This document shows positions 1 through 52,681 of a stretch of 52,681 bases of DNA, in pieces (the first letter of the stretch is position 1; each line of letters starts with the position of its first letter). Both the position numbers and the translations under genes were made by a program. The stretch lies in the IMG/VR virus record IMGVR_UViG_3300030060_001275, positions 1 to 52,681 of that record; one strand, 5' to 3'. The DNA comes from a virus. The notes beneath the pieces are model-generated. The model searched no databases and was not told the origin of the DNA. It saw only the letters and a list, made by a program, of their open reading frames with translations.

Positions 1-510
1 GCAACCAATCGTATGCTGTCTAGCATCATTGAACTGGCCTTCATAGTTCAGAGTTAAGTCGGAATCTGACCCGTCAAAAGCCGTTATTTGTGTTCCATTG
101 ACATAAAGCTTTGTTCTATCAGCGGCAGTCGATTGAGTAGAGTCAAACTGCCAGACAATATTCGACCACGCCGCTGTATCTCTGAACAACGTGTTACCTG
201 TTCTCGCAATGACTTGGGTGCCACTATTATAATTTTGGAAGGCTATTTCATCATTTAGGAATTCTAGACCACCAAAGTTATTGAAGTCAGTATGACCAGC
301 AGAGAACAAATACATTTCGCCACTAGAATCGAGATTGCCTCTTTTTACCCAACAGCTAAATGTAAAGGTTTTGCGGTTTCCTGCACTCGATGGAGTAAAA
401 GATAAAAACGCTGAATCATCATCGTTCAGACGTAAAGAATTTTCTATTTCAAATCCATAAAAACCGCCAGAGGCGTACATCCATTGTGATGATCCGAATG
501 GGCCAGACAT
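1..510 (-). CDS. LamG-like tail fibre / receptor-binding protein (N-terminal part, cut by window edge)
   Basis: Open frame from the ATG at 508-510 to the window edge (170 codons, no stop). It begins MSGPFGSSQW and contains a stretch like KTFTFSCWVKRGNL followed by a FYGFEIENSLRLND-type strand pattern. This resembles the LamG/concanavalin-like jelly-roll repeats of marine phage tail proteins, which bind carbohydrate or display a receptor-binding surface. The start overlaps the stop of the upstream tail gene (TAATG), so translation is probably coupled. The LamG fold is incomplete at the edge; the usual later strand (DGYLAEV-type) is not seen. The assignment is by pattern only, and the exact receptor role is inferred. 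Confidence 0.7.
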   Translation of the reverse strand, partial: MSGPFGSSQWMYASGGFYGFEIENSLRLNDDDSAFLSFTPSSAGNRKTFTFSCWVKRGNLDSSGEMYLFSAGHTDFNNFGGLEFLNDEIAFQNYNSGTQVIARTGNTLFRDTAAWSNIVWQFDSTQSTAADRTKLYVNGTQITAFDGSDSDLTLNYEGQFNDARQHTIGC

Positions 511-3044
511 TAACTAAACGCCAATTGTGGAGCACCCAAAAGGATGCGGTTAGAAGCCGCTACAACATAAGGTATGATGTCTGTAGCACTTGCGGTACTA
601 GACAATGTGATTCCTGCACCTCCCGCAGTCTCATAATCTGTTCCTAAACTTAGTGTTCTACCGCCCGTGCCGTCTTGTATGCAGACAATGAAGCCGCTTT
701 GACCTACCGTTTCAGTAGATGGGTTAGCCAATGTGACGTTACCTGTCAGTGTTAGTACAAAGTTTTGATTAGCAGAAAAGTCTAATGTGACACTACCTGT
801 GTTTGATGTATCTGTGTCTGTTTTAGCTGTTGCTACAGCACCGACAGTTAAGCCACCTGCTATTGTTACATTAGTTGTGCCTGTCGGTATTTCAATAACA
901 TCTGCGTCAGCATCGTTCTTGATGGTTACATCATTAGTTGAACCCTGCCCTGTCAGAATTAAACCTTCTGCTGCTGTGAAGCCCATAGCTGCATTATCAC
1001 CAGCAGAGGTATCTCCAGTGGCCTCCACAGTGCCGCCAGTAATAACACCTGTAGTAGTTATGGCACTAGCACCATTATCTATAGCACCAAAACCACTTGT
1101 AATAGAACCTGAATCTAGAGCACCTGTTGTAACAATACTTGAACTACCAGCAGCCGCTGATGCCCCGATATCTGATAATACCTCTGATGCAGATCTACTT
1201 TCTAATCCATTAGCAGTAAATCTAGCAAACTCATCATCAGCTACTGAACTGCTATCTATTTTTACAGCGTTAGTGTTAGATATACCAAATGTTAAACTAG
1301 CTTGTCCTCCTATATCGGACAGCACTTCTGATGCAGAACGTCCTTCAACAGATGTTCCTGCAATCCTTAAAAAATCATCATCAGCTACACCACTTGTAAA
1401 AATTGGGATATTAGTATCTGAGATACCAAATGTTAGTGCGGCTTGCCCCCCAATATCAGACAAAACTTCTGAAGCAGATCTGCCTTCAATTGCTGTACCG
1501 TCAATTCGTAAGAAATCATTGTCTGCCGCACCTGACGTAAAGGTTGCAACATTGCCACTGGATATTCCAGAGGAGGGTATATCCGATGTTAAAGCAACTG
1601 TTCCTGCTGACGAGGGTAATGTTACTGTGACATCCGCAGTGGATGCAGGTCCAATCAATGTAACAGCGTTAGTTCCATTATCAGTGTCTTCTTTAAATAA
1701 TATAGAGCCTGCCGCTGAAGATGAACCAGACAACGTAGGGGCAGTTAACGTCTTGTTAGTTAATGTTTGTGAACCAGTAAGTGTTGCTACCGTAGAATCA
1801 ATGGCAACAGTCAGAGTATTCCCTGATCCAGAAGTATCAATACCAGTGCCACCAGCGATATCAAGAGTTTCAGAGTCCAAGTCGATTGAAAGTGCTCCAC
1901 CAGAATCTCCTTGAAAGTCTAAGTCTGACCCTGTTAATTGTGCGTCAACATAAGCCTTAACTGCTTTAGCAGAAGCTAATGTATCATCAGAACCAGATAC
2001 AGAACTTAAATCCGTATCTAAAACACCAGACTTTAAGTTATCAACTTCAATATTAGATACAGTATTATTATCTACATCTATTGTTTTATTAGTCAATGTA
2101 TCAGTGGTTGCTTTACCTACAAGAGTGTCTGTAGCGGCAGGTAAAGTAATTGTAACATCCGCTGTAGACGCTGGTCCGATAAGCGTAGCACTATTAGTAC
2201 CATTATCAGTGTCTTCTTTAAACAGTATTGAACCTGCTGAAGAAGATGATCCAGATAATACAGGAGCAGTTAATGTTTTATTAGTTAATGTTTGCGAACC
2301 AGTTAAGGTTGCAACAGTAGAATCTATCGCTACACTAAGCGTATTACTTGAGCCACTGGTATCAATCCCAGTTCCCCCTGCAATAGTAAGGGATTCTGAG
2401 TCAAGATCAATACTAAGTGCTCCTCCGCTGTCCCCCTGAAAGTCAAGATCTTGTGCCGTAACCTGCGAATCAACATACGTTTTAATTGCTTTTGCTGATG
2501 CAAGGGTATCGTCTGAACCGGATACAGAGGATATGTCCGTGTCGATAGATGTAATTGCTGTACCGGATGTAACAGTGAGGCTGGTAGTAGTAACTGCCGC
2601 CGCTGAAGACCCCCCGATAACTGCCCCGTCGATAGTGCCGCCATTAATATCAGCAGTATCAGCAACCAGACTATCAATGTTTGCTGTACCGTCAATGTGC
2701 AAATCTTTAAATTCTGCACCCGTTGCCCCCAAGTCTACGTCATTGTCTGTTACAGGAACAATCGCACCATCTTGAAAACGCACTTGTTCTACAGAAGAAG
2801 AACTTACGTCTACAAAAACTCCGATACGATTGTTGCTATCACTAACAACAACTTTATTTAGAGGTGTTACTACTCCCGGATCACCGATAAGACCAATTAC
2901 TGGTCCTTCTGCCGTTGTTCCGTCATGCTTATGTCCACCAGTATTGCTAAATACGTTGAGTATCTGATCAAACTCATTATTAGAATCAGCCGCATCAATT
3001 ACATCACCGTCTGTGTATGAACTTTGTCTAGTGTACCCAGCCAT
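510..3044 (-). CDS. Repeat-rich tail fibre-like structural protein (844 aa)
   Basis: Ser/Thr/Gly/Asp-rich fibrous protein with almost no Cys. The N-terminal ~45 residues (MAGYTRQSSYTDGDVIDAAD..., then GGHKHDGTTAEG) look like a virion-attachment head. The middle holds two 175-residue repeats containing LTGSQTLTNKTLTAP and GSILFKEDTDNGTN motifs. Three ~47-48-residue repeats with RSASEVLSDIG follow, then a beta-rich end. This layout is typical of marine podovirus and cyanophage tail fibres. It is flanked by the LamG protein downstream and the stabilisation protein upstream (2-nt gap), so it belongs to the tail/adhesion part of the late operon. Function is inferred from composition and position. 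Confidence 0.75.
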   Translation of the reverse strand: MAGYTRQSSYTDGDVIDAADSNNEFDQILNVFSNTGGHKHDGTTAEGPVIGLIGDPGVVTPLNKVVVSDSNNRIGVFVDVSSSSVEQVRFQDGAIVPVTDNDVDLGATGAEFKDLHIDGTANIDSLVADTADINGGTIDGAVIGGSSAAAVTTTSLTVTSGTAITSIDTDISSVSGSDDTLASAKAIKTYVDSQVTAQDLDFQGDSGGALSIDLDSESLTIAGGTGIDTSGSSNTLSVAIDSTVATLTGSQTLTNKTLTAPVLSGSSSSAGSILFKEDTDNGTNSATLIGPASTADVTITLPAATDTLVGKATTDTLTNKTIDVDNNTVSNIEVDNLKSGVLDTDLSSVSGSDDTLASAKAVKAYVDAQLTGSDLDFQGDSGGALSIDLDSETLDIAGGTGIDTSGSGNTLTVAIDSTVATLTGSQTLTNKTLTAPTLSGSSSAAGSILFKEDTDNGTNAVTLIGPASTADVTVTLPSSAGTVALTSDIPSSGISSGNVATFTSGAADNDFLRIDGTAIEGRSASEVLSDIGGQAALTFGISDTNIPIFTSGVADDDFLRIAGTSVEGRSASEVLSDIGGQASLTFGISNTNAVKIDSSSVADDEFARFTANGLESRSASEVLSDIGASAAAGSSSIVTTGALDSGSITSGFGAIDNGASAITTTGVITGGTVEATGDTSAGDNAAMGFTAAEGLILTGQGSTNDVTIKNDADADVIEIPTGTTNVTIAGGLTVGAVATAKTDTDTSNTGSVTLDFSANQNFVLTLTGNVTLANPSTETVGQSGFIVCIQDGTGGRTLSLGTDYETAGGAGITLSSTASATDIIPYVVAASNRILLGAPQLAFS
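1160..1590 (-). repeat. Three ~141-144-nt repeats encoding SASEVLSDIG modules
   Basis: The sequence for SEVLSDIG recurs at about 1168, 1312 and 1453, a period of 144 and 141 nt. Each unit encodes about 47-48 residues (LTFGIS..N..., DDFLRI, EGRSASEVLSDIG). They are protein-level fibre repeats; the units abut with no spacers, so this is not a CRISPR. Confidence 0.75.
1617..2537 (-). repeat. Tandem ~525-nt duplication inside the tail fibre gene
   Basis: Segments near 1617-2012 and 2142-2537 align at a constant offset of 525 nt (175 codons) and differ mostly by synonymous changes. Both encode SSVSGSDDTLASAKA, DLDFQGDSGGALSIDLDSE, LTGSQTLTNKTLTAP and GPASTADVT blocks. It looks like an in-frame internal duplication that lengthened the fibre. 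Confidence 0.8.
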
Positions 3045-3045
3045 G

Positions 3046-4761
3046 TTATCGCCTTGCTCCTACTCCGAACTCCAATTGGAATCCTTTTAGTGAATATGGT
3101 GCTGATGCCGCTGTATCATTTATGCGTAGCGCAACAGCAAAACCTGAACCTTCTACAGATTGCCTTAATAATGGTGTTCTTTGACCACCATACGTTCCTG
3201 TACTACCGTATGTACTTACTCCATACAGTGCAAGAACATCAGAAGCGTTTAAAATATATGCAGCAGGATTAGTTGAATCAGGAGATTCATAATCATATCT
3301 TAAAAATAAACTAGCATTAATAGCCGCTTCAGGTGCATAGTTTATAATTATTCGATGCATATCTTTGCGTATACCCGCATCTCCCATAGTTAAATCTGGA
3401 GAACGGTATCTGCCATTAATAGCTGTACCATCAAATGTGTTACCACTCTCTTGCAAAAACACATAGCCGTCAAAGCCACCATGCAATACAGTTTCTGGTT
3501 GTCTTTCATTATCGTAATCTGTACAAGCAGGTTTAATGCCTTTTAATTCAGAAAATACAAAACCCTGTTGTGTTAAGCTAGCTATTATTCCTAAAGTATT
3601 AGCTACTGAATCTGTTTCGTTTACAAAAAATATTCTATATTGTGTTTTGGTAGGGACTACAACAGACTCAATTTGATCAAATGAAGTAAGTCCATCAAAC
3701 TTTACTTGAACAGGTTTTGAAATTGTTCCTAATTCAACATCTCCAATTTTATCCGTACCTGCAATAGTACGCAATCCATCAGGAGCTAGAAATATAATAT
3801 CTCCTCCTAATTCCTGAACACTGTGTTTAGCAGAACAACCTAGATCACGAGTAACTGGTTGTAATACAAAGTCGCTTAATGTATTTCCTGTAATTTTAAA
3901 TATTTTTTCTCTTCCAAAGACGTACAACTGATCTCTGAAAGTCTTTAATGCTACGACTGTATCATCAACACTGATACTACCTCCCCCATTACCAGAGGAA
4001 AAATCATTTTCTGAGAAAGGCGCACTAAAAAATACTTGGTTAGGACTAGCACTATGCCCAGATAAAAATACATGATTTTTAAATATTTCAACAATAGATG
4101 GAGCAGAGGGTGCATCTGAATGTGTAATGTCTGTTACAGAAGAACCATTATAAAAACTTGCTCTATTAACACCATCAACAAAAATTAATTTACTTGTGCC
4201 TGCAAAATTATATCTTTTGAAAGAAAACTTACCTGCATTTGTTCTACCCGAATCTATAGAAGTCCAAGTTTGTGATACAACAGCATCATCAGAATGAGAA
4301 GCGGCACTAGTATTATTAACTCCTCTGGTGCAACCAGTAAACGTAGTGCTTGTAGTACCTGTATAAGTTATCTGTTCTGTGCCAATTAAAAGTGTTCCAG
4401 TAGAAGTAAATCCAGTAGTTGAGTCTACAGTTATAGTAGTTACAGAATCATTGATTGCACCATTTAACTGATCTGTTTGATTTGTAGAGCGAAATACAGA
4501 TTCGCCTCTTGCCGCTATAACTTCAGTTGATCCATAACTTGCCGCCATTAACACTGGCTCAGATGCAGAGGCTGTTTGAGGAACTACACTACTATTCCAT
4601 TTACTAAATCCGTTTATCCTCCGATATCCTCCATTAATATCAGATTCAAAATTTATTAATTCAAGAGCCATGCCCGGTTCTAAAGTAAAAGCAGATCTGT
4701 TAAGAACAAGACCACCAGAGCAGGAAAACTGTAACGGTTGTACGCCAGACTGATCTGCCAT
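3046..4761 (-). CDS. Tail stabilisation-type structural protein (571 aa)
   Basis: Begins MADQSGVQPLQFSCSGGLVLNRSAFTLEPGM and continues ALELINFESDINGGYRRINGF. This opening is typical of phage proteins that build the tail hub or plug and are often annotated as P22 gp10-like stabilisation proteins. The remainder is beta-rich (ITVDSTTGFTSTGTLLIGTEQITYTG, then a propeller-like region with KTFRDQLYVFGREKIFKITG). It sits between the tail-tube-like protein and the fibre with gaps of 1-2 nt. Virion location is likely. The P22 gp10 analogy is inferred from family resemblance and gene order. Confidence 0.65.
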   Translation of the reverse strand: MADQSGVQPLQFSCSGGLVLNRSAFTLEPGMALELINFESDINGGYRRINGFSKWNSSVVPQTASASEPVLMAASYGSTEVIAARGESVFRSTNQTDQLNGAINDSVTTITVDSTTGFTSTGTLLIGTEQITYTGTTSTTFTGCTRGVNNTSAASHSDDAVVSQTWTSIDSGRTNAGKFSFKRYNFAGTSKLIFVDGVNRASFYNGSSVTDITHSDAPSAPSIVEIFKNHVFLSGHSASPNQVFFSAPFSENDFSSGNGGGSISVDDTVVALKTFRDQLYVFGREKIFKITGNTLSDFVLQPVTRDLGCSAKHSVQELGGDIIFLAPDGLRTIAGTDKIGDVELGTISKPVQVKFDGLTSFDQIESVVVPTKTQYRIFFVNETDSVANTLGIIASLTQQGFVFSELKGIKPACTDYDNERQPETVLHGGFDGYVFLQESGNTFDGTAINGRYRSPDLTMGDAGIRKDMHRIIINYAPEAAINASLFLRYDYESPDSTNPAAYILNASDVLALYGVSTYGSTGTYGGQRTPLLRQSVEGSGFAVALRINDTAASAPYSLKGFQLEFGVGARR

Positions 4762-4762
4762 G

Positions 4763-5482
4763 TTAGGTCACCGTTGAATTTATAAATGAAAATCTGTTAT
4801 TTCTAGGAATATATGTAGAACGAACATAATCATGTCTGTTACCTAACACACCCAGCATATTTTTAATACCTTCATCAAAACGATCTAAACTTAATTGATA
4901 CTGCGTAGTTTCACCACGAAACTGATAACCATACATGACAGCACCATCAGCTATAACATGCCTAAATCTTTCTGGTATAGAAGGCACATCCCCGTGTGCA
5001 GATAAATCAGCAGGAAATGTATAAAAATCAAATTTTATTTTATAGGTATCATCTGGATATGGATACAAACCATATTTATTAGCAGGATCTCTAAATACAT
5101 GAGTAGGCTTGCCACCCACATCAGAAGTATCCTCTTGATCACTATATTTTTCAATGTATTCTTTATAATCTATAAAAGTAAGTTTTCTTCCCGTTGCTCC
5201 CTTAGATGTATCAGGAACTAGTCTAAAGGTATTATAATCTATTAATTTAGTGCTAGTGGGTAGTGCATATCTTGTTTGATTAGCAACAAGTGTAATTTCA
5301 GCCTCTGAATGATTAAAAGGCCAAGCATACTCTCGTTGATTAATATTTCTGATAGCAGAGTTTACTGCATTTTTGCATTGTGTTTGAAACCCACGAGAAG
5401 AAGCAAAGTTAGCAGAAGTTAAAGGAACTTCATTAAATCTTGCTAGCACTTCATTTGTAACATCTAAATATGTATATGCCAT
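4763..5482 (-). CDS. Tail tubular protein A-like head-tail adaptor (239 aa)
   Basis: MAYTYLDVTNEVLARFNEVPL, then a helical segment (CKNAVNSAIRNINQREYAWPFNHSE) and a beta-rich half (RHVIADGAVMYGYQFRGE...). The pattern fits podovirus tail-tube/adaptor proteins (T7 gp11 or P22 gp4 class), which form a ring under the portal. It directly precedes the stabilisation protein and follows the capsid/decoration genes, the expected order. It lies just after a UUCG-type terminator hairpin, so it may be expressed at a lower level than capsid. Confidence 0.6.
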   Translation of the reverse strand: MAYTYLDVTNEVLARFNEVPLTSANFASSRGFQTQCKNAVNSAIRNINQREYAWPFNHSEAEITLVANQTRYALPTSTKLIDYNTFRLVPDTSKGATGRKLTFIDYKEYIEKYSDQEDTSDVGGKPTHVFRDPANKYGLYPYPDDTYKIKFDFYTFPADLSAHGDVPSIPERFRHVIADGAVMYGYQFRGETTQYQLSLDRFDEGIKNMLGVLGNRHDYVRSTYIPRNNRFSFINSTVT

Positions 5483-5499
5483 TAGAAATATTAACCCTT

Positions 5500-5526
5500 G
5501 TAGAGAAGAAGGGGGCCGAAGCCCCC
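5500..5526 (-). terminator. UUCG hairpin between decoration and tail genes
   Basis: On the minus strand GGGGGC-TTCG-GCCCCC (5511-5526) is followed by TTCTTCTCTA. It lies directly after the stop of the 171-aa gene. The 6-bp GC stem with a UUCG tetraloop looks like a partial intrinsic terminator or mRNA stabiliser separating abundant head proteins from tail genes. Confidence 0.65.
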
Positions 5527-5533
5527 GACTTAT

Positions 5534-6049
5534 TTATGCAAGCTGATCTCTTACTACTTCAGCAATGTCGTCTTCTCTTCCATTGAAGTCAGCGACAAGT
5601 GCGTAAACACGTAGCTTACCAACTGTAACATCAGCAGAACTAGCAATTAATTTAACATCAATTGTATCTGTAGAAGTTACAAGCTGGGTGTAAGTAGCTT
5701 GACTTGTTATATTTGCTCCGCCATTAGAACCAGCGGCGAGGAAGCCTGTAGATGTTACATCACCACCATCAACAATGTCATCACCAGCGGCGAAATCAAT
5801 GTCAACAGTAGGAGAGGAGCCATCAAAGGCAGTTAGTACCTCTGCACCAGCAGCAATAATCATAGTATTAGCTGGAATTTCTAATACTTGGAAAATGTCA
5901 CCGTTAGTGCATGAGTAGTTAGCAATTTCAGAAATATCTAAAACGCCTTCTAGCATGGTAACAGCAGTTTCCATATTGCGAAGTACAGGTACTACATCAG
6001 CTTTTTCCTCTGTAAAAGTTGATGCAAGGGTAAGATCAAAAGTAGCCAT
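5534..6049 (-). CDS. Probable head decoration / minor capsid protein (171 aa)
   Basis: Small Thr/Ala/Asp-rich beta protein (MATFDLTLASTFTEEKADVVPVLRN...) with no Lys-rich or membrane segments. It is encoded 13 nt after the major capsid gene and ahead of a strong hairpin, as expected for a capsid decoration protein made in large amounts. The stretch VDIDFAAGDDIVDGGDVTSTGF is a short acidic loop. The role rests on position and composition; no specific family motif was recognised. Confidence 0.5.
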   Translation of the reverse strand: MATFDLTLASTFTEEKADVVPVLRNMETAVTMLEGVLDISEIANYSCTNGDIFQVLEIPANTMIIAAGAEVLTAFDGSSPTVDIDFAAGDDIVDGGDVTSTGFLAAGSNGGANITSQATYTQLVTSTDTIDVKLIASSADVTVGKLRVYALVADFNGREDDIAEVVRDQLA

Positions 6050-6062
6050 TATCTATCTCTCC

Positions 6063-7133
6063 TTATGCCGCATTGTACTTAGCAGTCACAATAGCTTCTG
6101 GACGAAGAATCTTGCGACCATATAAGTGCATACCACGGACAATATCAGCAAAGCTGTCAGGATCACGATATGTCTCAGTTTTATTGATCTGTTGAGCAGT
6201 AGCAACCGCTGAATCGTGACCTGCAACAATAACTCCAAAGTTACTGTTCTGATTTGCTGAACCTGAAGTACCAGCACCAGTTCCAACAGAAGGCAAGTTG
6301 TTAGAAACAATTACACGGAATCCGTGTAGGTTGTTTACTACCAAACCATTCTGAAGACCAGCACCACCAAAGTCTGCGTTTAACAGACGAGAATCTTCAT
6401 CTTTTAGCAGTTCCATGAAGACCGGATCAACAACAAGCCAACGTCCCTGCGTATCAACATACTGCTGATCAAGTAGACGACCCATACGAGAAATAACCTG
6501 AAGAGGAGATGCTGACGCTGTAGCAAGCGCAGTAGCACCCGGTAAACGAGGCACTAATGGGATTGAGTGATCTCCAGCAGAGCCTGTGGTGATATTACCA
6601 AAGCTATCTTTACGAAGCTTCATAGTAGTCAAAAGCTCGTCAGATCCTGCTGTGCTTACAGCTTTACTTCCAGATACCACATCGTTTGCGGTACTGGCAA
6701 CTGCGGATAAAGATGCTTGCTTAAAGCCAGATAAATATCCAAGCACTTCAGCGTCATATTGATCACGAAGACGATATGCCGCACGATCAGAAGCCATCTG
6801 TAAAAAGTTTACATGTGAATGTGCTTCTTCAATGTCATCAATCTTGAAAGCAAAGTAATTTGACTTATCAATGACAAGAGTAAAATCTTCATCATCAAGA
6901 TCTTGAGGGACAATTTGAGCACCACGAGCATACTGTTTAACAGTGATTTCTGGCTCTTTAATAATTTTGACAGAGTCACCCATTTGGGCTATCTCTCCAA
7001 AATAATCATTATTTGTTATGCCTTCTATTACAGAGGCTTTACGAAAAGCAAGCTGCACTTGCTTACTGTAAATAATAGGGCTAAAGTTACCATTTGGTAG
7101 GTTACCATAGCCCGATGCAGTTTGAAATGCCAT
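6063..7133 (-). CDS. Major capsid protein (356 aa)
   Basis: MAFQTASGYGNLPNGNFSP, IYSKQVQLAFRKASVIEGITNNDYFGEI and IKIIKEPEITVKQYARGAQ-type segments match HK97-fold coat proteins of marine podoviruses. The C-terminal part (FRVIVSNNLPSVGTG, IVAGHDSAVATAQQINKTETYRDP) fits the A-domain. It is preceded by the scaffold gene and its own promoter plus a 250-nt leader, consistent with high expression. SD AGGAG lies just before the ATG. Confidence 0.85.
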   Translation of the reverse strand: MAFQTASGYGNLPNGNFSPIIYSKQVQLAFRKASVIEGITNNDYFGEIAQMGDSVKIIKEPEITVKQYARGAQIVPQDLDDEDFTLVIDKSNYFAFKIDDIEEAHSHVNFLQMASDRAAYRLRDQYDAEVLGYLSGFKQASLSAVASTANDVVSGSKAVSTAGSDELLTTMKLRKDSFGNITTGSAGDHSIPLVPRLPGATALATASASPLQVISRMGRLLDQQYVDTQGRWLVVDPVFMELLKDEDSRLLNADFGGAGLQNGLVVNNLHGFRVIVSNNLPSVGTGAGTSGSANQNSNFGVIVAGHDSAVATAQQINKTETYRDPDSFADIVRGMHLYGRKILRPEAIVTAKYNAA

Positions 7134-7212
7134 TTTAAAACACTCCTGTATTTTAACATTGGGTTAGGTTTTACGTGTAACTTCGGCAGAGGCCATCTAG
7201 CATCAGGGTGGT

Positions 7213-7333
7213 ATTTTTATCTGCCAAAATAAAAATGCGGCCTGAGTAGTTAGGGTATTCTGTGAAGGCGAAGCAAGGCTTCTGAACACTTTACTAACTG
7301 GCGAGAAAATAAAGTAAACAGTTGCCTTGCTTC
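7213..7333 (-). ncRNA. Structured 5' leader of the capsid transcript
   Basis: The ~245-nt leader between promoter and capsid gene contains a perfect 10-bp long-range stem, GAAGCAAGGC (7270-7279) with GCCTTGCTTC (7324-7333). A second hairpin is ATTTTTAT (7213-7220) with ATAAAAAT (7229-7236). No ORF is seen here. It is possibly an mRNA stabiliser or attenuator; function is inferred. Confidence 0.45.
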
Positions 7334-7383
7334 TAAGTTAATTGTGGGTATCCGTAATGGGGCCACATCTATTATATTATATA

Positions 7384-7411
7384 GTTATATCCATAAAAAA
7401 TCATTTGTCAA
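7384..7411 (-). promoter_or_regulatory. Promoter for the capsid gene
   Basis: On the minus strand TTGACA (7406-7411), a 16-bp spacer and TATAAC (7384-7389), followed by TATA. It has the same design as four other sites in this window. It lies between the scaffold and capsid genes and drives leftward transcription. Confidence 0.7.
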
Positions 7412-7416
7412 CACTT

Positions 7417-8304
7417 TTATCGCGCTGAACCAGACATATCATAGATAAACTTTTCTGTGCGAATAGCTTCAGCAATTTCTTCCTGCGCTTTCTCAAACTG
7501 TTGTGCAGTCATTTTATCTACATCAGATTCTTTAATATATGACTTTGTTTCATCTCCTTCAGGAACAGAACGTGATGAGCGAGTGCCGATAGCTTTAGCC
7601 GCTTCTTTTTCTTTAGAAGATTTCTTTTTAGTATTTATTCCCATGTCAGCTTTATATAAGTCAATAGCACGAGAAGCCGCTTTTGCGTCATCCCCATTAT
7701 CATATAAAGCATCCTGTACCCACTTAGGTTGTTCTTCAACCCAGTTGTGGAACTCATCGGTATCACGGATTTGTTCAAAGTCAGGTTGCAGGCGCATAAG
7801 TTCAGCTTCTGCTTTCTCACGCTGTGCTTCCTGTTTCATTTCATCTATTTGTTTAAATTTACTTTCAAACTCAGATGCTTGCTCATGCGCTTTTTTCATT
7901 GCGATTGTTTCTACAATCTGAGCAACATCAGGATATTCCTTCATCCAAGATTCTAACTCATCTTCGGATTTAGGATACTGTATTTCTTTTTTAGTGGATG
8001 CCTCTAACTGTGCACGAAGATCATTAATCTGTTTCTGTAAATCAGACTCTTGTTTTTGAGAGTGTCTACGCAGATCACCATATCGTTTTTTAAACGTCTT
8101 TTCTTCTGCTGTCGTTGGCTCCGGTTCAGCCTCTTCAGCTTGCACTTCTTCTTTTGGAGAGCCTTCTTCTTTTGCCTTTAATAACTCAGCAAGCTCAGCT
8201 TCCTCTTCTTCAATGCGCTTTTTGTTTGCGTTGCGCTTTGCAAAACTAGATGCAACTTTTACTTGTTCAACTTTTTCAGTCATTTCAGTTTGTGTAGTAG
8301 ACAT
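7417..8304 (-). CDS. Capsid scaffolding protein (295 aa)
   Basis: Highly charged, Glu/Lys-rich, almost entirely helical protein. It has an acidic N-terminal segment (EEEEAELAELLKAKEEG), a coiled coil near residues 90-125 and 145-175 (SQKQESDLQKQINDLRAQLEA), and a basic NTKKKSSKEKEAAK stretch near the C-terminus that could contact coat protein. Position directly upstream of the major capsid gene is the classic scaffold place. It has no catalytic motif. Confidence 0.75.
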   Translation of the reverse strand: MSTTQTEMTEKVEQVKVASSFAKRNANKKRIEEEEAELAELLKAKEEGSPKEEVQAEEAEPEPTTAEEKTFKKRYGDLRRHSQKQESDLQKQINDLRAQLEASTKKEIQYPKSEDELESWMKEYPDVAQIVETIAMKKAHEQASEFESKFKQIDEMKQEAQREKAEAELMRLQPDFEQIRDTDEFHNWVEEQPKWVQDALYDNGDDAKAASRAIDLYKADMGINTKKKSSKEKEAAKAIGTRSSRSVPEGDETKSYIKESDVDKMTAQQFEKAQEEIAEAIRTEKFIYDMSGSAR

Positions 8305-8325
8305 TGTATTTCCTTTTGTCTGGGG

Positions 8326-8349
8326 CTAACGGTTGCCGAAGGGCGTTAG
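8326..8349 (-). promoter_or_regulatory. Hairpin ahead of the scaffold gene
   Basis: CTAACG (8326-8331) and CGTTAG (8344-8349) form a 6-bp inverted repeat in the 63-nt gap between the 617-aa gene and the scaffold start. There is no T-tract, so it is unlikely to be a simple terminator. Confidence 0.35.
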
Positions 8350-8367
8350 GTAGCCAGTAGTATTATA

Positions 8368-10221
8368 TCACTTTTTACGTGATGATTTCAATGCACGTTT
8401 AGTTTGTTCTTGTACTGCTCCGCCTTTGGAGAATGGTGATGAAAACGTATCTTTGCTACTACCTGTTCCACTTAAATCATCTCTTGATTCACCTCTCGTA
8501 GTTCCTGCACCACTTCTCTCTTCTTGCCTATCTTGAGCTTCTTGCCTGTCGCGCTCAGCTTGAACTGCTGATTGAGAAGTTGGTGTATCATCAGCTGGTG
8601 TACTGATGCTAACGTCAATGCCTTTAGCCCCTTTTGTTGATATTTGTGTTGCGGCTAACGACGATCTTCTTGATGCTTCTGCTGGAGTTAATGTGGTTTT
8701 TCCTTTAACTACTCCCCCACCCGGAGTAACCGTGTAATCAATTCCTCCAATCTTTACATCGACAGAATCTCTTTCTCCTGTGGTTACTTTTTCTACATAT
8801 TGCGGAATAGCTCCTAATTTAATAAGTTCTTTTGTTTCATCTCTTGATATGTTTAACTCTTTAGAAAGAGTGTCGTAAAAATCGCTTTTCTTTATTGTAG
8901 TATTGATACCAGTTGCAACAGCACCTACTGGACCACCGACTTTAGCTAAAGCTTTCACGTGATCTATTAATGTTGCATTTGGCCCAAGTTGTGATCGTGG
9001 ATCGAGTTTCCAAGCTTCGCTTAATTCTGTGCCTAATCCCAATGATTTTTCTAACTCCACCATTGCAATTGTTTCATAAGAGTCAAATGCTATTTGATCA
9101 GATCTGTCCTGTTGCCCTTTAGATTTTTCATCTCCATCTCCACCTGTAGGTTGTGTTACAGTGGGTTGTGTAATTTTAGGGGCTTTCTGTTCTTCTGGTT
9201 TATATACTTTGTATCCTGATGGAATTTCTTGCTGTGGCTTGCCATCAATAAACATAATAGTAATTAGCTCACCATTAGGACCAATGTACTGTCTTTGTTC
9301 CGTAGTAGGTACTTTTCCTGTGCCAGCAGCCTGAGCAGGACGAGAAATAAACTGAGAGTAATTAGGGAGTGGTGCTTGTGGAATACCGGGAACCTGATAT
9401 CCACCTTGTTGCTGGGAAGGCGGCATGTAACCATAGCTAAATTGTTGAGGTGCAGGTTGGCCCGGAATTAAAGCTCCTTGCTGTGCATAAACAATTCCGC
9501 CCTCATTAAACTCCATAGTTGATGGGTCATTAGGATCAAACTCATCAATCATAGAGTCTATATCTACTTCCATTTCTGCTGTATCAGACATAGTAGCCTC
9601 ATCAGAATTGCCCATCTGCCCCATAGCTTCCATTTGTGCAAGACCTTGTTTAGCTTTATTACGCAACTGCATCAAATTTTCTAAACCAATATAGCGTGTT
9701 ACATCTGCTGGAAATACAAACTCTCCTTCACTAAGTTGTGCAGGAATATCATCTCTGACTTCTTTTTGGGTAGAGCCTACAGGTACAGCATTTCCAGATA
9801 CAGGATCAACTGTGCCACCTTCATCTTGAAGACCACCTTCTGCAAATCCACCAGCTTTTGATAGTCTAAGATATAACTTTTCAGCTTCTTCTAGCGTAAG
9901 TTCTCCCGCCCGAATTTTTAGTTTAATTTTTTCAACTACAGCTTTACTTGCCGCATCTTTATCTTCTTCTGTAATTTTATTTGCTTTTGTTGCTTTATCC
10001 AGTTCTAAAAAAGCAGAAGTCTTAGCATCTTCCAACGACATATCTTTTCTATCTCGAATACTTTGTTTAATTTTTTCTGCTTCTTCATCAGACATATTAC
10101 CCCTGCTAATGCTTACACTTTCTCCAGCCGCATCTTTTTTAATTGTCATATCTCCAATTGTGGATAGGCCGCCCTTGTCAAACATTTGCATTTGATCTTC
10201 AGTTTTCTTTTTTCTAGCCAT
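8368..10221 (-). CDS. Conserved marine-podovirus virion-type protein with GG motifs (617 aa)
   Basis: The N-terminal half is charged and helical. The centre contains DDIPAQLSEGEFVFPADV followed by TRYIGLENLMQLRNKAKQG, a signature common next to the portal in marine podoviruses. Short glycine motifs recur (FDKGGL, FAEGGL, FNEGGIV, FSKGGAV), and a Pro/Gln-rich region lies near residues 240-290. The C-terminus is basic (KRALKSSRKK). Its start overlaps the end of the 85-aa gene by 8 nt. A virion or assembly role is likely from position; the molecular function is unknown. Confidence 0.55.
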   Translation of the reverse strand: MARKKKTEDQMQMFDKGGLSTIGDMTIKKDAAGESVSISRGNMSDEEAEKIKQSIRDRKDMSLEDAKTSAFLELDKATKANKITEEDKDAASKAVVEKIKLKIRAGELTLEEAEKLYLRLSKAGGFAEGGLQDEGGTVDPVSGNAVPVGSTQKEVRDDIPAQLSEGEFVFPADVTRYIGLENLMQLRNKAKQGLAQMEAMGQMGNSDEATMSDTAEMEVDIDSMIDEFDPNDPSTMEFNEGGIVYAQQGALIPGQPAPQQFSYGYMPPSQQQGGYQVPGIPQAPLPNYSQFISRPAQAAGTGKVPTTEQRQYIGPNGELITIMFIDGKPQQEIPSGYKVYKPEEQKAPKITQPTVTQPTGGDGDEKSKGQQDRSDQIAFDSYETIAMVELEKSLGLGTELSEAWKLDPRSQLGPNATLIDHVKALAKVGGPVGAVATGINTTIKKSDFYDTLSKELNISRDETKELIKLGAIPQYVEKVTTGERDSVDVKIGGIDYTVTPGGGVVKGKTTLTPAEASRRSSLAATQISTKGAKGIDVSISTPADDTPTSQSAVQAERDRQEAQDRQEERSGAGTTRGESRDDLSGTGSSKDTFSSPFSKGGAVQEQTKRALKSSRKK

Positions 10222-10471
10222 CCGCTAAAGCCTCATTACGTAGATATTTAAGTGAACGCAAAACTTGTACCGCACCCTGTGCTTGATGTATAGATACAAT
10301 ATTATTTGACTGCTCTAATTTTTTATGCTGATCAGTTATTAAAATATCTATATAGTCATTAAACGCATCCCATTGTTTATTATTATTGCAAAGGGGCTTG
10401 AGCTTGCTCACCACCTTCCGGCGGTAATTGCTGCTGTCTTGCGTTTGACTGTTGTTGCTGGGGTTGTTCAT
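10214..10471 (-). CDS. Small hypothetical protein (85 aa) between portal and 617-aa protein
   Basis: Helical protein with QWDAFNDYIDILITDQHKKLEQSNNIVSI and AQGAVQVLRSLKYLRNEAL; no family recognised. The ATG start at 10471 gives an 89-nt overlap with the portal 3' end and has an AGG just upstream. A GTG pair at 10408-10413 would remove most of the overlap but lacks a well-spaced SD. Its arrangement (portal, small helical protein, 617-aa protein) suggests a packaging or head-assembly accessory. Confidence 0.55.
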   Translation of the reverse strand: MNNPSNNSQTQDSSNYRRKVVSKLKPLCNNNKQWDAFNDYIDILITDQHKKLEQSNNIVSIHQAQGAVQVLRSLKYLRNEALADG

Positions 10472-12539
10472 TACCTGTAAATCCTTGTTCTCCCGGCACA
10501 GGAACCTGTCCTATACCAATGTTGCCGTTACCTGCTCCAGTGGGATCTTGTACGCCCGGCGGTCCACCCGCAGGTTGTGGGGAAGCAGGAGGTGCATTCT
10601 GTTGCATAAGTTTTTGTTGTAACGCCGCTTCTTCAAAGCTGTTAGTTACTTTATCTGGATCAAGATCCATAGACTTGGCAATCTCACGTACAATATATGG
10701 GAACTTAGCAAACGGTGCTAGTGTTGGGTTAGATGCTACTTGCATGAACTGCATAAGGCGTTGAGAACGTACTTCGTTTGCCATTAATGATTCAGTGCCA
10801 CGAGCTTTAACTTCTAGATCGCCTTTAATTTCTGGATCAAAGTCAAACTGCATATTAAATGAAAACATTGCTTTGCCCAAAGGAGCTAACAAATAATCAT
10901 CTACGTTTTTAATTACAGTTTTAATACCTCCTGCCGCTGCATTCATCAGCATAGATATTCCAGATGCAGTACGTCCTACACCAGATACGCCAGTTTGTCC
11001 ATGTGCAAAAGAAGGGAAGCCTGTTGACTCATCTGCGAGAACTCTAGCTTTGTCAAACAACTGCATATTCTCTCCAGAAACATTCGGAAACTTTGTACCA
11101 AATATAGCTTGTCCCGGTGCTCCACCTTGACGGCGGAATACTTTACCCGGATACACTGAGAGATCCTGACCGGGCACTAGGTTTGTCTCATCAATTTCAA
11201 TGAGCAAGTTCCCTGACAAGACTGCATTGTCTACCGCCATACGCATAAAGCCGTTCATCAGTGTTTGAGTATCGTCCATGTTTTCTGCGATACCTACACC
11301 AAAGAATGAGTATGGATTTAACTCATACGGCACAGCATAGTATGGTATGTTAGCAGGCTTAAAAGGATTTAGCACTGCACGTAGTATACGTCCGTTACAA
11401 TACCAAATATTAGCTTGCACTTCATCTACTTCACCTAAATTATCAGGTAGTTCAACATCTGCGTTTGCTAGTATTTCTTTATCTATTGTGCCCCAATACT
11501 CAAGCACTTCAAATCTATCTATGTCATAGTCAGTTTGATAATCTTTTAGATCATCTTCCCAATACTTTTTGACATATCCTTCTCCCATTTCAATGACTTC
11601 GTCAATCACTTGTTTACGAAAAAATGGACGTTTTTTAAGACTGCGTAATTGTGTGCGAGACATCTTATGACGCTCTATTATATACTGAGCCTCATCCATA
11701 TTAGATGCATCAGGGTCAGGATAAAAATTCCACACAGAAACATGGGAAGTTGAAGGAACAGTTTTAAATGTTGGACTATAAGTGCCTTCATCATCCCAGC
11801 TTGGGTATTCTTTATCTATCGCAAATGGTCCTTTCATTATTCCTGTGCCAAATAATGCCATTTCAAAAGATGTAGATCTTAGCTGTTTAGAAGCATGTGC
11901 CTCTTCCAACTGATCCATTATCTTTTTTTCCATATTTTTTGCGGCATACATTGCAGGTTCAAAAGTAATCTGCGTAGCTGTTAGACCCGGACCTTCCTGC
12001 AAATTTTCAACATCTTCTAGTTTAGTTTGCAGTGGTCCAAGATTCATTTCCCTTAAAGAGTTAGCTGTAGCTCCAGCAGGAAAATCTCTGCCATCTCCCT
12101 CAAAACCATAAAGTGAACCTTCCTCTACAGAGCTTTGCTCCATTTGTGGAGATTTCATATCAAAGTTAACTTCCTTTGATATACCTTCAGGTAACACAGT
12201 AGGATCTACTGAAATAGGAAATTTTTGATTTGCGAACAATACATCAATAATTTGACCGTATGCCGCTAATGTTTTTGTTTTAGTTACTTTAATAAACACA
12301 CGAGACTTCTCAGCAGATGTAAATTGTACATCAGGACCATATAAGCCTCTGTAGTTACGGTACGCTTGCAACCAACGATCCTCATCAGTACGGCGAGTAT
12401 CTTCAGCTTTGCTGTATTTATCTATTACATAACTAACTAACTTCTGTGTTTCAGGAGTCTCTTTAGAAATTTCTGCAACGTCATCTAGTGAAAGTTGTAC
12501 GTCAGTATCACCTTCAAAGATATTTTCTTCATCTTCCAT
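10383..12539 (-). CDS. Portal protein (718 aa)
   Basis: Large protein beginning with an acidic leader, then KLVSYVIDKYSKAEDTRRTDEDRWLQAYRNYRG. Portal-like features include SHVSVWNFYPDPDASNMDEAQYI, the membrane-independent helix AENMDDTQTLMNGFMRMAVDNAVL, and the TGVSGVGRTASGISMLMNAA segment. The C-terminal ~90 residues are Gln/Pro/Gly-rich and probably disordered. It lies next to terminase (5-nt gap). It forms the dodecameric DNA entry/exit ring at one capsid vertex. Confidence 0.85.
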   Translation of the reverse strand: MEDEENIFEGDTDVQLSLDDVAEISKETPETQKLVSYVIDKYSKAEDTRRTDEDRWLQAYRNYRGLYGPDVQFTSAEKSRVFIKVTKTKTLAAYGQIIDVLFANQKFPISVDPTVLPEGISKEVNFDMKSPQMEQSSVEEGSLYGFEGDGRDFPAGATANSLREMNLGPLQTKLEDVENLQEGPGLTATQITFEPAMYAAKNMEKKIMDQLEEAHASKQLRSTSFEMALFGTGIMKGPFAIDKEYPSWDDEGTYSPTFKTVPSTSHVSVWNFYPDPDASNMDEAQYIIERHKMSRTQLRSLKKRPFFRKQVIDEVIEMGEGYVKKYWEDDLKDYQTDYDIDRFEVLEYWGTIDKEILANADVELPDNLGEVDEVQANIWYCNGRILRAVLNPFKPANIPYYAVPYELNPYSFFGVGIAENMDDTQTLMNGFMRMAVDNAVLSGNLLIEIDETNLVPGQDLSVYPGKVFRRQGGAPGQAIFGTKFPNVSGENMQLFDKARVLADESTGFPSFAHGQTGVSGVGRTASGISMLMNAAAGGIKTVIKNVDDYLLAPLGKAMFSFNMQFDFDPEIKGDLEVKARGTESLMANEVRSQRLMQFMQVASNPTLAPFAKFPYIVREIAKSMDLDPDKVTNSFEEAALQQKLMQQNAPPASPQPAGGPPGVQDPTGAGNGNIGIGQVPVPGEQGFTGNEQPQQQQSNARQQQLPPEGGEQAQAPLQ

Positions 12540-12544
12540 ATTCT

Positions 12545-14155
12545 TTAATATCCAAATGTAGAGTCTGAGGGAACATAAGAAGAAGGACTCTGATTAGTAG
12601 GATCAAAGTCCCAGATAGAAAATCTAGGTCTTGACATTATACCATAACGTAATGCATCGTATAAGTGATCTTCTGATTTAGTATCTACATCTTCTGGGTT
12701 TCTTTTATCTAATGGTATAACAGGCAATTGAGAAATAATATTTGTACAAGTATTAAAAAATATTATTCTTGGTTCTTCTGTGTATTCGTCAACTTGCAGC
12801 CTTCTGTGCATTTCATTTTTACCAGATACACGAGAACCCGCAGATCTATCTGATGGCCTCCATCTGCATCCTTTCATATTCATTTGTTCCGCCAAAGACG
12901 GCCCAGTATCACCTCGCTTATGCCAGCACGAACTGTCCAAAATTCCATATTTGATATTGTTATCTCCTGCTTCCATATCAATAACCATGTCTGCAAGATC
13001 AGTTGCCAACACTTTACTAACATACAACTCACGATAAACAATAAGCTGTTCAGAAGGTGATACAGCAATCCAAACAACAGCAGAGTAAGAACCATAACCA
13101 TAATCACAGGCGCGAAACTTAACCCAATTGCGAGGTATATCAAAAGGCTCCACAACATGTATTTCTCTGTTAAACTCAGTGAAAGCCGCGCCTTCTGCAA
13201 CATCCCAATTGCCTTCTAATAATTGTTTTCTTTGATGCTCAGGTAAAGACAAGAGCATTGCTTCATAATCCCCCTGCTCATATAAGTGGGGATTGTCTGT
13301 TAACATAGCAGGAATAAACCTGCGTTTAAATAAAGGTTGAAACTCTTTTGAGTGTCCCTTTGGATACATTAACACTTTACCGCTTGCAATATCAGTTGCA
13401 TTAAACGATTGACCCGGAGGCGCAGGATCTATAAACATCTTTTTAACCCATGCATGACCGGGACCACCGGGGTTAGTAGTAGCTCTCATATACACTGGTA
13501 AATCAGGTGCTGTGCTACGCAAACGTGATCTCATATAGTCCCATGCAAAGTTTGTATTCCATTGTGTTAGTTCATCAAACCCTATCCAACTAAAAGCTTG
13601 TCCTTGATATCTTAATACATCATCTGCTCGATCCAGATAAGAAAACCACAACCTTGCACCGGAAGGAGCAACCCACTGCATTTTTCTCTCTGACCATTTT
13701 ATTCCGGGCCAGATCTTTGGATACATCTCCTGAGACTTCCATACAAGCTCTCTAAGCTCTTCATTGGTATGTCGTAATAGCAACCCACTAAAGGAGGGAT
13801 GACCCATGAACCTGAGAGGATCTGCAAGCATTGCGTAAGATTTACCGCCACCTGCCGCACCTCCATAGAGAACTTCTCTTTCACCTGCTGCCAAGAACTC
13901 AGTTTGAGGACCAGCATTAGGTTTAAATATTACATTATGCTCTTCTTCAGGACGTATTGGCTCAAACTCGTTAGGCTCTTGGGGATCTGCCTTTACCTCA
14001 ATGTTGGGTAATGGCTGACTCTTCTTCCTTGCTGATCCTCGACTTCCTTGCGCCAAGCCTCGACCTTTCGATGGTTTCCGCTTTGGAGATCGCCGCTTCG
14101 TACCTTCTGGCCCATTCGCGGAGAGTTGCACTTCGTCTTTTGTGGGACTGCTCAC
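12545..14155 (-). CDS. terL: Terminase large subunit (536 aa)
   Basis: Packaging ATPase/nuclease. Walker A GGAAGGGKS is at residues 98-106, Walker B FSWIGFDE at 188-195 and the coupling motif TTNPGG at 226-231. The C-terminal RNase H-like nuclease has acidic residues in FRACDYGYGSYSAVVW, GILDSSCW and SEDHLYDALRYG. The first ~45 residues are extremely basic (KRRSPKRKPSKGRG...) and are encoded within a 158-nt overlap with the upstream HTH gene. No alternative ATG follows before the ATPase core, so the ATG is retained. It works with the 123-aa small subunit and the portal. Confidence 0.92.
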   Translation of the reverse strand: MSSPTKDEVQLSANGPEGTKRRSPKRKPSKGRGLAQGSRGSARKKSQPLPNIEVKADPQEPNEFEPIRPEEEHNVIFKPNAGPQTEFLAAGEREVLYGGAAGGGKSYAMLADPLRFMGHPSFSGLLLRHTNEELRELVWKSQEMYPKIWPGIKWSERKMQWVAPSGARLWFSYLDRADDVLRYQGQAFSWIGFDELTQWNTNFAWDYMRSRLRSTAPDLPVYMRATTNPGGPGHAWVKKMFIDPAPPGQSFNATDIASGKVLMYPKGHSKEFQPLFKRRFIPAMLTDNPHLYEQGDYEAMLLSLPEHQRKQLLEGNWDVAEGAAFTEFNREIHVVEPFDIPRNWVKFRACDYGYGSYSAVVWIAVSPSEQLIVYRELYVSKVLATDLADMVIDMEAGDNNIKYGILDSSCWHKRGDTGPSLAEQMNMKGCRWRPSDRSAGSRVSGKNEMHRRLQVDEYTEEPRIIFFNTCTNIISQLPVIPLDKRNPEDVDTKSEDHLYDALRYGIMSRPRFSIWDFDPTNQSPSSYVPSDSTFGY

Positions 14156-14453
14156 TATCTATACGCTTTTTTAAACCCATGTGAGAAATGCTACGCCCTG
14201 TCTGTTTAGTCAGCCAGTTTGCAACTTCTCTATAACTATATTGTTGTAAATACTCTTTTGCTTTTTCTAGTGCTCTTAACTCTCTAGGCACAGGAGAAAG
14301 CATATCCTTATCCTCTGGATCTTCTATATAACCAAAAGGAATAGTACGAGCTATTCTTGGAATACTAAGAAAATCTTCATCTTCTATAGTATTTTTAGGT
14401 TGTGGTAATATCCACTTACCCGTTGATCTACTAGCTGTCATTTTCCTCTTCAC
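13998..14453 (-). CDS. Helix-turn-helix protein between terminase subunits (151 aa)
   Basis: The central region (KEYLQQYSYREVANWLTKQ, then TGRSISHMGLKKRI) reads as a helix-turn-helix like those of recombinase or terminase small subunits. A coiled-coil, Arg-rich tail follows (EWARRYEAAISKAETIERSR). It overlaps the large terminase by 158 nt and the probable small subunit by 23 nt. It could be a second DNA-recognition component of the packaging machine or a regulator. The HTH is visible; the role is inferred. Confidence 0.6.
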   Translation of the reverse strand: MKRKMTASRSTGKWILPQPKNTIEDEDFLSIPRIARTIPFGYIEDPEDKDMLSPVPRELRALEKAKEYLQQYSYREVANWLTKQTGRSISHMGLKKRIDSEQSHKRRSATLREWARRYEAAISKAETIERSRLGARKSRISKEEESAITQH

Positions 14454-14802
14454 GTTTTGGTGGTAATATCATTACACCGCCCGTTGTTTCTACTTGAAGT
14501 TTTTCAGATTTAATAATACCAACACGATCCATAACTTCTTTAGCAGCTTGCATTTTTTCTTTAATGCCTAGTTCAGTAGGATCACGTAACGCACCTACCA
14601 TAGCCATAGCCGCACGAGGGGCTGACTGTGCTAAATACATATTAGTGCGTTCTAGTATTTCATCTTTTAGAGATTCAACGATTCCTGCTGTATGTTGCGT
14701 AGGTGAATATCCAGCTAATTTCTTAGCTTCTACCATACTACCTCGTGCCTCTTCAAAGAGTACATCTAAAAACTTTTGTTGTTTCTCTGTTAGCTTACGC
14801 AT
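14431..14802 (-). CDS. Terminase small subunit-like protein (123 aa)
   Basis: MRKLTEKQQKFLDVLFEEARG, then MVEAKKLAGYS, is the typical N-terminal HTH of phage small terminase proteins (LTxKQxxFL...A...AGYS). A helical oligomerisation region with APRAAMAMVGALRDPTELG follows. It would recognise phage DNA and hand it to TerL. The start shares a base with the stop of the upstream 47-aa gene (TAATG). Confidence 0.75.
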   Translation of the reverse strand: MRKLTEKQQKFLDVLFEEARGSMVEAKKLAGYSPTQHTAGIVESLKDEILERTNMYLAQSAPRAAMAMVGALRDPTELGIKEKMQAAKEVMDRVGIIKSEKLQVETTGGVMILPPKREEENDS

Positions 14803-14945
14803 TATGTATACTTCTTACTTTTCCGTTTTGTGCCATCTGCTCTTGCTATTAAACCTCTAGCTTTAGCAGATGCCCGTTCTGTAAATCCTAATTTTTTACC
14901 TGCTTTAATTTTAGCACGTAATGTAGATAATTTAGGCTTTGGCAT
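14802..14945 (-). CDS. Tiny basic protein (47 aa)
   Basis: Short frame MPKPKLSTLRAKIKAGKKLG, followed by FTERASAKARGLIARADGTKRKSKKYT, ending in TAATG overlap with the small terminase. Very Lys/Arg-rich. The tight coupling on both sides (14-nt overlap upstream) supports translation. Possibly DNA- or RNA-binding; no family recognised. Confidence 0.6.
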   Translation of the reverse strand: MPKPKLSTLRAKIKAGKKLGFTERASAKARGLIARADGTKRKSKKYT

Positions 14946-15222
14946 CTCGTTGTCTTTTCAATTGCTCTTTTGCTTTTTTAGCTAATTTAGCTTGCTCATG
15001 TTTACCAGCAACTTTGGCTCGTTGCTCTAGCACAGTTAATATCTGTATCTTTCTGGCGTATGGCTTACTAATTTTTTTAACTTTTGTAATAGTTTTTTTA
15101 GCGTCAGCCACAGTAGCGTAAGCAATTGAAACAGTGTCTTTAGGATTTTCATCCGTGTATAATCGTCTTCCGCTACCTTTTGGTTTTTTACCTGTTCCTT
15201 TTGCGGGATCTTTTTTTGTCAC
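14932..15222 (-). CDS. Basic hypothetical protein (96 aa)
   Basis: Lys-rich protein with GSGRRLYTDENPKDTVSIAYAT and a long helix (KKISKPYARKIQILTVLEQRAKVAGK). About one residue in four is Lys or Arg. Part of the chain of overlapping small basic genes upstream of terminase. The type is common in marine phages; function unknown. Confidence 0.6.
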   Translation of the reverse strand: MTKKDPAKGTGKKPKGSGRRLYTDENPKDTVSIAYATVADAKKTITKVKKISKPYARKIQILTVLEQRAKVAGKHEQAKLAKKAKEQLKRQRDAKA

Positions 15223-15325
15223 GAACTACTCCAGCTAAAGTTTTTGCTTGACTTGCATGTGTTTTTGAAGCTTTTTGCAGCCCTTTCATTACTTTTTTAA
15301 TTTTTGCTACGTGTTTAACTGCCAT
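15188..15325 (-). CDS. Tiny basic protein (45 aa)
   Basis: Frame starting MAVKHVAKIKKVMKGLQKAS and ending RDKKRSRKRNR. It immediately follows the previous stop (TAAATG) and overlaps the 96-aa gene by 35 nt. Strongly basic; a nucleic-acid-binding or virion-internal role is possible. Coupling to its neighbours is the main support. Confidence 0.5.
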   Translation of the reverse strand: MAVKHVAKIKKVMKGLQKASKTHASQAKTLAGVVRDKKRSRKRNR

Positions 15326-15577
15326 TTAACGATACCTTGCTGTCTTTTTTGCTATTTTTTTAGGCTGTTTTGCAAACTGTTTGCCCGATGCCTTTGCTTT
15401 CCGCTTGGCTTTGGTAGTTGCGGCATATTCTTTGGACGAGAGCGCACGGATAGCCGCTGATGGCAGATAACGCTCCCCAGTGGCCTTTGACCCTTGCGTA
15501 GAAGGCTTTCCTGATTTCGTTCGCCACTTCTGCTTCGTCCAATCTTTTAAACTCTTTTGAGACTTTTTGAGTGCCAT
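15326..15577 (-). CDS. Conserved small basic phage protein (83 aa)
   Basis: [39 protein letters not shown] and AIRALSSKEYAATTKAKRKAK are a recognisable conserved pattern in marine phages, ending in a Lys-rich tail (KQFAKQPKKIAKKT). No enzymatic motif. The start is adjacent to the stop of the 109-aa gene. Probably DNA-associated or packaged in the virion; role unknown. Confidence 0.65.
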   Translation of the reverse strand: MALKKSQKSLKDWTKQKWRTKSGKPSTQGSKATGERYLPSAAIRALSSKEYAATTKAKRKAKASGKQFAKQPKKIAKKTARYR

Positions 15578-15906
15578 CAGCTTTTGTAACCTCCTCCTGC
15601 TTTTTTATAAGCGGCGGCAAGCATCTGGGCTTTCCGTGCACTCCATTGACCGGATGCTCCACCTTTGCTGCCAGACTTAATGCGGTTAAAGATCCGTTTC
15701 CGTAGGCCGGGTTTGGTATAATTGCCAGCTTCATTGACTCTACTCTTAGGTTTACCTCCCGTTGACATTTTATTAACAGAAGGTTTTGTTTTACCAGCTT
15801 TGGATAAAGCAATTGCCACAGCTTGTTTTTGAGGTTTGCCTTTTTTTATTTCCGTTTTAATATTTTTAGAAATTGTTTTGGAGGATTTACCTCTTTTAAG
15901 CGGCAT
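15577..15906 (-). CDS. Conserved small basic phage protein (109 aa)
   Basis: Two conserved blocks: [29 protein letters not shown], a DUF6496-like pattern, and [19 protein letters not shown], continuing into [19 protein letters not shown]. The latter is frequent in marine phage genomes. The protein is Lys/Gly-rich without hydrophobic segments. It overlaps the SET gene by 11 nt. Function unknown. Confidence 0.65.
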
Positions 15907-16312
15907 TGCTCTTTTCCTCTTCTTCTCTACTATTCCAGTATTCTACACCATAATCATGTGTTATTTCTGTTCCTTTACGTATGTCCTTTAACGCCACAAA
16001 AACAATTAAGTTTTCATTGTTTTCATCTGCACACCACTCAGCGTTTGGATCGTCAGAGTGATTGTAAAGCATGGCATAGCCTAAAGGAGCAATCATACGT
16101 GAATCATTCGTAAAAGGTGTACCGAACATATAATCCTGTAACACGGATGTGGCTTCTACGTCATCATCTTCTATACTAAGAAAAGGACAGTATTCAATTA
16201 CGTCCCCTTTTTTTATAGGAAAAGAAGCGTATACACCAAATCCGTGTATTTCAGATTCTTTTACGTATATGCTGAGCAATGACTTACTTCTTCTTAGTGG
16301 ACATTCCGCCAC
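15896..16312 (-). CDS. SET-domain protein (putative lysine methyltransferase, 138 aa)
   Basis: The SET fold signature is visible: HGFGVYA (residues 23-29) followed by IKKGDVIE, then YNHSDDPN (83-90) and [10 protein letters not shown] (117-126), in the order used for SAM and lysine binding. SET proteins transfer methyl groups from SAM to protein lysines. At 138 aa this is a minimal SET domain without pre- or post-SET cysteines. It lies among Lys-rich small proteins (83, 109 and 64 aa), which are plausible substrates. The fold assignment is fairly secure; substrate and activity are inferred. Confidence 0.75.
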
Positions 16313-16478
16313 GCATCATTTTCTTTTTAGCCATTTTAGACATGCCGCCACCAGCCATTTTTTTCTTCTTAGCCATTTTAGCCATGCCACCACCCATCAT
16401 TTTTTTCTTCATGGGCATACCACCGCCACGCATCATTTTTTTCTTGGCAGTCTTTACTTTACCTTTATGTCCCGGCAT
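16284..16478 (-). CDS. Lys/Met/Gly repeat protein (64 aa)
   Basis: Composed of repeats of the type [10 protein letters not shown] and AKMAKKKKMAGGGMSK; 21 of 64 residues are Lys and 15 are Met. The repeat is visible in DNA as a TTTTTTCTT...CCACC pattern on the plus strand. It overlaps the SET gene by 29 nt and the upstream gene by 14 nt. Probably an unstructured, nucleic-acid- or membrane-binding peptide and a possible substrate of the SET protein. Similar KKMMGGG peptides occur in marine podoviruses. Confidence 0.65.
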   Translation of the reverse strand: MPGHKGKVKTAKKKMMRGGGMPMKKKMMGGGMAKMAKKKKMAGGGMSKMAKKKMMRGGMSTKKK

Positions 16479-16998
16479 TTCGTAATCCTCTTCTGTATAG
16501 AACTAAACTTTCATATGTATCTTTCGGAAAGTGTTTATAGTAACCACTCTTCTCCAGACTTAATGCTGCATCATCTAGAACAGATAGACGTTGAACAAAA
16601 ACCATAGCGTAATCAAGTTCTGAGTCTTCTAAACACTCTACTTCTTCTAGAAAATCCAACCCTGCTTCTAAAGGACTGTAGTCTGGATGAAATAACATTA
16701 AATGTAAATCTGTTCCAACTACTGACAGTGCTTCATTAATACCATCACAAAAGCCATCAAGGTACTCCATTTCTGGATATTCTTCATCAGCCCAGATAAC
16801 GATATCGAAATTATGAGTATCGTACTTTTGTATTTCTTCAACTAACCCATCTAAACCTGTGTTAATTGAAAACTTTACTTGATTATCCAACCATGCTTTT
16901 TTTGCATAAGGGCATGGAGGTAATCCGTTTAGTTTGTCACAAGGTACTTCTAAAAACTCTTGTGACCACTTTCGTATTTCATCTTCGATGTCAGACAT
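16465..16998 (-). CDS. Acidic hypothetical protein with LPPCPYAKKAW motif (177 aa)
   Basis: Starts at the ATG at 16996-16998; the longer frame begins at TTG. The N-terminal block WSQEFLEVPCDKLNGLPPCP, continuing YAKKAWL, recalls DUF1415-type proteins (LCPFAKA pattern), and FDIVIWADEEYP follows. The rest is helical and acidic. It contrasts with its very basic neighbours. Its start lies within the 3' end of the 121-aa gene. No function can be assigned. Confidence 0.6.
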   Translation of the reverse strand: MSDIEDEIRKWSQEFLEVPCDKLNGLPPCPYAKKAWLDNQVKFSINTGLDGLVEEIQKYDTHNFDIVIWADEEYPEMEYLDGFCDGINEALSVVGTDLHLMLFHPDYSPLEAGLDFLEEVECLEDSELDYAMVFVQRLSVLDDAALSLEKSGYYKHFPKDTYESLVLYRRGLRNAGT

Positions 16999-17356
16999 CA
17001 AAGCCCATTTTACGAACAGCCTGTCTTCCTTTTGGAGACTGAGCCAACTTTTTTAATCCTTTATTAGGCAGATTATCTACAACAGCACCTCCCCCTACAT
17101 ACATGTGTGGGGTTCTTTTACCGCCAGCCATACCGCCTTCTTTCATCTTTGGGCTACCTAATGCACCTCTAACTCTCTGAAGATTTTCTTTAGCTGCCTC
17201 AAGTCTATCTTGCAAATTTTTTGATGGGCTTCCGGGATTATCACGCATACGAGCTTCTAACATTAAAACTTCTGTTTCATATTCTCGCAATTCATTTTCT
17301 AACCTAGATTTTAAATCTGCTCCAACTTGTTCTGGTGTCATATTAATTTCAGCCAT
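16991..17356 (-). CDS. Coiled-coil protein with GG motif (121 aa)
   Basis: Residues ~12-70 form a charged coiled coil (LENELREYETEVLMLEARMRD). It then switches to a Gly-rich tail with MKEGGMAGGKRTPHMYVGGGAV and SPKGRQAVRKMGFDV. The tail style is shared by other late proteins in this genome, suggesting virion association. Stop and start overlap the neighbouring genes. Confidence 0.6.
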   Translation of the reverse strand: MAEINMTPEQVGADLKSRLENELREYETEVLMLEARMRDNPGSPSKNLQDRLEAAKENLQRVRGALGSPKMKEGGMAGGKRTPHMYVGGGAVVDNLPNKGLKKLAQSPKGRQAVRKMGFDV

Positions 17357-17937
17357 TATTTCTTTAACTCCGTGGTATATTTTTTACCATTCCAAGTAAA
17401 AGTTTTATTTCCTTTGTTACGAAAATGTCTAAATGCTTCTTTAAAAGAAACACCTCCTCTAGATACTCCTACATTGTAATTTTTCTTTTCTTGTTTTTTT
17501 GTTGAATCTTTTGAGGAACGTGGGACTGCTTTGCCCGGAGAACCTCTTAAACGACCAGATGCAGGATTAGGTGGTGACCCAGTTCTAGCTTTCTTTTTTG
17601 CTTTTTGTATCTGCTTGCTTCTAATCGAACGCAACGCATTTTCTGTTGCATCCGTAAGTTCAACTGCTGTGTAAACAATACCCAATGGCCCTAAAAATCT
17701 TGCACCAACACGAGCCGCAGGAGATAATTTTTTAGCCATAGCTTTAATTTTAGCCATACTTCCCTCCCCTTTAACTTTCGGGGAATCACCTACACGATCT
17801 TTTGCGTATTCCTTAACGTCTTTTTGTAAACCCTTGAGATCTTTTGCTTTTAGTTTTGGAGTTTTTTGTGCGGTTGTGAGCTTAGGCTCCTTTTTGGTTT
17901 TTTTAGCAGATTTATTTCTTTCATTGGGGGATGCCAT
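17356..17937 (-). CDS. Basic protein with conserved C-terminal FTWNGKKYTTEL tag (193 aa)
   Basis: The Lys-rich, low-complexity N-terminal half is followed by a short hydrophobic stretch (ARFLGPLGIVYTAVELTDA). The C-terminus FKEAFRHFRNKGNKTFTW, then NGKKYTTELKK, matches a tail motif frequently found at the ends of phage virion proteins (F..AF...R..G...F.W.GK.Y.T.L). It is therefore probably packaged. Function unknown. Confidence 0.6.
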   Translation of the reverse strand: MASPNERNKSAKKTKKEPKLTTAQKTPKLKAKDLKGLQKDVKEYAKDRVGDSPKVKGEGSMAKIKAMAKKLSPAARVGARFLGPLGIVYTAVELTDATENALRSIRSKQIQKAKKKARTGSPPNPASGRLRGSPGKAVPRSSKDSTKKQEKKNYNVGVSRGGVSFKEAFRHFRNKGNKTFTWNGKKYTTELKK

Positions 17938-17943
17938 TTTAAA

Positions 17944-18201
17944 TTAACTCCTAAGATTTTTCTTACCCGCAGTCTTAGTACGAGCAAAAGAACGATTAAC
18001 AGATTTAGGCGCAACACCTAAGTGTTTATTATTAAGAGGATTACCAGTTAGATGTGTTACATCCTTATTGTCCCCCTTACGTACAAGACCAGCCTTAGCC
18101 ATCTTAGTACGTGCGGCATTACGAGATGCCCTAGCTACCTTCTGCTTAGGTTTGCTGTGGTAGTTCTTATATTCTTTTTTGTAGTTACGAGTAACAGCCA
18201 T
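17944..18201 (-). CDS. HNH-like small basic protein (85 aa)
   Basis: NYHSKPKQKVARASRNAART, then DNKDVTHLTGNPLNNKHLG and APKSVNRSF, resembles the small phage proteins with a DxxHxxGNPxNN signature related to HNH nucleases. Here the usual Asp-His pair reads Thr-His (DVTHLTGNPLNN), so catalysis is doubtful. It is strongly basic and may bind DNA. Coupled by TAATG to the upstream 171-aa gene. Confidence 0.55.
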   Translation of the reverse strand: MAVTRNYKKEYKNYHSKPKQKVARASRNAARTKMAKAGLVRKGDNKDVTHLTGNPLNNKHLGVAPKSVNRSFARTKTAGKKNLRS

Positions 18202-18716
18202 TACTTACGTGACATCCTGTTAGGAGGTACTGACGCACCTGCTTTAGCTTTTATTGTACCACCTTTGTTAAGGTTTGTCTTGCTGACAACACGGCGATTT
18301 TCTTTAATAGTTTGACCGCCTTCAGGAGACTTACGACTAGCAGTGCTTGCAGGCTTAGTATCAGCACGGCTTTCGGTGACTTTATTAATAGAATCAACCA
18401 AAGCGTCAATCCCCAATGCTCCAACAGCACCTGCTCCCAATCCTTGGACTCTTCCTTTAGTAATCCCAGCCTCTGCTGCTTTTTTAGCAATCCGTTTAGC
18501 CAATGTTTGAGATGTTGTGCCCTTTTTAACAAGTTGACTAATCGGCATTCCAGTCTTATCACTAATTACAATACCTCGTTTTGCGGCATCTAGTGCGGCA
18601 TTGACTTCTTTTTCGGATGCTTTTGGTTGTACCTTCTGCAATCCTTTTTTTGCGGCGGCTCGACTGCCTGCTTTGAGCAATCGGACTGCGCTCATAATTA
18701 AATTAATTCCAGCCAT
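18201..18716 (-). CDS. Basic hypothetical protein with GG motif (171 aa)
   Basis: Ala/Lys-rich protein with a central hydrophobic segment (GRVQGLGAGAVGALGIDALVDSI), which could be membrane-active, and a C-terminal NKGGTIKAKAGASVPPNRM motif. It resembles small virion-associated proteins elsewhere in this arm. No family recognised. Confidence 0.55.
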   Translation of the reverse strand: MAGINLIMSAVRLLKAGSRAAAKKGLQKVQPKASEKEVNAALDAAKRGIVISDKTGMPISQLVKKGTTSQTLAKRIAKKAAEAGITKGRVQGLGAGAVGALGIDALVDSINKVTESRADTKPASTASRKSPEGGQTIKENRRVVSKTNLNKGGTIKAKAGASVPPNRMSRK

Positions 18717-18724
18717 AATCTATA

Positions 18725-19009
18725 TCACCATTTTGTACACGACCAGTATCTGGCTGTGAATTTATCTTTAGCTGTATCACACTTATGCCGAGCACGAAAT
18801 GACTTACGTCTTTCTGGGTTATCCTTCTTGATCTCCATATTTGGATCACCAAAACGGACTATTTTAACCTGATCACCTTTCTTGGCAAGCACAGCAAACT
18901 TTTTATTTGAGCCGGGAGTACGCTTAGGCTTATTGTAGCCACTGAAAGTTTCACCACGATAAGTAATTCTTCCACTTTCAGTGCGTTTTACATCTTTAGT
19001 TGTCGCCAT
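18725..19009 (-). CDS. Conserved small phage protein with RFGDPNM signature (94 aa)
   Basis: RGETFSGYNKPKRTPGSNKK, FAVLAKKGDQVKIVRFGDPN and RRKSFRARHKCDTAKDKFTA, ending RYWSCTKW, form a pattern widely seen in marine podoviruses and pelagiphages. Two Cys lie near the C-terminus, but no complete zinc site is obvious. Overlaps the 72-aa gene by 14 nt. Function unknown. Confidence 0.65.
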   Translation of the reverse strand: MATTKDVKRTESGRITYRGETFSGYNKPKRTPGSNKKFAVLAKKGDQVKIVRFGDPNMEIKKDNPERRKSFRARHKCDTAKDKFTARYWSCTKW

Positions 19010-19214
19010 CAGTCCAACCAGCTTCTTTCATGTATTCCTCTACCTGAGACAAAGAAAGCTCGGACTTAAAACGAGCTTCTAACGCTTCACGCACAAAGAA
19101 TACATCTGAGTGCGGTATGTGAATGCTACTTAAAGGAGTGTTATTACGAATACAATCGTAAACACTCTCTATTAGTCCCTCTCTTGTGTTAATTTTTACT
19201 TTATTATTATACAT
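18996..19214 (-). CDS. First gene of the leftward operon (72 aa, hypothetical)
   Basis: MYNNKVKINTREGLIESVYD, then SDVFFVREALEARFKSELSL and SQVEEYMKEAGW. A small helical protein without recognised motif. The -10 hexamer of the proximal promoter ends 2 nt before the ATG, so from that promoter the start codon would not be in the mRNA; translation would need the distal promoter at 19462-19489. No SD precedes the ATG. Confidence 0.55.
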   Translation of the reverse strand: MYNNKVKINTREGLIESVYDCIRNNTPLSSIHIPHSDVFFVREALEARFKSELSLSQVEEYMKEAGWTDGDN

Positions 19215-19215
19215 A

Positions 19216-19243
19216 GTTATATCTACGTAGTTACAAATGTCAA
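19216..19243 (-). promoter_or_regulatory. Leftward promoter proximal to the late operon
   Basis: Minus strand TTGACA (19238-19243), 16-bp spacer, TATAAC (19216-19221) followed by TATG. Same architecture as the capsid promoter. It overlaps the start region of the 72-aa gene. Confidence 0.65.
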
Positions 19244-19353
19244 GTATTTCTAATAAAATGAAAACATTTTAGTGAAGTGCATACAGATTGGAGCACTGGG
19301 GGAGTGTTTATTGGAGTTTAGCACAGATATTACTGTTATGCAAAACTTATTTT

Positions 19354-19398
19354 AGTGTCTACATATAAGTGTACATTTAAATGCTACACTTTAAGTGT
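19354..19398. promoter_or_regulatory. Cluster of AAGTGT half-sites between the two leftward promoters
   Basis: AGTGTC at 19354, AAGTGT at 19367-19372 and the palindrome ACACTT-T-AAGTGT at 19386-19398. Spacing and repetition suggest a regulator-binding region; no protein can be assigned. Confidence 0.4.
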
Positions 19399-19461
19399 CT
19401 TTAACAAGAAAATTTCTTTTAGTTTTTGTGTTTTCTTCTTTTCTAATGTTTCACATTAGTA

Positions 19462-19489
19462 GTTATATCCAGAAAATAAATCTTGTCAA
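19462..19489 (-). promoter_or_regulatory. Leftward promoter distal to the late operon
   Basis: Minus strand TTGACA (19484-19489), 16-bp spacer, TATAAC (19462-19467) followed by TACT. Directly downstream is the inverted repeat CTAATG-N5-CATTAG (19443-19459), placed where an operator overlapping the transcription start would be. Confidence 0.7.
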
Positions 19490-19536
19490 GTAGTATTTTA
19501 AGTATTTCAGTTATAAATGCACCCGATTTTAAATAT

Positions 19537-19573
19537 GTTACTTATGGTAACACTATATGTTACTCATAGTAAC
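19537..19573. promoter_or_regulatory. Pair of GTTAC-N5-GTAAC operators
   Basis: Two 15-bp palindromes, GTTAC-TTATG-GTAAC (19537-19551) and GTTAC-TCATA-GTAAC (19559-19573). Their centres are 22 bp apart, about two helical turns, so both face the same side of DNA. They lie in the divergent control region. Likely a dimeric repressor or activator site. Confidence 0.6.
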
Positions 19574-19975
19574 TGTATGTTTCTTATAACCTGTAGGGCA
19601 TTTATAAATGAAAGGGCATTTAGAGTGGTTTACAAGCCATTTTTACGAATTTTGGCAGTGTGTGTACATATATACGCAGTACGGGGGGGTGGCCCACGCC
19701 TGCCCCACGAAAAAAAAATGATCGTATGCGCTGGCCTGAGAAAAAATAAAAGATAAGTTATTGATTTATAAAGAAAAAATAATATATGCAAGTGTTATAT
19801 AGTCACTTGATACTATTTATAGCTTGCACGATTGGCGGAAAATAAAAATTGATCGCGCTGTTTTTGGTTGTGGATATTTTACTACATCTATTCAATTACT
19901 ATGCACACTATACCCTAAACAAGTTGGCACGGTTATTGCTACGCGCGCGTTCCTTATTACGCGAAAAAAAAAGCA

Positions 19976-19997
19976 TGCGTAAAAATTTTTTACACAT
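19976..19997 (+). promoter_or_regulatory. 22-bp palindromic element, copy 1
   Basis: TGCGT-A5-T6-ACACAT. An extra half-site TTACGC lies just upstream (19957-19962). It is ~100 nt before the 275-aa gene. One of eight copies in 20.0-26.5 kb. Confidence 0.75.
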
Positions 19998-20098
19998 AAC
20001 ACTAATTAAAGATAGAGGGTTGACGGTCGAACAAATGATATGTTAAGCTTCTATACATGGTGCTATTTCGTACTTTTACTAAATGAAGGTGAATAATT

Positions 20099-20926
20099 AT
20101 GAATACTCAAATATCAAACATTGCTCTCGACTACACTATTAATCCTGAAAAATTTGCGGACCGTTTTCTTGGTTCTCGAAGAACTACCGATGATTTCGGG
20201 CAAGTTGTTGGCAATGTTTCAGAAACAGAAACAATATCTGAGTTTGATACTGCTGATATTAAAGATGGGCAAAAAAATATTCCGCCTGCTCGCAAACCCA
20301 AAGGTAAATCTAAGCGCGCTGGAATGGGTAAAAAAGTTAATCTTGAACAGTTATTAGCCGCGCCAGTATCGCGCACGAGTGAGCAGACCGTTGAGGAATT
20401 AGCAGAAGAAATAAAGACAATACACGCGCAAATGCTCAAAGGCCAATACGAACAGATAAAGGCTTTCTCTGAAATGGGGATGCGATTCAACAAAATTCGT
20501 AAAGCTGTAATGATTGAAAAGGACTTTGATGACCCTAAAAAGGCGGATTCCGAATTCGGAAAAAAATTGACTCTTTTAGGAATTGGCGTTAATTTTATCG
20601 ACCGGACAACTCGGCGCTCTTATGTCGCGCTAGCCGGTAAACTTACTCAGGCGAAATCCTTTGTAACCAAAGCCGTCAATGCATACGCGAAAGATCCCAA
20701 AGGCGCGGATAAAATCACCAAAAAAATAGCAACTAATTATGCTAGGCTGACATTGACTGCGCCAGTTGTAGTCAAAGAAATGGGTCTCTTAGGTTCGACC
20801 GAAGCCAAACCTAAGGCTGATACGCTCGCGAAAATTGTCGAGAATGTGCAGAATCGCGTTGAAAAGCTCGAAGATGTTTCAATTGCTCAAGTAATCGAAG
20901 CACTACAAAAAATTAACCAAGTCTAA
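20099..20926 (+). CDS. First rightward early gene, DUF3102-like? (275 aa)
   Basis: Charged, mostly helical protein. A basic linker (ARKPKGKSKRAGMGKKVN, residues ~63-80) is followed by a helical domain (EEIKTIHAQMLKGQYEQIKA, FGKKLTLLGIGVNFIDRTTRR-type). This vaguely recalls DUF3102/ParB-like DNA-associated proteins. The C-terminus is a coiled coil. The gene uses noticeably more CG-containing codons (many GCG, CGC) than its AT-rich neighbours, suggesting separate origin. It is closed by its own terminator. As the first early gene it is a candidate regulator, possibly of the 22-bp element. This is inference only. Confidence 0.6.
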   Translation: MNTQISNIALDYTINPEKFADRFLGSRRTTDDFGQVVGNVSETETISEFDTADIKDGQKNIPPARKPKGKSKRAGMGKKVNLEQLLAAPVSRTSEQTVEELAEEIKTIHAQMLKGQYEQIKAFSEMGMRFNKIRKAVMIEKDFDDPKKADSEFGKKLTLLGIGVNFIDRTTRRSYVALAGKLTQAKSFVTKAVNAYAKDPKGADKITKKIATNYARLTLTAPVVVKEMGLLGSTEAKPKADTLAKIVENVQNRVEKLEDVSIAQVIEALQKINQV

Positions 20927-20944
20927 TATTTAGCACTGAATTAA

Positions 20945-20972
20945 AACCTTATCTTATGGTAGGGTTTTTTTT
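20945..20972 (+). terminator. Intrinsic terminator after the 275-aa gene
   Basis: AACCTTA (20945-20951), 8-nt loop, TAGGGTT (20960-20966), then a run of T to 20972. Isolates the first early gene from the following cassette. Confidence 0.75.
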
Positions 20973-21012
20973 CGTCTGGATTTTTTTATTTATATTTTTT
21001 TTATGATAGTAC

Positions 21013-21036
21013 GTGCCTGAGTGCCTGAGTGCCTGA
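21013..21036 (+). repeat. Three tandem copies of GTGCCTGA
   Basis: The 8-mer GTGCCTGA occurs three times head to tail directly upstream of the second palindrome copy. It could be replication slippage or an iteron-like site. Confidence 0.6.
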
Positions 21037-21050
21037 GCACAAAATTGTAA

Positions 21051-21072
21051 TGCGTAAAAATTTTTTACACAT
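21051..21072 (+). promoter_or_regulatory. 22-bp palindromic element, copy 2
   Basis: Identical to copy 1. Its end touches AGGAG, the SD of the 80-aa membrane protein. Confidence 0.75.
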
Positions 21073-21084
21073 AGGAGTATAAAA

Positions 21085-21327
21085 ATGTGGAATTTTAATT
21101 TAGTAAATCTTCTCTTAAAAGTATTATTTGGTTTTTTTGTAATACTAGGAGCTTTTGTTTTTTGTGTTGGTTTAATACTTCTTGTCGAAAATGTATATGT
21201 TTCTGGCTGGGATTTATTATTTCAATGCGCTGTACCTTTTATAGGTGCGGTTTTTGGTGTTAGTTGTGGCTGGGTATTCTTGCAAATTAGAGTATGGGAA
21301 TATATTTTAGTGTCACTTGACAAGTAA
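21085..21327 (+). CDS. Small membrane protein (80 aa)
   Basis: Two hydrophobic segments: VLFGFFVILGAFVFCVGLIL (residues ~13-32) and a second around CAVPFIGAVFGVSCGWVFL. No enzymatic motif. SD AGGAG lies 7 nt before the ATG, directly after palindrome copy 2. Probably an inner-membrane protein made early in infection; superinfection control is one possibility but untested. Confidence 0.6.
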   Translation: MWNFNLVNLLLKVLFGFFVILGAFVFCVGLILLVENVYVSGWDLLFQCAVPFIGAVFGVSCGWVFLQIRVWEYILVSLDK

Positions 21328-21384
21328 TCAATAGTATGAGACAATAGTTGCATGGTTGGGAAGTGTCTTTTTATTTTCTAGCCA

Positions 21385-21406
21385 TGCGTAAAAATTTTTT
21401 ACACAT
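21385..21406 (+). promoter_or_regulatory. 22-bp palindromic element, copy 3
   Basis: Identical to copies 1 and 2. GGAG follows at once and serves the 123-aa gene. Confidence 0.75.
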
Positions 21407-21419
21407 TGGAGAAATGAAC

Positions 21420-21791
21420 ATGACTGATTTTTATGTAACAACACAATGCTTAGAGAACTATGGCTCACATTGTCATTCGGGCAAGTTTTCTGATGATTCG
21501 CATTGTTGGAAGTTTAAAACTGGCACTGACTACATCGTGTCCGGTCTGTATAAGCACCAAGATGCTATGGCATTCGTTGCATCTATCTGTATGTACAACG
21601 GTATCGGTTGGAAAGAATTTCCTTCTGAGTGCATCACGGTGTGTGAGTGGAACGCTAAATGGGACATGGATAACCCCAATGATGTGGAGTACCGTGACTT
21701 CAAGTTGAAATATGTGGAACGTGTTGACCCTCGCACTTTTGATAGGGCATTGCATGAACGCAAAATGAACGTGACTCTGGGTGAGTTTTAG
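21420..21791 (+). CDS. Cys/His-rich hypothetical protein (123 aa)
   Basis: The start is placed at the ATG at 21420 because GGAG (21408-21411) is then 8 nt upstream; upstream codons derive from the palindrome. YVTTQCLENYGSHCHSGKFS, DDSHCWKF and a later CITVCEW give clustered Cys and His that could bind a metal. It resembles small phage proteins of unknown role with a TTQxxENYG opening. Confidence 0.6.
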   Translation: MTDFYVTTQCLENYGSHCHSGKFSDDSHCWKFKTGTDYIVSGLYKHQDAMAFVASICMYNGIGWKEFPSECITVCEWNAKWDMDNPNDVEYRDFKLKYVERVDPRTFDRALHERKMNVTLGEF

Positions 21792-21798
21792 TGTCAAA

Positions 21799-21820
21799 AG
21801 CGTAAAAATTTTTTACACAT
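21799..21820 (+). promoter_or_regulatory. 22-bp palindromic element, copy 4
   Basis: AGCGT-A5-T6-ACACAT, one change in the first base. Lies 7 nt before GGAG of the next gene. Confidence 0.7.
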
Positions 21821-21838
21821 CAAATGGAGATGTTAAGT

Positions 21839-22579
21839 ATGAAATTACCAAAAAAAGTTACTGGCGTGGTGTTCTATGAAGGCGCGTCTATGCTCAATGG
21901 TGAGCGTATTGTAGGCATAATGTTGTTCTCATCTAGCAATGAAAAGACGGGTAACATGGCACAGATTATGTATCTAGTCGTGGATGAGTCACCTGTGGAT
22001 GCGATCAAGTCGGGTGCTGATGAAGCTATATGTGGTAAGTGTGTGCATCGTGGTACATCGTGCTATGTGACAGTGTTTCAGTCTCCGCTGTCTGTGTGGA
22101 AGTCGTATCACAAAGGTAATTATCCTGTGGTATCCGTAGCTGAGTGTTGCGAGTTGATCCAGCAACGTGGTCTAGAAGTTAGGTTTGGCACGTATGGAGA
22201 TCCTGCCGCTATACCTACAGATATCACACTGGCTCAGGCTAGAGTGGCTGTGAAGATTACTGGTTACACGCATCAGTGGATGCACAAGAAATTTGATCCG
22301 GCTTTACTTGATGTGTGCATGGCTTCTGTGGATAACAAGAAACAGATAAAGCACTTACAGCGTAAAGCTAAACGTGCTGATGCTAGGTATTATCGTGTCA
22401 CCACTGATATATCAGATATTGATGTGGGGGAGATTGCCTGTCCACATTATGACACTGGCATACAATGCAAGGCGTGTGGCTTGTGTGATGGCGCACGTAG
22501 GAATTCAGCATCTATTGTGGTGCAGGTACACGGTTCATCTGCCAAGATCAACAGCTTTAATTTAATTGCGGTAGCGTAA
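21839..22579 (+). CDS. Cys-rich conserved phage protein, DUF7227-like (246 aa)
   Basis: Start chosen at the ATG at 21839 (MKLPKKVTGVVFYEGASMLN), 8 nt after GGAG. It has the pattern of a family common in phages and plasmids: TGVVFYEG, SSNEKTGNMAQIM, SGADEAICGKCVHRG, CYVTVFQSPLSVW, then YHKGNYPVV. A second Cys group, CPHYDTGIQCKACGLCDGAR, is near the C-terminus. The Cys clusters suggest metal binding. No biochemical role is known to me. Confidence 0.65.
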   Translation: MKLPKKVTGVVFYEGASMLNGERIVGIMLFSSSNEKTGNMAQIMYLVVDESPVDAIKSGADEAICGKCVHRGTSCYVTVFQSPLSVWKSYHKGNYPVVSVAECCELIQQRGLEVRFGTYGDPAAIPTDITLAQARVAVKITGYTHQWMHKKFDPALLDVCMASVDNKKQIKHLQRKAKRADARYYRVTTDISDIDVGEIACPHYDTGIQCKACGLCDGARRNSASIVVQVHGSSAKINSFNLIAVA

Positions 22580-22584
22580 CAGGA

Positions 22585-22606
22585 TGCGTAAAAACTTTTT
22601 ACACAT
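22585..22606 (+). promoter_or_regulatory. 22-bp palindromic element, copy 5
   Basis: TGCGT-A5-C-T5-ACACAT. The changed base is the central one, leaving both arms intact. Precedes the SD of the 64-aa gene. Confidence 0.75.
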
Positions 22607-22629
22607 TAATAAATATGAGGAGAGTAAAA

Positions 22630-22824
22630 ATGAGTAAGATTTATACTTTAAGAGATACATTTGATGGTAGTCTTGTGAAATGGACATTGCCTGAGATACT
22701 TGAATATATAAACAGCGGCAGGTCTGACGAATGGGAGGACTATGATGAAGGGGATTGGGAAGAAGGACTAGAGGTTTGGACCGAGTATGAGTTAGTGTCA
22801 CTTGACAATAAGTCAATAGTGTGA
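22630..22824 (+). CDS. Acidic small protein (64 aa)
   Basis: MSKIYTLRDTFDGSLVKWTL, then DEWEDYDEGDWEEGLEVWTE: a very acidic, Trp-containing protein. GAGGAG is 6-11 nt before the chosen ATG at 22630. The 3' end carries a 17-nt sequence shared with the end of the 80-aa gene. An anti-host DNA-mimic role is conceivable from the charge alone, but unsupported. Confidence 0.55.
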   Translation: MSKIYTLRDTFDGSLVKWTLPEILEYINSGRSDEWEDYDEGDWEEGLEVWTEYELVSLDNKSIV

Positions 22825-22830
22825 AATACT
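22802..22830 (+). promoter_or_regulatory. Weak promoter-like pair before the 22.87-kb terminator
   Basis: TTGACA (22802-22807), 17-bp spacer, AATACT (22825-22830). It is followed 36 nt later by a terminator, so any transcript from it would be short. Confidence 0.3.
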
Positions 22831-22866
22831 ATGCACACTGATAGGAGGTAACAAGTTCCCTCGTTG

Positions 22867-22889
22867 CCCCACTTCGGTGGGGTTTTTTT
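22867..22889 (+). terminator. Intrinsic terminator with UUCG loop
   Basis: CCCCAC-TTCG-GTGGGG followed by seven T. Nearly the same hairpin as the one before nrdB. Confidence 0.9.
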
Positions 22890-22913
22890 ATAGTCAAGAG
22901 AAAGAGAGAAACC

Positions 22914-23156
22914 ATGAAAAACGAAACAATTTTTATTAATGCAATCGAAGGTGCGAAAGTCGCCGTTTTCAAAGGTGCCGGTAATATGATTGGTACTGCA
23001 AAGACTGCTGAGATGTTAAACTACATCCTTGATACTCACAAGATTTACGGTGAAGTGATGTTCTGTAGCACTATGGATTTTGCAGATGAAGTTGGTTTCG
23101 CAACCCATGACGGTGCGAAAAAGATTTGGGATGCCGCCATGGCAATGAGAGGTTAA
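22914..23156 (+). CDS. Hypothetical protein (80 aa)
   Basis: MKNETIFINAIEGAKVAVFK, then GNMIGTAKTAEMLNYILDTH: a small alpha/beta protein without membrane segment or catalytic motif. It is the first gene after the terminator at 22.87 kb, so readthrough or an unseen promoter must serve it. No family recognised. Confidence 0.6.
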   Translation: MKNETIFINAIEGAKVAVFKGAGNMIGTAKTAEMLNYILDTHKIYGEVMFCSTMDFADEVGFATHDGAKKIWDAAMAMRG

Positions 23157-23159
23157 TAA

Positions 23160-23181
23160 TGCGTAAAAATTATTTACACAG
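23160..23181 (+). promoter_or_regulatory. 22-bp palindromic element, copy 6
   Basis: TGCGT-A5-TTA-TTT-ACACA; the change is in the core. GGAG of the 39-aa gene follows within one base. Confidence 0.7.
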
Positions 23182-23190
23182 GAGAGTAAA

Positions 23191-23310
23191 ATGAAAATTA
23201 TTGATTGGATTATTATTTATACTGAAGGTGACGCAGTCGCACGGATGACACCAGTGTACGATATGCAAGATTGGCTTGCATTAACTTATGCGGAGAAAAT
23301 GTATGTATGA
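23191..23310 (+). CDS. Tiny hypothetical protein (39 aa)
   Basis: MKIIDWIIIYTEGDAVARMT, then PVYDMQDWLALTYAEKMYV. GGAG lies 8 nt before the ATG, right after palindrome copy 6. The stop overlaps the start of the next gene by 8 nt, so the two are probably co-translated. No family recognised. Confidence 0.5.
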   Translation: MKIIDWIIIYTEGDAVARMTPVYDMQDWLALTYAEKMYV

Positions 23311-23662
23311 AGTTTATCAGCTACCGTTTGAGGTGGCATCGCGTTTGATGGAGGAGAGATCTACAAGTCCGTTCATGTATCGTGGGTTGCAGTATTCTGA
23401 CTCACCCTACGAGTACACCAAGCAACTTGCACAGCAGTTGTTTGAGAAGAATGGGTATCGTGCAGTTGCTCGCTTCAATGTGAACTCACTGGACGGTGTC
23501 TTTGCTGCATCGGGTATGGGGGATGAGTCAGTGACTGAACGTCTAGCTAAGATGCACACAGTGAGCGTGGGTGACATCATCCGTGACATGGAGTCGGATG
23601 ATTACTTTATTGTGAATCCAATGGGGTTTGATTTCATGGGCAAGTTAAGGAGAGTAGTGTGA
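23303..23662 (+). CDS. Hypothetical phage protein (119 aa)
   Basis: Start set at the ATG at 23303, 7 nt after GGAG. MYEVYQLPFEVASRLMEERS, YRAVARFNVNSLDGVFAASG and SVGDIIRDMESDDYFIVNPM form a small alpha/beta protein that looks like phage early hypothetical proteins. No motif supports a function. Confidence 0.55.
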   Translation: MYEVYQLPFEVASRLMEERSTSPFMYRGLQYSDSPYEYTKQLAQQLFEKNGYRAVARFNVNSLDGVFAASGMGDESVTERLAKMHTVSVGDIIRDMESDDYFIVNPMGFDFMGKLRRVV

Positions 23663-23705
23663 GTGACCATTCGGCAAGTTATTTTCATTAGAGGAGGCAT
23701 AAAAG

Positions 23706-23804
23706 ATATTTTATATAGCATTTTTATTAGGAGTGCTTATACTGTGTCACTTAGTATTTGCAACATTAAATTTTATAATTAACTGGATGCGTAAAAATTT
23801 TTAA
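23706..23804 (+). pseudogene. Possible membrane peptide with ATA in place of a start codon (32 codons)
   Basis: AGGAGG at 23693-23698 is a strong SD, but no ATG follows at proper spacing; an ATA opens the frame 8 nt later. The frame encodes a hydrophobic helix (IFYIAFLLGVLILCHLVFAT) and ends inside palindrome copy 7. Either a decayed start codon or chance. Confidence 0.25.
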
Positions 23805-23809
23805 CGCAT
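23788..23809 (+). promoter_or_regulatory. 22-bp palindromic element, copy 7 (diverged)
   Basis: TGCGT-A5-T5-AACGCAT. Here the right arm is ACGCA, which makes the outer arms a perfect palindrome. It lies 36 nt before the tRNA gene rather than a protein gene. Confidence 0.65.
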
Positions 23810-23845
23810 GTTGGTCTAGGATTTTCTTAGATCATACCTTAATAC

Positions 23846-23919
23846 CTTGGGGGAGCCAGACGGTCAGGCGGTGGTCTGCAAAACCACAGAAACGGGTTCG
23901 ACTCCCGTCCCCAAGTCCA
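23846..23919 (+). tRNA. tRNA-Cys (anticodon GCA)
   Basis: The cloverleaf folds by eye: acceptor CTTGGGG/CCCCAAG, 3-bp D stem GCC/GGC, anticodon stem GTGGT/ACCAC with loop CTGCAAA (anticodon GCA), and T arm ACGGG-TTCGACT-CCCGT. Discriminator T and an encoded CCA end at 23919. Position 8 is G rather than the usual T. It could supplement Cys decoding of the Cys-rich early proteins nearby, or serve as an attachment-site remnant. Confidence 0.9.
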
Positions 23920-23938
23920 AATTAAAAGGAAATAAATT

Positions 23939-24094
23939 ATGTTTAACAATATGATTTTGCATATGATGACAGACTTTGAAACAGTGCCATACTATTCTGT
24001 CATGGCTTTCACAGGCTGGGTGCTTGTATCTTTCTGGATTACAGTATCCATTTTAGTTTATTTAAATTTAAAGATGGAGGTTAAAGATGACTAA
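23939..24094 (+). CDS. Small single-pass membrane protein (51 aa)
   Basis: MFNNMILHMMTDFETVPYYS, then a transmembrane helix (VMAFTGWVLVSFWITVSILV) and a short polar end. AAAGGA precedes the ATG. It follows the tRNA directly and overlaps the next gene by 8 nt. Function unknown. Confidence 0.5.
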   Translation: MFNNMILHMMTDFETVPYYSVMAFTGWVLVSFWITVSILVYLNLKMEVKDD

Positions 24095-24284
24095 ATTAAA
24101 AAAAGGCTTGCAACGGCAGGAATTAATAGAAGCGTTAATAAAGTTTGCAGAACAAACAGGCAATGCTTGGTATGAGTGGAATGATGCTTCAGGTGATGTT
24201 GAATTATGCGTCGTTTTTACAGTCCCAGCCGAGGATGGTCAGGTGATTCTTGACTTCAGAGGAGAAGGAGAATACAGACGATGA
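24087..24284 (+). CDS. Hypothetical protein (65 aa)
   Basis: MTKLKKGLQRQELIEALIKF, then WYEWNDASGDVELCVVFTVP: one helix followed by a beta-sheet. GGAGG lies upstream. ATGA overlap with the next gene indicates coupling. No family recognised. Confidence 0.55.
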   Translation: MTKLKKGLQRQELIEALIKFAEQTGNAWYEWNDASGDVELCVVFTVPAEDGQVILDFRGEGEYRR

Positions 24285-24484
24285 ACAAATTTGATGATCA
24301 GGATTCAAGGATTTTACTGCAAAAATATGAAGATAAGATGACTGAAGATGAGAAAACTCTTTGTTCTTTAGTGTCGATTGCTTTTGTTAGTAACGAACGC
24401 ATGGACAAAGAGGATGTTGAGTCTTGGCGATTCTTGCAAGGTAAGTTAAACGAATGGCATGATGATGGAATTGGTTTGCCTTGA
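24281..24484 (+). CDS. Acidic helical protein (67 aa)
   Basis: MNKFDDQDSRILLQKYEDKM, then SIAFVSNERMDKEDVESWRF. Acidic and helical, overlapping the previous stop by 4 nt with AGGAGAAGG upstream. Its stop codon is part of the -35 hexamer of the next promoter. Confidence 0.55.
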   Translation: MNKFDDQDSRILLQKYEDKMTEDEKTLCSLVSIAFVSNERMDKEDVESWRFLQGKLNEWHDDGIGLP

Positions 24485-24509
24485 CATTTGTTTTCTTAAA
24501 TATTAAAAT
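24481..24509 (+). promoter_or_regulatory. Promoter for the DUF932-like gene
   Basis: TTGACA (24481-24486), 17-bp spacer, TAAAAT (24504-24509), 41 nt before the ATG at 24550. Confidence 0.6.
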
Positions 24510-24549
24510 TTTAAACACAAAATTATCAGTTGCTATAGGAGCAAACAAA

Positions 24550-25419
24550 ATGAAATACGAAAACTTTGATGGTCTTCCTGCGTTACCTATTGATCTGGAT
24601 TTTAATCCTGTTCGTGAGACTGTATATCGTAATGGTGTGCGAGTCCCAGACCAGTATTGGATTGTTAATCCACATACCGATCAACTCATCAATGATAAAC
24701 CATCTGGTAAGAACCATCATCCAGTGAACTATACTCGCATGTGGGATGCGTTTTGTGAGGGTGTGAGTGCGTCAGGTATTGACACTAATAACCTACAGGT
24801 AAAGTTCAACATAGCGCACAATGGTTCGGCATTTTCTGCTGACATTGTATTTAAAAATTATGACTTTAAAAGGATTATAGGTGAGGCTACGCAGATGAAA
24901 ATGCGTATTGTTGACTCACACGACATGACGTTTAGGCGTGACATTCGTTGCACGATTATGCGACTAGCTTGCACTAATGGTATGTCCAATGTCGGTGAGA
25001 ATCTCACGATCAGGCAGAAACATACAATGCTATCTGATCCTGAGAAACTTGGTGCTGTCGTTGCTGAGTATCCATCTCGTCTAGAGAATGAAGCGGAACT
25101 TTATGAAAGGATGATAAAAACTCCTGTTACTAAGGATCAAGCTATCGCATTTGCTAGGTCTGAAGTTGCTACATATCGTGTGGCTTCTGGTATCAAAGTA
25201 AATGAGAAGTCAGTCGAGGAGTTTGCTAGGATCTGGAATGACTACGCAGGACTTGGTAATACTGGCTATCGTTTATATAACGTGCTAACTCACATCGGTA
25301 CACACGTTACTGGTAGAAAGGGTACAGACATGGCTCGTAAGCAGATACGCATTGAGGATAAGGTAGCTGACATAGTGCAGGGTAATACCTTTCAATCATT
25401 AGTAGGATTAGCGGCATAA
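24550..25419 (+). CDS. DUF932-like protein (289 aa)
   Basis: The start is the ATG at 24550 with AGGAG 7-8 nt upstream; the longer frame has no proper start. Characteristic blocks are CTIMRLACTNGMSNVGENLT, a middle helical region (EAELYERMIKTPVTKDQAIA) and NTGYRLYNVLTHIGTHVTGR. These match DUF932-type proteins of phages and plasmids, which are found near DNA-metabolism or anti-restriction genes but have no defined activity. Confidence 0.65.
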   Translation: MKYENFDGLPALPIDLDFNPVRETVYRNGVRVPDQYWIVNPHTDQLINDKPSGKNHHPVNYTRMWDAFCEGVSASGIDTNNLQVKFNIAHNGSAFSADIVFKNYDFKRIIGEATQMKMRIVDSHDMTFRRDIRCTIMRLACTNGMSNVGENLTIRQKHTMLSDPEKLGAVVAEYPSRLENEAELYERMIKTPVTKDQAIAFARSEVATYRVASGIKVNEKSVEEFARIWNDYAGLGNTGYRLYNVLTHIGTHVTGRKGTDMARKQIRIEDKVADIVQGNTFQSLVGLAA

Positions 25420-25510
25420 GCCGCTTTTCTATTGGAGTGAGGTATAGGTGAGTGGGTACTGATAACCTTTAGCTACATTAACTTTTTAACAACAATAGAG
25501 GAAATATATT

Positions 25511-25792
25511 ATGAAAAGAGTAGACATACTGAAAATGCAACTACTGAATAGTAGAGGACGTTTTTTCACTGCTGAGTGGAAAGGTTTGGTTGGTGAGATG
25601 ATTAAAGCTAATTTTAAAGTTATAAAAATTATCGATGTATCATCTAAGCGTATTCGTGCCACAGTTTATATTCCTAAACTTAGCAAAAACATAAACCTAA
25701 ATTTTATGATTAACTTACATGGTGACTGCACTTATATTGCTAGTGACAAGTCAAAGTTTGAAATGTCTGGCAAACAAGCATTCAACTTTTGA
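25511..25792 (+). CDS. Basic hypothetical protein (93 aa)
   Basis: MKRVDILKMQLLNSRGRFFT, then FKVIKIIDVSSKRIRATVYI: a basic alpha/beta protein. AGAGGAA precedes the ATG. The pattern MQLLNSRGRFFTAEW is seen in early genes of other phages, but the function is unknown. Confidence 0.55.
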   Translation: MKRVDILKMQLLNSRGRFFTAEWKGLVGEMIKANFKVIKIIDVSSKRIRATVYIPKLSKNINLNFMINLHGDCTYIASDKSKFEMSGKQAFNF

Positions 25793-25815
25793 GAAGACCG
25801 AACAGGAGATAGCAC

Positions 25816-25983
25816 ATGAGTAATTTCATTGTAGTTAAAATTTTGTGGGGTGTAGATAAAAATCCGTCTAAATATTCATTCAAAACTCAGGCAGAAGCGG
25901 ATGCGTTTATGCGTGGTGTTGAGGAATCAAATGGTTGGTTAGATTATGAGGTAGAAGATGAAGAGGAGGTAATTGACTTATGA
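25816..25983 (+). CDS. Small acidic protein (55 aa)
   Basis: MSNFIVVKILWGVDKNPSKY, then TQAEADAFMRGVEESNGWLD, ending EVEDEEEVIDL. AGGAG lies upstream at good spacing, and the stop overlaps the next ATG (ATGA). The opening resembles small phage proteins that carry an xFxTxAEADAF helix. Function unknown. Confidence 0.55.
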   Translation: MSNFIVVKILWGVDKNPSKYSFKTQAEADAFMRGVEESNGWLDYEVEDEEEVIDL

Positions 25984-26213
25984 AAATTATGACAAGTGAA
26001 GGTGAATTTGTTTTTCCCATAGATGAACTGCGTGAAAAAGGTGGGTTCAAGCCCATGAACAATGAGCGCGGTTACGCATGGTTTGGGGGCAAATCGCATC
26101 GCGCTTTTGCAGATTTATCCCAAGTAAGCCCCGATGACGTTGAAGATTTCGAGGACTTGGAATTTCTTGTAATCGGATATGCAAACAACAATAAGGAGGT
26201 AAATGATGGCTAA
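25980..26213 (+). CDS. Hypothetical protein (77 aa)
   Basis: MKIMTSEGEFVFPIDELREK, then YAWFGGKSHRAFADLSQVSP and acidic DDVEDFEDLEF. GGAGG upstream. Translationally coupled on both sides. Unrecognised family. Confidence 0.55.
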   Translation: MKIMTSEGEFVFPIDELREKGGFKPMNNERGYAWFGGKSHRAFADLSQVSPDDVEDFEDLEFLVIGYANNNKEVNDG

Positions 26214-26394
26214 GTATCAGGAATATAAGGTTTTCAAGACATGGGATGTCACGGAAATCTACACGGTTCGCGCTGAGTCTATCGAACAGGCAATTCGATT
26301 CGTAGAGGATGGCGAGGACTCTGATGACGCAAATGTCTACACCGTGAGTAAAAGCGAGTATGAAGATAATTTCGAAGTCGGAAAGTCGGGTTAG
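26206..26394 (+). CDS. Hypothetical protein (62 aa)
   Basis: MAKYQEYKVFKTWDVTEIYT, then VRAESIEQAIRFVEDGEDSD: a beta-beta-alpha pattern typical of small phage proteins. The second of two adjacent ATGs was chosen because it lies 6 nt after GGAGG. Its 3' end enters a long inverted repeat. Confidence 0.55.
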   Translation: MAKYQEYKVFKTWDVTEIYTVRAESIEQAIRFVEDGEDSDDANVYTVSKSEYEDNFEVGKSG

Positions 26395-26444
26395 TCACCT
26401 GCCACAGCGCATCGATTCGGTGCGTTGTATCGGTGTGTGACTAA
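26391..26444 (+). promoter_or_regulatory. Long two-part hairpin
   Basis: Outer arms TTAGTCAC (26391-26398) and GTGACTAA (26437-26444) pair perfectly. Inside, ACAGCGCATC pairs with GGTGCGTTGT around a short loop. There is no T-tract, so it is a structured RNA element or DNA cruciform rather than a plain terminator. It ends 6 nt before palindrome copy 8. Confidence 0.55.
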
Positions 26445-26449
26445 GAGAA

Positions 26450-26471
26450 TGCGTAAAAATATTTTACACAT
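26450..26471 (+). promoter_or_regulatory. 22-bp palindromic element, copy 8
   Basis: TGCGT-A5-TATTTT-ACACAT, a core change only. It lies 23 nt before the ATG at 26495 and is the last copy; none is seen among the replication genes. Confidence 0.75.
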
Positions 26472-26494
26472 AGAAGATAAAAGAGGTTGAGGTA

Positions 26495-26722
26495 ATGATT
26501 GAACCAATTAATTTATATAAGTTCGTGGACTATGTCGAGTCATTTTATGGTGACGATGGTGTCATTGATTTGAGATTCAAGGTGACACGGGAACACATAT
26601 GGAATGCTACGTGCATACACCTGCTGCGCTTGGAGCGTAAAAGCTGGCCTTTTGAGGGTGACAGTGTGGATCGTGAGATGGTTGCTGATTTGATGCGCCG
26701 GGCGGAGTTTGAACATGACTGA
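26495..26722 (+). CDS. Hypothetical protein (75 aa)
   Basis: MIEPINLYKFVDYVESFYGD, then GVIDLRFKVTREHIWNATCI and an acidic end. GAGG precedes the ATG. Helical with no recognised motif. Overlaps the next start by 8 nt. Confidence 0.55.
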   Translation: MIEPINLYKFVDYVESFYGDDGVIDLRFKVTREHIWNATCIHLLRLERKSWPFEGDSVDREMVADLMRRAEFEHD

Positions 26723-26978
26723 TATAACCATGAAAAATTGGCAGAAGTATCTTTACAAATCAGAATTACAATTGATGCAAGCTGTTTTTAGTGAAACTCA
26801 TAGGACGGTTCGTAGTTGTGAACCGCCATCTTTACCTGTAGAAAACTGGAATGATATCAACTGGTTATCAGACAATGCTGAAAAAATGCTAGATGAATAT
26901 TTAGACATGGCTAAAGACATGGAAAAAGTATTAGATAATATAGCTGATGAAGTAGTAAAGAAGGGCTTAGGACAGTGA
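26715..26978 (+). CDS. Helical hypothetical protein (87 aa)
   Basis: The ATG at 26715 (MTDITMKNWQKYLYKSELQL) is preferred over the TTG six bases earlier; CGGAG lies 7 nt upstream. A C-terminal coiled coil (EYLDMAKDMEKVLDNIADEV) is evident. No family recognised. Confidence 0.55.
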   Translation: MTDITMKNWQKYLYKSELQLMQAVFSETHRTVRSCEPPSLPVENWNDINWLSDNAEKMLDEYLDMAKDMEKVLDNIADEVVKKGLGQ

Positions 26979-27124
26979 TTAAAATATATATCATGCTGCT
27001 ACTTGTATACGGCACTTTAACAGGTGCTGTATACTTTATGGCGGATGGCACTAGGAGTATAGGTTTTACCAATATATGTGGTGAGCATAAGTATTTTTGC
27101 ACAAGGAAAGTAAAAAATGAGTGA
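26975..27124 (+). CDS. Tiny exported or membrane protein (49 aa, GTG start)
   Basis: VIKIYIMLLLVYGTLTGAVY is a hydrophobic N-terminal segment; a short outer part with two Cys (NICGEHKYFCTRK) follows. GTG overlaps the previous stop (GTGA), and the 3' end overlaps the next gene by 8 nt. The Cys pair may form a disulfide outside the cytoplasm. Confidence 0.45.
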   Translation: MIKIYIMLLLVYGTLTGAVYFMADGTRSIGFTNICGEHKYFCTRKVKNE

Positions 27125-27350
27125 TTTACACGAAGCTGCTGAAGAGCATAAGAAAAAATGGAAAGGGCAATTAGATCCAATAAATCGTAGTGATACGTCT
27201 TTATTGAATTTTATGCACAATTATAAAGTATCGGTAATGCATGTCGGAGATAAATGGATTGCTAAAACAGAATATTATCAAGCCGATGGTATTAGCATTC
27301 GCTCTGCTATAGCTAACTTAGAAAGGTATATATATGGAAATAACAAATGA
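27117..27350 (+). CDS. Hypothetical protein (77 aa)
   Basis: MSDLHEAAEEHKKKWKGQLD, then YKVSVMHVGDKWIAKTEYYQ. A small two-part protein that overlaps the integrase start by 17 nt, so expression is linked to it. It could be a recombination directionality factor by position, but no HTH is visible. Confidence 0.5.
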   Translation: MSDLHEAAEEHKKKWKGQLDPINRSDTSLLNFMHNYKVSVMHVGDKWIAKTEYYQADGISIRSAIANLERYIYGNNK

Positions 27351-28260
27351 GATAAATGGCGCATACGTGGAAAGTCTAGTAAATGCGTACTTAAACTCAC
27401 GAGATTTTAAACGTGTGACTGCTTCACAGGATCAGTATCGTTACTGGATGCGTGTTTTCTGTGATACCGAATGGAATGGCAAAAAGGTACGCAATCTTAA
27501 ATACAATGACATAACTGCACCACAAGCGCAGGAGATTTATGACATTCTATCGGATCGTGGTATTACTTTTGCTAATCGTATTACTGCTGTAGTACGCAAA
27601 ATATACAACTACGGCATGAAGTATGGTCATGTAAATAATAATCCTTGGTCTAGTATTCAGACTGAAACACCCAAGCCTCGCAAGGTAATGTGGCAACCAG
27701 AAGATGTTAAAGCGTTTTTAACCACTGCGTACAGTAAGTTTAATACTCGTGGTATTGGTTTGATTGCACATATGGCTTATGAATGGGCGCAACGTATTGG
27801 TGATATGCGAATGCTTACTTGGGATAAAATTGACTTTGAAAACAATGTGTTACATTTAGAGCAGTCAAAACGTAGAGCAATAGTACACTTACCCATCTCA
27901 GAGGATTTAATGGATGTACTAAAACAACAGAAAGAAGCATTTGATTGGCAATCTTATGTTGCACCGAATGTAAATGCTCGTAATGATAACGGTTATGCGC
28001 CATATGGATTGGAGGTAGTATCTCGTGTCGCAAAAAAAATTATTATTAAGGCGGGACTTGATCCTGAACTCAGACTTGCTGACCTTAGACGCACGGCTAC
28101 AACGGAAATGGTGGAAGCAGGTGTCGGCATTGCTCAAATCATGCAAGTTACAGGACATCAATCACCGCAATCTGTCACGCCGTATATGAAAAACACTTTG
28201 ACCGGAGCTACAAATGCTTGTACACTCCGTTCTGTTCACATGGCAGGTGGTACATCTTAA
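27334..28260 (+). CDS. int: Tyrosine recombinase / integrase (308 aa)
   Basis: N-terminal core-binding domain (residues ~1-105), then the catalytic domain. Visible active-site residues are R154 (AQRIGD), a Lys near 179-180, R252 in DLRRT, H275 in TGHQS and nucleophile Y284 (TPYMKNT). The box II His is replaced by Ala (A249-D-L-R252). It catalyses site-specific strand exchange, so integration or genome resolution is possible. It sits at the head of the replication block and shares TAATG with the primase. No adjacent attP is obvious. Confidence 0.85.
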   Translation: MEITNEINGAYVESLVNAYLNSRDFKRVTASQDQYRYWMRVFCDTEWNGKKVRNLKYNDITAPQAQEIYDILSDRGITFANRITAVVRKIYNYGMKYGHVNNNPWSSIQTETPKPRKVMWQPEDVKAFLTTAYSKFNTRGIGLIAHMAYEWAQRIGDMRMLTWDKIDFENNVLHLEQSKRRAIVHLPISEDLMDVLKQQKEAFDWQSYVAPNVNARNDNGYAPYGLEVVSRVAKKIIIKAGLDPELRLADLRRTATTEMVEAGVGIAQIMQVTGHQSPQSVTPYMKNTLTGATNACTLRSVHMAGGTS

Positions 28261-29054
28261 TGGTTACAGTGAGCGATTACATTAAATCTTTGGATCTAGC
28301 TATGGAAGAAACAAAAAGATGTGATTGTCCTGTATGTCATGGGAGAAATACATTTACTGTGACTCGTAGTTACACTGGCACTCTGTACAACTGCTATAAA
28401 AATAGTTGTAAGATCCGGGGGTCTTATCCCCATAGACTCAGTGCAAGCGAGATCATAGCGTCATACCTGCACAGGAATGCTCCTGAGAGCTATTCTGAGC
28501 AGTATCTATGTAGGTATAACGTGCCTCCCTATGTCGTACCATACACTGAGGTAGAACACCCCATAGATCCTATGTTTTTAGATCGTTACGGCATCAAACA
28601 CAAGGATGTTATGTATGATATTCGACAGGATCGTGTGGTGTTTCTTGTCTACACTGAGAACAATGTTCTTGTAGATGCAGTAGGCAGATCGATGACAGGC
28701 AGAACACCTAAATGGCTACGTTATGCCGCATCTCCTATGCCCTATGTTGTTGGGGTAGGTAAGGTTGCAGTTATAGTGGAGGATGCAATCAGTGCATATG
28801 TTATTTCGGAATGTGAAGATTTGCCAGAAGTAGTCGGCATTGCTTTGTTAGGTACACAACTCACTGACTTTCATCGTGCTTATATTAAGAAAGGGTTTGA
28901 TAAGTTAATTGTTGCATTAGATCCCGATGCAAGGGACAAGACACTGAAAATAGCAAAAGAATTAAATGCTAAAGCATTAAATTTAAAAGATGATTTAAAG
29001 TACAGACGTACTGAAGATTTAAATAACTTGAGGAAGATGTTAGATGTGGTATGA
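28260..29054 (+). CDS. DNA primase, zinc finger plus TOPRIM (264 aa)
   Basis: Start at the ATG sharing a base with the integrase stop. The N-terminal zinc ribbon uses C21/C23/C26 and C45/C50 (CDCPVCHGRN...YNCYKNSC). A TOPRIM fold follows, with the acidic residue in KVAVIVEDAISAYV and the DxD in KLIVALDPDARD. It lacks the helicase half of T7 gp4; the helicase is a separate gene 1.7 kb downstream. It makes RNA primers for the phage fork. Confidence 0.8.
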   Translation: MVTVSDYIKSLDLAMEETKRCDCPVCHGRNTFTVTRSYTGTLYNCYKNSCKIRGSYPHRLSASEIIASYLHRNAPESYSEQYLCRYNVPPYVVPYTEVEHPIDPMFLDRYGIKHKDVMYDIRQDRVVFLVYTENNVLVDAVGRSMTGRTPKWLRYAASPMPYVVGVGKVAVIVEDAISAYVISECEDLPEVVGIALLGTQLTDFHRAYIKKGFDKLIVALDPDARDKTLKIAKELNAKALNLKDDLKYRRTEDLNNLRKMLDVV

Positions 29055-29337
29055 AAAAACAGTTCGTGGCTGGACAGAAACAGAGTTAGATGAACTAAAA
29101 AATATGTGGAATAAAGGAAAAACAATACGAGAGATAGCAGAAAAACTCAAACGCACACCTAATTCTGTTAAAATGTGTATGTATAGACACAAAGAAATTT
29201 TAAATTTAATAAATAAACATAAAGGTGGTCGGCCTCGCAAACAAGATAAACCAGTGAGTAAGTTTGAAAAACAATATTATGGTTCAGTTCCGTATTTACA
29301 TTGGACAATTACAAAATCATGGGGAAAAGCACAATGA
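29044..29337 (+). CDS. GcrA-like helix-turn-helix protein (97 aa)
   Basis: GWTETELDELKNMWNKGKTI and REIAEKLKRTPNSVKMCMYR match the N-terminal HTH of GcrA-type regulators (W..E....L..LW..G.....IA..L..T.N.V). A basic linker GGRPRKQDKP follows. GcrA controls cell-cycle promoters in alphaproteobacteria by acting with sigma70. A phage version could redirect host transcription. The HTH is clear; the GcrA link is inferred and the C-terminal GcrA sigma-binding part is short or absent. Confidence 0.65.
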   Translation: MWYEKTVRGWTETELDELKNMWNKGKTIREIAEKLKRTPNSVKMCMYRHKEILNLINKHKGGRPRKQDKPVSKFEKQYYGSVPYLHWTITKSWGKAQ

Positions 29338-29570
29338 TTCTAAGCTTATATATGTTACTGTTTAGCGTGAATAGTGAGCCTTATCAAATATCTAATCGCC
29401 CCTTTGAGTCATTTGAAGAGTGCGCTAGTTTTGTAAACTTACTAGCAAAAAGAGATGTGGTCATGCCTGATGGTCATTTTTTATTTATGACTAAGGATTA
29501 TTGGGTCTTCAAAGGAGAGTGTGTAAGTACAAAAGATTACATGAAAAGATCATATGATAAGAAGCAATGA
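29334..29570 (+). CDS. Small exported protein with two Cys (78 aa)
   Basis: The start ATG at 29334 overlaps the upstream stop (ATGA). MILSLYMLLFSVNSEPYQIS reads as a signal peptide. The mature part has the pattern PFESFEECASF ... VFKGECVS. The same signal peptide plus P-x-S-x-E-x-C...C layout is seen in the 70-aa protein at 30461 and the 63-aa protein at 50156. Probably periplasmic; role unknown. Confidence 0.55.
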   Translation: MILSLYMLLFSVNSEPYQISNRPFESFEECASFVNLLAKRDVVMPDGHFLFMTKDYWVFKGECVSTKDYMKRSYDKKQ

Positions 29571-29683
29571 GTTACCCAAAAACAAAGTGTATGTACTGTT
29601 GTACTAAAGATGCGGTCGTTGTTGAAAAAGATACATTCTTTTATTGCGCTTTGTGCTGGTTAAAAAATATAGGGAGAGAATAA
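29567..29683 (+). CDS. Tiny zinc-ribbon protein (38 aa)
   Basis: MSYPKTKCMYCCTKDAVVVE, then FFYCALCWLKNIGRE. CxxCC and CxxC are spaced like a zinc ribbon. Coupled to the upstream gene by ATGA overlap; stop is one base before the next ATG. Confidence 0.5.
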   Translation: MSYPKTKCMYCCTKDAVVVEKDTFFYCALCWLKNIGRE

Positions 29684-29684
29684 A

Positions 29685-29921
29685 ATGAACAAAAAACCGC
29701 CAATTGTTTTTACTTACAATGGCACAGGATTAACAGGTGATTCTGCATACTTGTGGGCGTTGTTTCTAGCTAATGAAGCAGACATGGCAGAAGACTATGT
29801 AGCGTATGACAAGTGGAGGCAAATAGTAGATTGTTTAAAACCTCAACCTAATATGCCTGTAACATCTTCTTTTTATTGTAAAGATTTAATGGATGAAATT
29901 GAGAGATATAGCCATGAATAA
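29685..29921 (+). CDS. Hypothetical protein (78 aa)
   Basis: MNKKPPIVFTYNGTGLTGDS, then LWALFLANEADMAEDYVAYD. GGGAGAG precedes the ATG. Helical with no motif recognised. Overlaps the next start by 8 nt. Confidence 0.5.
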   Translation: MNKKPPIVFTYNGTGLTGDSAYLWALFLANEADMAEDYVAYDKWRQIVDCLKPQPNMPVTSSFYCKDLMDEIERYSHE

Positions 29922-30150
29922 GATAGGATATGACATAGTTGTTGGGGGTGAGTTGCCTCGTATAGGTTCTGGGTATCGTTTGGTTTATGCTTCTGAGGGT
30001 CGTAAGTGGGTTTATGTAACTACTCTTCAAGGAGATGGAAGAACTAGATTGTCAAAAAAAGCATGGAGTAAAATTAAAAAACGTGGCATACTAGATGAAA
30101 GCGATATTAAACGTGGGTTACGAAAAGCTAAAAAGAGATTGTTTGGATGA
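29914..30150 (+). CDS. Basic hypothetical protein (78 aa)
   Basis: The ATG at 29914 (MNKIGYDIVVGGELPRIGSG) is preferred; GAGAG lies upstream. A beta-rich start is followed by a very basic tail (KKAWSKIKKRGILDESDIKR, then RKAKKRLFG). Probably nucleic-acid-binding. Unrecognised family. Confidence 0.5.
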   Translation: MNKIGYDIVVGGELPRIGSGYRLVYASEGRKWVYVTTLQGDGRTRLSKKAWSKIKKRGILDESDIKRGLRKAKKRLFG

Positions 30151-30428
30151 TTAAAATAGCTATTCAACTTTTAAATCCTGCAAAGAATGCCTTACGGGAT
30201 AGTCCAACAGAATATAAATTTTTATTGTCTGTCTTGTTAGCATCCATGTGGTGCATAGCCTTTGGGATTTTTACTGCTGAGTTACTTATGATCGGTTACA
30301 ATATTATAGGACACATAGCTTTGATACTCTGCGTGTTTGTAACATGGGGGGTTTTTAAAATGGCAAAAAAGCCCAACGTCCCCTCTACAAAAAACAAAGT
30401 GGTGTGGGACTTAACGAAAGAAAGTTAA
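30147..30428 (+). CDS. Membrane protein, two helices (93 aa)
   Basis: Transmembrane segments at FLLSVLLASMWCIAFGIFTA and IIGHIALILCVFVTWGVF, with basic residues after each. ATGA overlap with the previous gene. Could be an early inner-membrane protein; unknown role. Confidence 0.55.
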   Translation: MIKIAIQLLNPAKNALRDSPTEYKFLLSVLLASMWCIAFGIFTAELLMIGYNIIGHIALILCVFVTWGVFKMAKKPNVPSTKNKVVWDLTKES

Positions 30429-30460
30429 ATCATTGGACAGATGAATGGGTGGAGTAAAGA

Positions 30461-30673
30461 ATGAATTTATTCGTATTGGTAATAAGTTTGTGGGGATTTA
30501 CAGGTACTGAGTGGCAGTATGTCGGAAATCAAATAGTTTATCAGGAGCCGATGTCCAAAGAACAGTGTGAAGAAATGACTAAACACTTTGCTAAGTATGA
30601 GTACAATGAATTTTATCGAATGTCTTTACAATGTGTGTCAGCAGACGATGATAAAAAAAGTAGGAGTTTATGA
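30461..30673 (+). CDS. Small exported protein with two Cys (70 aa)
   Basis: MNLFVLVISLWGFTGTEWQY is a signal-peptide-like start, then YQEPMSKEQCEEMTKHFAKY and SLQCVSADD. Shares the P-x-S-x-E-x-C and later C spacing with the 78-aa protein at 29334 and the 63-aa lysis-region protein. Likely periplasmic with one disulfide. Confidence 0.5.
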   Translation: MNLFVLVISLWGFTGTEWQYVGNQIVYQEPMSKEQCEEMTKHFAKYEYNEFYRMSLQCVSADDDKKSRSL

Positions 30674-30710
30674 AGAAGAAAAGAAACATTGTAAATAGGA
30701 GATAAACATA

Positions 30711-31928
30711 TTGGAACAAATAGCTCTGTTAAAAAGCCTATTAAATAAAGATTTTTATGATGAGTATAAAGGAGATAAATGCCCTCATAGAATATTTAGC
30801 AAACAGTTTGGTGTAATAAAGACAGTGATTGACGCTGCTATGAAAAAGTACAATAGAGACTTAACTGTGGGTGAAATTGAGGGTTTGTTTTTAGCACATC
30901 ATCAACGAGGTATTACTACTGCGGAAAAAGAAGAGTTTAAATCTATCTTTTTTAAATTACGCAAAGAAGATCCCATAGGTAAAGATGTAGCTGACGAGAT
31001 ATTGTCTAAACTATTTCAGATAGATATAAGTGAAGAGTTGTATGCGTTATCTTTTGCTTATGCTAATGATGATAATCAATCATTAGAGCCACTGCGAAAA
31101 CTCGTGCAAAGACATCGTGATGATTTTTTACCTGATTTAAATATAGAATGGGATGATTTAGAAGTTGAAACACTGATTGAAAAAAACGATCTTGAAACTA
31201 GATGGCATTTTAATTTACCCTCACTAGCGCAGCATGTAGAAGGAGTAAACGCAGGACATCTTATTGTAGGAGGAGCTAGACCTAACACAGGTAAAACATC
31301 TTTCCATGCTTCTTTAGTAGCTGGAACAAATGGATTTGCTCAACAGGGAGCTAAGTGCATCGTGCTATGTAACGAGGAGGCTACACATAGAGTTGGTGCG
31401 CGATATCTTACAGTGGCTAGTGGCATGACCATGAAGGAGGTACGAGATAATCCACGAGAGGCGCAACAAAAATGGGCTAAATTAAAAAACAATATTAAAA
31501 TTAAGGATGCTACTGGGCAGTCTATGCATTGGGTAGAGTTAGTGTGTAAGACTTATAATCCAGATATAGTGGTTTTGGATATGGGAGATAAATATGCCCC
31601 CGATCAGTCACATGAAGGTCTTAAACTTTGTGCTATTCATGCTAGGCAAATTGCTAAAGAATATGAATGTGCAATTTTTTATATGTCTCAGTTAAGTGCT
31701 GAAGCAGAAGGACGTACTACTCTTAATCAATCCATGATGGAGGGCAGTAAGACGGGTAAAGCTAGTGAAGCTGACTTGATGCTACTAATAGCTAAAGATC
31801 CTCCTGTAGAAGGTATGGAAGATGATGGATTTGGCAGGCATATTAATGTAGCTAAAAATAAATTAACTGGGTGGCATGGAAAAATTACATGTCGGTTGGA
31901 TTATTATATAGGCAGGTATGAAGCATGA
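30711..31928 (+). CDS. Replicative DNA helicase, DnaB-like (405 aa, TTG start)
   Basis: RecA-fold helicase: Walker A GGARPNTGKTS around residues 187-197, Walker B DIVVLDMGD, a downstream helix CAIFYMSQLSAEAEG, and the KTGKASEADLMLLI segment typical of DnaB/gp4 helicases. The N-terminal ~170 residues are helical and DnaB-N-like. The TTG start has AGGAG 9 nt upstream. Works with the separate primase and polymerase. Confidence 0.85.
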   Translation: MEQIALLKSLLNKDFYDEYKGDKCPHRIFSKQFGVIKTVIDAAMKKYNRDLTVGEIEGLFLAHHQRGITTAEKEEFKSIFFKLRKEDPIGKDVADEILSKLFQIDISEELYALSFAYANDDNQSLEPLRKLVQRHRDDFLPDLNIEWDDLEVETLIEKNDLETRWHFNLPSLAQHVEGVNAGHLIVGGARPNTGKTSFHASLVAGTNGFAQQGAKCIVLCNEEATHRVGARYLTVASGMTMKEVRDNPREAQQKWAKLKNNIKIKDATGQSMHWVELVCKTYNPDIVVLDMGDKYAPDQSHEGLKLCAIHARQIAKEYECAIFYMSQLSAEAEGRTTLNQSMMEGSKTGKASEADLMLLIAKDPPVEGMEDDGFGRHINVAKNKLTGWHGKITCRLDYYIGRYEA

Positions 31929-32419
31929 TTGAAATTTCGGTCAGGGATGATCAACTTATCAAAGCTCGTAATCAGGCTGTTGAAATGGGCAAACTTCATA
32001 ACAGTATTACTAAAGGACAAGGCAATGTCGCAGGATTTATAGGTGAAATAATAACTGCTGAATTGTGTAATGCTACACAGGAAAATACTTACGATTATGA
32101 TTTAGTGTTAATCAATGGTGAAACTATAGATGTAAAAACAAAAAGAACATCAGTTACTCCTTTACCACATTACGATTGTAGCGTAGCTAAGTTAAGCACT
32201 CATCAGAAATGTGACAATTTTGCATTCGTGCGAGTAAAGAATGATTACAGTGTGGCATGGTTTTTAGGCATGATTCCTCGCTCGACTTACTACGAAATAT
32301 CACGATTTATGAATAAAGGAGACATAGATCCTGACAATGGATATGTTGTTAAATCTGCATGTTACAATTTATCAATCGAAGATTTATGGAAGGCATCAAT
32401 ACATGAAAGTAGTTCTTGA
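31925..32419 (+). CDS. Putative PD-(D/E)XK nuclease (164 aa)
   Basis: A nuclease-like core reads GFIGEIITAEL (E41), YDYDLVLINGE (D57/D59) and TIDVKTKRT (D69-V-K71), the order of PD-(D/E)XK enzymes. It lies between helicase and DNA polymerase with 4-nt and 17-nt overlaps. Possible roles are host DNA breakdown or replication-fork processing. Motif spacing supports the fold; activity is inferred. Confidence 0.6.
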   Translation: MIEISVRDDQLIKARNQAVEMGKLHNSITKGQGNVAGFIGEIITAELCNATQENTYDYDLVLINGETIDVKTKRTSVTPLPHYDCSVAKLSTHQKCDNFAFVRVKNDYSVAWFLGMIPRSTYYEISRFMNKGDIDPDNGYVVKSACYNLSIEDLWKASIHESSS

Positions 32420-34460
32420 TGTAGAAAATACGGCAATTAAAAAAGATGGAAAATTACATCTTGATCCCTTTGAACCACAAAATAGTTTAGTCATGGTGGG
32501 TATACAGATTGAGGGAAAAGAGCCTATGCATTGGACGTTTGATCATAAGCAATATTCTTTAGATCAATTAGCATGGACTAGAGAACAAGACTGTAAAGAA
32601 ATACAGGATATATTAGATAAAACTACTTTACTTATTGCCCACAATGCTTCACATGATTTGTTATGGATTTGGCAGACAGGTTTTACTTACGCTGGTGCAG
32701 TATGGGACACCATGCTTGCAGAATACGTTCTACAAAGAGCTATCAAAGAGCCTTTATCTCTTGAGGCAGTGGCGGAGCGTAGAGATTTACCAATAAAGAA
32801 ACAAGATACACTGAAAAAGTACCTAAAGGATGGGTACACTGTGGATAAAATACCACACGAAGAGCTTAAAGCTTATCTATATGATGATCTTAGAGCTACG
32901 ATGGCACTTTACTATGATCAGTCTACCGATATGAGAGATAAAAATAATTCTGGTTTATCTGGTGTAATTGATCTTACTATGGAGACATGTAGAGTATTAG
33001 CTAAAATATATCAAAATGGGTTTACTGTAGATAAAAATGCCTTAGAAAGCGTTAAGACACAGTTTGAGCAAGAAAAAATACAGCTACAAAAAGAGTTACA
33101 GGATAGTGTTCGTGAGCTTATGGGGGACACACCTATAAATCTTAATTCTCCTGAGCAATTATCTTGGGTAATTTATTCACGCAAACCACGCAACAAAACT
33201 CAGTGGGCTAACGATGTACAGCCTTATATGAAAGCAGAAGAGTTTAAAAAGTTTGTAAATTCTTCGTCTATGCCTGTACGCAAAACAAAGGCAGGTAAGT
33301 GTAAAGCTTGTCGTGGTAATGGTACTTATTATAAGGTAAAGAAAGATGGCAGTAATTTTAAAAATAGTAGTAAATGCTCTACATGCTTAGGCAGAGGATA
33401 CATCCTAACAGAGCTTCCCAAATTGGCAGGCTTAAAATTTAGTGCGCCTAGTGTGGATTGGCACAGTGCAAATGGATTTAGCACAGGAAAACTTAATTTA
33501 GAATTTTTAGAACGTGTAGCTAAATCTAAAGGAATGAACGAAGCGGTAGATTTTTTATTTAAGATACGTAGATTAAGTGCTGTAGATACCTATCTCAGTA
33601 GTTTTGTAGAGGGTATTAAAAACTTTCTCAAACCAGATGGGCTGTTACATGTAAGGTTGTTACAGCATCGTACTGCTACTGGTAGGTTTAGTGGTGCAGA
33701 TCCTAATATGCAGAACATGCCAAGGGGTGGCACATTTCCTGTGAAAAAAGTTTTTGTGTCTCGTTGGGATGGTGGCAAGATTATGGAAGCTGACTTTGCT
33801 CAGCTAGAATTTAGAGTCGCGGCATTTTTGTCGCAGGATCAAGTGGCAATGAAAGAAGTATCGGAGGGTTTTGATGTCCACTCATACACCGCACAAGTCA
33901 TTTCGGAAGCGGGTCAGGCGATTAGCAGGCAGGAGGCGAAAGCACACACATTTGCACCGTTATATGGAGCAACTGGATACGGAAGAACATCAGCAGAAGC
34001 CAGATACTACGAACACTTTACAGAAAAGTACAAAGGAATAGCTAAATGGCATCAGAATTTAGCAAAAGAAGTTCTTACGTTTAGAAAAATTACCACGCCT
34101 AGTGGTAGAGAATTTTCTTTTCCTAACATAAAAAGAAGAACTAATGGTACTATTACAAACTTTACCGCTGTTAAAAATTATCCTGTTCAATCTTTTGCTA
34201 CCGCAGATATAGTTCCTGTGGTCTTACTGGAAATGGATAAAAAATTAATTAATTTGAGATCTATGATAGTAAATTCAGTGCATGATTCTATAGTAATTGA
34301 TATTCATCCAGATGAAATGAATCAGGTAAGTAACATTATTAATGATTTAAACAGTGAGCTAAAAGATCTTATAGACAAAAGATTTGACATTAATTTTAAT
34401 GTTCCCCTTTTACTTGAAGCAAAAGTTGGTGTAAACTGGCTTGAGCAAATGGAGGTCTGA
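32403..34460 (+). CDS. Family A DNA polymerase with DnaJ-type zinc fingers (685 aa)
   Basis: Start at the ATG at 32403. The 3'-5' exonuclease half begins LDVENT (D6, E8) with HNASHD near 80-85. The polymerase half carries motif A EADFAQLEFR (D464), motif B RQEAKAHTFAPLYGATGYG and motif C SVHDS (H627-D628). Between them residues 300-332 hold CKACRGNG and CSTCLGRG, two CxxCxGxG modules as in the DnaJ central domain. This insertion is the hallmark reported for phage HMO-2011. It replicates the phage genome; the finger may bind DNA or a partner. Confidence 0.92.
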   Translation: MKVVLDVENTAIKKDGKLHLDPFEPQNSLVMVGIQIEGKEPMHWTFDHKQYSLDQLAWTREQDCKEIQDILDKTTLLIAHNASHDLLWIWQTGFTYAGAVWDTMLAEYVLQRAIKEPLSLEAVAERRDLPIKKQDTLKKYLKDGYTVDKIPHEELKAYLYDDLRATMALYYDQSTDMRDKNNSGLSGVIDLTMETCRVLAKIYQNGFTVDKNALESVKTQFEQEKIQLQKELQDSVRELMGDTPINLNSPEQLSWVIYSRKPRNKTQWANDVQPYMKAEEFKKFVNSSSMPVRKTKAGKCKACRGNGTYYKVKKDGSNFKNSSKCSTCLGRGYILTELPKLAGLKFSAPSVDWHSANGFSTGKLNLEFLERVAKSKGMNEAVDFLFKIRRLSAVDTYLSSFVEGIKNFLKPDGLLHVRLLQHRTATGRFSGADPNMQNMPRGGTFPVKKVFVSRWDGGKIMEADFAQLEFRVAAFLSQDQVAMKEVSEGFDVHSYTAQVISEAGQAISRQEAKAHTFAPLYGATGYGRTSAEARYYEHFTEKYKGIAKWHQNLAKEVLTFRKITTPSGREFSFPNIKRRTNGTITNFTAVKNYPVQSFATADIVPVVLLEMDKKLINLRSMIVNSVHDSIVIDIHPDEMNQVSNIINDLNSELKDLIDKRFDINFNVPLLLEAKVGVNWLEQMEV

Positions 34461-34461
34461 A

Positions 34462-35343
34462 ATGACAACAACAACAGATATTGCAACATTAAATACTGCT
34501 AACTTTGCAGAAATGGCGCAGGCTATGGGCATAGGCGCGGATATGAGTAGCTCATCTAAAGCGTCCACATTGCCTAGACTAAGAATATGGAACTCTTCTG
34601 TTATGGGACAGGTAGAAGTTAAAGGCAAAATGAAGAACATGGAGATCATACCTGCTGGTATGTATCGTCTTCAAAAAGCTGATGATTCTTTTGTGTACGC
34701 AGAAAGTATAGAGATACGAGTTTTTGTTCAGCGATTTATGTACAAAAGATACAACGCAGAAGAAAAGACGTATGAAAAAACTGTTATGGCGGAAGATCTT
34801 AATGGCGATTTAAAGGACAACACTGGAAAATTTAACTGTGGTAAACCTGCTGGTTATATTGATAACTGGGGAGATTTACCAAAAGACCGTCAGGATTTTC
34901 TGAAACAGATTAAACGTGTGCGCGTTTTGTTGGGAGAGGTTAAGTTAATTAATCCTGTGGATAGAGAAGGAAATGAAGTTTCTTTAGATATTTCTCCATT
35001 TATTTGGGAGATTGATAACAAAGAAGCATTCAAGACTATGGGTGCTCCCTTTAACACTATGGGCAAACAAAAGCGTCTACCAGTGCAGCATTGGATTAAA
35101 TGCGGCGCAGAAGAGCGTAGTTTGGCTACTGGAGCTTCTTTCTTTTTACCTACTCAAACAGTTGATCTAAACAATAATATAGAATTACAAGAAGCTGATC
35201 AAAAAACATTCGCAGATTTTCTTGAGTGGATTGGTAATTATAATCAGTATATTGTTAACTCCTACAATGAAAAAGTAGTAGAAACTGTTTCACAAGAGGA
35301 TGCTGATTTAGTAGATCAGTATATTGATATCGAAGGAGAGTGA
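34462..35343 (+). CDS. Putative single-stranded DNA-binding-type protein (293 aa)
   Basis: The ATG at 34462 follows GGAGG by 8 nt. The N-terminal part is Thr/Ser-rich; the middle is beta-rich (PAGMYRLQKADDSFVYAESI, RVFVQRFMYKRYNAEEKTYE). The last ~20 residues are acidic (EDADLVDQYIDIEGE), the kind of tail SSB proteins use for partners. Its place between polymerase and exonuclease fits an SSB/gp2.5 analogue. No diagnostic motif, so this is inference. Confidence 0.45.
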   Translation: MTTTTDIATLNTANFAEMAQAMGIGADMSSSSKASTLPRLRIWNSSVMGQVEVKGKMKNMEIIPAGMYRLQKADDSFVYAESIEIRVFVQRFMYKRYNAEEKTYEKTVMAEDLNGDLKDNTGKFNCGKPAGYIDNWGDLPKDRQDFLKQIKRVRVLLGEVKLINPVDREGNEVSLDISPFIWEIDNKEAFKTMGAPFNTMGKQKRLPVQHWIKCGAEERSLATGASFFLPTQTVDLNNNIELQEADQKTFADFLEWIGNYNQYIVNSYNEKVVETVSQEDADLVDQYIDIEGE

Positions 35344-35346
35344 TTA

Positions 35347-36222
35347 GTGAATCACCCTGCGGAGATAAAGATTCACAAATACCTTGAGGATGTTCGTAAA
35401 GGGAAACGTGGCATGTCGAGTGCCACTATTACTCGCATTGTCAAGGATGTGAAAGAAGCTGTTGCAAAACAGTTTAATCAAAAGGAGCGCACCTTCGGGT
35501 TGCGTATGTCCAATATCGGTAGACCTTATTGCCAGTTATGGTTTGATAAGAATAAACCGAAGGAGGGCATAGACATGCCTGCTAACTTCCTGATGAACAT
35601 GATGATTGGTGACATCGTGGAAGCAGTCTTCAAAGGAGTGTTGACTGAAGCAGGCGTGGATTTTAGTGACGGGCATAAATCCACACTAGAAGCAGGAAAG
35701 CATAAGATTGATGGTACACACGACTTAATTACTAACAATAGAGTTGATGATATTAAGTCTGCATCTCCTTGGTCTTACAAAAATAAGTTTAAGGACTATG
35801 CCACACTTAAAGAGCACGATTCGTTTGGCTACATAGGTCAGTTAGCAGGATACGCTGAAGCTCTGGGTGTAGAAGCCGGGGGATGGTGGGTATTAAATAA
35901 AGCTACTGGAGAATTTAAATACGTATCTGCTTGGGACATGGCTGTTGAGCAGAGTGACATTATTAAAGAAATAGAAAAAAAAGTAGATAAATTAGAAAAT
36001 AACGTGTTTGAACGCTGCTTTCAGCCCGTAGAAGAAACCTTCCGTAAAAAACCAACAGGAAATAAAATACTGTCAGGAGAATGTGGATGGTGTAGATATC
36101 GTTTTCAGTGTTGGCCCTCTCTTCAAGAGCTACCCTCACTTCCATCACAGGCAAAAGAACCACCTATGGTTGGATATATTGAGATAGCTGATGAGTATAA
36201 AACAAAACAAAAAACGCTATAA
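35347..36222 (+). CDS. Cas4/RecB-like exonuclease with Fe-S cysteines (291 aa)
   Basis: GTG start after GGAG. The PD-(D/E)XK core has DGTHD (D122, D126), VDDIKS (D135-I-K137) and QLAGY (165-169). Cys62 plus C246, C249 and C255 (CGWCRYRFQC) match the four-cysteine cluster of Cas4/AddB nucleases. It probably resects DNA ends for recombination-dependent replication or degrades host DNA. Overlaps the resolvase by 32 nt. Confidence 0.75.
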   Translation: MNHPAEIKIHKYLEDVRKGKRGMSSATITRIVKDVKEAVAKQFNQKERTFGLRMSNIGRPYCQLWFDKNKPKEGIDMPANFLMNMMIGDIVEAVFKGVLTEAGVDFSDGHKSTLEAGKHKIDGTHDLITNNRVDDIKSASPWSYKNKFKDYATLKEHDSFGYIGQLAGYAEALGVEAGGWWVLNKATGEFKYVSAWDMAVEQSDIIKEIEKKVDKLENNVFERCFQPVEETFRKKPTGNKILSGECGWCRYRFQCWPSLQELPSLPSQAKEPPMVGYIEIADEYKTKQKTL

Positions 36223-36658
36223 TGCAATTAAGCATGGATATAAATCTGGACTAGAACACACGGTTCTTATGTCTTTAAAAAATAGAAAGTGTAATGCTAA
36301 ATACGAATGTTTAAAAATAGAGTGGGAGGAGTTGAACTACAGAACATACACTCCTGATTTTTTGTTACCAAATGGAATATTAATTGAAACTAAAGGCAGA
36401 TTTACTTCCGAAGATCGAAAAAAACATCTACAAATATCTAAGCAACATCCTACTTTGGACATAAGATTTGTATTTACAAATAGTAAAGCAAAAATTCGTA
36501 AAGGTTCTAAAACAACTTATGGTATGTGGTGTAATAAATATGGTTTTTTGTATGCGGATAAAGATGTTCCACAAGATTGGATTACAGAAAGAAAAAAAGC
36601 TGTTAAGATTATGCCTAAAGAGTTTGTAAAGTTTCCACTATGTAAAATTAAGAGGTAG
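36191..36658 (+). CDS. T7 endonuclease I-type Holliday junction resolvase (155 aa)
   Basis: Active-site layout SGLE (E22), YTPDFLLPNG (D56) and IETKG (E66, K68) mirrors T7 gp3 (E20, D55, E65, K67). Length is close to the 149 aa of T7 gp3. It resolves branched DNA before packaging. Strong assignment. Confidence 0.9.
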   Translation: MSIKQNKKRYNAIKHGYKSGLEHTVLMSLKNRKCNAKYECLKIEWEELNYRTYTPDFLLPNGILIETKGRFTSEDRKKHLQISKQHPTLDIRFVFTNSKAKIRKGSKTTYGMWCNKYGFLYADKDVPQDWITERKKAVKIMPKEFVKFPLCKIKR

Positions 36659-36662
36659 TTAT

Positions 36663-37040
36663 ATGAGTAATAATAGCAAAGAAATTTTTCATTCTTCTTT
36701 TGCTGTGGTCATTGACCCAGAATTTGAAAAAGGAGAATGGACAGGTAATGTGTCAGCAAGTATTGAGGAAGATTTACAAGGTGATCTTTCTGAAGATGAA
36801 GCAGAAAAAATACTTAAAGTGTGTGCCATGATTGCGTCTACTTTGCATTTAATGGAAGAAGAGCCAGAATTTTTAGATTTTTTAACTAACTATTTTAATA
36901 AACATTTTTCAAAAAAATTAGAAAAGATTTATGAAGTAGAATTAGAAGAACCTAAAAAGGAAAGTCCTGTGTTTACTCGTAGTTCTGACGGCAAAGTCAT
37001 TACTTTAAACTTTAATACAAAAACATTTGGAAGTGCATAA
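36663..37040 (+). CDS. Acidic hypothetical protein (125 aa)
   Basis: MSNNSKEIFHSSFAVVIDPE, acidic middle (SIEEDLQGDLSEDEAEKILK), helical region, basic end. SD GAGG present. Stop overlaps the next start (TAATG). No family recognised. Confidence 0.55.
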   Translation: MSNNSKEIFHSSFAVVIDPEFEKGEWTGNVSASIEEDLQGDLSEDEAEKILKVCAMIASTLHLMEEEPEFLDFLTNYFNKHFSKKLEKIYEVELEEPKKESPVFTRSSDGKVITLNFNTKTFGSA

Positions 37041-37369
37041 TGAGTGATTCAGAAAGTTTTGAAAAAATACATGCTATGGGAGATGTATTTGATGACGTTT
37101 TTGAAGATACAGAAGATAGATTTTTTGATGAGGTAAATAAACCAGAGCATTACAACTCAGGAACGATTGAAACCTTTGTTTACATTTGTGATGTGATGAG
37201 ATTCTTTCATCCATTAGCACCCATATGGGGATGTCATTGGCAAGTGCTCAAGTATTTAAGCACACGCTTATGGAGTAAAGGTGATGCTATTACCAATGCT
37301 AAAAAAGCCCGTTGGTATCTTAATAAAATGATTGAGATGATGGAAGAAACTGAAGGGAAACATTGGTAG
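37040..37369 (+). CDS. DUF3310 / T7 gp1.7-like protein (109 aa)
   Basis: NKPEHYNSGTIETFVYIC, then a central HWQVLKYLSTRLWSKGDAIT and KKARWYLNKMIEMMEE match DUF3310, the family of T7 gp1.7, a nucleotide kinase-like protein in dTMP metabolism. Its place beside ribonucleotide reductase fits nucleotide supply. An acidic N-terminal extension of ~30 residues precedes the domain. Confidence 0.75.
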   Translation: MSDSESFEKIHAMGDVFDDVFEDTEDRFFDEVNKPEHYNSGTIETFVYICDVMRFFHPLAPIWGCHWQVLKYLSTRLWSKGDAITNAKKARWYLNKMIEMMEETEGKHW

Positions 37370-37554
37370 TGCCACAAGAAATTGAAGTAAAGGTTGACTT
37401 AGATTTTAATGTAGATATAACTGAAGTTTCTCCGGGACAAAGAAATGAAGATGGAATTATAGAGATCATCAAAGATGTGCTAGATTCGTGTGTCTATGAT
37501 ATTCCGGGTGCAGAGCTTAAAAAATTTGGAATTATAATTGAAGGATTGGATTGA
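37369..37554 (+). CDS. Small acidic protein (61 aa, GTG start)
   Basis: VPQEIEVKVDLDFNVDITEV, then EDGIIEIIKDVLDSCVYDIP. The GTG overlaps the previous stop; a TTG 6 nt earlier is an alternative start closer to AGGGA. Encoded just before nrdA with TGATG coupling. Unknown. Confidence 0.5.
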   Translation: MPQEIEVKVDLDFNVDITEVSPGQRNEDGIIEIIKDVLDSCVYDIPGAELKKFGIIIEGLD

Positions 37555-39332
37555 TGAAATATCCTATCGATTACTTAGGTATTGAAATAGATATAAATAA
37601 AGACAAAGAGCTTAGTGATCAAGCCATGTCTTTACTTAAAGATTATTATATGATTGACAAAGAAACTAAAGCACAAGAAGCATTTGCTCGTGCAGCAGTT
37701 GCGTATTGTGAAGGAGATCTAGATTTTGCACAACGTATTTATAATTACGCTAGCAATCAATGGTTTATGTTTGCTTCTCCTGTATTGTCTAATGCACCAA
37801 GACATGGAGAAAACATTAAAGGTCTTCCTATCTCTTGTTTCCTTACTTACGTTGACGATACTCTTGAATCTCTTATCTCCCACAATGCAGAAGTCGCATG
37901 GCTTTCTGTCAAAGGGGGAGGTGTGGGAGGACACTGGTCTGATGTACGACCAGTAAGTGATAAAGCACCGGGTGTTATACCTTTTATGAAGGTCGTTGAT
38001 TCACAGATGACAGCCTACAAGCAGGGCAAGACACGTAAAGGTAGTTATGCCGCATACCTTGACATATCACATCCTGAGATTATAGAATTTATTAAGTTTA
38101 AATATCCTACTGGTGGGGATGCAAATCGTAAGTGTTATAATTTATTTAACGCAGTTAATATTACAGATGCTTTTATGGAGGCAGTACAACGTGGAGAACA
38201 ATGGGAATTACGATGCCCTGATTCAGGAGCTATCAGATCTACAATCCAAGCTAGAGAGTTGTGGCAACGAATACTTGAAGCTCGTTTCAAAACAGGGTCA
38301 CCTTATCTTAACTTCATCGACACAGCCAACAGAGGGCTTCCAGAGTCTCAACGATCACTTGGCCTTACAATTAGAGGCTCTAACTTATGCAATGAAATCC
38401 ATCTCGCTACATCTGAAGAACGCACAGCAGTTTGCTGTCTCTCCTCAGTCAACCTTGAAAAGTGGGATGAATGGAAAGACACCAGAATGGTGCAAGACTT
38501 GGTACGACTCTTGGACAACGTCCTTAAATTCTTTATCCGACATGCTCCAGAAGAAATAGAGAAGGCTAAATACAGTGCGTACATGGAAAGATCAATTGGC
38601 CTTGGAGCAATGGGCTTTCACGGCTACTTGCAAAACAAAGGAATTGCTTGGGAGTCTCGACAAGCAACAGGCCAAAATTATCAAATGTTTAAACGCATTA
38701 AAGAAGCTGCTCTTGAATCAACCTATGAGCTTGGTAAGGAAAGAGGTGAGTGTCCTGATATGGCGGGTACAGGGAGGCGTAATGCTCACCTACTTGCGAT
38801 TGCTCCGAATGCTAACTCGTCAATCATTTGTGGCTGCTCAGCGTCTATTGAGCCTATCAAGTCGAATGCATACACGCACAGAACTCGTGCAGGGGCGCAT
38901 TTGGTTAAGAACAAAGCCTTAGAAAAAGTGTTGGAGGAGCACGGTGAGAATACAGAGGAAACGTGGAAGAGCATCATTAGCAGCGAGGGGTCTGTCCAGC
39001 ATCTGGACTTCCTCACGGATCACGAAAAAAGCGTTTTCAAAACAGCCTTTGAACTGGATCAAGCGTGGGTTGTTGAACATGCGGCTAAGAGACAGGAGTT
39101 TATATGTCAGGGGCAATCAGTAAATCTGTTTTTTCCTGCTGGTGTAGAGCCTAAATACCCTAATGCAGTGCATATGAAAGCGTGGAAAGACGGGCTTAAA
39201 GGCTTGTATTATCTACGCACTAATGCCGGTGTGTCTGCTGATAAAGTAGGCAAATCTATTGCACGTAATGCTTTAAAAGATTTTGCTCAAGAGATAGGTA
39301 AAGAAAATGAGTGCCTCTCATGTCAAGGATAA
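37554..39332 (+). CDS. nrdA: Ribonucleotide reductase class I alpha subunit (592 aa)
   Basis: Reduces ribonucleotides to deoxyribonucleotides. Visible elements: substrate-site block FASPVLSNAPRHG, KGGGVGGHWSDVRP, active-site SNLCNEI and CCLSSVNL, the radical-transfer tyrosine pair KGLYYLRT, and the C-terminal redox pair ECLSCQG. The N-terminal ATP-cone of cellular NrdA is absent, so dATP feedback is probably lost, as in several phages. The zinc-ribbon gene overlaps its 3' end. Confidence 0.9.
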   Translation: MKYPIDYLGIEIDINKDKELSDQAMSLLKDYYMIDKETKAQEAFARAAVAYCEGDLDFAQRIYNYASNQWFMFASPVLSNAPRHGENIKGLPISCFLTYVDDTLESLISHNAEVAWLSVKGGGVGGHWSDVRPVSDKAPGVIPFMKVVDSQMTAYKQGKTRKGSYAAYLDISHPEIIEFIKFKYPTGGDANRKCYNLFNAVNITDAFMEAVQRGEQWELRCPDSGAIRSTIQARELWQRILEARFKTGSPYLNFIDTANRGLPESQRSLGLTIRGSNLCNEIHLATSEERTAVCCLSSVNLEKWDEWKDTRMVQDLVRLLDNVLKFFIRHAPEEIEKAKYSAYMERSIGLGAMGFHGYLQNKGIAWESRQATGQNYQMFKRIKEAALESTYELGKERGECPDMAGTGRRNAHLLAIAPNANSSIICGCSASIEPIKSNAYTHRTRAGAHLVKNKALEKVLEEHGENTEETWKSIISSEGSVQHLDFLTDHEKSVFKTAFELDQAWVVEHAAKRQEFICQGQSVNLFFPAGVEPKYPNAVHMKAWKDGLKGLYYLRTNAGVSADKVGKSIARNALKDFAQEIGKENECLSCQG

Positions 39333-39513
39333 AGATAGAAGTCATTGTGAATTAGTTTGTTCTATATGTCACTGTGAATTTGATATCGAATGTGAAGGAG
39401 GAATAGACGGATATATAGGTATACTACCCATGTCTTTATGCCCTATGTGCTTCTCAGGAATGGATATGTTTTTTACTGAATTACATGGTTGTGGAGATGA
39501 AGATGATCATTAA
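39307..39513 (+). CDS. Zinc-ribbon-like small protein between nrdA and nrdB (68 aa)
   Basis: HCELVCSICHCEFDIECEGG, then IDGYIGILPMSLCPMCFSGM: CxxCxC and CPMC pairs separated by ~26 residues suggest a zinc ribbon. It overlaps nrdA by 26 nt. It could assist reductase reduction or assembly by location, but it lacks a glutaredoxin fold. Function inferred only. Confidence 0.6.
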   Translation: MSASHVKDKDRSHCELVCSICHCEFDIECEGGIDGYIGILPMSLCPMCFSGMDMFFTELHGCGDEDDH

Positions 39514-39584
39514 GTCGCAAATAAAATTATTTAATTACGTCAACAAGTTAACGATTTCAAAGAAAAAGTAACAAAAGTCAAGAC

Positions 39585-39612
39585 TTGACATATTTTTTAA
39601 TATGCGTATAAC
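39585..39612 (+). promoter_or_regulatory. Promoter upstream of nrdB
   Basis: TTGACA (39585-39590), 16-bp spacer, TATAAC (39607-39612) followed by TACT. Same class as the leftward promoters. A terminator lies only ~6 nt after the expected start site. Confidence 0.65.
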
Positions 39613-39624
39613 TACTCTCCTGTT

Positions 39625-39647
39625 GCCCACTTCGGTGGGCTTTTTTT
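39625..39647 (+). terminator. Intrinsic terminator in the nrdB leader
   Basis: GCCCAC-TTCG-GTGGGC then seven T, 25 nt before the nrdB start. It would end both nrdA readthrough and the adjacent promoter's transcript unless overridden. Confidence 0.9.
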
Positions 39648-39672
39648 ACGTTATAAAATGGAGCTATAAAAA

Positions 39673-40635
39673 GTGCCACTATTAGAAGAAACTAAAACCT
39701 ACAAGCCTTTTCAGTATCCTTGGGCTGTAGAAAAAGCTATATCACATGAAAAAGTTCACTGGGGTGAATGGGAATGTAAGCTGCAAGATGATGTAGCACA
39801 ATGGGGTAATGGGAAACTGTCAGATGTCGAAAGAAACCATATCACGCAAATACTTAGATTGTTTACGCAATCAGATGTCCAAGTTGGAACTAACTACTTG
39901 GAATGCTATATCCCAAAATTTAAGAACAATGAAATACGTGCGATGCTTACTAGCTTTGCTAACCGTGAATTTGTGCATCAGCGTTCTTATGCTTTACTTA
40001 ATGATACGTTAGGTCTACCGGAAGAAGAGTTCTCAGCCTTTCTAGAATACTCTGAGATGGCAGATAAAATTGAGTTTATGGCTGACATAGACGTAAACAC
40101 TTACAGCGGCTTAGGCAAGGCTGTAGCGCGTTCTGTAATCAATGAAGGTATGTCTTTGTTTAGTGCATTCGTTATGCTACTGAACTACCAAAGATATGGC
40201 AAGATGAGAGGCATGTGTGAGATAGTGGAGTGGTCAGTTCGTGATGAAACTATGCACTGCGAAGGTATGACAAAACTATTTCATACATTCTGTGAGGAAC
40301 ACCCAAGGATTGTTAACGATGAATTTAAAGCAGATATCTATCAAATGGTTAGAGATGCAGTCGCACTTGAAGATAAAGTTATTGACCTTGCGTATGAAAT
40401 GGGAGATCTGGAAGGACTGTCTTCAGACGAAGTTAAACATTATATACGCTACATTGCCGATAGAAGACTTATACAGTTGGGTCTCAAGGGTAATTACAAA
40501 GTTAAAGAAAATCCTTTGCCGTGGGTAGATTGGATTATTGCTGGGGATTCCCATAAGAACTTTTTTGAGGGTGTTGTGACAGACTACAATGCCGCAGGTA
40601 TGGATGGTGATGATTGGGGTTGGCATGCCGCATAG
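39673..40635 (+). CDS. nrdB: Ribonucleotide reductase class I beta subunit (320 aa)
   Basis: Di-iron radical subunit. Ligand pattern: Asp in TQSDVQVGTNY, REFVHQRSY (Glu, His and the radical Tyr in ExxHxxxY), EGMSLFSAF and EWSVRDETMH (ExxH), as in class Ia/b R2. The C-terminus ends TDYNAAGMDGDDWGWHAA, with a Tyr that could relay the radical to NrdA. GTG start preceded by GGAG. Separated from nrdA by a promoter and terminator, unusual for the pair. Confidence 0.9.
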   Translation: MPLLEETKTYKPFQYPWAVEKAISHEKVHWGEWECKLQDDVAQWGNGKLSDVERNHITQILRLFTQSDVQVGTNYLECYIPKFKNNEIRAMLTSFANREFVHQRSYALLNDTLGLPEEEFSAFLEYSEMADKIEFMADIDVNTYSGLGKAVARSVINEGMSLFSAFVMLLNYQRYGKMRGMCEIVEWSVRDETMHCEGMTKLFHTFCEEHPRIVNDEFKADIYQMVRDAVALEDKVIDLAYEMGDLEGLSSDEVKHYIRYIADRRLIQLGLKGNYKVKENPLPWVDWIIAGDSHKNFFEGVVTDYNAAGMDGDDWGWHAA

Positions 40636-40655
40636 AAACTATTTAATATAATCTA

Positions 40656-40683
40656 TTGACTTTTATATTATTTAGTGTATAAC
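40656..40683 (+). promoter_or_regulatory. Promoter for an intergenic small RNA
   Basis: TTGACT (40656-40661), 16-bp spacer, TATAAC (40678-40683) followed by TATTAGTTATA, itself an inverted repeat of the -10 box. No protein gene lies downstream on this strand. Confidence 0.65.
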
Positions 40684-40689
40684 TATTAG

Positions 40690-40785
40690 TTATATGAGAG
40701 AAACTGCTACGGTAGTTTTCCCTCCGCTGTTTGATCTCACCCTCACAGCAAAGAGTACAAGCCCCTCGCAATGAGGGGTTTTTTT
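40690..40785 (+). ncRNA. Putative ~95-nt structured small RNA
   Basis: Between its promoter and a terminator, the predicted RNA folds as a hairpin AAACTGC-TACG-GTAGTTT (7 bp, UACG tetraloop), a second stem GCTGT/ACAGC, and the terminator stem. No ORF with SD is present. It sits between convergent nrdB and the 1374-aa gene, so it is also antisense-adjacent to the end of the late operon. The structure was read by eye; the RNA itself is inferred. Confidence 0.55.
40762..40785 (+). terminator. Intrinsic terminator ending the rightward block
   Basis: CCCCTC-GCAAT-GAGGGG then seven T. The T-tract overlaps the stop codon of the opposite-strand 1374-aa gene. Confidence 0.9.
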
Positions 40786-43700
40786 ATGTGCGTGACATTA
40801 ATCCGCCACGATTCATATCGTTTGATTTAGTCGCAGTAATTAAATCGCCTTTGCTCTGAACATTACCTTCACCAAACACTTCCTCTACACGAGATACATA
40901 GGCACTGGTAGGCTCGTTTCTTTGGTAGCCTTTAGAAGTTGTCTTTCCTTTTCCTGACTTGTCGCCTGCATAAACTGTAAAGTACGCCTTATCACCGGGC
41001 TTGATTGCATTCTCAGCCTGTTGAATAACACGTTTAATGTTTTTGGGTTCTTTAATTACGTTTAATGTATTATTTGATACAGCAACATCAGCACCACCAT
41101 CTGCAACTAATTCTTTAACAACATTGTTGTGATCAGGTGTGCGATTAAATGGATCGTATACTTGTAGCTCAACGTCTTGCTTTGCTAAATCTTCAACTGC
41201 ATTATCAAAACGACCACCACCAATATCTACAACACGTTGACCGGGCTGAAATACTCCCATCTTTTTAAGTTTAGTATACCCAGCAGGTAACTTGCTTTGG
41301 TTAATAGACGTATCAGCAGACGTTACCTTCTGTGTAGGAACGTCCCATAACTCATCTGCATACTTAGATATAGCTTTGACACCTGTCTTTGCGCCTCTAG
41401 CAACCATACCAACACCCGGCACTGCACCTAACGCACCCAATGTCGCCATGCCATAGTCACCTTTTTCAAAGTCTTCTACGGCGGCTTGTGCTGAACGTAT
41501 CTCACCAGTTACAGGTGCGAGGTCAAGACCTAATCCAACCATTTGACGGGTAGTTTCATCTTCTATCTGTTCTTCAGGTTTGATCAGTCCACCTACAAGA
41601 CCACCAGAGTTAAACTGCTTTGTTTTGTATGCTTCTCCTCTCATTAAATACTCAGAGTAATCAGATTTGCTACTAGGAGCACCAAGCTGTTCGTTAATTA
41701 GAGCTCTAACTTCAGAACTAACTTCATTCTCATATTTGAATTTATATATGTCGTTAAGCGTGTAGCCAAACTCTAACTTTATCATTTCTGGAGTAGCACC
41801 GGGATTGCTATCCATAAAATCCTTTACAGGAGGAATTAACAATTCATTTATTACTCTAGAAGATGTTTTACGTACTTCTTCTCTTGCAATAGTTTTAAAT
41901 TCTACAATCTTTTGCTTGTCCGTCATCTTCTGATAGGCATCTCTTTTGATTAGATCATCTAAAACAGGAGTTAATCTTTGAGATACTTCTTGTCTGATTT
42001 TTACATCGGCAGGACCAAATCTAAATCTGCGATATACTTGATATGGTCTAATCTGAAGTCTGTTAGCTTCTTTTTCTACAGCAGTTGCATTCTCAGAAAT
42101 ATTAAGACCAGAAGTCATGGTAGCAATAGGGTTAACTTTTCTTGCTGGTGTTTCCCTCATTATGCTAAATCTAGGCTCTATTTCCTCATAATCAAATCCA
42201 AGACGAGAAAGGCCACTACGGAACGGTCCAAGAGAACGCCCAGCCTTAGCAAACATAATATCCCACGTAGATACTTCTTTGCCTGTTTCTGGTATGAGTC
42301 GCAGTTGCTCATCAGTTAAAGAGTACAAATCTTTAGCTACACTAAGTGGCATCATTAATGTATAAGTATTAAGATAATTTCCTGCTATTTCACCCATAAT
42401 TTGTTTAAACTTTAGTGTGCCTTCCGCCTCTGTGCCTTTAAACGCACCTGCTATCGATGGTAGTGCTTCATTAATAAGTTGAAGTCCACTACCCGCCCTC
42501 ATGGAAGAACCAACTGCTGTCTGTATTAAATCCTGAGAAATACCTACTACATCTGGTTGAGGTTCACCTTTGATCATTTTAAGTGCTGTGTCAGCAAGAT
42601 ATAACTCTAAGTTCATCGGCCCTAAAAAAGGACGCAGATCCTTAGTTCCCTCTTCTCCTATTATCCCTTCCACGTTATACCAAAGTGTTCCGGGATCTTG
42701 TGTATTACGCAGTGCCATAAAAGCACCGACCATACTGAATCCACTAGCCTGCTGTGCAATTCGTTTGGCAACAGAACGCCCAACATAATTTTTACCCGCC
42801 CCAAATCTTTCAAGTGGGATGGCACCAACAATAGGAGCATGTTCATACATAAACTGTATTTGATTGATTACAAAGCGAGGGAAAGGAATAAGCAAACCGG
42901 AAACAAATCCAGCTTCCTTGTCCATTTTTAACCATCCCCTAGCGGCTTGTCCAAATATACCAGTGTCAGCTTTAGGTGTTTTTTGATAGACCATTTCAAA
43001 GGCTTTGTCCATTGCTTGATTAAACAGCTTTGGATTAATCTGATTGAACTTTCCTTCTTTAATAATTTCTATTAGATCTTTGCCTGTGTCTTGTTTTACA
43101 AGTCTACTTAACTCACCTGAAAATGCAGCCTTCTTAAAAAAGTTATCTGACATTTTATTAAAAACATTAAATATATTTCCTATGGACTCAAGTTTTGTTG
43201 GGCTTCCCCCTGCTATTTTTGTAGTCCCGACACCTGCATCAATAAAACTAGAGAAGAATCTTTCATATCCCTCTTTGTCAATGTTCCTATAAAGATCAGC
43301 AATTAGATCTGCCTCTGGCGTGTCTAAAATATATTTAATCATTTCACTAGATTTAAACACAGATCTTTCTTTTATTGGTGTCGCTCCTGCTACACGCGGA
43401 GTAAGTCTATTGTAAAAATATGTAGTGCTTGTCTCAACAGCTTCCTCAAACATATCTAATCCAATACGAGAAGCACCACCAAATACGTTACGCAAAGTAG
43501 TAACAGGCTGAGAAGTCATAATAGAACGGCGAATTCTTTCAAACCCATTTAAATTTTCTTTTAAATTTTGTATGGTTGATTCTTTAATGGCTTCTTTTTG
43601 CAACTTTATGCCGACATCTATGCCCAAGTTCTCCCCAGCCTCAGTAGCAGTTTTAGCTATGCGTTCAATATTAAGAATATTTTTTTCGTTTATAGTTCTC

Positions 43701-44908
43701 TGAGCGCGTAATAATCTAGCGGCATCAGACACAGAAGACAGCATCATATGCTTGACATGCTTTCCATTAAGATTGTACTTGAGCATAATCTCACTATACA
43801 AATCGTCAGCTATGCCATTTTTAGAAAACGCATTGGCAAAATCTTCCGATATTCTTTTTCCGGGTGTTCTAGGTATAACATCGGAAAATTCAAGAAATGC
43901 GGCTTGCATTCTTTTAAACTCTTGGGGAGTAAAAGACAAACGAAACTCAGGATCTATGTTCTCTGCAATATCTGAAAATAATTGATCACCAATTGCTGTG
44001 CTTTCTGGGTCTAGCGGATCAAGCTTTGCATCTTTTTTAGTCGCCTTCTGTGCATCTTTTAGGGCACCCTTCAGAGTCTTACGAACAAGCTTTGTCTCTT
44101 TTTTAGTCGCCTTTTTTGCATCTACTATTTTATCTAATGATCCTAGTGCGTCCTTTACTTCTTTAACTTTTTTAGAATCGGCATTTTTAATTACTTTTTC
44201 TGCTTCAGTAAGAGCTACGCTATCAAGTGCTTCTGCCGCTTCCTCTCCCTGCGCTTTCAGTATGTCAGCCTGCTGTGACTTTTTTCCTAGTCTTAAAGCA
44301 TTAAATCCACCGAAAGTGACACCGGGAATAGCAGATGCAGCAGTGGTTAAGGCAAATTCTTTACCACTAAAGTCTCTCTCTGGGTCTAATTCCATTCGTG
44401 TGCCTTGCTGTGCCACGTTCTGCCCAGCACCAATAACACCCTCCGTTATACCTGCTCTTAGGGCACCCTTCAGAGTCTTACGAACAAGTAATTTAGTAGC
44501 TGATTGCCCTGCTATAGAGGCTACCTTGCCACTTCCCCCTGTAAGTATCCCTAACCAAGTGGATGGTGCAGTGGCAATACCTGTGGTGTAATCTACGGCC
44601 TTATCTACAAAATCTTCTGTGCTCATTTCCGATTTGTCGTAGACATCAAAAAGACGACCCATCTCAGCTTTGCTTTCTTCATCAGCTTCTTGGGCGTACA
44701 AAAGATCACTAATAGTAGAAACTTCGTTCACATCGTGATATCTCATACGCTGTTGAAATTCTTCGTATATCTCATCGGGATCTGTTAGGTCTAGCTCCCC
44801 TTTACTGCTTTTATACAAATAGTTTGCGGCATCGTCTAAAAAATCTTCATTAACAACCAGATTTTCCCTATTGATATCTTTAGAAGCTAGATAATTGTAA
44901 CTTTTCAT
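40784..44908 (-). CDS. Large internal virion protein with C-terminal SAM methyltransferase domain (1374 aa)
   Basis: Very long, mostly helical protein at the place of podovirus ejected internal proteins (T7 gp14-16 region). Residues 1-~1150 are helical with charged coiled coils and an Ala/Gly segment near 150-200. An NSGGLVGGL motif precedes the C-terminal domain. Residues ~1205-1365 look like a class I methyltransferase: VVDIGGGRFDNA (motif I, 1226 on), LQVYDPF, and ADVAVSNNTLNVI (motif IV-like). It ends MNRGGLMSRT. Probably injected with DNA; the methyltransferase substrate is unknown. Confidence 0.7.
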   Translation of the reverse strand: MKSYNYLASKDINRENLVVNEDFLDDAANYLYKSSKGELDLTDPDEIYEEFQQRMRYHDVNEVSTISDLLYAQEADEESKAEMGRLFDVYDKSEMSTEDFVDKAVDYTTGIATAPSTWLGILTGGSGKVASIAGQSATKLLVRKTLKGALRAGITEGVIGAGQNVAQQGTRMELDPERDFSGKEFALTTAASAIPGVTFGGFNALRLGKKSQQADILKAQGEEAAEALDSVALTEAEKVIKNADSKKVKEVKDALGSLDKIVDAKKATKKETKLVRKTLKGALKDAQKATKKDAKLDPLDPESTAIGDQLFSDIAENIDPEFRLSFTPQEFKRMQAAFLEFSDVIPRTPGKRISEDFANAFSKNGIADDLYSEIMLKYNLNGKHVKHMMLSSVSDAARLLRAQRTINEKNILNIERIAKTATEAGENLGIDVGIKLQKEAIKESTIQNLKENLNGFERIRRSIMTSQPVTTLRNVFGGASRIGLDMFEEAVETSTTYFYNRLTPRVAGATPIKERSVFKSSEMIKYILDTPEADLIADLYRNIDKEGYERFFSSFIDAGVGTTKIAGGSPTKLESIGNIFNVFNKMSDNFFKKAAFSGELSRLVKQDTGKDLIEIIKEGKFNQINPKLFNQAMDKAFEMVYQKTPKADTGIFGQAARGWLKMDKEAGFVSGLLIPFPRFVINQIQFMYEHAPIVGAIPLERFGAGKNYVGRSVAKRIAQQASGFSMVGAFMALRNTQDPGTLWYNVEGIIGEEGTKDLRPFLGPMNLELYLADTALKMIKGEPQPDVVGISQDLIQTAVGSSMRAGSGLQLINEALPSIAGAFKGTEAEGTLKFKQIMGEIAGNYLNTYTLMMPLSVAKDLYSLTDEQLRLIPETGKEVSTWDIMFAKAGRSLGPFRSGLSRLGFDYEEIEPRFSIMRETPARKVNPIATMTSGLNISENATAVEKEANRLQIRPYQVYRRFRFGPADVKIRQEVSQRLTPVLDDLIKRDAYQKMTDKQKIVEFKTIAREEVRKTSSRVINELLIPPVKDFMDSNPGATPEMIKLEFGYTLNDIYKFKYENEVSSEVRALINEQLGAPSSKSDYSEYLMRGEAYKTKQFNSGGLVGGLIKPEEQIEDETTRQMVGLGLDLAPVTGEIRSAQAAVEDFEKGDYGMATLGALGAVPGVGMVARGAKTGVKAISKYADELWDVPTQKVTSADTSINQSKLPAGYTKLKKMGVFQPGQRVVDIGGGRFDNAVEDLAKQDVELQVYDPFNRTPDHNNVVKELVADGGADVAVSNNTLNVIKEPKNIKRVIQQAENAIKPGDKAYFTVYAGDKSGKGKTTSKGYQRNEPTSAYVSRVEEVFGEGNVQSKGDLITATKSNDMNRGGLMSRT
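44060..44488 (-). repeat. 30-nt exact direct repeat within the 1374-aa gene
   Basis: The 30 bases at 44060-44089 and 44459-44488 are identical and encode LVRKTLKGAL twice. The perfect nucleotide match, with unrelated flanks, points to a recent duplication or gene conversion. Confidence 0.8.
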
Positions 44909-46074
44909 TATTTAGGTATCAGGGCTAACGCCTCTGCCTCTGCCTTTACTTCACTATAATTGTAAGGGGATGCCATTAGCATACCTACAACAACGCGCCT
45001 ATTTGAATTTTTTTGTCTGGTGCCCATATCCCCTTTTATAAGTTTAGCTATTCTAGGATCCTCTCTTGGTATGAGTGGTCCTTCTGAATCTGGAATATTG
45101 GAGTCACGGCCAGCTAGACCGCTACCGCCTTCTTCAGTAGTAGTAGTAGAATCAATTACAGGAGGTGAAGAGCTTTCTAAACCAGCGGCGGCTTTAGCAC
45201 TGGTGTAAAAATTTATATTGTCAAGAGCAAACGCATTTGCCGCAGAAATGTCAGCAAGCGGATCAATAGCTGTGTCAGCCGTTCGGTTTTCCTCTATTAA
45301 ATCTCTGACAATTTTAAATGCATCGCCTTTAACTTTGGTTTCATCTTCTATTTGTGCAAAATTGTATTTAAGTTCCCCAGTATTTCTATCTACTACAGCA
45401 GATATTCCCATAGCCGCAGACAATTGATCAAATACATTTTTTCTTAGTCGATTGACTTCTGGAGTTGTTGGAGCAACAAACGCACCTTTCCTCTCCTGCA
45501 TACTTAAAGACTCGCCCTGTCCTATAGTAGGCACATCACCTTCAAATTTTCCTCTTTCTGGAATGTATGCAGACCTAATGGACTCTGCTCCTGTTCCTAG
45601 AGAAATATCTCTTCCGAATACTCCAGTTTTTAATAAATCTGTAGGAGCAACATACAAAGGCTCCTTCACAGTAGAGTACCCACCAGAGTTAATATAATCC
45701 TCTATACTGAACCCAGTTATCTCTTTATTTGCCTCCGCTATAGGCATTAAAGATGCTACAGTTACGCCTCGTTTCTTGGCTACGTCTTCTGCTTTCTGTA
45801 TAAATTCTTTGGCATAAATATCCCCGTTATCCATAATCTGTTTAATGATTATGTCTTTATTTGCTACATTTTCTAATTTTGCAGACAGTGCTTTTGCTAT
45901 CTCCTTTTTAACACGTATCTCTTCCTGATACCGTGGCTTGTAGTCTTTAGCTTCCTCACGAAAATCATCCATTGCTTCCTTGAGAAGTTCAATGCCTATT
46001 TTTGCTGATTCTTCTTCAATTTCTTGCGCTTTAGTTGCAAACCCAGCGGCAAATGCTCCTAATTTAAAAGCCAT
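44908..46074 (-). CDS. Internal virion-type protein (388 aa)
   Basis: The N-terminal third is a charged coiled coil (EIEEESAKIGIELLKEAMDD). The middle is mixed; the last ~80 residues are low-complexity with TTTTEEGGSGLAG. It shares a base with the start of the 1374-aa gene. Likely a partner internal protein in the ejected core; no enzyme motif. Confidence 0.55.
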   Translation of the reverse strand: MAFKLGAFAAGFATKAQEIEEESAKIGIELLKEAMDDFREEAKDYKPRYQEEIRVKKEIAKALSAKLENVANKDIIIKQIMDNGDIYAKEFIQKAEDVAKKRGVTVASLMPIAEANKEITGFSIEDYINSGGYSTVKEPLYVAPTDLLKTGVFGRDISLGTGAESIRSAYIPERGKFEGDVPTIGQGESLSMQERKGAFVAPTTPEVNRLRKNVFDQLSAAMGISAVVDRNTGELKYNFAQIEDETKVKGDAFKIVRDLIEENRTADTAIDPLADISAANAFALDNINFYTSAKAAAGLESSSPPVIDSTTTTEEGGSGLAGRDSNIPDSEGPLIPREDPRIAKLIKGDMGTRQKNSNRRVVVGMLMASPYNYSEVKAEAEALALIPK

Positions 46075-46586
46075 TATATCTCACTCCTACGAGTCATTAA
46101 TCCTCTTTGTTCAGGTGCTTTTTTAGGTTCAACAGGCATTTCTTCTGTTGTTATAGTCTCTTCTACAGCACCTTCTTCTTCTTGTAGGGTTTTCATTACC
46201 TGATTAATAATGTCTTGCTTAGTGCCCGGTTCATCGTCTGTGCGCTCATTACCTATCACGTAATCAATCTCAGCCATCTCAGCCATTGTAATCATAGTTT
46301 CTACAAGTATAGGAGACACTAATATACCTACATCTAAAGTATGCACTCCCTCCATTGTATTTGCTGTAATTAAAAGATCTGCTATAGATGTTAAAGGCAC
46401 ACCACTTTGAATTTGACCTAGTAACATTTTAGATGTAGTTTTATTTTGAAACATGGGAGCATACACAGCCGCTGCTTCATCTACTGTACTGATGCTAGAA
46501 GGTCTACGCCAAGGGCGAGACTTAGGTTCTGCAACTAAGGACTCTCCGGGTATGGGAGCATCAAGAAAGTTTTCTGGAGTAGACAT
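46074..46586 (-). CDS. Late hypothetical protein (170 aa)
   Basis: MSTPENFLDAPIPGESLVAE, then AAVYAPMFQNKTTSKMLLGQ, and an acidic region with TLQEEEGAVEETITTEEMPV. Ends RGLMTRRSEI. Coupled to both neighbours. Probably virion or assembly; no family recognised. Confidence 0.5.
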   Translation of the reverse strand: MSTPENFLDAPIPGESLVAEPKSRPWRRPSSISTVDEAAAVYAPMFQNKTTSKMLLGQIQSGVPLTSIADLLITANTMEGVHTLDVGILVSPILVETMITMAEMAEIDYVIGNERTDDEPGTKQDIINQVMKTLQEEEGAVEETITTEEMPVEPKKAPEQRGLMTRRSEI

Positions 46587-46792
46587 TATGACATCCTATA
46601 TTCACGAACAGCACTGATTATTTCAGCTACCCTGTCCAGTTCAGATAATTTATTTTTGCGTGTTGATGACTTTGCCATTGTAGACTTTGCTCTTCCACCT
46701 AAACTCAAAGGTGACGCAGTAGTCGGAACATTGCTTTTACTTTTTTCGTAAGACAAAAATCCATCATATACTTGGGCTATTCTTTTAGACAT
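46586..46792 (-). CDS. Basic hypothetical protein (68 aa)
   Basis: MSKRIAQVYDGFLSYEKSKS, then AKSTMAKSSTRKNKLSELDR. Basic, helical at the end. Encoded 3 nt after the 683-aa gene. Unknown. Confidence 0.5.
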   Translation of the reverse strand: MSKRIAQVYDGFLSYEKSKSNVPTTASPLSLGGRAKSTMAKSSTRKNKLSELDRVAEIISAVREYRMS

Positions 46793-46795
46793 TTT

Positions 46796-48847
46796 TTATC
46801 CACCTCCTAAGAATCCCATAAACCCGCCTTTCGTTTTACTTGCCCCCGGTACACCAAATAGAGCAGTAGCAGCAAAGGAACCTAATGCTGAACTTGTAGC
46901 GGCATCTGCGGCGGCATCTGCGGCTCTTAATGTTGCATCAGCCGCAATACGAGATTGGGCAAGCTTATTAATACGATCTAACTCATTTTGTCCACCCGTC
47001 CATGCATACTCCATTTCATCCTCGTATGCTTGCCAGAGGTTGGCGTAGGCTTGCTCACTGACACCTAACACTGCTTGTGCATTAAATTGATTTGCAGCAT
47101 TAATAGCGGCAGTATTTATTGTAGCTATCTCTCTGCGCCACTGCGCGTTAGACTGAGCAATAACTACTTGATTTTGAGCATTAAATTGATCTCGTTGATT
47201 TTGTAGTTCTGAATTAAACTTTCTAACAGCAACGCCTTGCTCAATATTAAACTGTTCCATTGCATTAGATTGCGTTGAATTAAATTGAGATACTTGCGTA
47301 GCTAAGTTAGAGAAGAATTGATTAACTTGATTCTGTGAAGAAGCATTAAATTGTCTAGCGGCATTATCAGCCGATTGATCTGACAATAAAGCCTGCACAC
47401 GAGATTGAGCATCAAACATGACAGCTTGTTGTGAGTTAGATAAATTAGCCATATCCATCTGTAAAAATGATTGTGCATTTTGCACAGCGGCTTGTTGTCT
47501 ATTACTTAGATTAGTAGTTTCTAAATTAGCAATTTGAGCTATGTTAGCCATTTGAACAGCCTGACGATTAGTCAGATTATTAAGATCTACAGTTTGAGCT
47601 AGACGAGCATTTTCTAATGCAATCTGTTGTTCTGCATTAAAGTTAAGGTTCGCTATATCGGATACACGAGATGCATTCTGAACACGCGCTTGGAAAGACT
47701 GATCAAACTCTTGCCCAATAAACTGAGCACGTTGCTGTGCAGATAGCATTGCACGAGCCTGTCGGTTAGATAAATTTTGTAGTTCAAACTGAGACATCAC
47801 CTGCGCGTCTTGCACAGCTATTGGTAGGGCAGACTCCATTGCCGCTTGAATAATCGCCTGACCAGCCATAGAGGAAGCAGCAAGACCACGTTGAGCCATA
47901 ACTGCTGTTGCTTGCCGCATAGCACCTGCCGCCCATGTTGGAGTTGCCCCTCCATCAAAGTCAGCCATTAATTTAGCTAACTGACCTTGGACAGTTGCTT
48001 CTGTGCTAGGTTGTGCTTGTGCCGCTTCTACCTGTTCAGCAAACTGTGCCGCTACTGTAGCGTTTGCAGGTGCAGTCACTAACTCTTGTGCAGATAATGC
48101 ACGAGCATCTGGTGCAGTCACTCTAACAGCAGTATCAATCTGTGCCGCTTGTTGTGTTGCTACATCAGTTGACGTAGGTACAGTTGTTTGTGCTACCGCA
48201 GGTGCTGATACAGTGCCAATAGATGGTGCAGTAGAAGGAACTTGTCCAGAAGCTAGCATAGCTTGATATTGTTGTGCAGTAGGGGTAATAGGAGCAGTGG
48301 CTTGAGCAGTGGTAGCGATATTAGGAGTTTCTACCGCAGGAGCAGCACCTAATTGCGTACCCGCTGGTGAAATAGCTTGCTGAGTGCCGAATTGAACTCC
48401 TTGAGCCAGTTGTTGAGCACCTGCTGGCAATCCGGGTTGAAATACTTGTTGTGCCGATACATCTGTGATTGTAGGAAACTGTGTCTGATAAGTTACATTA
48501 CCAGATGCATCAGTTACAGGATTACCCTCTGTATCTAGCACCTGTTCCTGTACAGGCTGTCCCTGCGTATCAAGCACAGGTCCATAAGGGGCTTTCATTG
48601 GGACTGCTTGGCCTACGATAGGAGCACCTACGCCTTCAGACGTTTGTGTAATACCGCCTTCTTGTAACTTACGTACAAATCCTCCAGTATTCATACTCAT
48701 TATCTTAGCTCTGTTTTCCAATCCCATAAAAGCACGTTGTGCACCGGGATTGCTAGCTAAGAATTGATTGAAGTTTTCACGAGGTCCAGAATAACCAAGC
48801 TTCTGGGCAATGCGATCCATTTGGTTTTCTGAGAATCCCTTAAACAT
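46796..48847 (-). CDS. Gln/Ala/Asn-rich coiled-coil virion protein (683 aa)
   Basis: The first ~60 residues contain MNTGGFVRKLQEGG. Residues ~130-270 are Ala/Thr/Gln-rich and disordered. From ~300 on there are repeated NLSNRQAVQMANIAQ-type 11-residue units and long QFNAQNQ stretches, characteristic of a trimeric coiled-coil needle or injected tail protein. A Gly-rich C-terminus (GGFMGFLGGG) follows. Likely a structural protein next to the internal core. Confidence 0.6.
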   Translation of the reverse strand: MFKGFSENQMDRIAQKLGYSGPRENFNQFLASNPGAQRAFMGLENRAKIMSMNTGGFVRKLQEGGITQTSEGVGAPIVGQAVPMKAPYGPVLDTQGQPVQEQVLDTEGNPVTDASGNVTYQTQFPTITDVSAQQVFQPGLPAGAQQLAQGVQFGTQQAISPAGTQLGAAPAVETPNIATTAQATAPITPTAQQYQAMLASGQVPSTAPSIGTVSAPAVAQTTVPTSTDVATQQAAQIDTAVRVTAPDARALSAQELVTAPANATVAAQFAEQVEAAQAQPSTEATVQGQLAKLMADFDGGATPTWAAGAMRQATAVMAQRGLAASSMAGQAIIQAAMESALPIAVQDAQVMSQFELQNLSNRQARAMLSAQQRAQFIGQEFDQSFQARVQNASRVSDIANLNFNAEQQIALENARLAQTVDLNNLTNRQAVQMANIAQIANLETTNLSNRQQAAVQNAQSFLQMDMANLSNSQQAVMFDAQSRVQALLSDQSADNAARQFNASSQNQVNQFFSNLATQVSQFNSTQSNAMEQFNIEQGVAVRKFNSELQNQRDQFNAQNQVVIAQSNAQWRREIATINTAAINAANQFNAQAVLGVSEQAYANLWQAYEDEMEYAWTGGQNELDRINKLAQSRIAADATLRAADAAADAATSSALGSFAATALFGVPGASKTKGGFMGFLGGG

Positions 48848-48848
48848 T

Positions 48849-49364
48849 TTAAATTAACTCCAGTGCTTTTTGTCGTGTCTCATCTATTCTACGTTCCCAC
48901 CCTTTACCAAATGTTTCGTATATAGATAGACCACGAATAAATTCTTGTCGTTGTTTAGTTACGCCATTAATAAGTTTTTCTATTTGTGTTATAACAATTT
49001 CATTGTGATCATTTTCTATAGTAGACCACACCATGTTGAGAGTGTTTGGACCAATGATGCCATCGGGGTTTGAAATTCCACAGACGGATTGGAGAGCTTT
49101 TGATGCACGGCTGATTCCTGAATTGACAGCATAATCCATAACAACACAAGCAACACTAACAGGTAGATCATCACCTTTGATGCGATCCCAGTAATCACGC
49201 TTGTAAAGTTCAGCCGCCTTTTCCTCCGTGAGATCCATGATGTTGATCTCTGGGTACGCCCTTTTCGATATGCCATACTTAGTTTCTCCACCGGGATCAG
49301 ATGGATGATTAACGTATCCACCTTCATGGTGTAAAACCATTTTAACTATTCTTGCAAAACTCAC
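48849..49364 (-). CDS. Endolysin, glycoside hydrolase family 108 (171 aa)
   Basis: Start at the GTG at 49362-49364 with AGAGGA 8 nt upstream; the longer frame lacks an SD. VSFARIVKMVLHHEGGYVNH, then PSDPGGETKYGISKRAYP, is the GH108 signature with catalytic Glu14 in HEGG. DYAVNSGISRASKALQ and GIIGPNTLNMV complete the domain. It cleaves the glycan of peptidoglycan for lysis. No signal peptide, so it depends on the holin. Confidence 0.85.
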   Translation of the reverse strand: MSFARIVKMVLHHEGGYVNHPSDPGGETKYGISKRAYPEINIMDLTEEKAAELYKRDYWDRIKGDDLPVSVACVVMDYAVNSGISRASKALQSVCGISNPDGIIGPNTLNMVWSTIENDHNEIVITQIEKLINGVTKQRQEFIRGLSIYETFGKGWERRIDETRQKALELI

Positions 49365-49486
49365 TCTTGTTCCTCTGTGTTTTTTTCTTCTGCATGATCG
49401 TGACAACATTTACCATCTTCATGCTCGTGATCTGCTCCATCTGAGTGATCGTGACAACATGCATGTTTCTTTTCTTCTTGCGTCAT
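49361..49486 (-). CDS. His/Cys-rich putative metal-binding peptide (41 aa)
   Basis: Between holin and endolysin, the frame encodes two CCHDH motifs (7 His, 4 Cys, 12 Glu/Asp in 41 aa). The DNA shows a 15-nt exact repeat at 49395-49409 and 49446-49460. The start shares a base with the holin stop and the end overlaps the endolysin GTG by 3 nt, so it is translated in series. Likely binds Zn, Ni or Cu; its role in lysis is open. Confidence 0.6.
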   Translation of the reverse strand: MTQEEKKHACCHDHSDGADHEHEDGKCCHDHAEEKNTEEQE

Positions 49487-49860
49487 TACTTTTTCCTCAT
49501 GTTCATTAGTTTATCTGCGGATTTTATACCAAAACTTGCACTCACTACTAAGAATAAAAGATACTGATACCAATCGGGAAGATTATTAAGTGCAGCGAAT
49601 CCTTCATTGACTCGCTGTATAACTGAAGGATCGTTAATTATAACACTGTATGCAACACCTATCAAAGGTAGGGATATTAAAATAGCAAACCATTCATCTT
49701 TCCATGACTTGCCTGTAGCATCAGCCATTTTGTTTTCCCAATCGGCATCATTTTGAATAGAATTAATTTTGCGTTGTTGAATAGCTTTCTTTTCGTCTGC
49801 TTTACCTTTGATAAACTCTCTACCTAAATCAATGGCAGGTCCAAGTAACATTTGCAACAT
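49486..49860 (-). CDS. Holin, GTA 3-TM type (124 aa)
   Basis: The cytosolic N-terminal half is charged. SWKDEWFAILISLPLIGVAY is the typical start of GTA-type three-helix holins; a second helix (WYQYLLFLVVSASFGIKSAD) follows. It forms membrane lesions that release the GH108 enzyme. Coupled to the His/Cys peptide and endolysin. Confidence 0.7.
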   Translation of the reverse strand: MLQMLLGPAIDLGREFIKGKADEKKAIQQRKINSIQNDADWENKMADATGKSWKDEWFAILISLPLIGVAYSVIINDPSVIQRVNEGFAALNNLPDWYQYLLFLVVSASFGIKSADKLMNMRKK

Positions 49861-50168
49861 TACTTTTTACTCCCCATATTACTAAAGCCAAAGTATGCTC
49901 CCACAATAGCGGCTACAGAAACGTAATAAATATTAGCCATCTGAGCTAAGTGAGTAGCGGCTGTATTTAAACCCACAAGCTCACATATCATCACTGAAGA
50001 GGGATATACGAGAAGTCCTACCAATGCGAACCATGACATAGCTCTTTGAGTGTCTCGCTTAGCATCTTCATCTGCCATCTTTCTGCGTAAATCTTCTAGC
50101 ATAATTTCTCTTTCTTCAGGATCTATTTTTCCGTTGCCGTTCTTGTCATACTTTTTTAACTCTTCCAT
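49860..50168 (-). CDS. EF-hand membrane protein (102 aa)
   Basis: The ATG at 50168 is chosen over the longer frame. Residues 8-19 (DKNGNGKIDPEE) form a canonical EF-hand loop with Asp/Asn at 1, 3, 5 and Glu at 12. Two membrane helices follow (MSWFALVGLLVYPSSVMICE and IYYVSVAAIVGAYFGF). Lies upstream of the holin; a calcium-sensing holin partner or second holin is possible. Confidence 0.65.
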   Translation of the reverse strand: MEELKKYDKNGNGKIDPEEREIMLEDLRRKMADEDAKRDTQRAMSWFALVGLLVYPSSVMICELVGLNTAATHLAQMANIYYVSVAAIVGAYFGFSNMGSKK

Positions 50169-50347
50169 GTTCTTTTTCCAAATACATCTGTTTTTATGCA
50201 AACAGATTCATAATTAACTTTTGGCTTTGGAGCTTGCTCCATGAGAAAATCACGAGCTTTAAAACATTCTTCCAAAGACATATATGGGCCTTGATGATGT
50301 ACGTAATATTGCTCCGCACTCAATAATAATGAAAATAGTATCCACAC
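50156..50347 (-). CDS. Small exported protein with two Cys, lysis region (63 aa)
   Basis: GTG start; MWILFSLLLSAEQYYVHHQG is a signal-like start, followed by GPYMSLEECFKARDFLMEQA and YESVCIKT. Third member of the P-x-S-x-E-x-C family in this window. Confidence 0.5.
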   Translation of the reverse strand: MWILFSLLLSAEQYYVHHQGPYMSLEECFKARDFLMEQAPKPKVNYESVCIKTDVFGKRTWKS

Positions 50348-50352
50348 TTCAC

Positions 50353-50802
50353 TTATCTACCTTTAAATTTCATAAACCAGAGAAGTGCGTAAATACATAT
50401 CCCAACGGCACAAAGAGTGCCAATGATAACCCCAATACTAATAAAGATTTCTTTAACTTGTTGTTTTCTACGGGCTTTCGCCAATGCAATTCTTTTGCGT
50501 TCATTCTCTCTTCTTTCTTTTTGTACCCTAACATGTCTATCCCAATCTTGAAGTAAGCCGGGACGACCAGCCCAAATCATTAATTCACGTACCTGTCGGG
50601 TTTGTGCACGAATCTCTTCTAGTTTAAAGAAGGACTCCATATCGCCATTATCAGCCTTTTCTTGTAACTCTTCTTGTGCATTTGTTAGTTTACTTAAATG
50701 TGGTCCTATTTCTGTTATACTTTTAACATTTCCTGCCATTTCACGGATAGCTGATATTGCATCGTTAGCTATTTTAATTGCAGTAATGGTTTCAAAAATC
50801 AT
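50353..50802 (-). CDS. Coiled-coil, C-terminal membrane-anchored protein (149 aa)
   Basis: Long coiled coil (KLTNAQEELQEKADNGDMES), basic middle (KERRENERKRIALAKARRKQ), one membrane helix at the end (IFISIGVIIGTLCAVGICIY). The segment MIWAGRPGLLQDWDRHVR recalls marine phage proteins with a GRPGLW motif. Possibly part of lysis or membrane remodelling. Confidence 0.5.
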   Translation of the reverse strand: MIFETITAIKIANDAISAIREMAGNVKSITEIGPHLSKLTNAQEELQEKADNGDMESFFKLEEIRAQTRQVRELMIWAGRPGLLQDWDRHVRVQKERRENERKRIALAKARRKQQVKEIFISIGVIIGTLCAVGICIYALLWFMKFKGR

Positions 50803-51008
50803 TATGATGCCTGTGATATAAGGGCAACTACTGCTCCTAATACTGCAATTACATTAAGCATGACCATTGCTTCAAGTCTCCATAATCTTTTATCTAAACT
50901 ATTTAACTTATCATGCACATAACTATATCTAATAGCACACTCAGCTTCATGTTTTTCTAACTGAAGTTTTGTTTCCATTTCTAAACTAGGCTCTTGCTTT
51001 AATTTCAT
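50802..51008 (-). CDS. XhlA-like lysis accessory protein (68 aa)
   Basis: A coiled-coil start with YSYVHDKLNSLDKRLWRLEA, then a C-terminal membrane helix (MVMLNVIAVLGAVVALISQA). This is the layout of XhlA-type haemolysin/holin accessory proteins. Sits at the head of the lysis group. Confidence 0.6.
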   Translation of the reverse strand: MKLKQEPSLEMETKLQLEKHEAECAIRYSYVHDKLNSLDKRLWRLEAMVMLNVIAVLGAVVALISQAS

Positions 51009-52096
51009 TATGCCGCTACATCCTCACGCATTTTAATTGGATTGGATGGTGATCTATCCAACCACTTACCCCACTCAGCATAGTAATGACGCATTCCTAC
51101 TTCATCGTGTATAGTTTCATTTTCATGTCTAGCATGAAGAATATTTCTTTTTTCTGTACCTTCACGCATGGTTGTGCCCTGACCAGATACACCAATCAGA
51201 TCCTCGTGCAGATTACGTCCGAATGGACCCCATATTGAATTGTGATGTTTGATACGAGTTTGTCTTTCTTTTTCTGTGTCTTTTTTAAGTCCGTATCCAC
51301 GAAACTCAATTAATACTTTATTTGGTCCAAGAGGTGTTACACTGTCTGAACGGTATGCACTACCACGTAGGTTAAAGTTAAAGCCGGGAAACAGATCTAC
51401 CATGTACCACTGATTAGGTGGCAAGTTAGGGAAGCTAAGTTCCCCTCTATCTTCAAATCCCTCATACTCTTCGTAATTCACAGTGAATGAACTTACGTTA
51501 ACATGCCCGTTATCAAACGGAATATTCTTACGTGCAAAATACTCTTCATTAAATCCACTGACTCTATTAAAGTAGTGCATAAAATCGTGATAAAACTCAC
51601 TGTTGGTATCATGCCAAAGTTTATAGTTAGTATCTATAATAGATTTATGATAATGGAATACTTCCATTTCTTCTGAATCAATTGCATCTGCAATACAGTC
51701 AAATGCACCTGCTGTCCATTCTTCTACACTCATAATAGGATTAGGGTCAAGGGTGACCCAAACCATACCGCCATGCTTAACTTCGCAATAAAGTTCACTT
51801 TTACCTAAAATATTTTTAATAGGCACTTTTCCTGCTGGTCCTGTGTATCGTGAATCGTTGTACACAGCCCTAACATCAGTTCCAGTATTAATAACAGCTA
51901 TATTTTTAAATGCAATTTGCGATGTTCTGTAGCTTCCTATATCTGACATTTCACTTATATGACAAACAGGAACCCATACTTTAGAAAAAATGTTTTCAAT
52001 TTCTTCATCAAATATCTGTTGATTGTTGTAACACTCACTACTGATATGTTCTATCTTTGGTGTCTTATTCCACTGTTTATAATTACGTGCTGGCAT
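51008..52096 (-). CDS. Rieske-type oxygenase alpha-subunit-like protein (MsmA-like) lacking Rieske ligands (362 aa)
   Basis: Overall order and the start (FDEEIENIFSKVWVPVCHIS) match ring-hydroxylating/methanesulfonate monooxygenase alpha subunits; HMO-2011 is reported to carry such a gene. In the Rieske domain, the CxH site reads YNDSRYTG and the CxxH site reads CEVKHGG (C104, H108), so the iron-sulfur ligands are missing or misplaced. The mononuclear iron motif is partly kept: EFYHDFMH (H170, H174) and a late HEDLIGVSGQG with an Asp. Probably altered or non-oxygenase function. Confidence 0.75.
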   Translation of the reverse strand: MPARNYKQWNKTPKIEHISSECYNNQQIFDEEIENIFSKVWVPVCHISEMSDIGSYRTSQIAFKNIAVINTGTDVRAVYNDSRYTGPAGKVPIKNILGKSELYCEVKHGGMVWVTLDPNPIMSVEEWTAGAFDCIADAIDSEEMEVFHYHKSIIDTNYKLWHDTNSEFYHDFMHYFNRVSGFNEEYFARKNIPFDNGHVNVSSFTVNYEEYEGFEDRGELSFPNLPPNQWYMVDLFPGFNFNLRGSAYRSDSVTPLGPNKVLIEFRGYGLKKDTEKERQTRIKHHNSIWGPFGRNLHEDLIGVSGQGTTMREGTEKRNILHARHENETIHDEVGMRHYYAEWGKWLDRSPSNPIKMREDVAA

Positions 52097-52339
52097 TTAT
52101 AGTTCATCCGTATTTACAAAATCAGGATATTCCATGTCACGTTTAAAATGTTTTTTTATGACATCGATCATCTCATCATACTTAGCAATCTGTTCTATTT
52201 CTTGTTCTATAGCTTCCATAACATCAGAGTGCTCCCCAATACCAGCAGGATTATTTAAGTACACATGCACATTAGCTTTGTGTTTTGCAACATTACCTTC
52301 TGCGTATTTTAAAAATGCTTTAAGTAAAGTATCTTTCAT
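52097..52339 (-). CDS. Hypothetical protein (80 aa)
   Basis: MKDTLLKAFLKYAEGNVAKH, then YLNNPAGIGEHSDVMEAIEQ and a helical acidic end. The pattern KYAEGNVAKHKANVHVYLNN is common among small marine phage proteins. One base separates it from the oxygenase, so both are one transcript. Function unknown. Confidence 0.55.
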   Translation of the reverse strand: MKDTLLKAFLKYAEGNVAKHKANVHVYLNNPAGIGEHSDVMEAIEQEIEQIAKYDEMIDVIKKHFKRDMEYPDFVNTDEL

Positions 52340-52681
52340 TTATATCTCTTTGGGCCAATCACTAATAGGGGCGGCAGTCTCACCATCTGGTATTTCATAT
52401 AAAGCCATAAACTTTGCATGAGTGTCACACGCACTTATTGCATCTTCGATAGTTTTGCATTTATCTCTGACAGCCGTTCTATAATTTGATATGGCAGGTG
52501 ATATCGAGGTTCCTTGATCCGCTTTTCTAATGACCATCCAGTCAGATGACGATAAGAGATTTCTCGCTTCCTCTTTTGTTCTTGCAATAGCAACTGACTT
52601 GAGTCCGAGCGTAACGACTTGCTTTCCATTTTCATCGAGAATGGCTTTGCCTTCGGAGTCAACTTCGTTTTTGTCATCAAG
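52340..52681 (-). CDS. C-terminal part of a tail protein cut by the window edge (114 codons)
   Basis: The open frame runs in from the window end (LDDKNEVDSEGKAILDENGK) through SSDWMVIRKADQGTSISPAI to a stop at 52340. SDW..R..D.G......V..YR is the usual end of phage tail-fibre proteins. The frame is in phase with the truncated LamG gene at position 1 if the two ends are joined. Confidence 0.65.
   Translation of the reverse strand, partial: LDDKNEVDSEGKAILDENGKQVVTLGLKSVAIARTKEEARNLLSSSDWMVIRKADQGTSISPAISNYRTAVRDKCKTIEDAISACDTHAKFMALYEIPDGETAAPISDWPKEI

What the first reader, a model, noticed from the sequence alone, without database searches (positions are those of the whole stretch)
15896..16478. 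SET-domain gene overlapping a Lys/Met/Gly repeat peptide gene
A minimal SET protein (putative lysine methyltransferase) shares 29 nt with a 64-aa gene whose product has 21 Lys and 15 Met, and sits beside other very Lys-rich small proteins. A phage enzyme-substrate pair that modifies DNA-condensing or virion peptides is plausible and, as far as I know, undescribed.
Basis: partly seen in the sequence, partly recalled or inferred. Interest (0 to 1): 0.72.

Follow-up and report, generated by a model that had tools for sequence, protein, structure and literature searches.

The report
Phage methyltransferase paired with lysine-rich peptide
Phages of a common marine group often carry a tiny protein-methylating enzyme gene directly behind a gene for a very basic lysine-methionine-glycine peptide, and certain forms of that peptide are seen almost only where the enzyme gene is present, which suggests (but does not prove) that the virus chemically tags its own basic peptide.

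Summary
The genes are real. In this HMO-2011-type phage contig a minimal SET protein (PF00856 E=3.8e-18; nearest solved sequence chlorovirus vSET) follows a 64-aa Lys/Met/Gly repeat peptide (KMG). The 29-nt overlap is a start-codon artefact: relatives put the SET start at TTG 16279, 4 nt after the KMG stop. KMG is conserved as protein (627 synonymous, 212 nonsynonymous codon differences) and follows a phrog_28122 gene (CPYA) in 159 of 163 usable loci. SET is optional (74 of 163), but of 77 SET loci 75 have KMG upstream; the two others lie in far larger phages. KMG comes in two classes that mostly track SET: at least one of three marks (MGGG, KKKKM, GKAK) is in 70 of 73 SET+ and 5 of 86 SET- peptides, and the class differs even between phages with near-identical flanks (L016/L109). 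Against a dedicated pair: SET relatives stand alone in SAR116-type bacteria and large phages, KMG occurs more often without SET, and SET and KMG do not co-vary in detail. Best reading: an enzyme-substrate cassette (p about 0.47); rivals are plain linkage and a host target. No catalysis, virion location or DNA binding was shown.

The parts
15896..16279 (-). SET-domain protein (vSET-like putative protein lysine methyltransferase), 127 aa from TTG 16279; the ORF can be read from GTG 16312 (138 aa)
   Evidence: PF00856 E=3.8e-18; nearest PDB sequence vSET 1n3j E=3.6e-22; start from relatives
16284..16478 (-). KMG peptide, 64 aa, 21 Lys, 15 Met, imperfect KKKMMxGGGMAKMA repeats; putative SET substrate
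   Evidence: KMG found in 159 of 163 usable CPYA loci
16465..17001 (-). phrog_28122 protein ('CPYA', motif GLPPCPYAK), the near-constant upstream neighbour of KMG; overlaps it by 14 nt; function unknown
   Evidence: phrog_28122 E=6.2e-68; alignment; AF2 pLDDT 83, no PDB match at E 0.001
15577..15906 (-). basic small protein (phrog_2423 N-terminal part, phrog_17747 C-terminal part), overlaps the SET end by 11 nt; used as control gene
   Evidence: control
15326..15577 (-). phrog_14910 basic small protein; used as control gene
   Evidence: control
12545..14155 (-). terminase large subunit, identifies the contig as HMO-2011-type
   Evidence: 75.4% identity to CRP-345, 77.7% to CRP-1, 75.5% to HMO-2011

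Best explanation
KMG and SET form an optional enzyme-substrate cassette of HMO-2011-type phages. The operon makes a short, strongly basic peptide (KMG), by its composition probably disordered and likely to bind nucleic acid or another polyanion. In about a quarter to two fifths of sampled loci a vSET-like methyltransferase is encoded right behind it, most often with a 1-nt stop-start overlap, so that both are probably made together. The acidic SET protein binds the basic peptide and methylates lysines in its K-runs, using SAM, tuning its binding or its stability. Shown: the genes, motifs, order, selection on KMG, and KMG class differing with SET presence. Inferred: SAM use and lysine methylation (from the family), KMG as substrate, nucleic-acid binding. 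Not shown: any role in the virion.
For: Of 77 distinct SET loci with at least 250 nt upstream, 75 have KMG upstream, 51 of them with a 1-nt overlap. KMG class mostly follows SET: AKMAKKKK 42/73 vs 0/86, MGGG 53/73 vs 0/86; KKKKM 45/73 vs 1/86, GKAK 57/73 vs 4/86, GG[AVST] 9/73 vs 62/86, GKTK 0/73 vs 27/86. Weighted by CPYA clusters, MGGG 0.79 vs 0.00 and KKKKM 0.69 vs 0.02 in 24 vs 28 units; the two classes differ within each of 5 mixed clusters. SET state changes 11 times on the CPYA tree (4 forced by starred branches); in 4 independent pairs KMG class goes with SET in 3.5 on average, never against (p 0.125). L016 and L109 have CPYA 97% identical and differ by the SET gene and the KMG allele. 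Nearest-neighbour prediction of SET among non-kin: KMG 0.87, CPYA 0.64, phrog_17747 0.55, terS2 0.56, terS 0.43, phrog_14910 0.42. No SET remnant within 2 kb on the sense strand of 89 SET- loci. Opposite charges: SET mean -20, KMG mean +20. Precedents, passages of papers: C. pneumoniae cpnSET binds Hc1 and Hc2 and methylates Hc1 (PMC3980110); archaeal Go1-SET methylates MC1-alpha in vitro (PMC6776556).
Against: KMG is commoner without SET (86 of 159). SET relatives exist without KMG in bacteria and in other phages (33 of 36), so the family's usual substrate is something else. The class match is not perfect: 3 of 73 SET+ peptides (L152, L144, L211) bear none of the marks and L152 and L144 look like the SET- class; 5 of 86 SET- peptides bear one mark. 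Within SET+ loci KMG distance does not follow SET distance once CPYA is accounted for (partial r -0.01, p 0.56), while phrog_14910 does (0.46). Adjacency alone can make KMG and SET travel together. The marks were picked on the same peptides. The independent-pair test is too small to be significant. Of the precedents, C. trachomatis NUE did not methylate Hc1. No biochemical data.
Confidence: 0.47

Rival explanations
1. Linkage only. SET is a cargo gene inserted behind KMG long ago; homologous recombination swaps CPYA-KMG-SET segments between phages, so KMG allele and SET travel together without any functional tie. SET acts on something else.
For: KMG and SET are adjacent; L016/L109 look like a segment swap; within SET+ loci no detailed KMG-SET co-variation; a few mixed combinations exist (L152, L144, L211 with SET).
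Against: Simple SET deletions should leave SET-class KMG behind, but 0 of 86 SET- peptides have MGGG and no SET remnants were found in 89 SET- loci. The downstream gene phrog_17747 tracks SET poorly among non-kin (0.55 against 0.87 for KMG), though it is further away.
Confidence: 0.3
2. Host-directed enzyme. SET is an auxiliary gene shared with SAR116-like Alphaproteobacteria that methylates a conserved host protein (nucleoid, ribosomal or other); KMG is a separate late peptide.
For: Close SETs (43-51% identity) lie in contigs of SAR116/Puniceispirillum and other marine Alphaproteobacteria, without KMG or CPYA nearby and with no copy of the KMG DNA pattern in 9 of 9 such genomes; HMO-2011 infects Puniceispirillum; other large phages carry SET without KMG.
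Against: Does not explain why SET in this group is always behind KMG nor why KMG class mostly follows SET. HMO-2011 itself has no SET.
Confidence: 0.18
3. SET is a catalytically idle partner: an acidic chaperone that masks the basic KMG peptide until it is needed.
For: Opposite charges and stop-start overlap.
Against: 68 of 68 distinct phage SETs keep the SAM-binding and catalytic motifs, which a chaperone would not need.
Confidence: 0.05

Closest known systems
vSET (A612L) of Paramecium bursaria chlorella virus 1
   Same: Nearest solved sequence by profile (E=3.6e-22) and second by fold; viral, 119-residue bare SET domain with matching GxG, NHSxDPNA and YGxxYW stretches (alignment).
   Different: vSET acts on histone H3 Lys27 of an algal host and is packaged (PMC7019647, passages); bacteria lack histone H3 (recalled), and here the gene is tied to a basic peptide gene.
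Chlamydial cpnSET with histone-like Hc1; archaeal Go1-SET with MC1-alpha
   Same: Prokaryotic SET enzymes reported to methylate small basic DNA-binding proteins of their own cell (PMC3980110, PMC10117894, PMC6776556; passages).
   Different: Cellular, not phage; gene order was not compared; methylation not shown for the phage pair.
SAR116 / Puniceispirillum SET proteins
   Same: 43-51% identical to the window SET; same length and motifs.
   Different: No KMG or CPYA nearby; in the 5 SAR116 loci printed (L287, L289, L291, L295, L297) the gene lies between an oxidoreductase-like and a metallohydrolase-like gene (named by eye), in L285 and L302 elsewhere; less acidic.
HMO-2011-type phages (HMO-2011, CRP-345)
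   Same: Same phage group and same CPYA-KMG gene pair; the KMG gene of HMO-2011 is unannotated.
   Different: No SET in these two records nor in 8 other annotated genomes of or near the group.

Membership tests
SET-domain protein lysine methyltransferase (Pfam PF00856) | Full-length match to the SET profile over the curated cut-off | tested here: met
   66.3 bits against cut-off 22.4, profile positions 1-105 of 105
SET-domain protein lysine methyltransferase (Pfam PF00856) | SAM-binding and catalytic motifs (GxG, NHS/R, catalytic Tyr; motif roles recalled) | tested here: met
   patterns match 68 of 68 distinct phage SETs
SET-domain protein lysine methyltransferase (Pfam PF00856) | SET fold | tested here: met
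   AF2 pLDDT 85, pTM 0.75; Foldseek 4rz0 E=6.3e-10, vSET 3kma E=2.5e-9
SET-domain protein lysine methyltransferase (Pfam PF00856) | Methyl transfer from SAM to a lysine | not testable with these tools
   needs an enzyme assay
vSET group | Closest to vSET among solved sequences, minimal domain without pre/post-SET | tested here: met
   (best hit 1n3j); 127 aa in all
vSET group | H3 Lys27 specificity, packaging in the virion | not testable with these tools
   needs an assay and proteomics
Basic-protein/SET modification pair (cpnSET-Hc1 type) | SET protein with a Lys-rich small protein of the same replicon as partner | tested here: inconclusive
   gene association met in 75 of 77 SET loci; partnership itself not tested
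Basic-protein/SET modification pair (cpnSET-Hc1 type) | The basic protein binds DNA and is methylated by the SET protein | not testable with these tools
   inferred from composition and charge only
HMO-2011-type phage | Terminase and late-gene similarity to HMO-2011 | tested here: met
   terminase 75-78% identical to CRP-345, CRP-1, HMO-2011; CPYA-KMG shared with HMO-2011 and CRP-345

The most novel reading that the evidence does not exclude
A virus of bacteria carries its own miniature chromatin-style system: a protamine-like repeat peptide and a dedicated histone-methyltransferase-like enzyme that writes methyl marks on it, gained and lost as a cassette with a matching peptide allele, in a common marine phage group.
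Probability: 0.3. Interest if true: 0.85.

Novelty: new variant of a known kind. Interest (0 to 1): 0.6.

Why it matters
Phage SET proteins have been noted in annotation (Stenotrophomonas phage Ps15 ORF62, PMC9025141, one passage), there listed among proteins of unknown function. A SET gene whose presence is largely matched by the sequence class of the adjacent Lys-rich peptide gives a concrete candidate substrate, testable in one assay. If true, it would be protein lysine methylation of a phage's own basic peptide, a parallel of histone methylation in a virus of bacteria, in a phage group described as dominant and broadly distributed in the sea (abstract of PMC9038755); and it would bear on what the SET of SAR116 bacteria does. 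Even if only linkage, it reveals a conserved gene (KMG) that is unannotated in HMO-2011.

Tried and rejected
The 29-nt gene overlap as a sign of coupling: rejected, start-codon artefact; the usual arrangement in relatives is a 1-nt overlap, TAATG in 50 of 51.

Two independent captures of SET next to KMG: a quick tree suggested two phage clades split by bacterial SETs, but the careful tree, with long-branch bacterial and phage rows left out and near copies thinned (47 rows), put the phage SETs on one side of a branch (95/92), so a single origin is not excluded. Dropped.

Detailed KMG-SET co-evolution: partial Mantel within 67 SET+ loci found none. Reported as evidence against.

I lowered the best explanation from 0.50 to 0.47 and raised linkage from 0.27 to 0.30 for that.

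A general MxxGG motif in window proteins: 7 seen against 5.5 in shuffles; the gene set of that script left out KMG itself. Dropped.

CPYA function: AF2 model (pLDDT 83) has no PDB match at E 0.001 or below; unresolved.

Another enzyme in the slot behind KMG when SET is absent: the first downstream gene falls into several clusters, the largest a small protein that looks membrane-associated by eye; no single replacement enzyme.

Literature: searches of the held PMC library (listings; passages of six papers) showed no paper on a phage SET with a basic peptide; most subscription papers are not held. [quoted passage not shown]

Full report
What is there. The window is a 52,681-base IMG/VR virus record whose terminase is 75-78% identical to Roseobacter phages CRP-345 and CRP-1 and to Puniceispirillum phage HMO-2011, so it belongs to the HMO-2011-type phages. 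On the - strand the order is CPYA (16465-17001, phrog_28122), KMG (16284-16478), SET (15896-16279), then a basic phrog_2423/17747 protein (15577-15906). CPYA and KMG are my working names. The habitats of the IMG/VR contigs were not shown to me; 'marine' rests on the named relatives.

Start of SET. The stated 29-nt overlap needs GTG 16312 as start. Relatives begin at the MLN/MPYV residue. The first start codon of the SET frame (for the window, the TTG) is ATG in 61, TTG in 7 and GTG in 6 of 74 loci, and in L135, L208, L213, L218 and L225 a stop 1-2 codons upstream excludes an extension. In 51 of 77 loci SET overlaps the KMG stop by 1 nt, TAATG in 50 and TAGTG in 1. The window start is most likely TTG 16279.

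SET family. PF00856, E=3.8e-18. The best solved relative by profile is vSET of PBCV-1 (1n3j, 3.6e-22), then Plasmodium PFL0690c and 'SET domain-containing protein 7' 5h6z, which Foldseek names S. pombe Set7; the AF2 model (pLDDT 85, pTM 0.75) gives the same three proteins at the top of Foldseek. Motif patterns match 68 of 68 distinct phage SETs. In 180 close SET pairs codon differences were 2955 synonymous, 1913 nonsynonymous (pairs overlap).

KMG is a real gene. It uses mixed synonymous codons. In 93 same-length pairs 627 of 839 codon differences are synonymous against 0.18 expected from random point changes (pairs not independent). In HMO-2011 it lies unannotated in the gap after gp66 (50 aa, L007 4503-4655); in CRP-345 it is at L008 2605-2748, annotated from a later start as gp77. 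Some loci carry KMG as the tail of a longer protein.

Census and its limits. SET was found in 21 of the 80 CPYA-ascertained loci and 46 of the 120 pattern-ascertained stretches (my count from the list, copies not thinned). After removing duplicates 186 CPYA loci remained, of which 163 were usable (CPYA at least 150 aa, and either SET or at least 1200 nt downstream; 23 dropped): 74 SET+, 89 SET-; KMG was found in 159. The four misses are L009, L010, L107 and L083; in L083 KMG was found by the rule, and it is left out of the 73 SET+ peptides. The pooled SET fraction is inflated by the SET-ascertained scan. KMG was defined by composition and GG motifs, with different cut-offs.

SET implies KMG in this group. 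Of 86 distinct SET loci, 77 had at least 250 nt upstream; 75 of these have CPYA and 75 have KMG, 70 within 29 nt and 5 at 177-371 nt. The two exceptions are L011 (735-kb phage assembly) and L005 (150-kb contig). KMG does not imply SET: 86 of 159 usable loci with KMG lack it. HMO-2011, CRP-345, CRP-810 and S-SSM7 have no SET in their whole records (0 of 4), nor do 8 further annotated genomes of or near the group (0 of 8); in the stretches of those 8 beside the terminase no KMG of this type was seen, only longer basic proteins with GG tails in 4 (L354, L355, L356, L358).

KMG class mostly follows SET. MGGG: 53 of 73 SET+ peptides, 0 of 86 SET-. AKMAKKKK: 42 of 73, 0 of 86. ASKK: 0 of 73, 23 of 86. 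KKKKM 45 and 1, GKAK 57 and 4, GG[AVST] 9 and 62, GKTK 0 and 27. At least one of MGGG, KKKKM and GKAK is in 70 of 73 SET+ and 5 of 86 SET- peptides; the exceptions are L152, L144, L211 and L112, L102, L069, L054, L058. Among distinct peptides the residue after GG is Met in 97% of SET+ and 66% of SET- cases. Weighted by CPYA clusters at 85% identity (47 clusters, 5 with both states; 24 SET+ and 28 SET- units): MGGG 0.79 vs 0.00, GKAK 0.77 vs 0.03, KKKKM 0.69 vs 0.02, GG[AVST] 0.19 vs 0.77; in each of the 5 mixed clusters SET+ and SET- peptides differ in class, though L234 lacks MGGG. On the CPYA tree (quick method) SET changes state 11 times (4 forced by starred branches; shuffled mean 54); in the 4 independent pairs on starred branches KMG goes with SET in 3.5 on average and never against, sign test p 0.125. 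The marks were chosen after looking at the same peptides, so the Fisher p-values are not independent tests. L016 (SET+) and L109 (SET-) have CPYA DNA 97% identical over the stretch compared. Per 50-nt block, L016 2651-3897 is 88-100% and 4919-6568 is 74-100% identical to L109; between them KMG is about 66-82%, SET is absent from L109, and a further stretch, 4493-4918, has diverged.

Control genes. Taking for each locus the nearest relative among loci whose CPYA similarity is under 0.8, SET state is predicted correctly in 0.87 by KMG (159 loci), 0.64 by CPYA (163), 0.55 by phrog_17747 (143), 0.56 by terS2, the gene at 13998-14453 (94), 0.43 by terS (123), 0.42 by phrog_14910 (134); for the gene upstream of CPYA only 9 loci qualified (0.44). 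Without the kin filter CPYA does nearly as well as KMG (0.93 vs 0.95). KMG is also next to SET, so part of this is linkage.

Results against. Within 67 SET+ loci KMG distance is not related to SET distance given CPYA (partial r -0.01, p 0.56), while it is related to CPYA given SET (0.28); phrog_14910 relates to SET given CPYA (0.46, 58 loci) where KMG on the same rows gives 0.10. None of 28 bacterial SET loci shows KMG or CPYA (L296, L300 and L307 hold under 200 nt upstream); 16 of them are from Alphaproteobacteria or alphaproteobacterium-like marine bins, 10 titled SAR116 or Puniceispirillum. Nine of these genomes hold no copy of the KMG DNA pattern (0 of 9). A scan with bacterial SETs found 36 viral loci: 33 without KMG, 2 with it, 1 cut off upstream (near copies not thinned); several of the large phages have two SETs in tandem (by eye, confirmed for L316). 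A fifth set, relatives of the L171 SET, gave 5 loci, all with KMG (at least two are contigs seen before).

Mechanism. Charges are opposite: phage SETs mean -19.8 (73), KMG mean +20.0 (159), alphaproteobacterial SETs -13.2 (16), other bacterial -6.0 (12), the bacterial ones taken over their last 125 residues. From this, the family, the precedents of cpnSET with Hc1 and Go1-SET with MC1-alpha, and the class difference, I infer that SET methylates KMG. The absence of MGGG-class KMG in 86 SET- peptides and of SET remnants within 2 kb downstream, sense strand, in 89 SET- loci is not what simple SET deletion would leave, but swaps of whole segments could give it, and a few mixed loci exist. I put the pair at 0.47, linkage 0.30, a host target 0.18, an idle partner 0.05.

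Novelty. SET proteins in phages are not new as annotation (PMC9025141). In the searches named under Tried and rejected I found no report of a phage SET paired with a basic peptide; I did not search for KMG by name, having none. The kind, a vSET-like enzyme with a possible basic-protein target, is known; the phage cassette with matched peptide classes is a new variant.

Noticed in passing
L007 4503-4655 (HMO-2011, NC_021864): An unannotated 50-aa KMG gene fills the gap between gp66 and gp65 in the type phage of the group.
   Followed up: yes
L285-L299, L302: SAR116/Puniceispirillum and related marine Alphaproteobacteria carry a vSET-like gene, in the five SAR116 loci printed at one conserved place, target unknown.
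   Followed up: partly
L316, L319, L322, L326-L331: Large phage contigs appear to carry two vSET-like SET genes in tandem (by eye; two PF00856 matches confirmed for L316), without a Lys-rich neighbour.
   Followed up: partly
window 16465-17001: The phrog_28122 'CPYA' family is the near-constant partner of KMG; relatives also occur in cyanophage S-SSM7 and beside a 2OG-Fe(II) oxygenase gene in CRP-810; its predicted fold has no PDB match at E 0.001.
   Followed up: partly
L020, L086, L120, L128, L141, L199: In several loci the KMG repeats form the tail of a longer protein with varied N-terminal parts, as if the tail were a module.
   Followed up: no
window 23846-23919: A tRNA-Cys (GCA) gene in the phage contig.
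   Followed up: no
L007 6844-7926; cluster 10: HMO-2011 has an annotated methanesulfonate monooxygenase (PF00848) downstream of KMG; a cluster of 19 genes downstream of KMG in the sampled loci looks Rieske-like by eye.
   Followed up: no

What the first reader, a model, noticed from the sequence alone, without database searches (positions are those of the whole stretch)
19976..26471. Eight copies of a 22-bp palindromic element placed just before ribosome binding sites
A near-palindrome (TGCGT, A5-T6 core, ACACAT) occurs at 19976, 21051, 21385, 21799, 22585, 23160, 23788 and 26450, always in plus orientation and only in the early block. Seven sit before protein genes: six within ~2-25 nt of an SD and the first ~100 nt before its gene; one precedes the tRNA. 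Substitutions fall in the core, or restore arm symmetry (copy 7 has ACGCA). Such a distribution fits a shared early promoter/operator or an RNA processing/translation control element. Only the sequence pattern is seen; the mechanism is inferred.
Basis: partly seen in the sequence, partly recalled or inferred. Interest (0 to 1): 0.82.

Follow-up and report, generated by a model that had tools for sequence, protein, structure and literature searches.

The report
Phage early-gene operators and likely regulator
Eight copies of a 21-bp DNA palindrome sit in front of early genes in this marine phage; related phages carry the same layout with different palindromes, and these change in step with one unknown early protein, which points to an undescribed gene switch in one of the ocean's most common phage groups.

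Summary
In detail: eight near-identical copies of TGCGTAAAAATTTTTTACACA, all in plus orientation, all between 19976 and 26470, none elsewhere in the 52.7 kb record. Six lie directly before a ribosome binding site, one about 100 nt before the first early gene (g1, 20099-20926), and one before a tRNA gene. The phage is HMO-2011-type. Relatives show the same layout with their own palindromes, for example GYGTAGGATTTTCCTACRC, GTCCRANNTYGGAC (358 copies in 80 loci) and, in HMO-2011 itself, TAGTCCGACAGCGGACTA.

The best candidate reader is g1, an orphan all-helical protein. g1 and the palindromes occur together in three of nine cultured relatives; both were not found in the other six. In the best-sampled clade, all 76 loci with GTCCAA operators have Thr at residue 113 and all five with GTCCGA outside HMO-2011 have Ser, a change on four separate lineages. 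Lack of G-U tolerance, weak RNA hairpins in the window, a copy before a tRNA and copies inside g1 favour DNA over RNA sites.

I read this as an auto-regulated repressor with dispersed operators, analogous to L5 stoperators but with symmetric sites and an unrelated-looking protein. Binding and repression are inferred; the link to g1 is weaker in the window itself.

The parts
19975..19997 (+). palindrome copy 1, ATGCGTAAAAATTTTTTACACAT, in the divergent intergenic region about 100 nt before g1
   Evidence: 0 mismatches
21050..21072 (+). palindrome copy 2, followed by AGGAG and ATG at 21085
   Evidence: 0 mismatches
21384..21406 (+). palindrome copy 3, followed by TGGAG and ATG at 21414/21420; promoter-like site about 40 nt upstream
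   Evidence: 0 mismatches
21798..21820 (+). palindrome copy 4 (first arm base changed), before the gene starting at 21839
   Evidence: 1 mismatch
22584..22606 (+). palindrome copy 5 (central base changed), before the gene starting at 22630
   Evidence: 1 mismatch
23159..23181 (+). palindrome copy 6, abutting GGAG, before the 39-aa ORF starting at 23191
   Evidence: 2 mismatches over 23 nt
23787..23809 (+). palindrome copy 7 (outer arms symmetric, ACGCA), 37 nt before tRNA-Cys
   Evidence: 2 mismatches
26449..26471 (+). palindrome copy 8 (central base changed), before the gene starting at 26495
   Evidence: 1 mismatch
20099..20926 (+). g1: first early gene, 275 aa, candidate DNA-binding regulator that reads the palindromes
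   Evidence: best window match among 82 window and L038 ORFs to the GTCC-clade g1 profile; profile-profile probability 87-91% when aligned with L038 g1; AF2 model all-helical, pLDDT 72
23846..23919 (+). tRNA-Cys (GCA) that follows copy 7
   Evidence: ARAGORN and Rfam
21317..21345 (+). sigma-70-like promoter TTGACA-17-GACAAT upstream of copy 3
   Evidence: 10 of 12 consensus bases; chance matches are common
22802..22830 (+). second copy of the same promoter-like stretch (TTGACA-17-AATACT)
   Evidence: 49-nt repeat of 21298-21346, 78% identical
22866..22883 (+). intrinsic-terminator-like hairpin followed by a T run
20943..20968 (+). terminator-like hairpin directly after g1

Best explanation
The eight palindromes are operators: two-fold symmetric DNA sites for a dimeric DNA-binding protein encoded by the phage, most likely the product of the first early gene (g1, 20099-20926). 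The protein would bind the site before its own gene (in relatives also a site inside it) and sites in the gaps before many other early genes, between promoter or upstream gene and ribosome binding site, and lower their transcription by blocking initiation or the passage of RNA polymerase. Shown: the sites, their placement, their conservation as a layout across HMO-2011-type phages with phage-specific words, co-occurrence with g1, and co-variation of the word with one g1 residue in the best-sampled clade. Inferred: direct binding, dimerisation, and repression rather than activation. In the window itself the link to g1 rests on position and distant homology.
For: (1) Layout conserved, word changed: L038 has 8 copies of GYGTAGGATTTTCCTACRC, several directly before SDs and a tandem pair before the first early gene. 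HMO-2011 has TAGTCCGACAGCGGACTA-like sites at 59, 1260 and 1925, each before an SD. CRP-1, CRP-345 and L127 have GTCCAANNTTGGAC; L094 has TGTCAACGGTTGACA x7; L032-L034 have TGACGAAACTTCGTCA. (2) 80 loci found by g1 alone hold 358 GTCCRANNTYGGAC copies against 0 in shuffles; 74 of 80 have two or more; 139 of 185 copies away from g1 precede an SD and start within 45 nt (background 26%); the usual places are about 200-300 bp before g1, inside g1, and before later genes. (3) Co-occurrence: g1 and palindromes are both in HMO-2011, CRP-1 and CRP-345; six other cultured relatives have no g1 match and no GTCC word in the whole record and show no palindrome family in 15-20 kb. (4) Co-variation: residue 113 is Thr in 76 of 76 GTCCAA loci and Ser in 5 of 5 GTCCGA loci outside HMO-2011; in those five loci every copy counted carries the new word. 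The tree gives four separate matched changes. Thr to Ser with loss of a thymine methyl suits reading DNA in the major groove (inference). (5) Stem departures are 32 mismatches against 3 G-U; window RNA hairpins are weak; copy 7 precedes a tRNA; the operator inside g1 forces an Asn to Asp change when the word changes. (6) AF2 of the L137 g1: pLDDT 82.5, all-helical, helix-turn-helix-like segments, residue 113 at the start of helix 112-125, C-terminal helical hairpin. (7) Among 82 window and L038 ORFs the two g1 proteins rank first and second against the GTCC-clade g1 profile.
Against: No experiment. g1 matches no Pfam or solved fold and no convincing PHROG, so the helix-turn-helix is read from predicted helices only. 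A plain HMM of the GTCC clade does not find the window g1 (E = 1.1); only profile-profile comparison does. The sign test on so few independent pairs cannot reach 0.05 (p = 0.125), and the residue-113 association lies in the GTCC clade, not in the window's own lineage. Repression against activation is not decided by the sequence. The counts of loci include near-duplicate contigs.
Confidence: 0.7

Rival explanations
1. RNA-level element: each palindrome is a hairpin in the 5' leader that a phage or host RNA-binding protein or nuclease recognises, controlling translation, mRNA stability or processing.
For: Most copies lie just before ribosome binding sites and in several relatives near a likely transcript 5' end. 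The relatives' words fold as short hairpins (-4 to -10 kcal/mol). Paired changes keep the arms complementary.
Against: Window hairpins are weak and are lost in three of six folded leaders. Stem departures are mismatches, not G-U (32 against 3). A copy precedes a tRNA. Copies lie inside g1 and 200-300 nt before it, the latter often in the opposite orientation. Concerted word change with Thr to Ser suits DNA.
Confidence: 0.17
2. Partition or DNA-organising sites: g1 is a ParB- or KorB-like centromere-binding protein and the palindromes are dispersed parS-like sites; transcription effects are secondary.
For: Dispersed palindromes read by a helical HTH-like protein resemble the KorB operators of plasmid RK2 and the dispersed centromeres of phage N15 (from memory, a lead only). 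An integrase gene in some members suggests a prophage stage (PMC9038755).
Against: No ParB family matches g1 and no ParA-like gene turned up among the genes scanned (not all neighbours were scanned). Sites track ribosome binding sites and early genes. No g1 relative was found in 84,980 bacterial and archaeal genomes.
Confidence: 0.06
3. The sites are operators, but for another protein: a different phage gene or a host regulator, with g1 only linked.
For: In the window the link to g1 is positional plus distant homology. Other early genes of unknown function carry copies too.
Against: g1 and the palindromes are present or absent together in cultured relatives, and one g1 residue co-varies with the word on four separate lineages. 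A host regulator would not easily explain different words in related phages.
Confidence: 0.07

Closest known systems
Stoperators and immunity repressor of cluster A mycobacteriophages (L5, Bxb1)
   Same: Many short sites for a phage repressor, mostly in one orientation relative to transcription; each phage has its own related consensus that tracks its repressor (PMC6550527).
   Different: Stoperators are asymmetric and are bound by a repressor monomer (PMC9283540 title and abstract); here the sites are near-perfect dyads and the candidate protein matches no known family.
Extended start-associated sequences (ESAS) of cluster K mycobacteriophages
   Same: Imperfect inverted repeats just before ribosome binding sites of many non-structural genes, with a consensus that differs between phages (PMC3203893).
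   Different: ESAS have 17-bp arms with a variable spacer beside a 13-bp SAS that contains the SD; their binding partner is unknown. Here the whole site is 14-21 bp and a partner gene is proposed.
KorB/OB and ParB/parS systems (from memory)
   Same: A helical DNA-binding protein with many dispersed palindromes across one replicon.
   Different: No ParA partner seen among the genes scanned, no family match, and sites placed before early genes.
PeSL cassettes of T4-type phages (from memory; only citing papers seen)
   Same: Small regulatory modules repeated between early genes.
   Different: PeSLs pair a promoter with a terminator-like stem-loop; here the palindrome lacks a T-tract and promoters are separate.

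Membership tests
L5-type stoperator system | multiple copies in short gaps near start and stop codons | tested here: met
L5-type stoperator system | one orientation relative to transcription | tested here: inconclusive
   all 8 window copies plus; in relatives the copy before g1 is often reversed
L5-type stoperator system | asymmetric site bound by a monomer | tested here: not met
   near-perfect dyads of 14-21 bp
L5-type stoperator system | repressor of the L5 Gp71 family | tested here: inconclusive
   no Pfam, PHROG or PDB relationship for g1, but no direct comparison with Gp71 was made
L5-type stoperator system | bound repressor stops transcription elongation | not testable with these tools
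   needs transcription assays
Cluster K SAS/ESAS | 13-bp SAS containing AGGAG next to the start codon | tested here: not met
   the SD lies outside the conserved word
Cluster K SAS/ESAS | inverted repeat before the RBS with phage-specific consensus | tested here: met
Intrinsic terminator or PeSL hairpin | G+C-rich stem followed by a T-tract | tested here: not met
   none of the copies is listed among terminator-like sites
ParB/KorB-type partition | ParB-family DNA-binding protein | tested here: not met
   no Pfam or PHROG family match for g1
ParB/KorB-type partition | ParA ATPase partner | tested here: inconclusive
   none among the genes scanned; not every neighbour was scanned
HMO-2011-type phage | family A DNA polymerase with partial DnaJ central domain | tested here: met
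   PF01612, PF00684 and PF00476 in one protein (PF00684 is below its curated cut-off); 62% identity to the HMO-2011 polymerase

The most novel reading that the evidence does not exclude
An undescribed family of phage DNA-binding regulators (g1; HMO-2011 gp74, CRP-1 gp01, CRP-345 gp01) with dispersed symmetric operators that act as transcription roadblocks in early operons, and whose specificity shifts fast enough to give each phage lineage its own word, so that related phages could form separate regulatory or immunity groups.
Probability: 0.4. Interest if true: 0.85.

Novelty: new variant of a known kind. Interest (0 to 1): 0.74.

Why it matters
HMO-2011-type phages are described as dominant and broadly distributed in the ocean, yet the main comparative paper does not mention promoters or palindromes and names only integrase as lysogeny-related (PMC9038755). 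A regulator with its operators would give a handle on how these phages time early genes and whether they can live as prophages. It also gives a natural series of matched protein and site changes in which to study how DNA-binding specificity shifts, including one Thr/Ser change tied to one base pair. The resemblance to cluster K ESAS, whose function is unknown, suggests what those sites may be.

Tried and rejected
Exact scan of IMG/VR for the window's word gave 24 stretches; the one opened (L008) was unrelated by its genes, and the others were not examined one by one. Nucleotide search of annotated phages: no match. The copies in frame with ATG (ATG CGT AAA AAT TTT TTA CAC) could be read as a small leader peptide, but copy 4 has no ATG and copy 7 has a stop, so I rejected it. 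CRP-2, CRP-603, CRP-207, HTVC033P, CRP-235 and CRP-738 showed no convincing palindrome family in the part read. A first guess that g1 is a DUF3102 protein was not supported by Pfam. Rfam has nothing in the window besides the tRNA. PDB fold search with both g1 models gave nothing significant; the viral library gave one significant match, S4S2E1 (205 aa, E = 1.5e-5), which by its length may be HMO-2011 gp74. A scan of 84,980 genomes for g1 found no prophage. N136D also co-varies with the word but is the operator's own codon inside g1, so I do not count it as evidence for binding.
Full report
What is there. The window is a 52,681-base virus record of HMO-2011 type: its polymerase has exonuclease, partial DnaJ and family A domains and is 62% identical to that of Puniceispirillum phage HMO-2011. 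Genes on the minus strand lie to the left and the early and replication genes run on the plus strand from 20099. Eight copies of TGCGTAAAAATTTTTTACACA lie between 19976 and 26470, all plus, none elsewhere. Six copies pass a mechanical test for an SD and start within 45 nt (p = 0.006), one lies about 100 nt before the first early gene g1, and one lies 37 nt before tRNA-Cys.

The same layout with other words. Relatives found by the DUF932-like protein at 24550-25416 do not hold the window's word, but a repeat search showed their own palindromes in the same region: TGACGAAACTTCGTCA in L032-L034 and GYGTAGGATTTTCCTACRC in L038. In L038 copies sit before SDs as in the window, and a tandem pair precedes the first early gene. 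In L032-L034 two of the four copies lie inside genes. A general palindrome-family scan found further sets of three or more in CRP-345, CRP-1, L127 and L094 and two copies of a TAGTCCGACAGCGGACTA-like word in HMO-2011; Markov-shuffled sequence gave mostly families of one or two, once four. A context scan showed three HMO-2011 copies, each before an SD. The HMO-2011-type comparative paper does not mention palindromes or promoters (PMC9038755).

A candidate reader. The first early gene in each of these phages encodes a 190-275 aa protein with a shared core. A search with five of them found 123 IMG/VR stretches, of which the best 80 were kept. Every one of the 80 holds GTCCRANNTYGGAC: 358 copies against 0 in shuffles, 74 loci with at least two. 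Because one site usually lies inside g1, 'at least one' is partly built in; the copies before g1 and before later genes are not. Three quarters of the copies away from g1 precede an SD and start (background 26%), usually with 8-10 nt between the core and the SD. Among nine cultured phages g1 and palindromes are both present in HMO-2011, CRP-1 and CRP-345 and both not found in the other six. The palindrome part of that negative covers 15-20 kb of each genome for unknown words and the whole record for the GTCC word.

Co-variation. Five loci outside HMO-2011 have GTCCGA instead of GTCCAA, on both arms and in all copies counted (L141, L147, L150, L167, L193). Residue 113 of g1 is Ser in all five and Thr in all 76 GTCCAA loci (Fisher p = 2e-7, not corrected for kinship). 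HMO-2011 also has G at this base and a different residue there. A tree built without the region needs five changes of the word and four of the residue, and in four of five independent pairs the residue goes the same way; the sign test cannot reach 0.05 with so few pairs. Residue 117 (Lys) goes along in most. A thymine methyl lost together with Thr to Ser fits contact in the DNA major groove; this is inference. N136D is forced by the operator copy inside g1 and shows that the site is kept at the cost of the protein sequence.

DNA or RNA. In 289 copies with up to two departures, stem changes are 32 mismatches, 3 G-U and 22 paired changes. Palindromes read as RNA should tolerate G-U. The window's copies fold weakly as RNA, seven of eight have a C.A mismatch, and the hairpin is lost in three of six folded leaders. 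A copy before a tRNA cannot act on translation there.

Structure and homology of g1. AF2 gives a fairly confident all-helical model for L137 g1 (pLDDT 82.5) with helices 69-75, 82-93, 95-104 and 112-125 and a C-terminal helical hairpin, and a weaker one for the window g1 (72.0). Neither matches a PDB fold, and Pfam and PHROGs hold no convincing match. The window g1 is not found by the GTCC-clade HMM alone (E = 1.1), but aligned together with L038 it matches by profile-profile comparison at 87-91%, and the L038 and window g1 proteins rank first and second of 82 ORFs.

Mechanism. I think g1 is a dimeric regulator that lowers early transcription from many dispersed operators and controls itself. 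The placement between promoter (or upstream gene) and RBS fits repression or roadblock better than activation, but this step is inferred. Whether it serves lysogeny is open: some members have integrase and CRP-3, which I did not examine, can integrate (PMC9038755), but CRP-2, CRP-603 and CRP-207 have integrase genes without a g1 match, and no g1 was found in bacterial genomes.

Comparison. It works like the L5 stoperator system and looks like cluster K ESAS, but does not meet the defining features of either in full.

Side finding. Between the upstream operator and g1 in the GTCC clade lies a conserved 77-nt structured RNA candidate with compensatory pairs and no Rfam match. The window lacks it.

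Noticed in passing
L137 5799-5872; HMO-2011 (L134 3963-4036); 28 aligned rows: Conserved ~77-nt element between the upstream operator and g1; 12 predicted pairs, 5 with compensatory double changes; no Rfam match; present in HMO-2011, CRP-1, CRP-345 and many IMG/VR loci, not found in the window, L032-L034 and L038. Candidate new structured RNA.
   Followed up: partly
L137, L142, L147 and others, about 20-100 nt before g1: Long hairpin directly before the g1 SD, in some loci with a promoter-like TTGACA upstream.
   Followed up: no
window 21298-21346 and 22783-22831: A 49-nt promoter-like stretch occurs twice (78% identical); the second copy is followed by a terminator-like hairpin.
   Followed up: no
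L043 2277, 3215, 4019, 10972: A different repeat, TCTCGCAGGCTCGAGGTTTTA, occurs four times, mostly shortly before start codons, in another phage group.
   Followed up: no
L094 29-5077: Seven TGTCAACGGTTGACA palindromes, some exactly between a stop codon and an SD or start; the contig starts too late to show g1.
   Followed up: no
HMO-2011 (L046) 1260, L121 2417, L212 8149: A shared motif like TTTAGTGAAAGT...TATANT precedes some palindromes; possibly the early promoter.
   Followed up: no

What the first reader, a model, noticed from the sequence alone, without database searches (positions are those of the whole stretch)
40656..40785. Orphan promoter - structured small RNA - terminator unit between convergent operons
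A TTGACT-N16-TATAAC promoter is followed by ~95 nt with a UACG-capped 7-bp hairpin, another stem and an intrinsic terminator, and no protein gene downstream. This is the anatomy of a phage small RNA. It could regulate host or phage mRNAs, or control convergence with the late operon.
Basis: partly seen in the sequence, partly recalled or inferred. Interest (0 to 1): 0.75.

Follow-up and report, generated by a model that had tools for sequence, protein, structure and literature searches.

The report
Unannotated phage small RNA family
A marine bacteriophage carries a short, folded RNA gene with its own start and stop signals; close relatives keep the same RNA, or swap it for a ribosome-factor gene ending in a similar RNA, so it is probably a working regulator rather than chance sequence.

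Summary
At 40656-40785 a TTGACT-N16-TATAAC promoter is followed by a ~96-nt RNA (two hairpins and a GCAAU-loop terminator) whose T-run overlaps the stop codon of the convergent late gene. It is conserved: 14 distinct versions from 19 IMG/VR contigs plus the window, all phages of this HMO-2011-type, class I RNR group. The stems are kept through compensatory changes (98.5% of cells paired, 15 double-changed cells, 0/500 shuffles as high). No conserved ORF, no Rfam family, no match to a strict pattern in GTDB genomes. So it is a real, unannotated phage small RNA family.

New: the slot has alternative alleles. In sister phages the same promoter drives a Pfam-RMF (ribosome modulation factor) gene whose 3' end is a related element (CCCACCCGC, hairpin, same terminator); others keep that element without the ORF. 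Alleles are interspersed on the nrdB tree. In type II transcripts the 3' hairpin loop is complementary to the leader, in rmf mRNAs reaching into the Shine-Dalgarno (0/500 shuffled leaders as strong).

Most likely it is a base-pairing regulator acting on ribosome-binding sites; no target is shown. No phage mRNA stood out, the host is unknown, and no transcript data exist.

The parts
40656..40683 (+). promoter TTGACT-N16-TATAAC
   Evidence: the TTGAC/TATAAC pattern is conserved in 13 of the 14 distinct type I sequences, L035 lacks it
40678..40694 (.). palindrome TATAACTA-T-TAGTTATA over the -10 and start region, possible operator (function inferred)
   Evidence: intact in only part of the family by eye
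40690..40785 (+). small RNA, start site inferred
40696..40724 (+). hairpin 1, covarying stem, UACG loop here
40717..40727 (+). conserved C-rich patch UUUCCCUCCGC, partly paired
40726..40749 (+). hairpin 2, invariant 5-bp stem GCUGU/ACAGC with open loop holding invariant CUCAC (40736-40740)
40759..40785 (+). intrinsic terminator with GCAAU loop; T-run overlaps the stop codon of the convergent gene
39673..40635 (+). nrdB, RNR small subunit, upstream neighbour
40784..44908 (-). convergent 1374-aa late gene

Best explanation
A genuine phage-encoded small noncoding RNA: its own promoter, ~96 nt, two hairpins, intrinsic terminator (shown in sequence and by conservation; transcription itself inferred). 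It belongs to an undescribed RNA family at the meeting point of the early and late operons in nrdAB-bearing HMO-2011-type phages. The family has two related forms: a stand-alone RNA (type I, this window) and an element (type II) that is either the 3' end of an RMF-family mRNA or stands alone. Most likely mechanism (inferred): the C-rich patch UUUCCC-CC-GC and the open loop CUCAC base-pair with purine-rich ribosome-binding sites of host or phage mRNAs and lower their translation during infection. Support for pairing as the element's job is that the type II hairpin loop is complementary to its own transcript's leader, reaching into the Shine-Dalgarno in rmf mRNAs.
For: Same unit in 17 of the 35 closest nrdB loci, related unit in 15 more plus one cut inside the ORF. 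Compensatory changes: 15 double-changed cells, 0/500 shuffles as high; sliding controls fail; type II likewise. Two covariance models find each other's family. Loop CUCAC invariant and about 90% unpaired in 14 sequences. Leader-loop complementarity in type II: mean -8.5 kcal/mol against -4.2 for shuffled leaders, 0/500; 109/5000 leader permutations as low. No conserved ORF.
Against: No transcript data. No phage ortholog group stands out as target. The leader-loop test is not significant for type I (20/300) and fails for L007 and L010 in type II. Number of pairs with double change and of pair types do not exceed shuffles on A1 (279/500, 356/500), and hairpin 2 never varies. CCCUCC is partly paired in the predicted fold. 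The C-rich patch matches strong Shine-Dalgarno sites in general. L035 has the RNA without a recognisable promoter.
Confidence: 0.6

Rival explanations
1. Boundary element only: the promoter and terminator stop read-through or set up collision between the convergent operons; the RNA is a by-product without a target.
For: Position between convergent operons; T-run overlaps the stop codon of the late gene. The terminator is the most conserved shared part of types I and II.
Against: A terminator alone needs no promoter, no covarying first hairpin and no invariant open loop. Related isolates manage with gaps of 22-157 bp and no such RNA.
Confidence: 0.2
2. Relic of an rmf gene: the ORF was lost and the leftover promoter and 3' UTR decay neutrally.
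For: RMF-like genes sit near the end of the early operon in HMO-2011, CRP-345, CRP-1 and MW202701, and ORF-less type II loci exist.
Against: Type I has an additional covarying hairpin and recurs across the tree interspersed with RMF alleles; neutral decay would not keep 98.5% of cells paired.
Confidence: 0.07
3. A small protein gene on either strand.
For: The window RNA holds a 26-codon ORF, as does L005; a 42-aa antisense ORF is listed.
Against: The 26-codon ORF is in 2 of 14 sequences; L001 reads ATG AGA TAA; loop indels shift the frame; antisense frames differ too.
Confidence: 0.03

Closest known systems
Phage-encoded trans-acting sRNAs with short genes (PreS of lambda, VpdS of VP882, sar of P22, DicF of Qin; table in PMC12197685, read)
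   Same: short noncoding phage RNA of roughly 50-100 nt; expected to act on mRNAs
   Different: no target known here; marine HMO-2011-type phage; the slot alternates with an RMF-family gene; nothing in the table is described as related in sequence
3'UTR-derived small RNAs (e.g. CisR in PMC13250501, abstract start seen in the listing)
   Same: the type II element is the 3' end and terminator of an mRNA and can also stand alone
   Different: type I has its own promoter and no ORF; processing unknown
Rfam BjrC1505 (RF02356), alphaproteobacterial sRNA
   Same: sub-threshold full-length match, 22.6 bits, E 0.015-0.021
   Different: gathering score is 50; the match aligns the promoter region and the terminator and skips most of the RNA

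Membership tests
Phage-encoded small RNA gene | own promoter and intrinsic terminator | tested here: met
   conserved in 13 of 14 distinct sequences, promoter missing in L035
Phage-encoded small RNA gene | conserved structure with compensatory change | tested here: met
   type II
Phage-encoded small RNA gene | no conserved ORF | tested here: met
Phage-encoded small RNA gene | transcript seen | not testable with these tools
Trans-acting base-pairing sRNA | conserved target complementarity | tested here: inconclusive
   no target in 10 phages; leader-loop pairing in type II; generic Shine-Dalgarno match
cis-antisense phage RNA (OOP-like) | overlaps the target gene on the other strand | tested here: not met
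   only the last two bases of the T-run overlap the 1374-aa gene
Rfam BjrC1505 | score at or above gathering | tested here: not met
   22.6 against 50 bits
CCUCCUCCC-motif sRNAs of alphaproteobacteria (CcsR/cuckoo, name recalled) | CCUCCUCCC motif in a loop (recalled) | tested here: not met
   motif absent from all 14 aligned members, read from the alignment

The most novel reading that the evidence does not exclude
One phage locus holds interchangeable protein and RNA solutions to the same job: some phages make an RMF-family ribosome factor, sisters make an sRNA instead, and both lower translation initiation by interfering with the Shine-Dalgarno step (RMF on the ribosome, as recalled from E. 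coli work; the RNA by masking purine-rich start sites). The stand-alone RNA would have arisen from the structured 3' end of the rmf mRNA.
Probability: 0.12. Interest if true: 0.85.

Novelty: new member of a known kind. Interest (0 to 1): 0.5.

Why it matters
HMO-2011-type phages are described as dominant and broadly distributed in the ocean (abstract start of PMC9038755), yet regulatory RNAs in them seem undescribed: that paper's main text has no hit for small RNA, noncoding, promoter or terminator. A conserved small RNA that trades places with a ribosome modulation factor gene gives a concrete handle on how such phages control translation, and a natural series (rmf with 3' element, element alone, type I RNA) in which the birth of an sRNA from an mRNA 3' end could be tested.

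Tried and rejected
Rfam at gathering score found only tRNA-Cys in the window; sub-threshold matches were rejected. Blastn in 50,697 phage records gave 36 records with matches covering none of the RNA well; the rows listed lie on the AT-rich promoter stretch. A strict pattern in GTDB genome contigs gave 0 stretches. The terminase scan of genome contigs gave 6 loci, all in MAGs; two pairs carry a same-length contig with the same match under two unrelated organisms, so I take them as binned phage contigs and no host follows. The target search ranked start regions in 10 phages; the best clusters do not stand out for the number tested. Peptide and antisense-ORF readings were rejected. The ~370-bp gap after the class II RNR in CRP-1 and CRP-345 was checked as a possible RNA and holds ORFs. 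RNA anti-CRISPR was considered from memory and not tested. The transcription start is inferred.

Full report
What is there. The window is a 52,681-base virus record of an HMO-2011-type phage: family A DNA polymerase with a DnaJ-like insert (Pfam DnaJ match below its cut-off), integrase, class I RNR genes (class I follows from the nrdA/nrdB pair), terminase 75-78% identical to CRP-345, CRP-1 and HMO-2011. Between nrdB (39673-40635, +) and a 1374-aa late gene (40784-44908, -) lies TTGACT-N16-TATAAC, a ~96-nt stretch and an intrinsic terminator. The strand folds better than 200 of 200 shuffles.

Conservation. NrdB was used to fetch relatives: 303 stretches matched, the best 80 were kept. I read the downstream DNA of these 80 (part of the first output was cut and reprinted). 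Of the 35 with NrdB identity of 87% or more (L001-L035), 17 carry the type I RNA, 11 carry an RMF-like ORF (10 with the complete 3' element; L009 ends inside the ORF), 5 carry the type II element without ORF, and 2 end too soon (L018, L021). In L005 the RNA lies about 740 bases after nrdB with another ORF between. Pattern scans found type I in 19 IMG/VR contigs: of the 72 stretches those without the terminator were dropped, being chance matches to the short pattern. The 14 distinct sequences, window included, are alignment A1. Of the 21 stretches from the type II pattern, six printed ones (L168, L172, L174, L178, L180, L184) lack the terminator and were dropped.

Structure test. On A1 98.5% of cells pair; 15 cells change on both sides (0/500 shuffles as high); sliding the partner drops pairing to 38-56%. 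The window itself carries G-U at a pair that is A-U or G-C in relatives. Against this, the number of pairs with double change and the number of pair types do not exceed the shuffles (279/500, 356/500), and hairpin 2 never varies, so its stem is untested. On A2 (type II, 8 sequences) 98.2% of cells pair and 5 pairs have double changes (1/500).

Distribution. Models R1 and R2 were run over 94 of the sources then held. R1 finds type I at 83-116 bits and type II at 26-34 bits. R2 finds type II at 87-102 bits and type I at 29-42 bits. Outside L001-L035, their duplicates and the already known L082, L099 and L185, only L042 is found at the same place (R1 E 0.003, R2 E 9e-7). R2 also gives L038 and L047 at E 0.007, upstream of nrdB, which I do not count; weaker rows (E 0.3 and above) I take as chance. 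Known isolates CRP-1, CRP-2, CRP-13, CRP-345, CRP-603 and HMO-2011 have one RNR gene (annotated as adenosylcobalamin-dependent in CRP-1, CRP-2 and CRP-13), a convergent gap of 22-157 bp and no model match. A strict pattern had 0 matches in the GTDB contig collection. No Rfam family reaches its gathering score here.

The RMF allele. Three ORFs were scanned against Pfam: two RMF-like ORFs from sister loci match RMF (PF04957) at 1.8e-7 (above cut-off) and 6.1e-6 (just below it), and the L036 ORF only at 0.14. tblastn places relatives in HMO-2011, CRP-345, CRP-1 and MW202701 near the end of the early operon, and none in the window or in the type I contigs G013 (45 kb) and G001 (42 kb) at E 1e-3. 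On an nrdB tree of 37 rows the type I label needs 7 changes (shuffled mean 12.4; 4/500 as low) and the RMF label 5, so the alleles are clustered but alternate repeatedly, e.g. L013 (type I) amid L024 and L010. I read this as recombination in and out of one slot with shared promoter and terminator; the direction of change is not shown.

Pairing evidence. In type II transcripts the 5' leader is complementary to the 3' hairpin loop (e.g. L008 CUAUACGGA with UCCGUAUAG, inside the rmf ribosome-binding region; L185 AUGCAGAC with GUCUGUAU). Mean duplex energy is -8.5 kcal/mol, against -4.2 for shuffled leaders (0/500 as low) and -7.2 for leaders swapped between phages (109/5000 permutations as low); L007 and L010 do not show it. 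For type I the same test is not significant (20/300). Type I's C-rich patch against rmf leaders ranks among the best 5-58 of 523 phage start regions for the two CCCUCC seeds and 21-239 of 523 for the CCCACC seed. Across 10 phages no ortholog group stands out as a target. So pairing with ribosome-binding sites is plausible and not proven.

Verdict. The RNA is real at the level of sequence evolution; a base-pairing regulatory role is the best mechanism I can offer. What would be new is the family itself and its trade with an RMF gene. Literature searches for phage sRNA with HMO-2011, for HMO-2011-type or ribosome modulation factor, for phage with RMF, and for phage-encoded hibernation factors listed no paper whose title or abstract start describes this; only PMC9038755 was searched inside for it, and of PMC12197685 I read the outline with abstract and the section of figures and tables. 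Most subscription papers are not in that library, so absence from print is not shown.

Noticed in passing
window 39585-39647: A second promoter-then-terminator unit lies just upstream of nrdB: TTGACA..TATAAC followed within ~20 nt by GCCCACTTCGGTGGGC-T7. The promoter followed by a T-run is present in 35 of 35 nearest loci, with TGAGTATAACTACT over the -10 in 27 of 35. Looks like an operator plus attenuator, or a ~30-nt RNA.
   Followed up: partly
window 40678-40694: Perfect 8-bp palindrome TATAACTA-T-TAGTTATA over the -10 and start of the small RNA promoter; possible operator.
   Followed up: no
window 7384-7411, 19216-19243 and 19462-19489, all on -: Further exact promoters of the same consensus (TTGACA-N16-TATAACTA), the first about 250 nt upstream of the gene at 6063-7133.
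   Followed up: no
window 51008-52096 (-): Ring-hydroxylating oxygenase alpha-subunit domain (Pfam PF00848, E 7.7e-6) in a phage.
   Followed up: no
window 15896-16312 (-): SET-domain protein (PF00856, E 3.8e-18) encoded among late phage genes.
   Followed up: no
window 40784-44908 (-): The C-terminal part of the large late protein has a methyltransferase-like stretch (PF13489, below cut-off) that also matches an uncultured 485-kb phage record at 41%.
   Followed up: no
L187-L190: Same-length phage contigs with the same match appear under a Flavobacteriales MAG and a Neomarinimicrobiota MAG: phage contigs binned into unrelated genomes.
   Followed up: no
L191 14830-15174: Group I intron (Rfam RF00028, 50.5 bits) in a related phage contig.
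   Followed up: no
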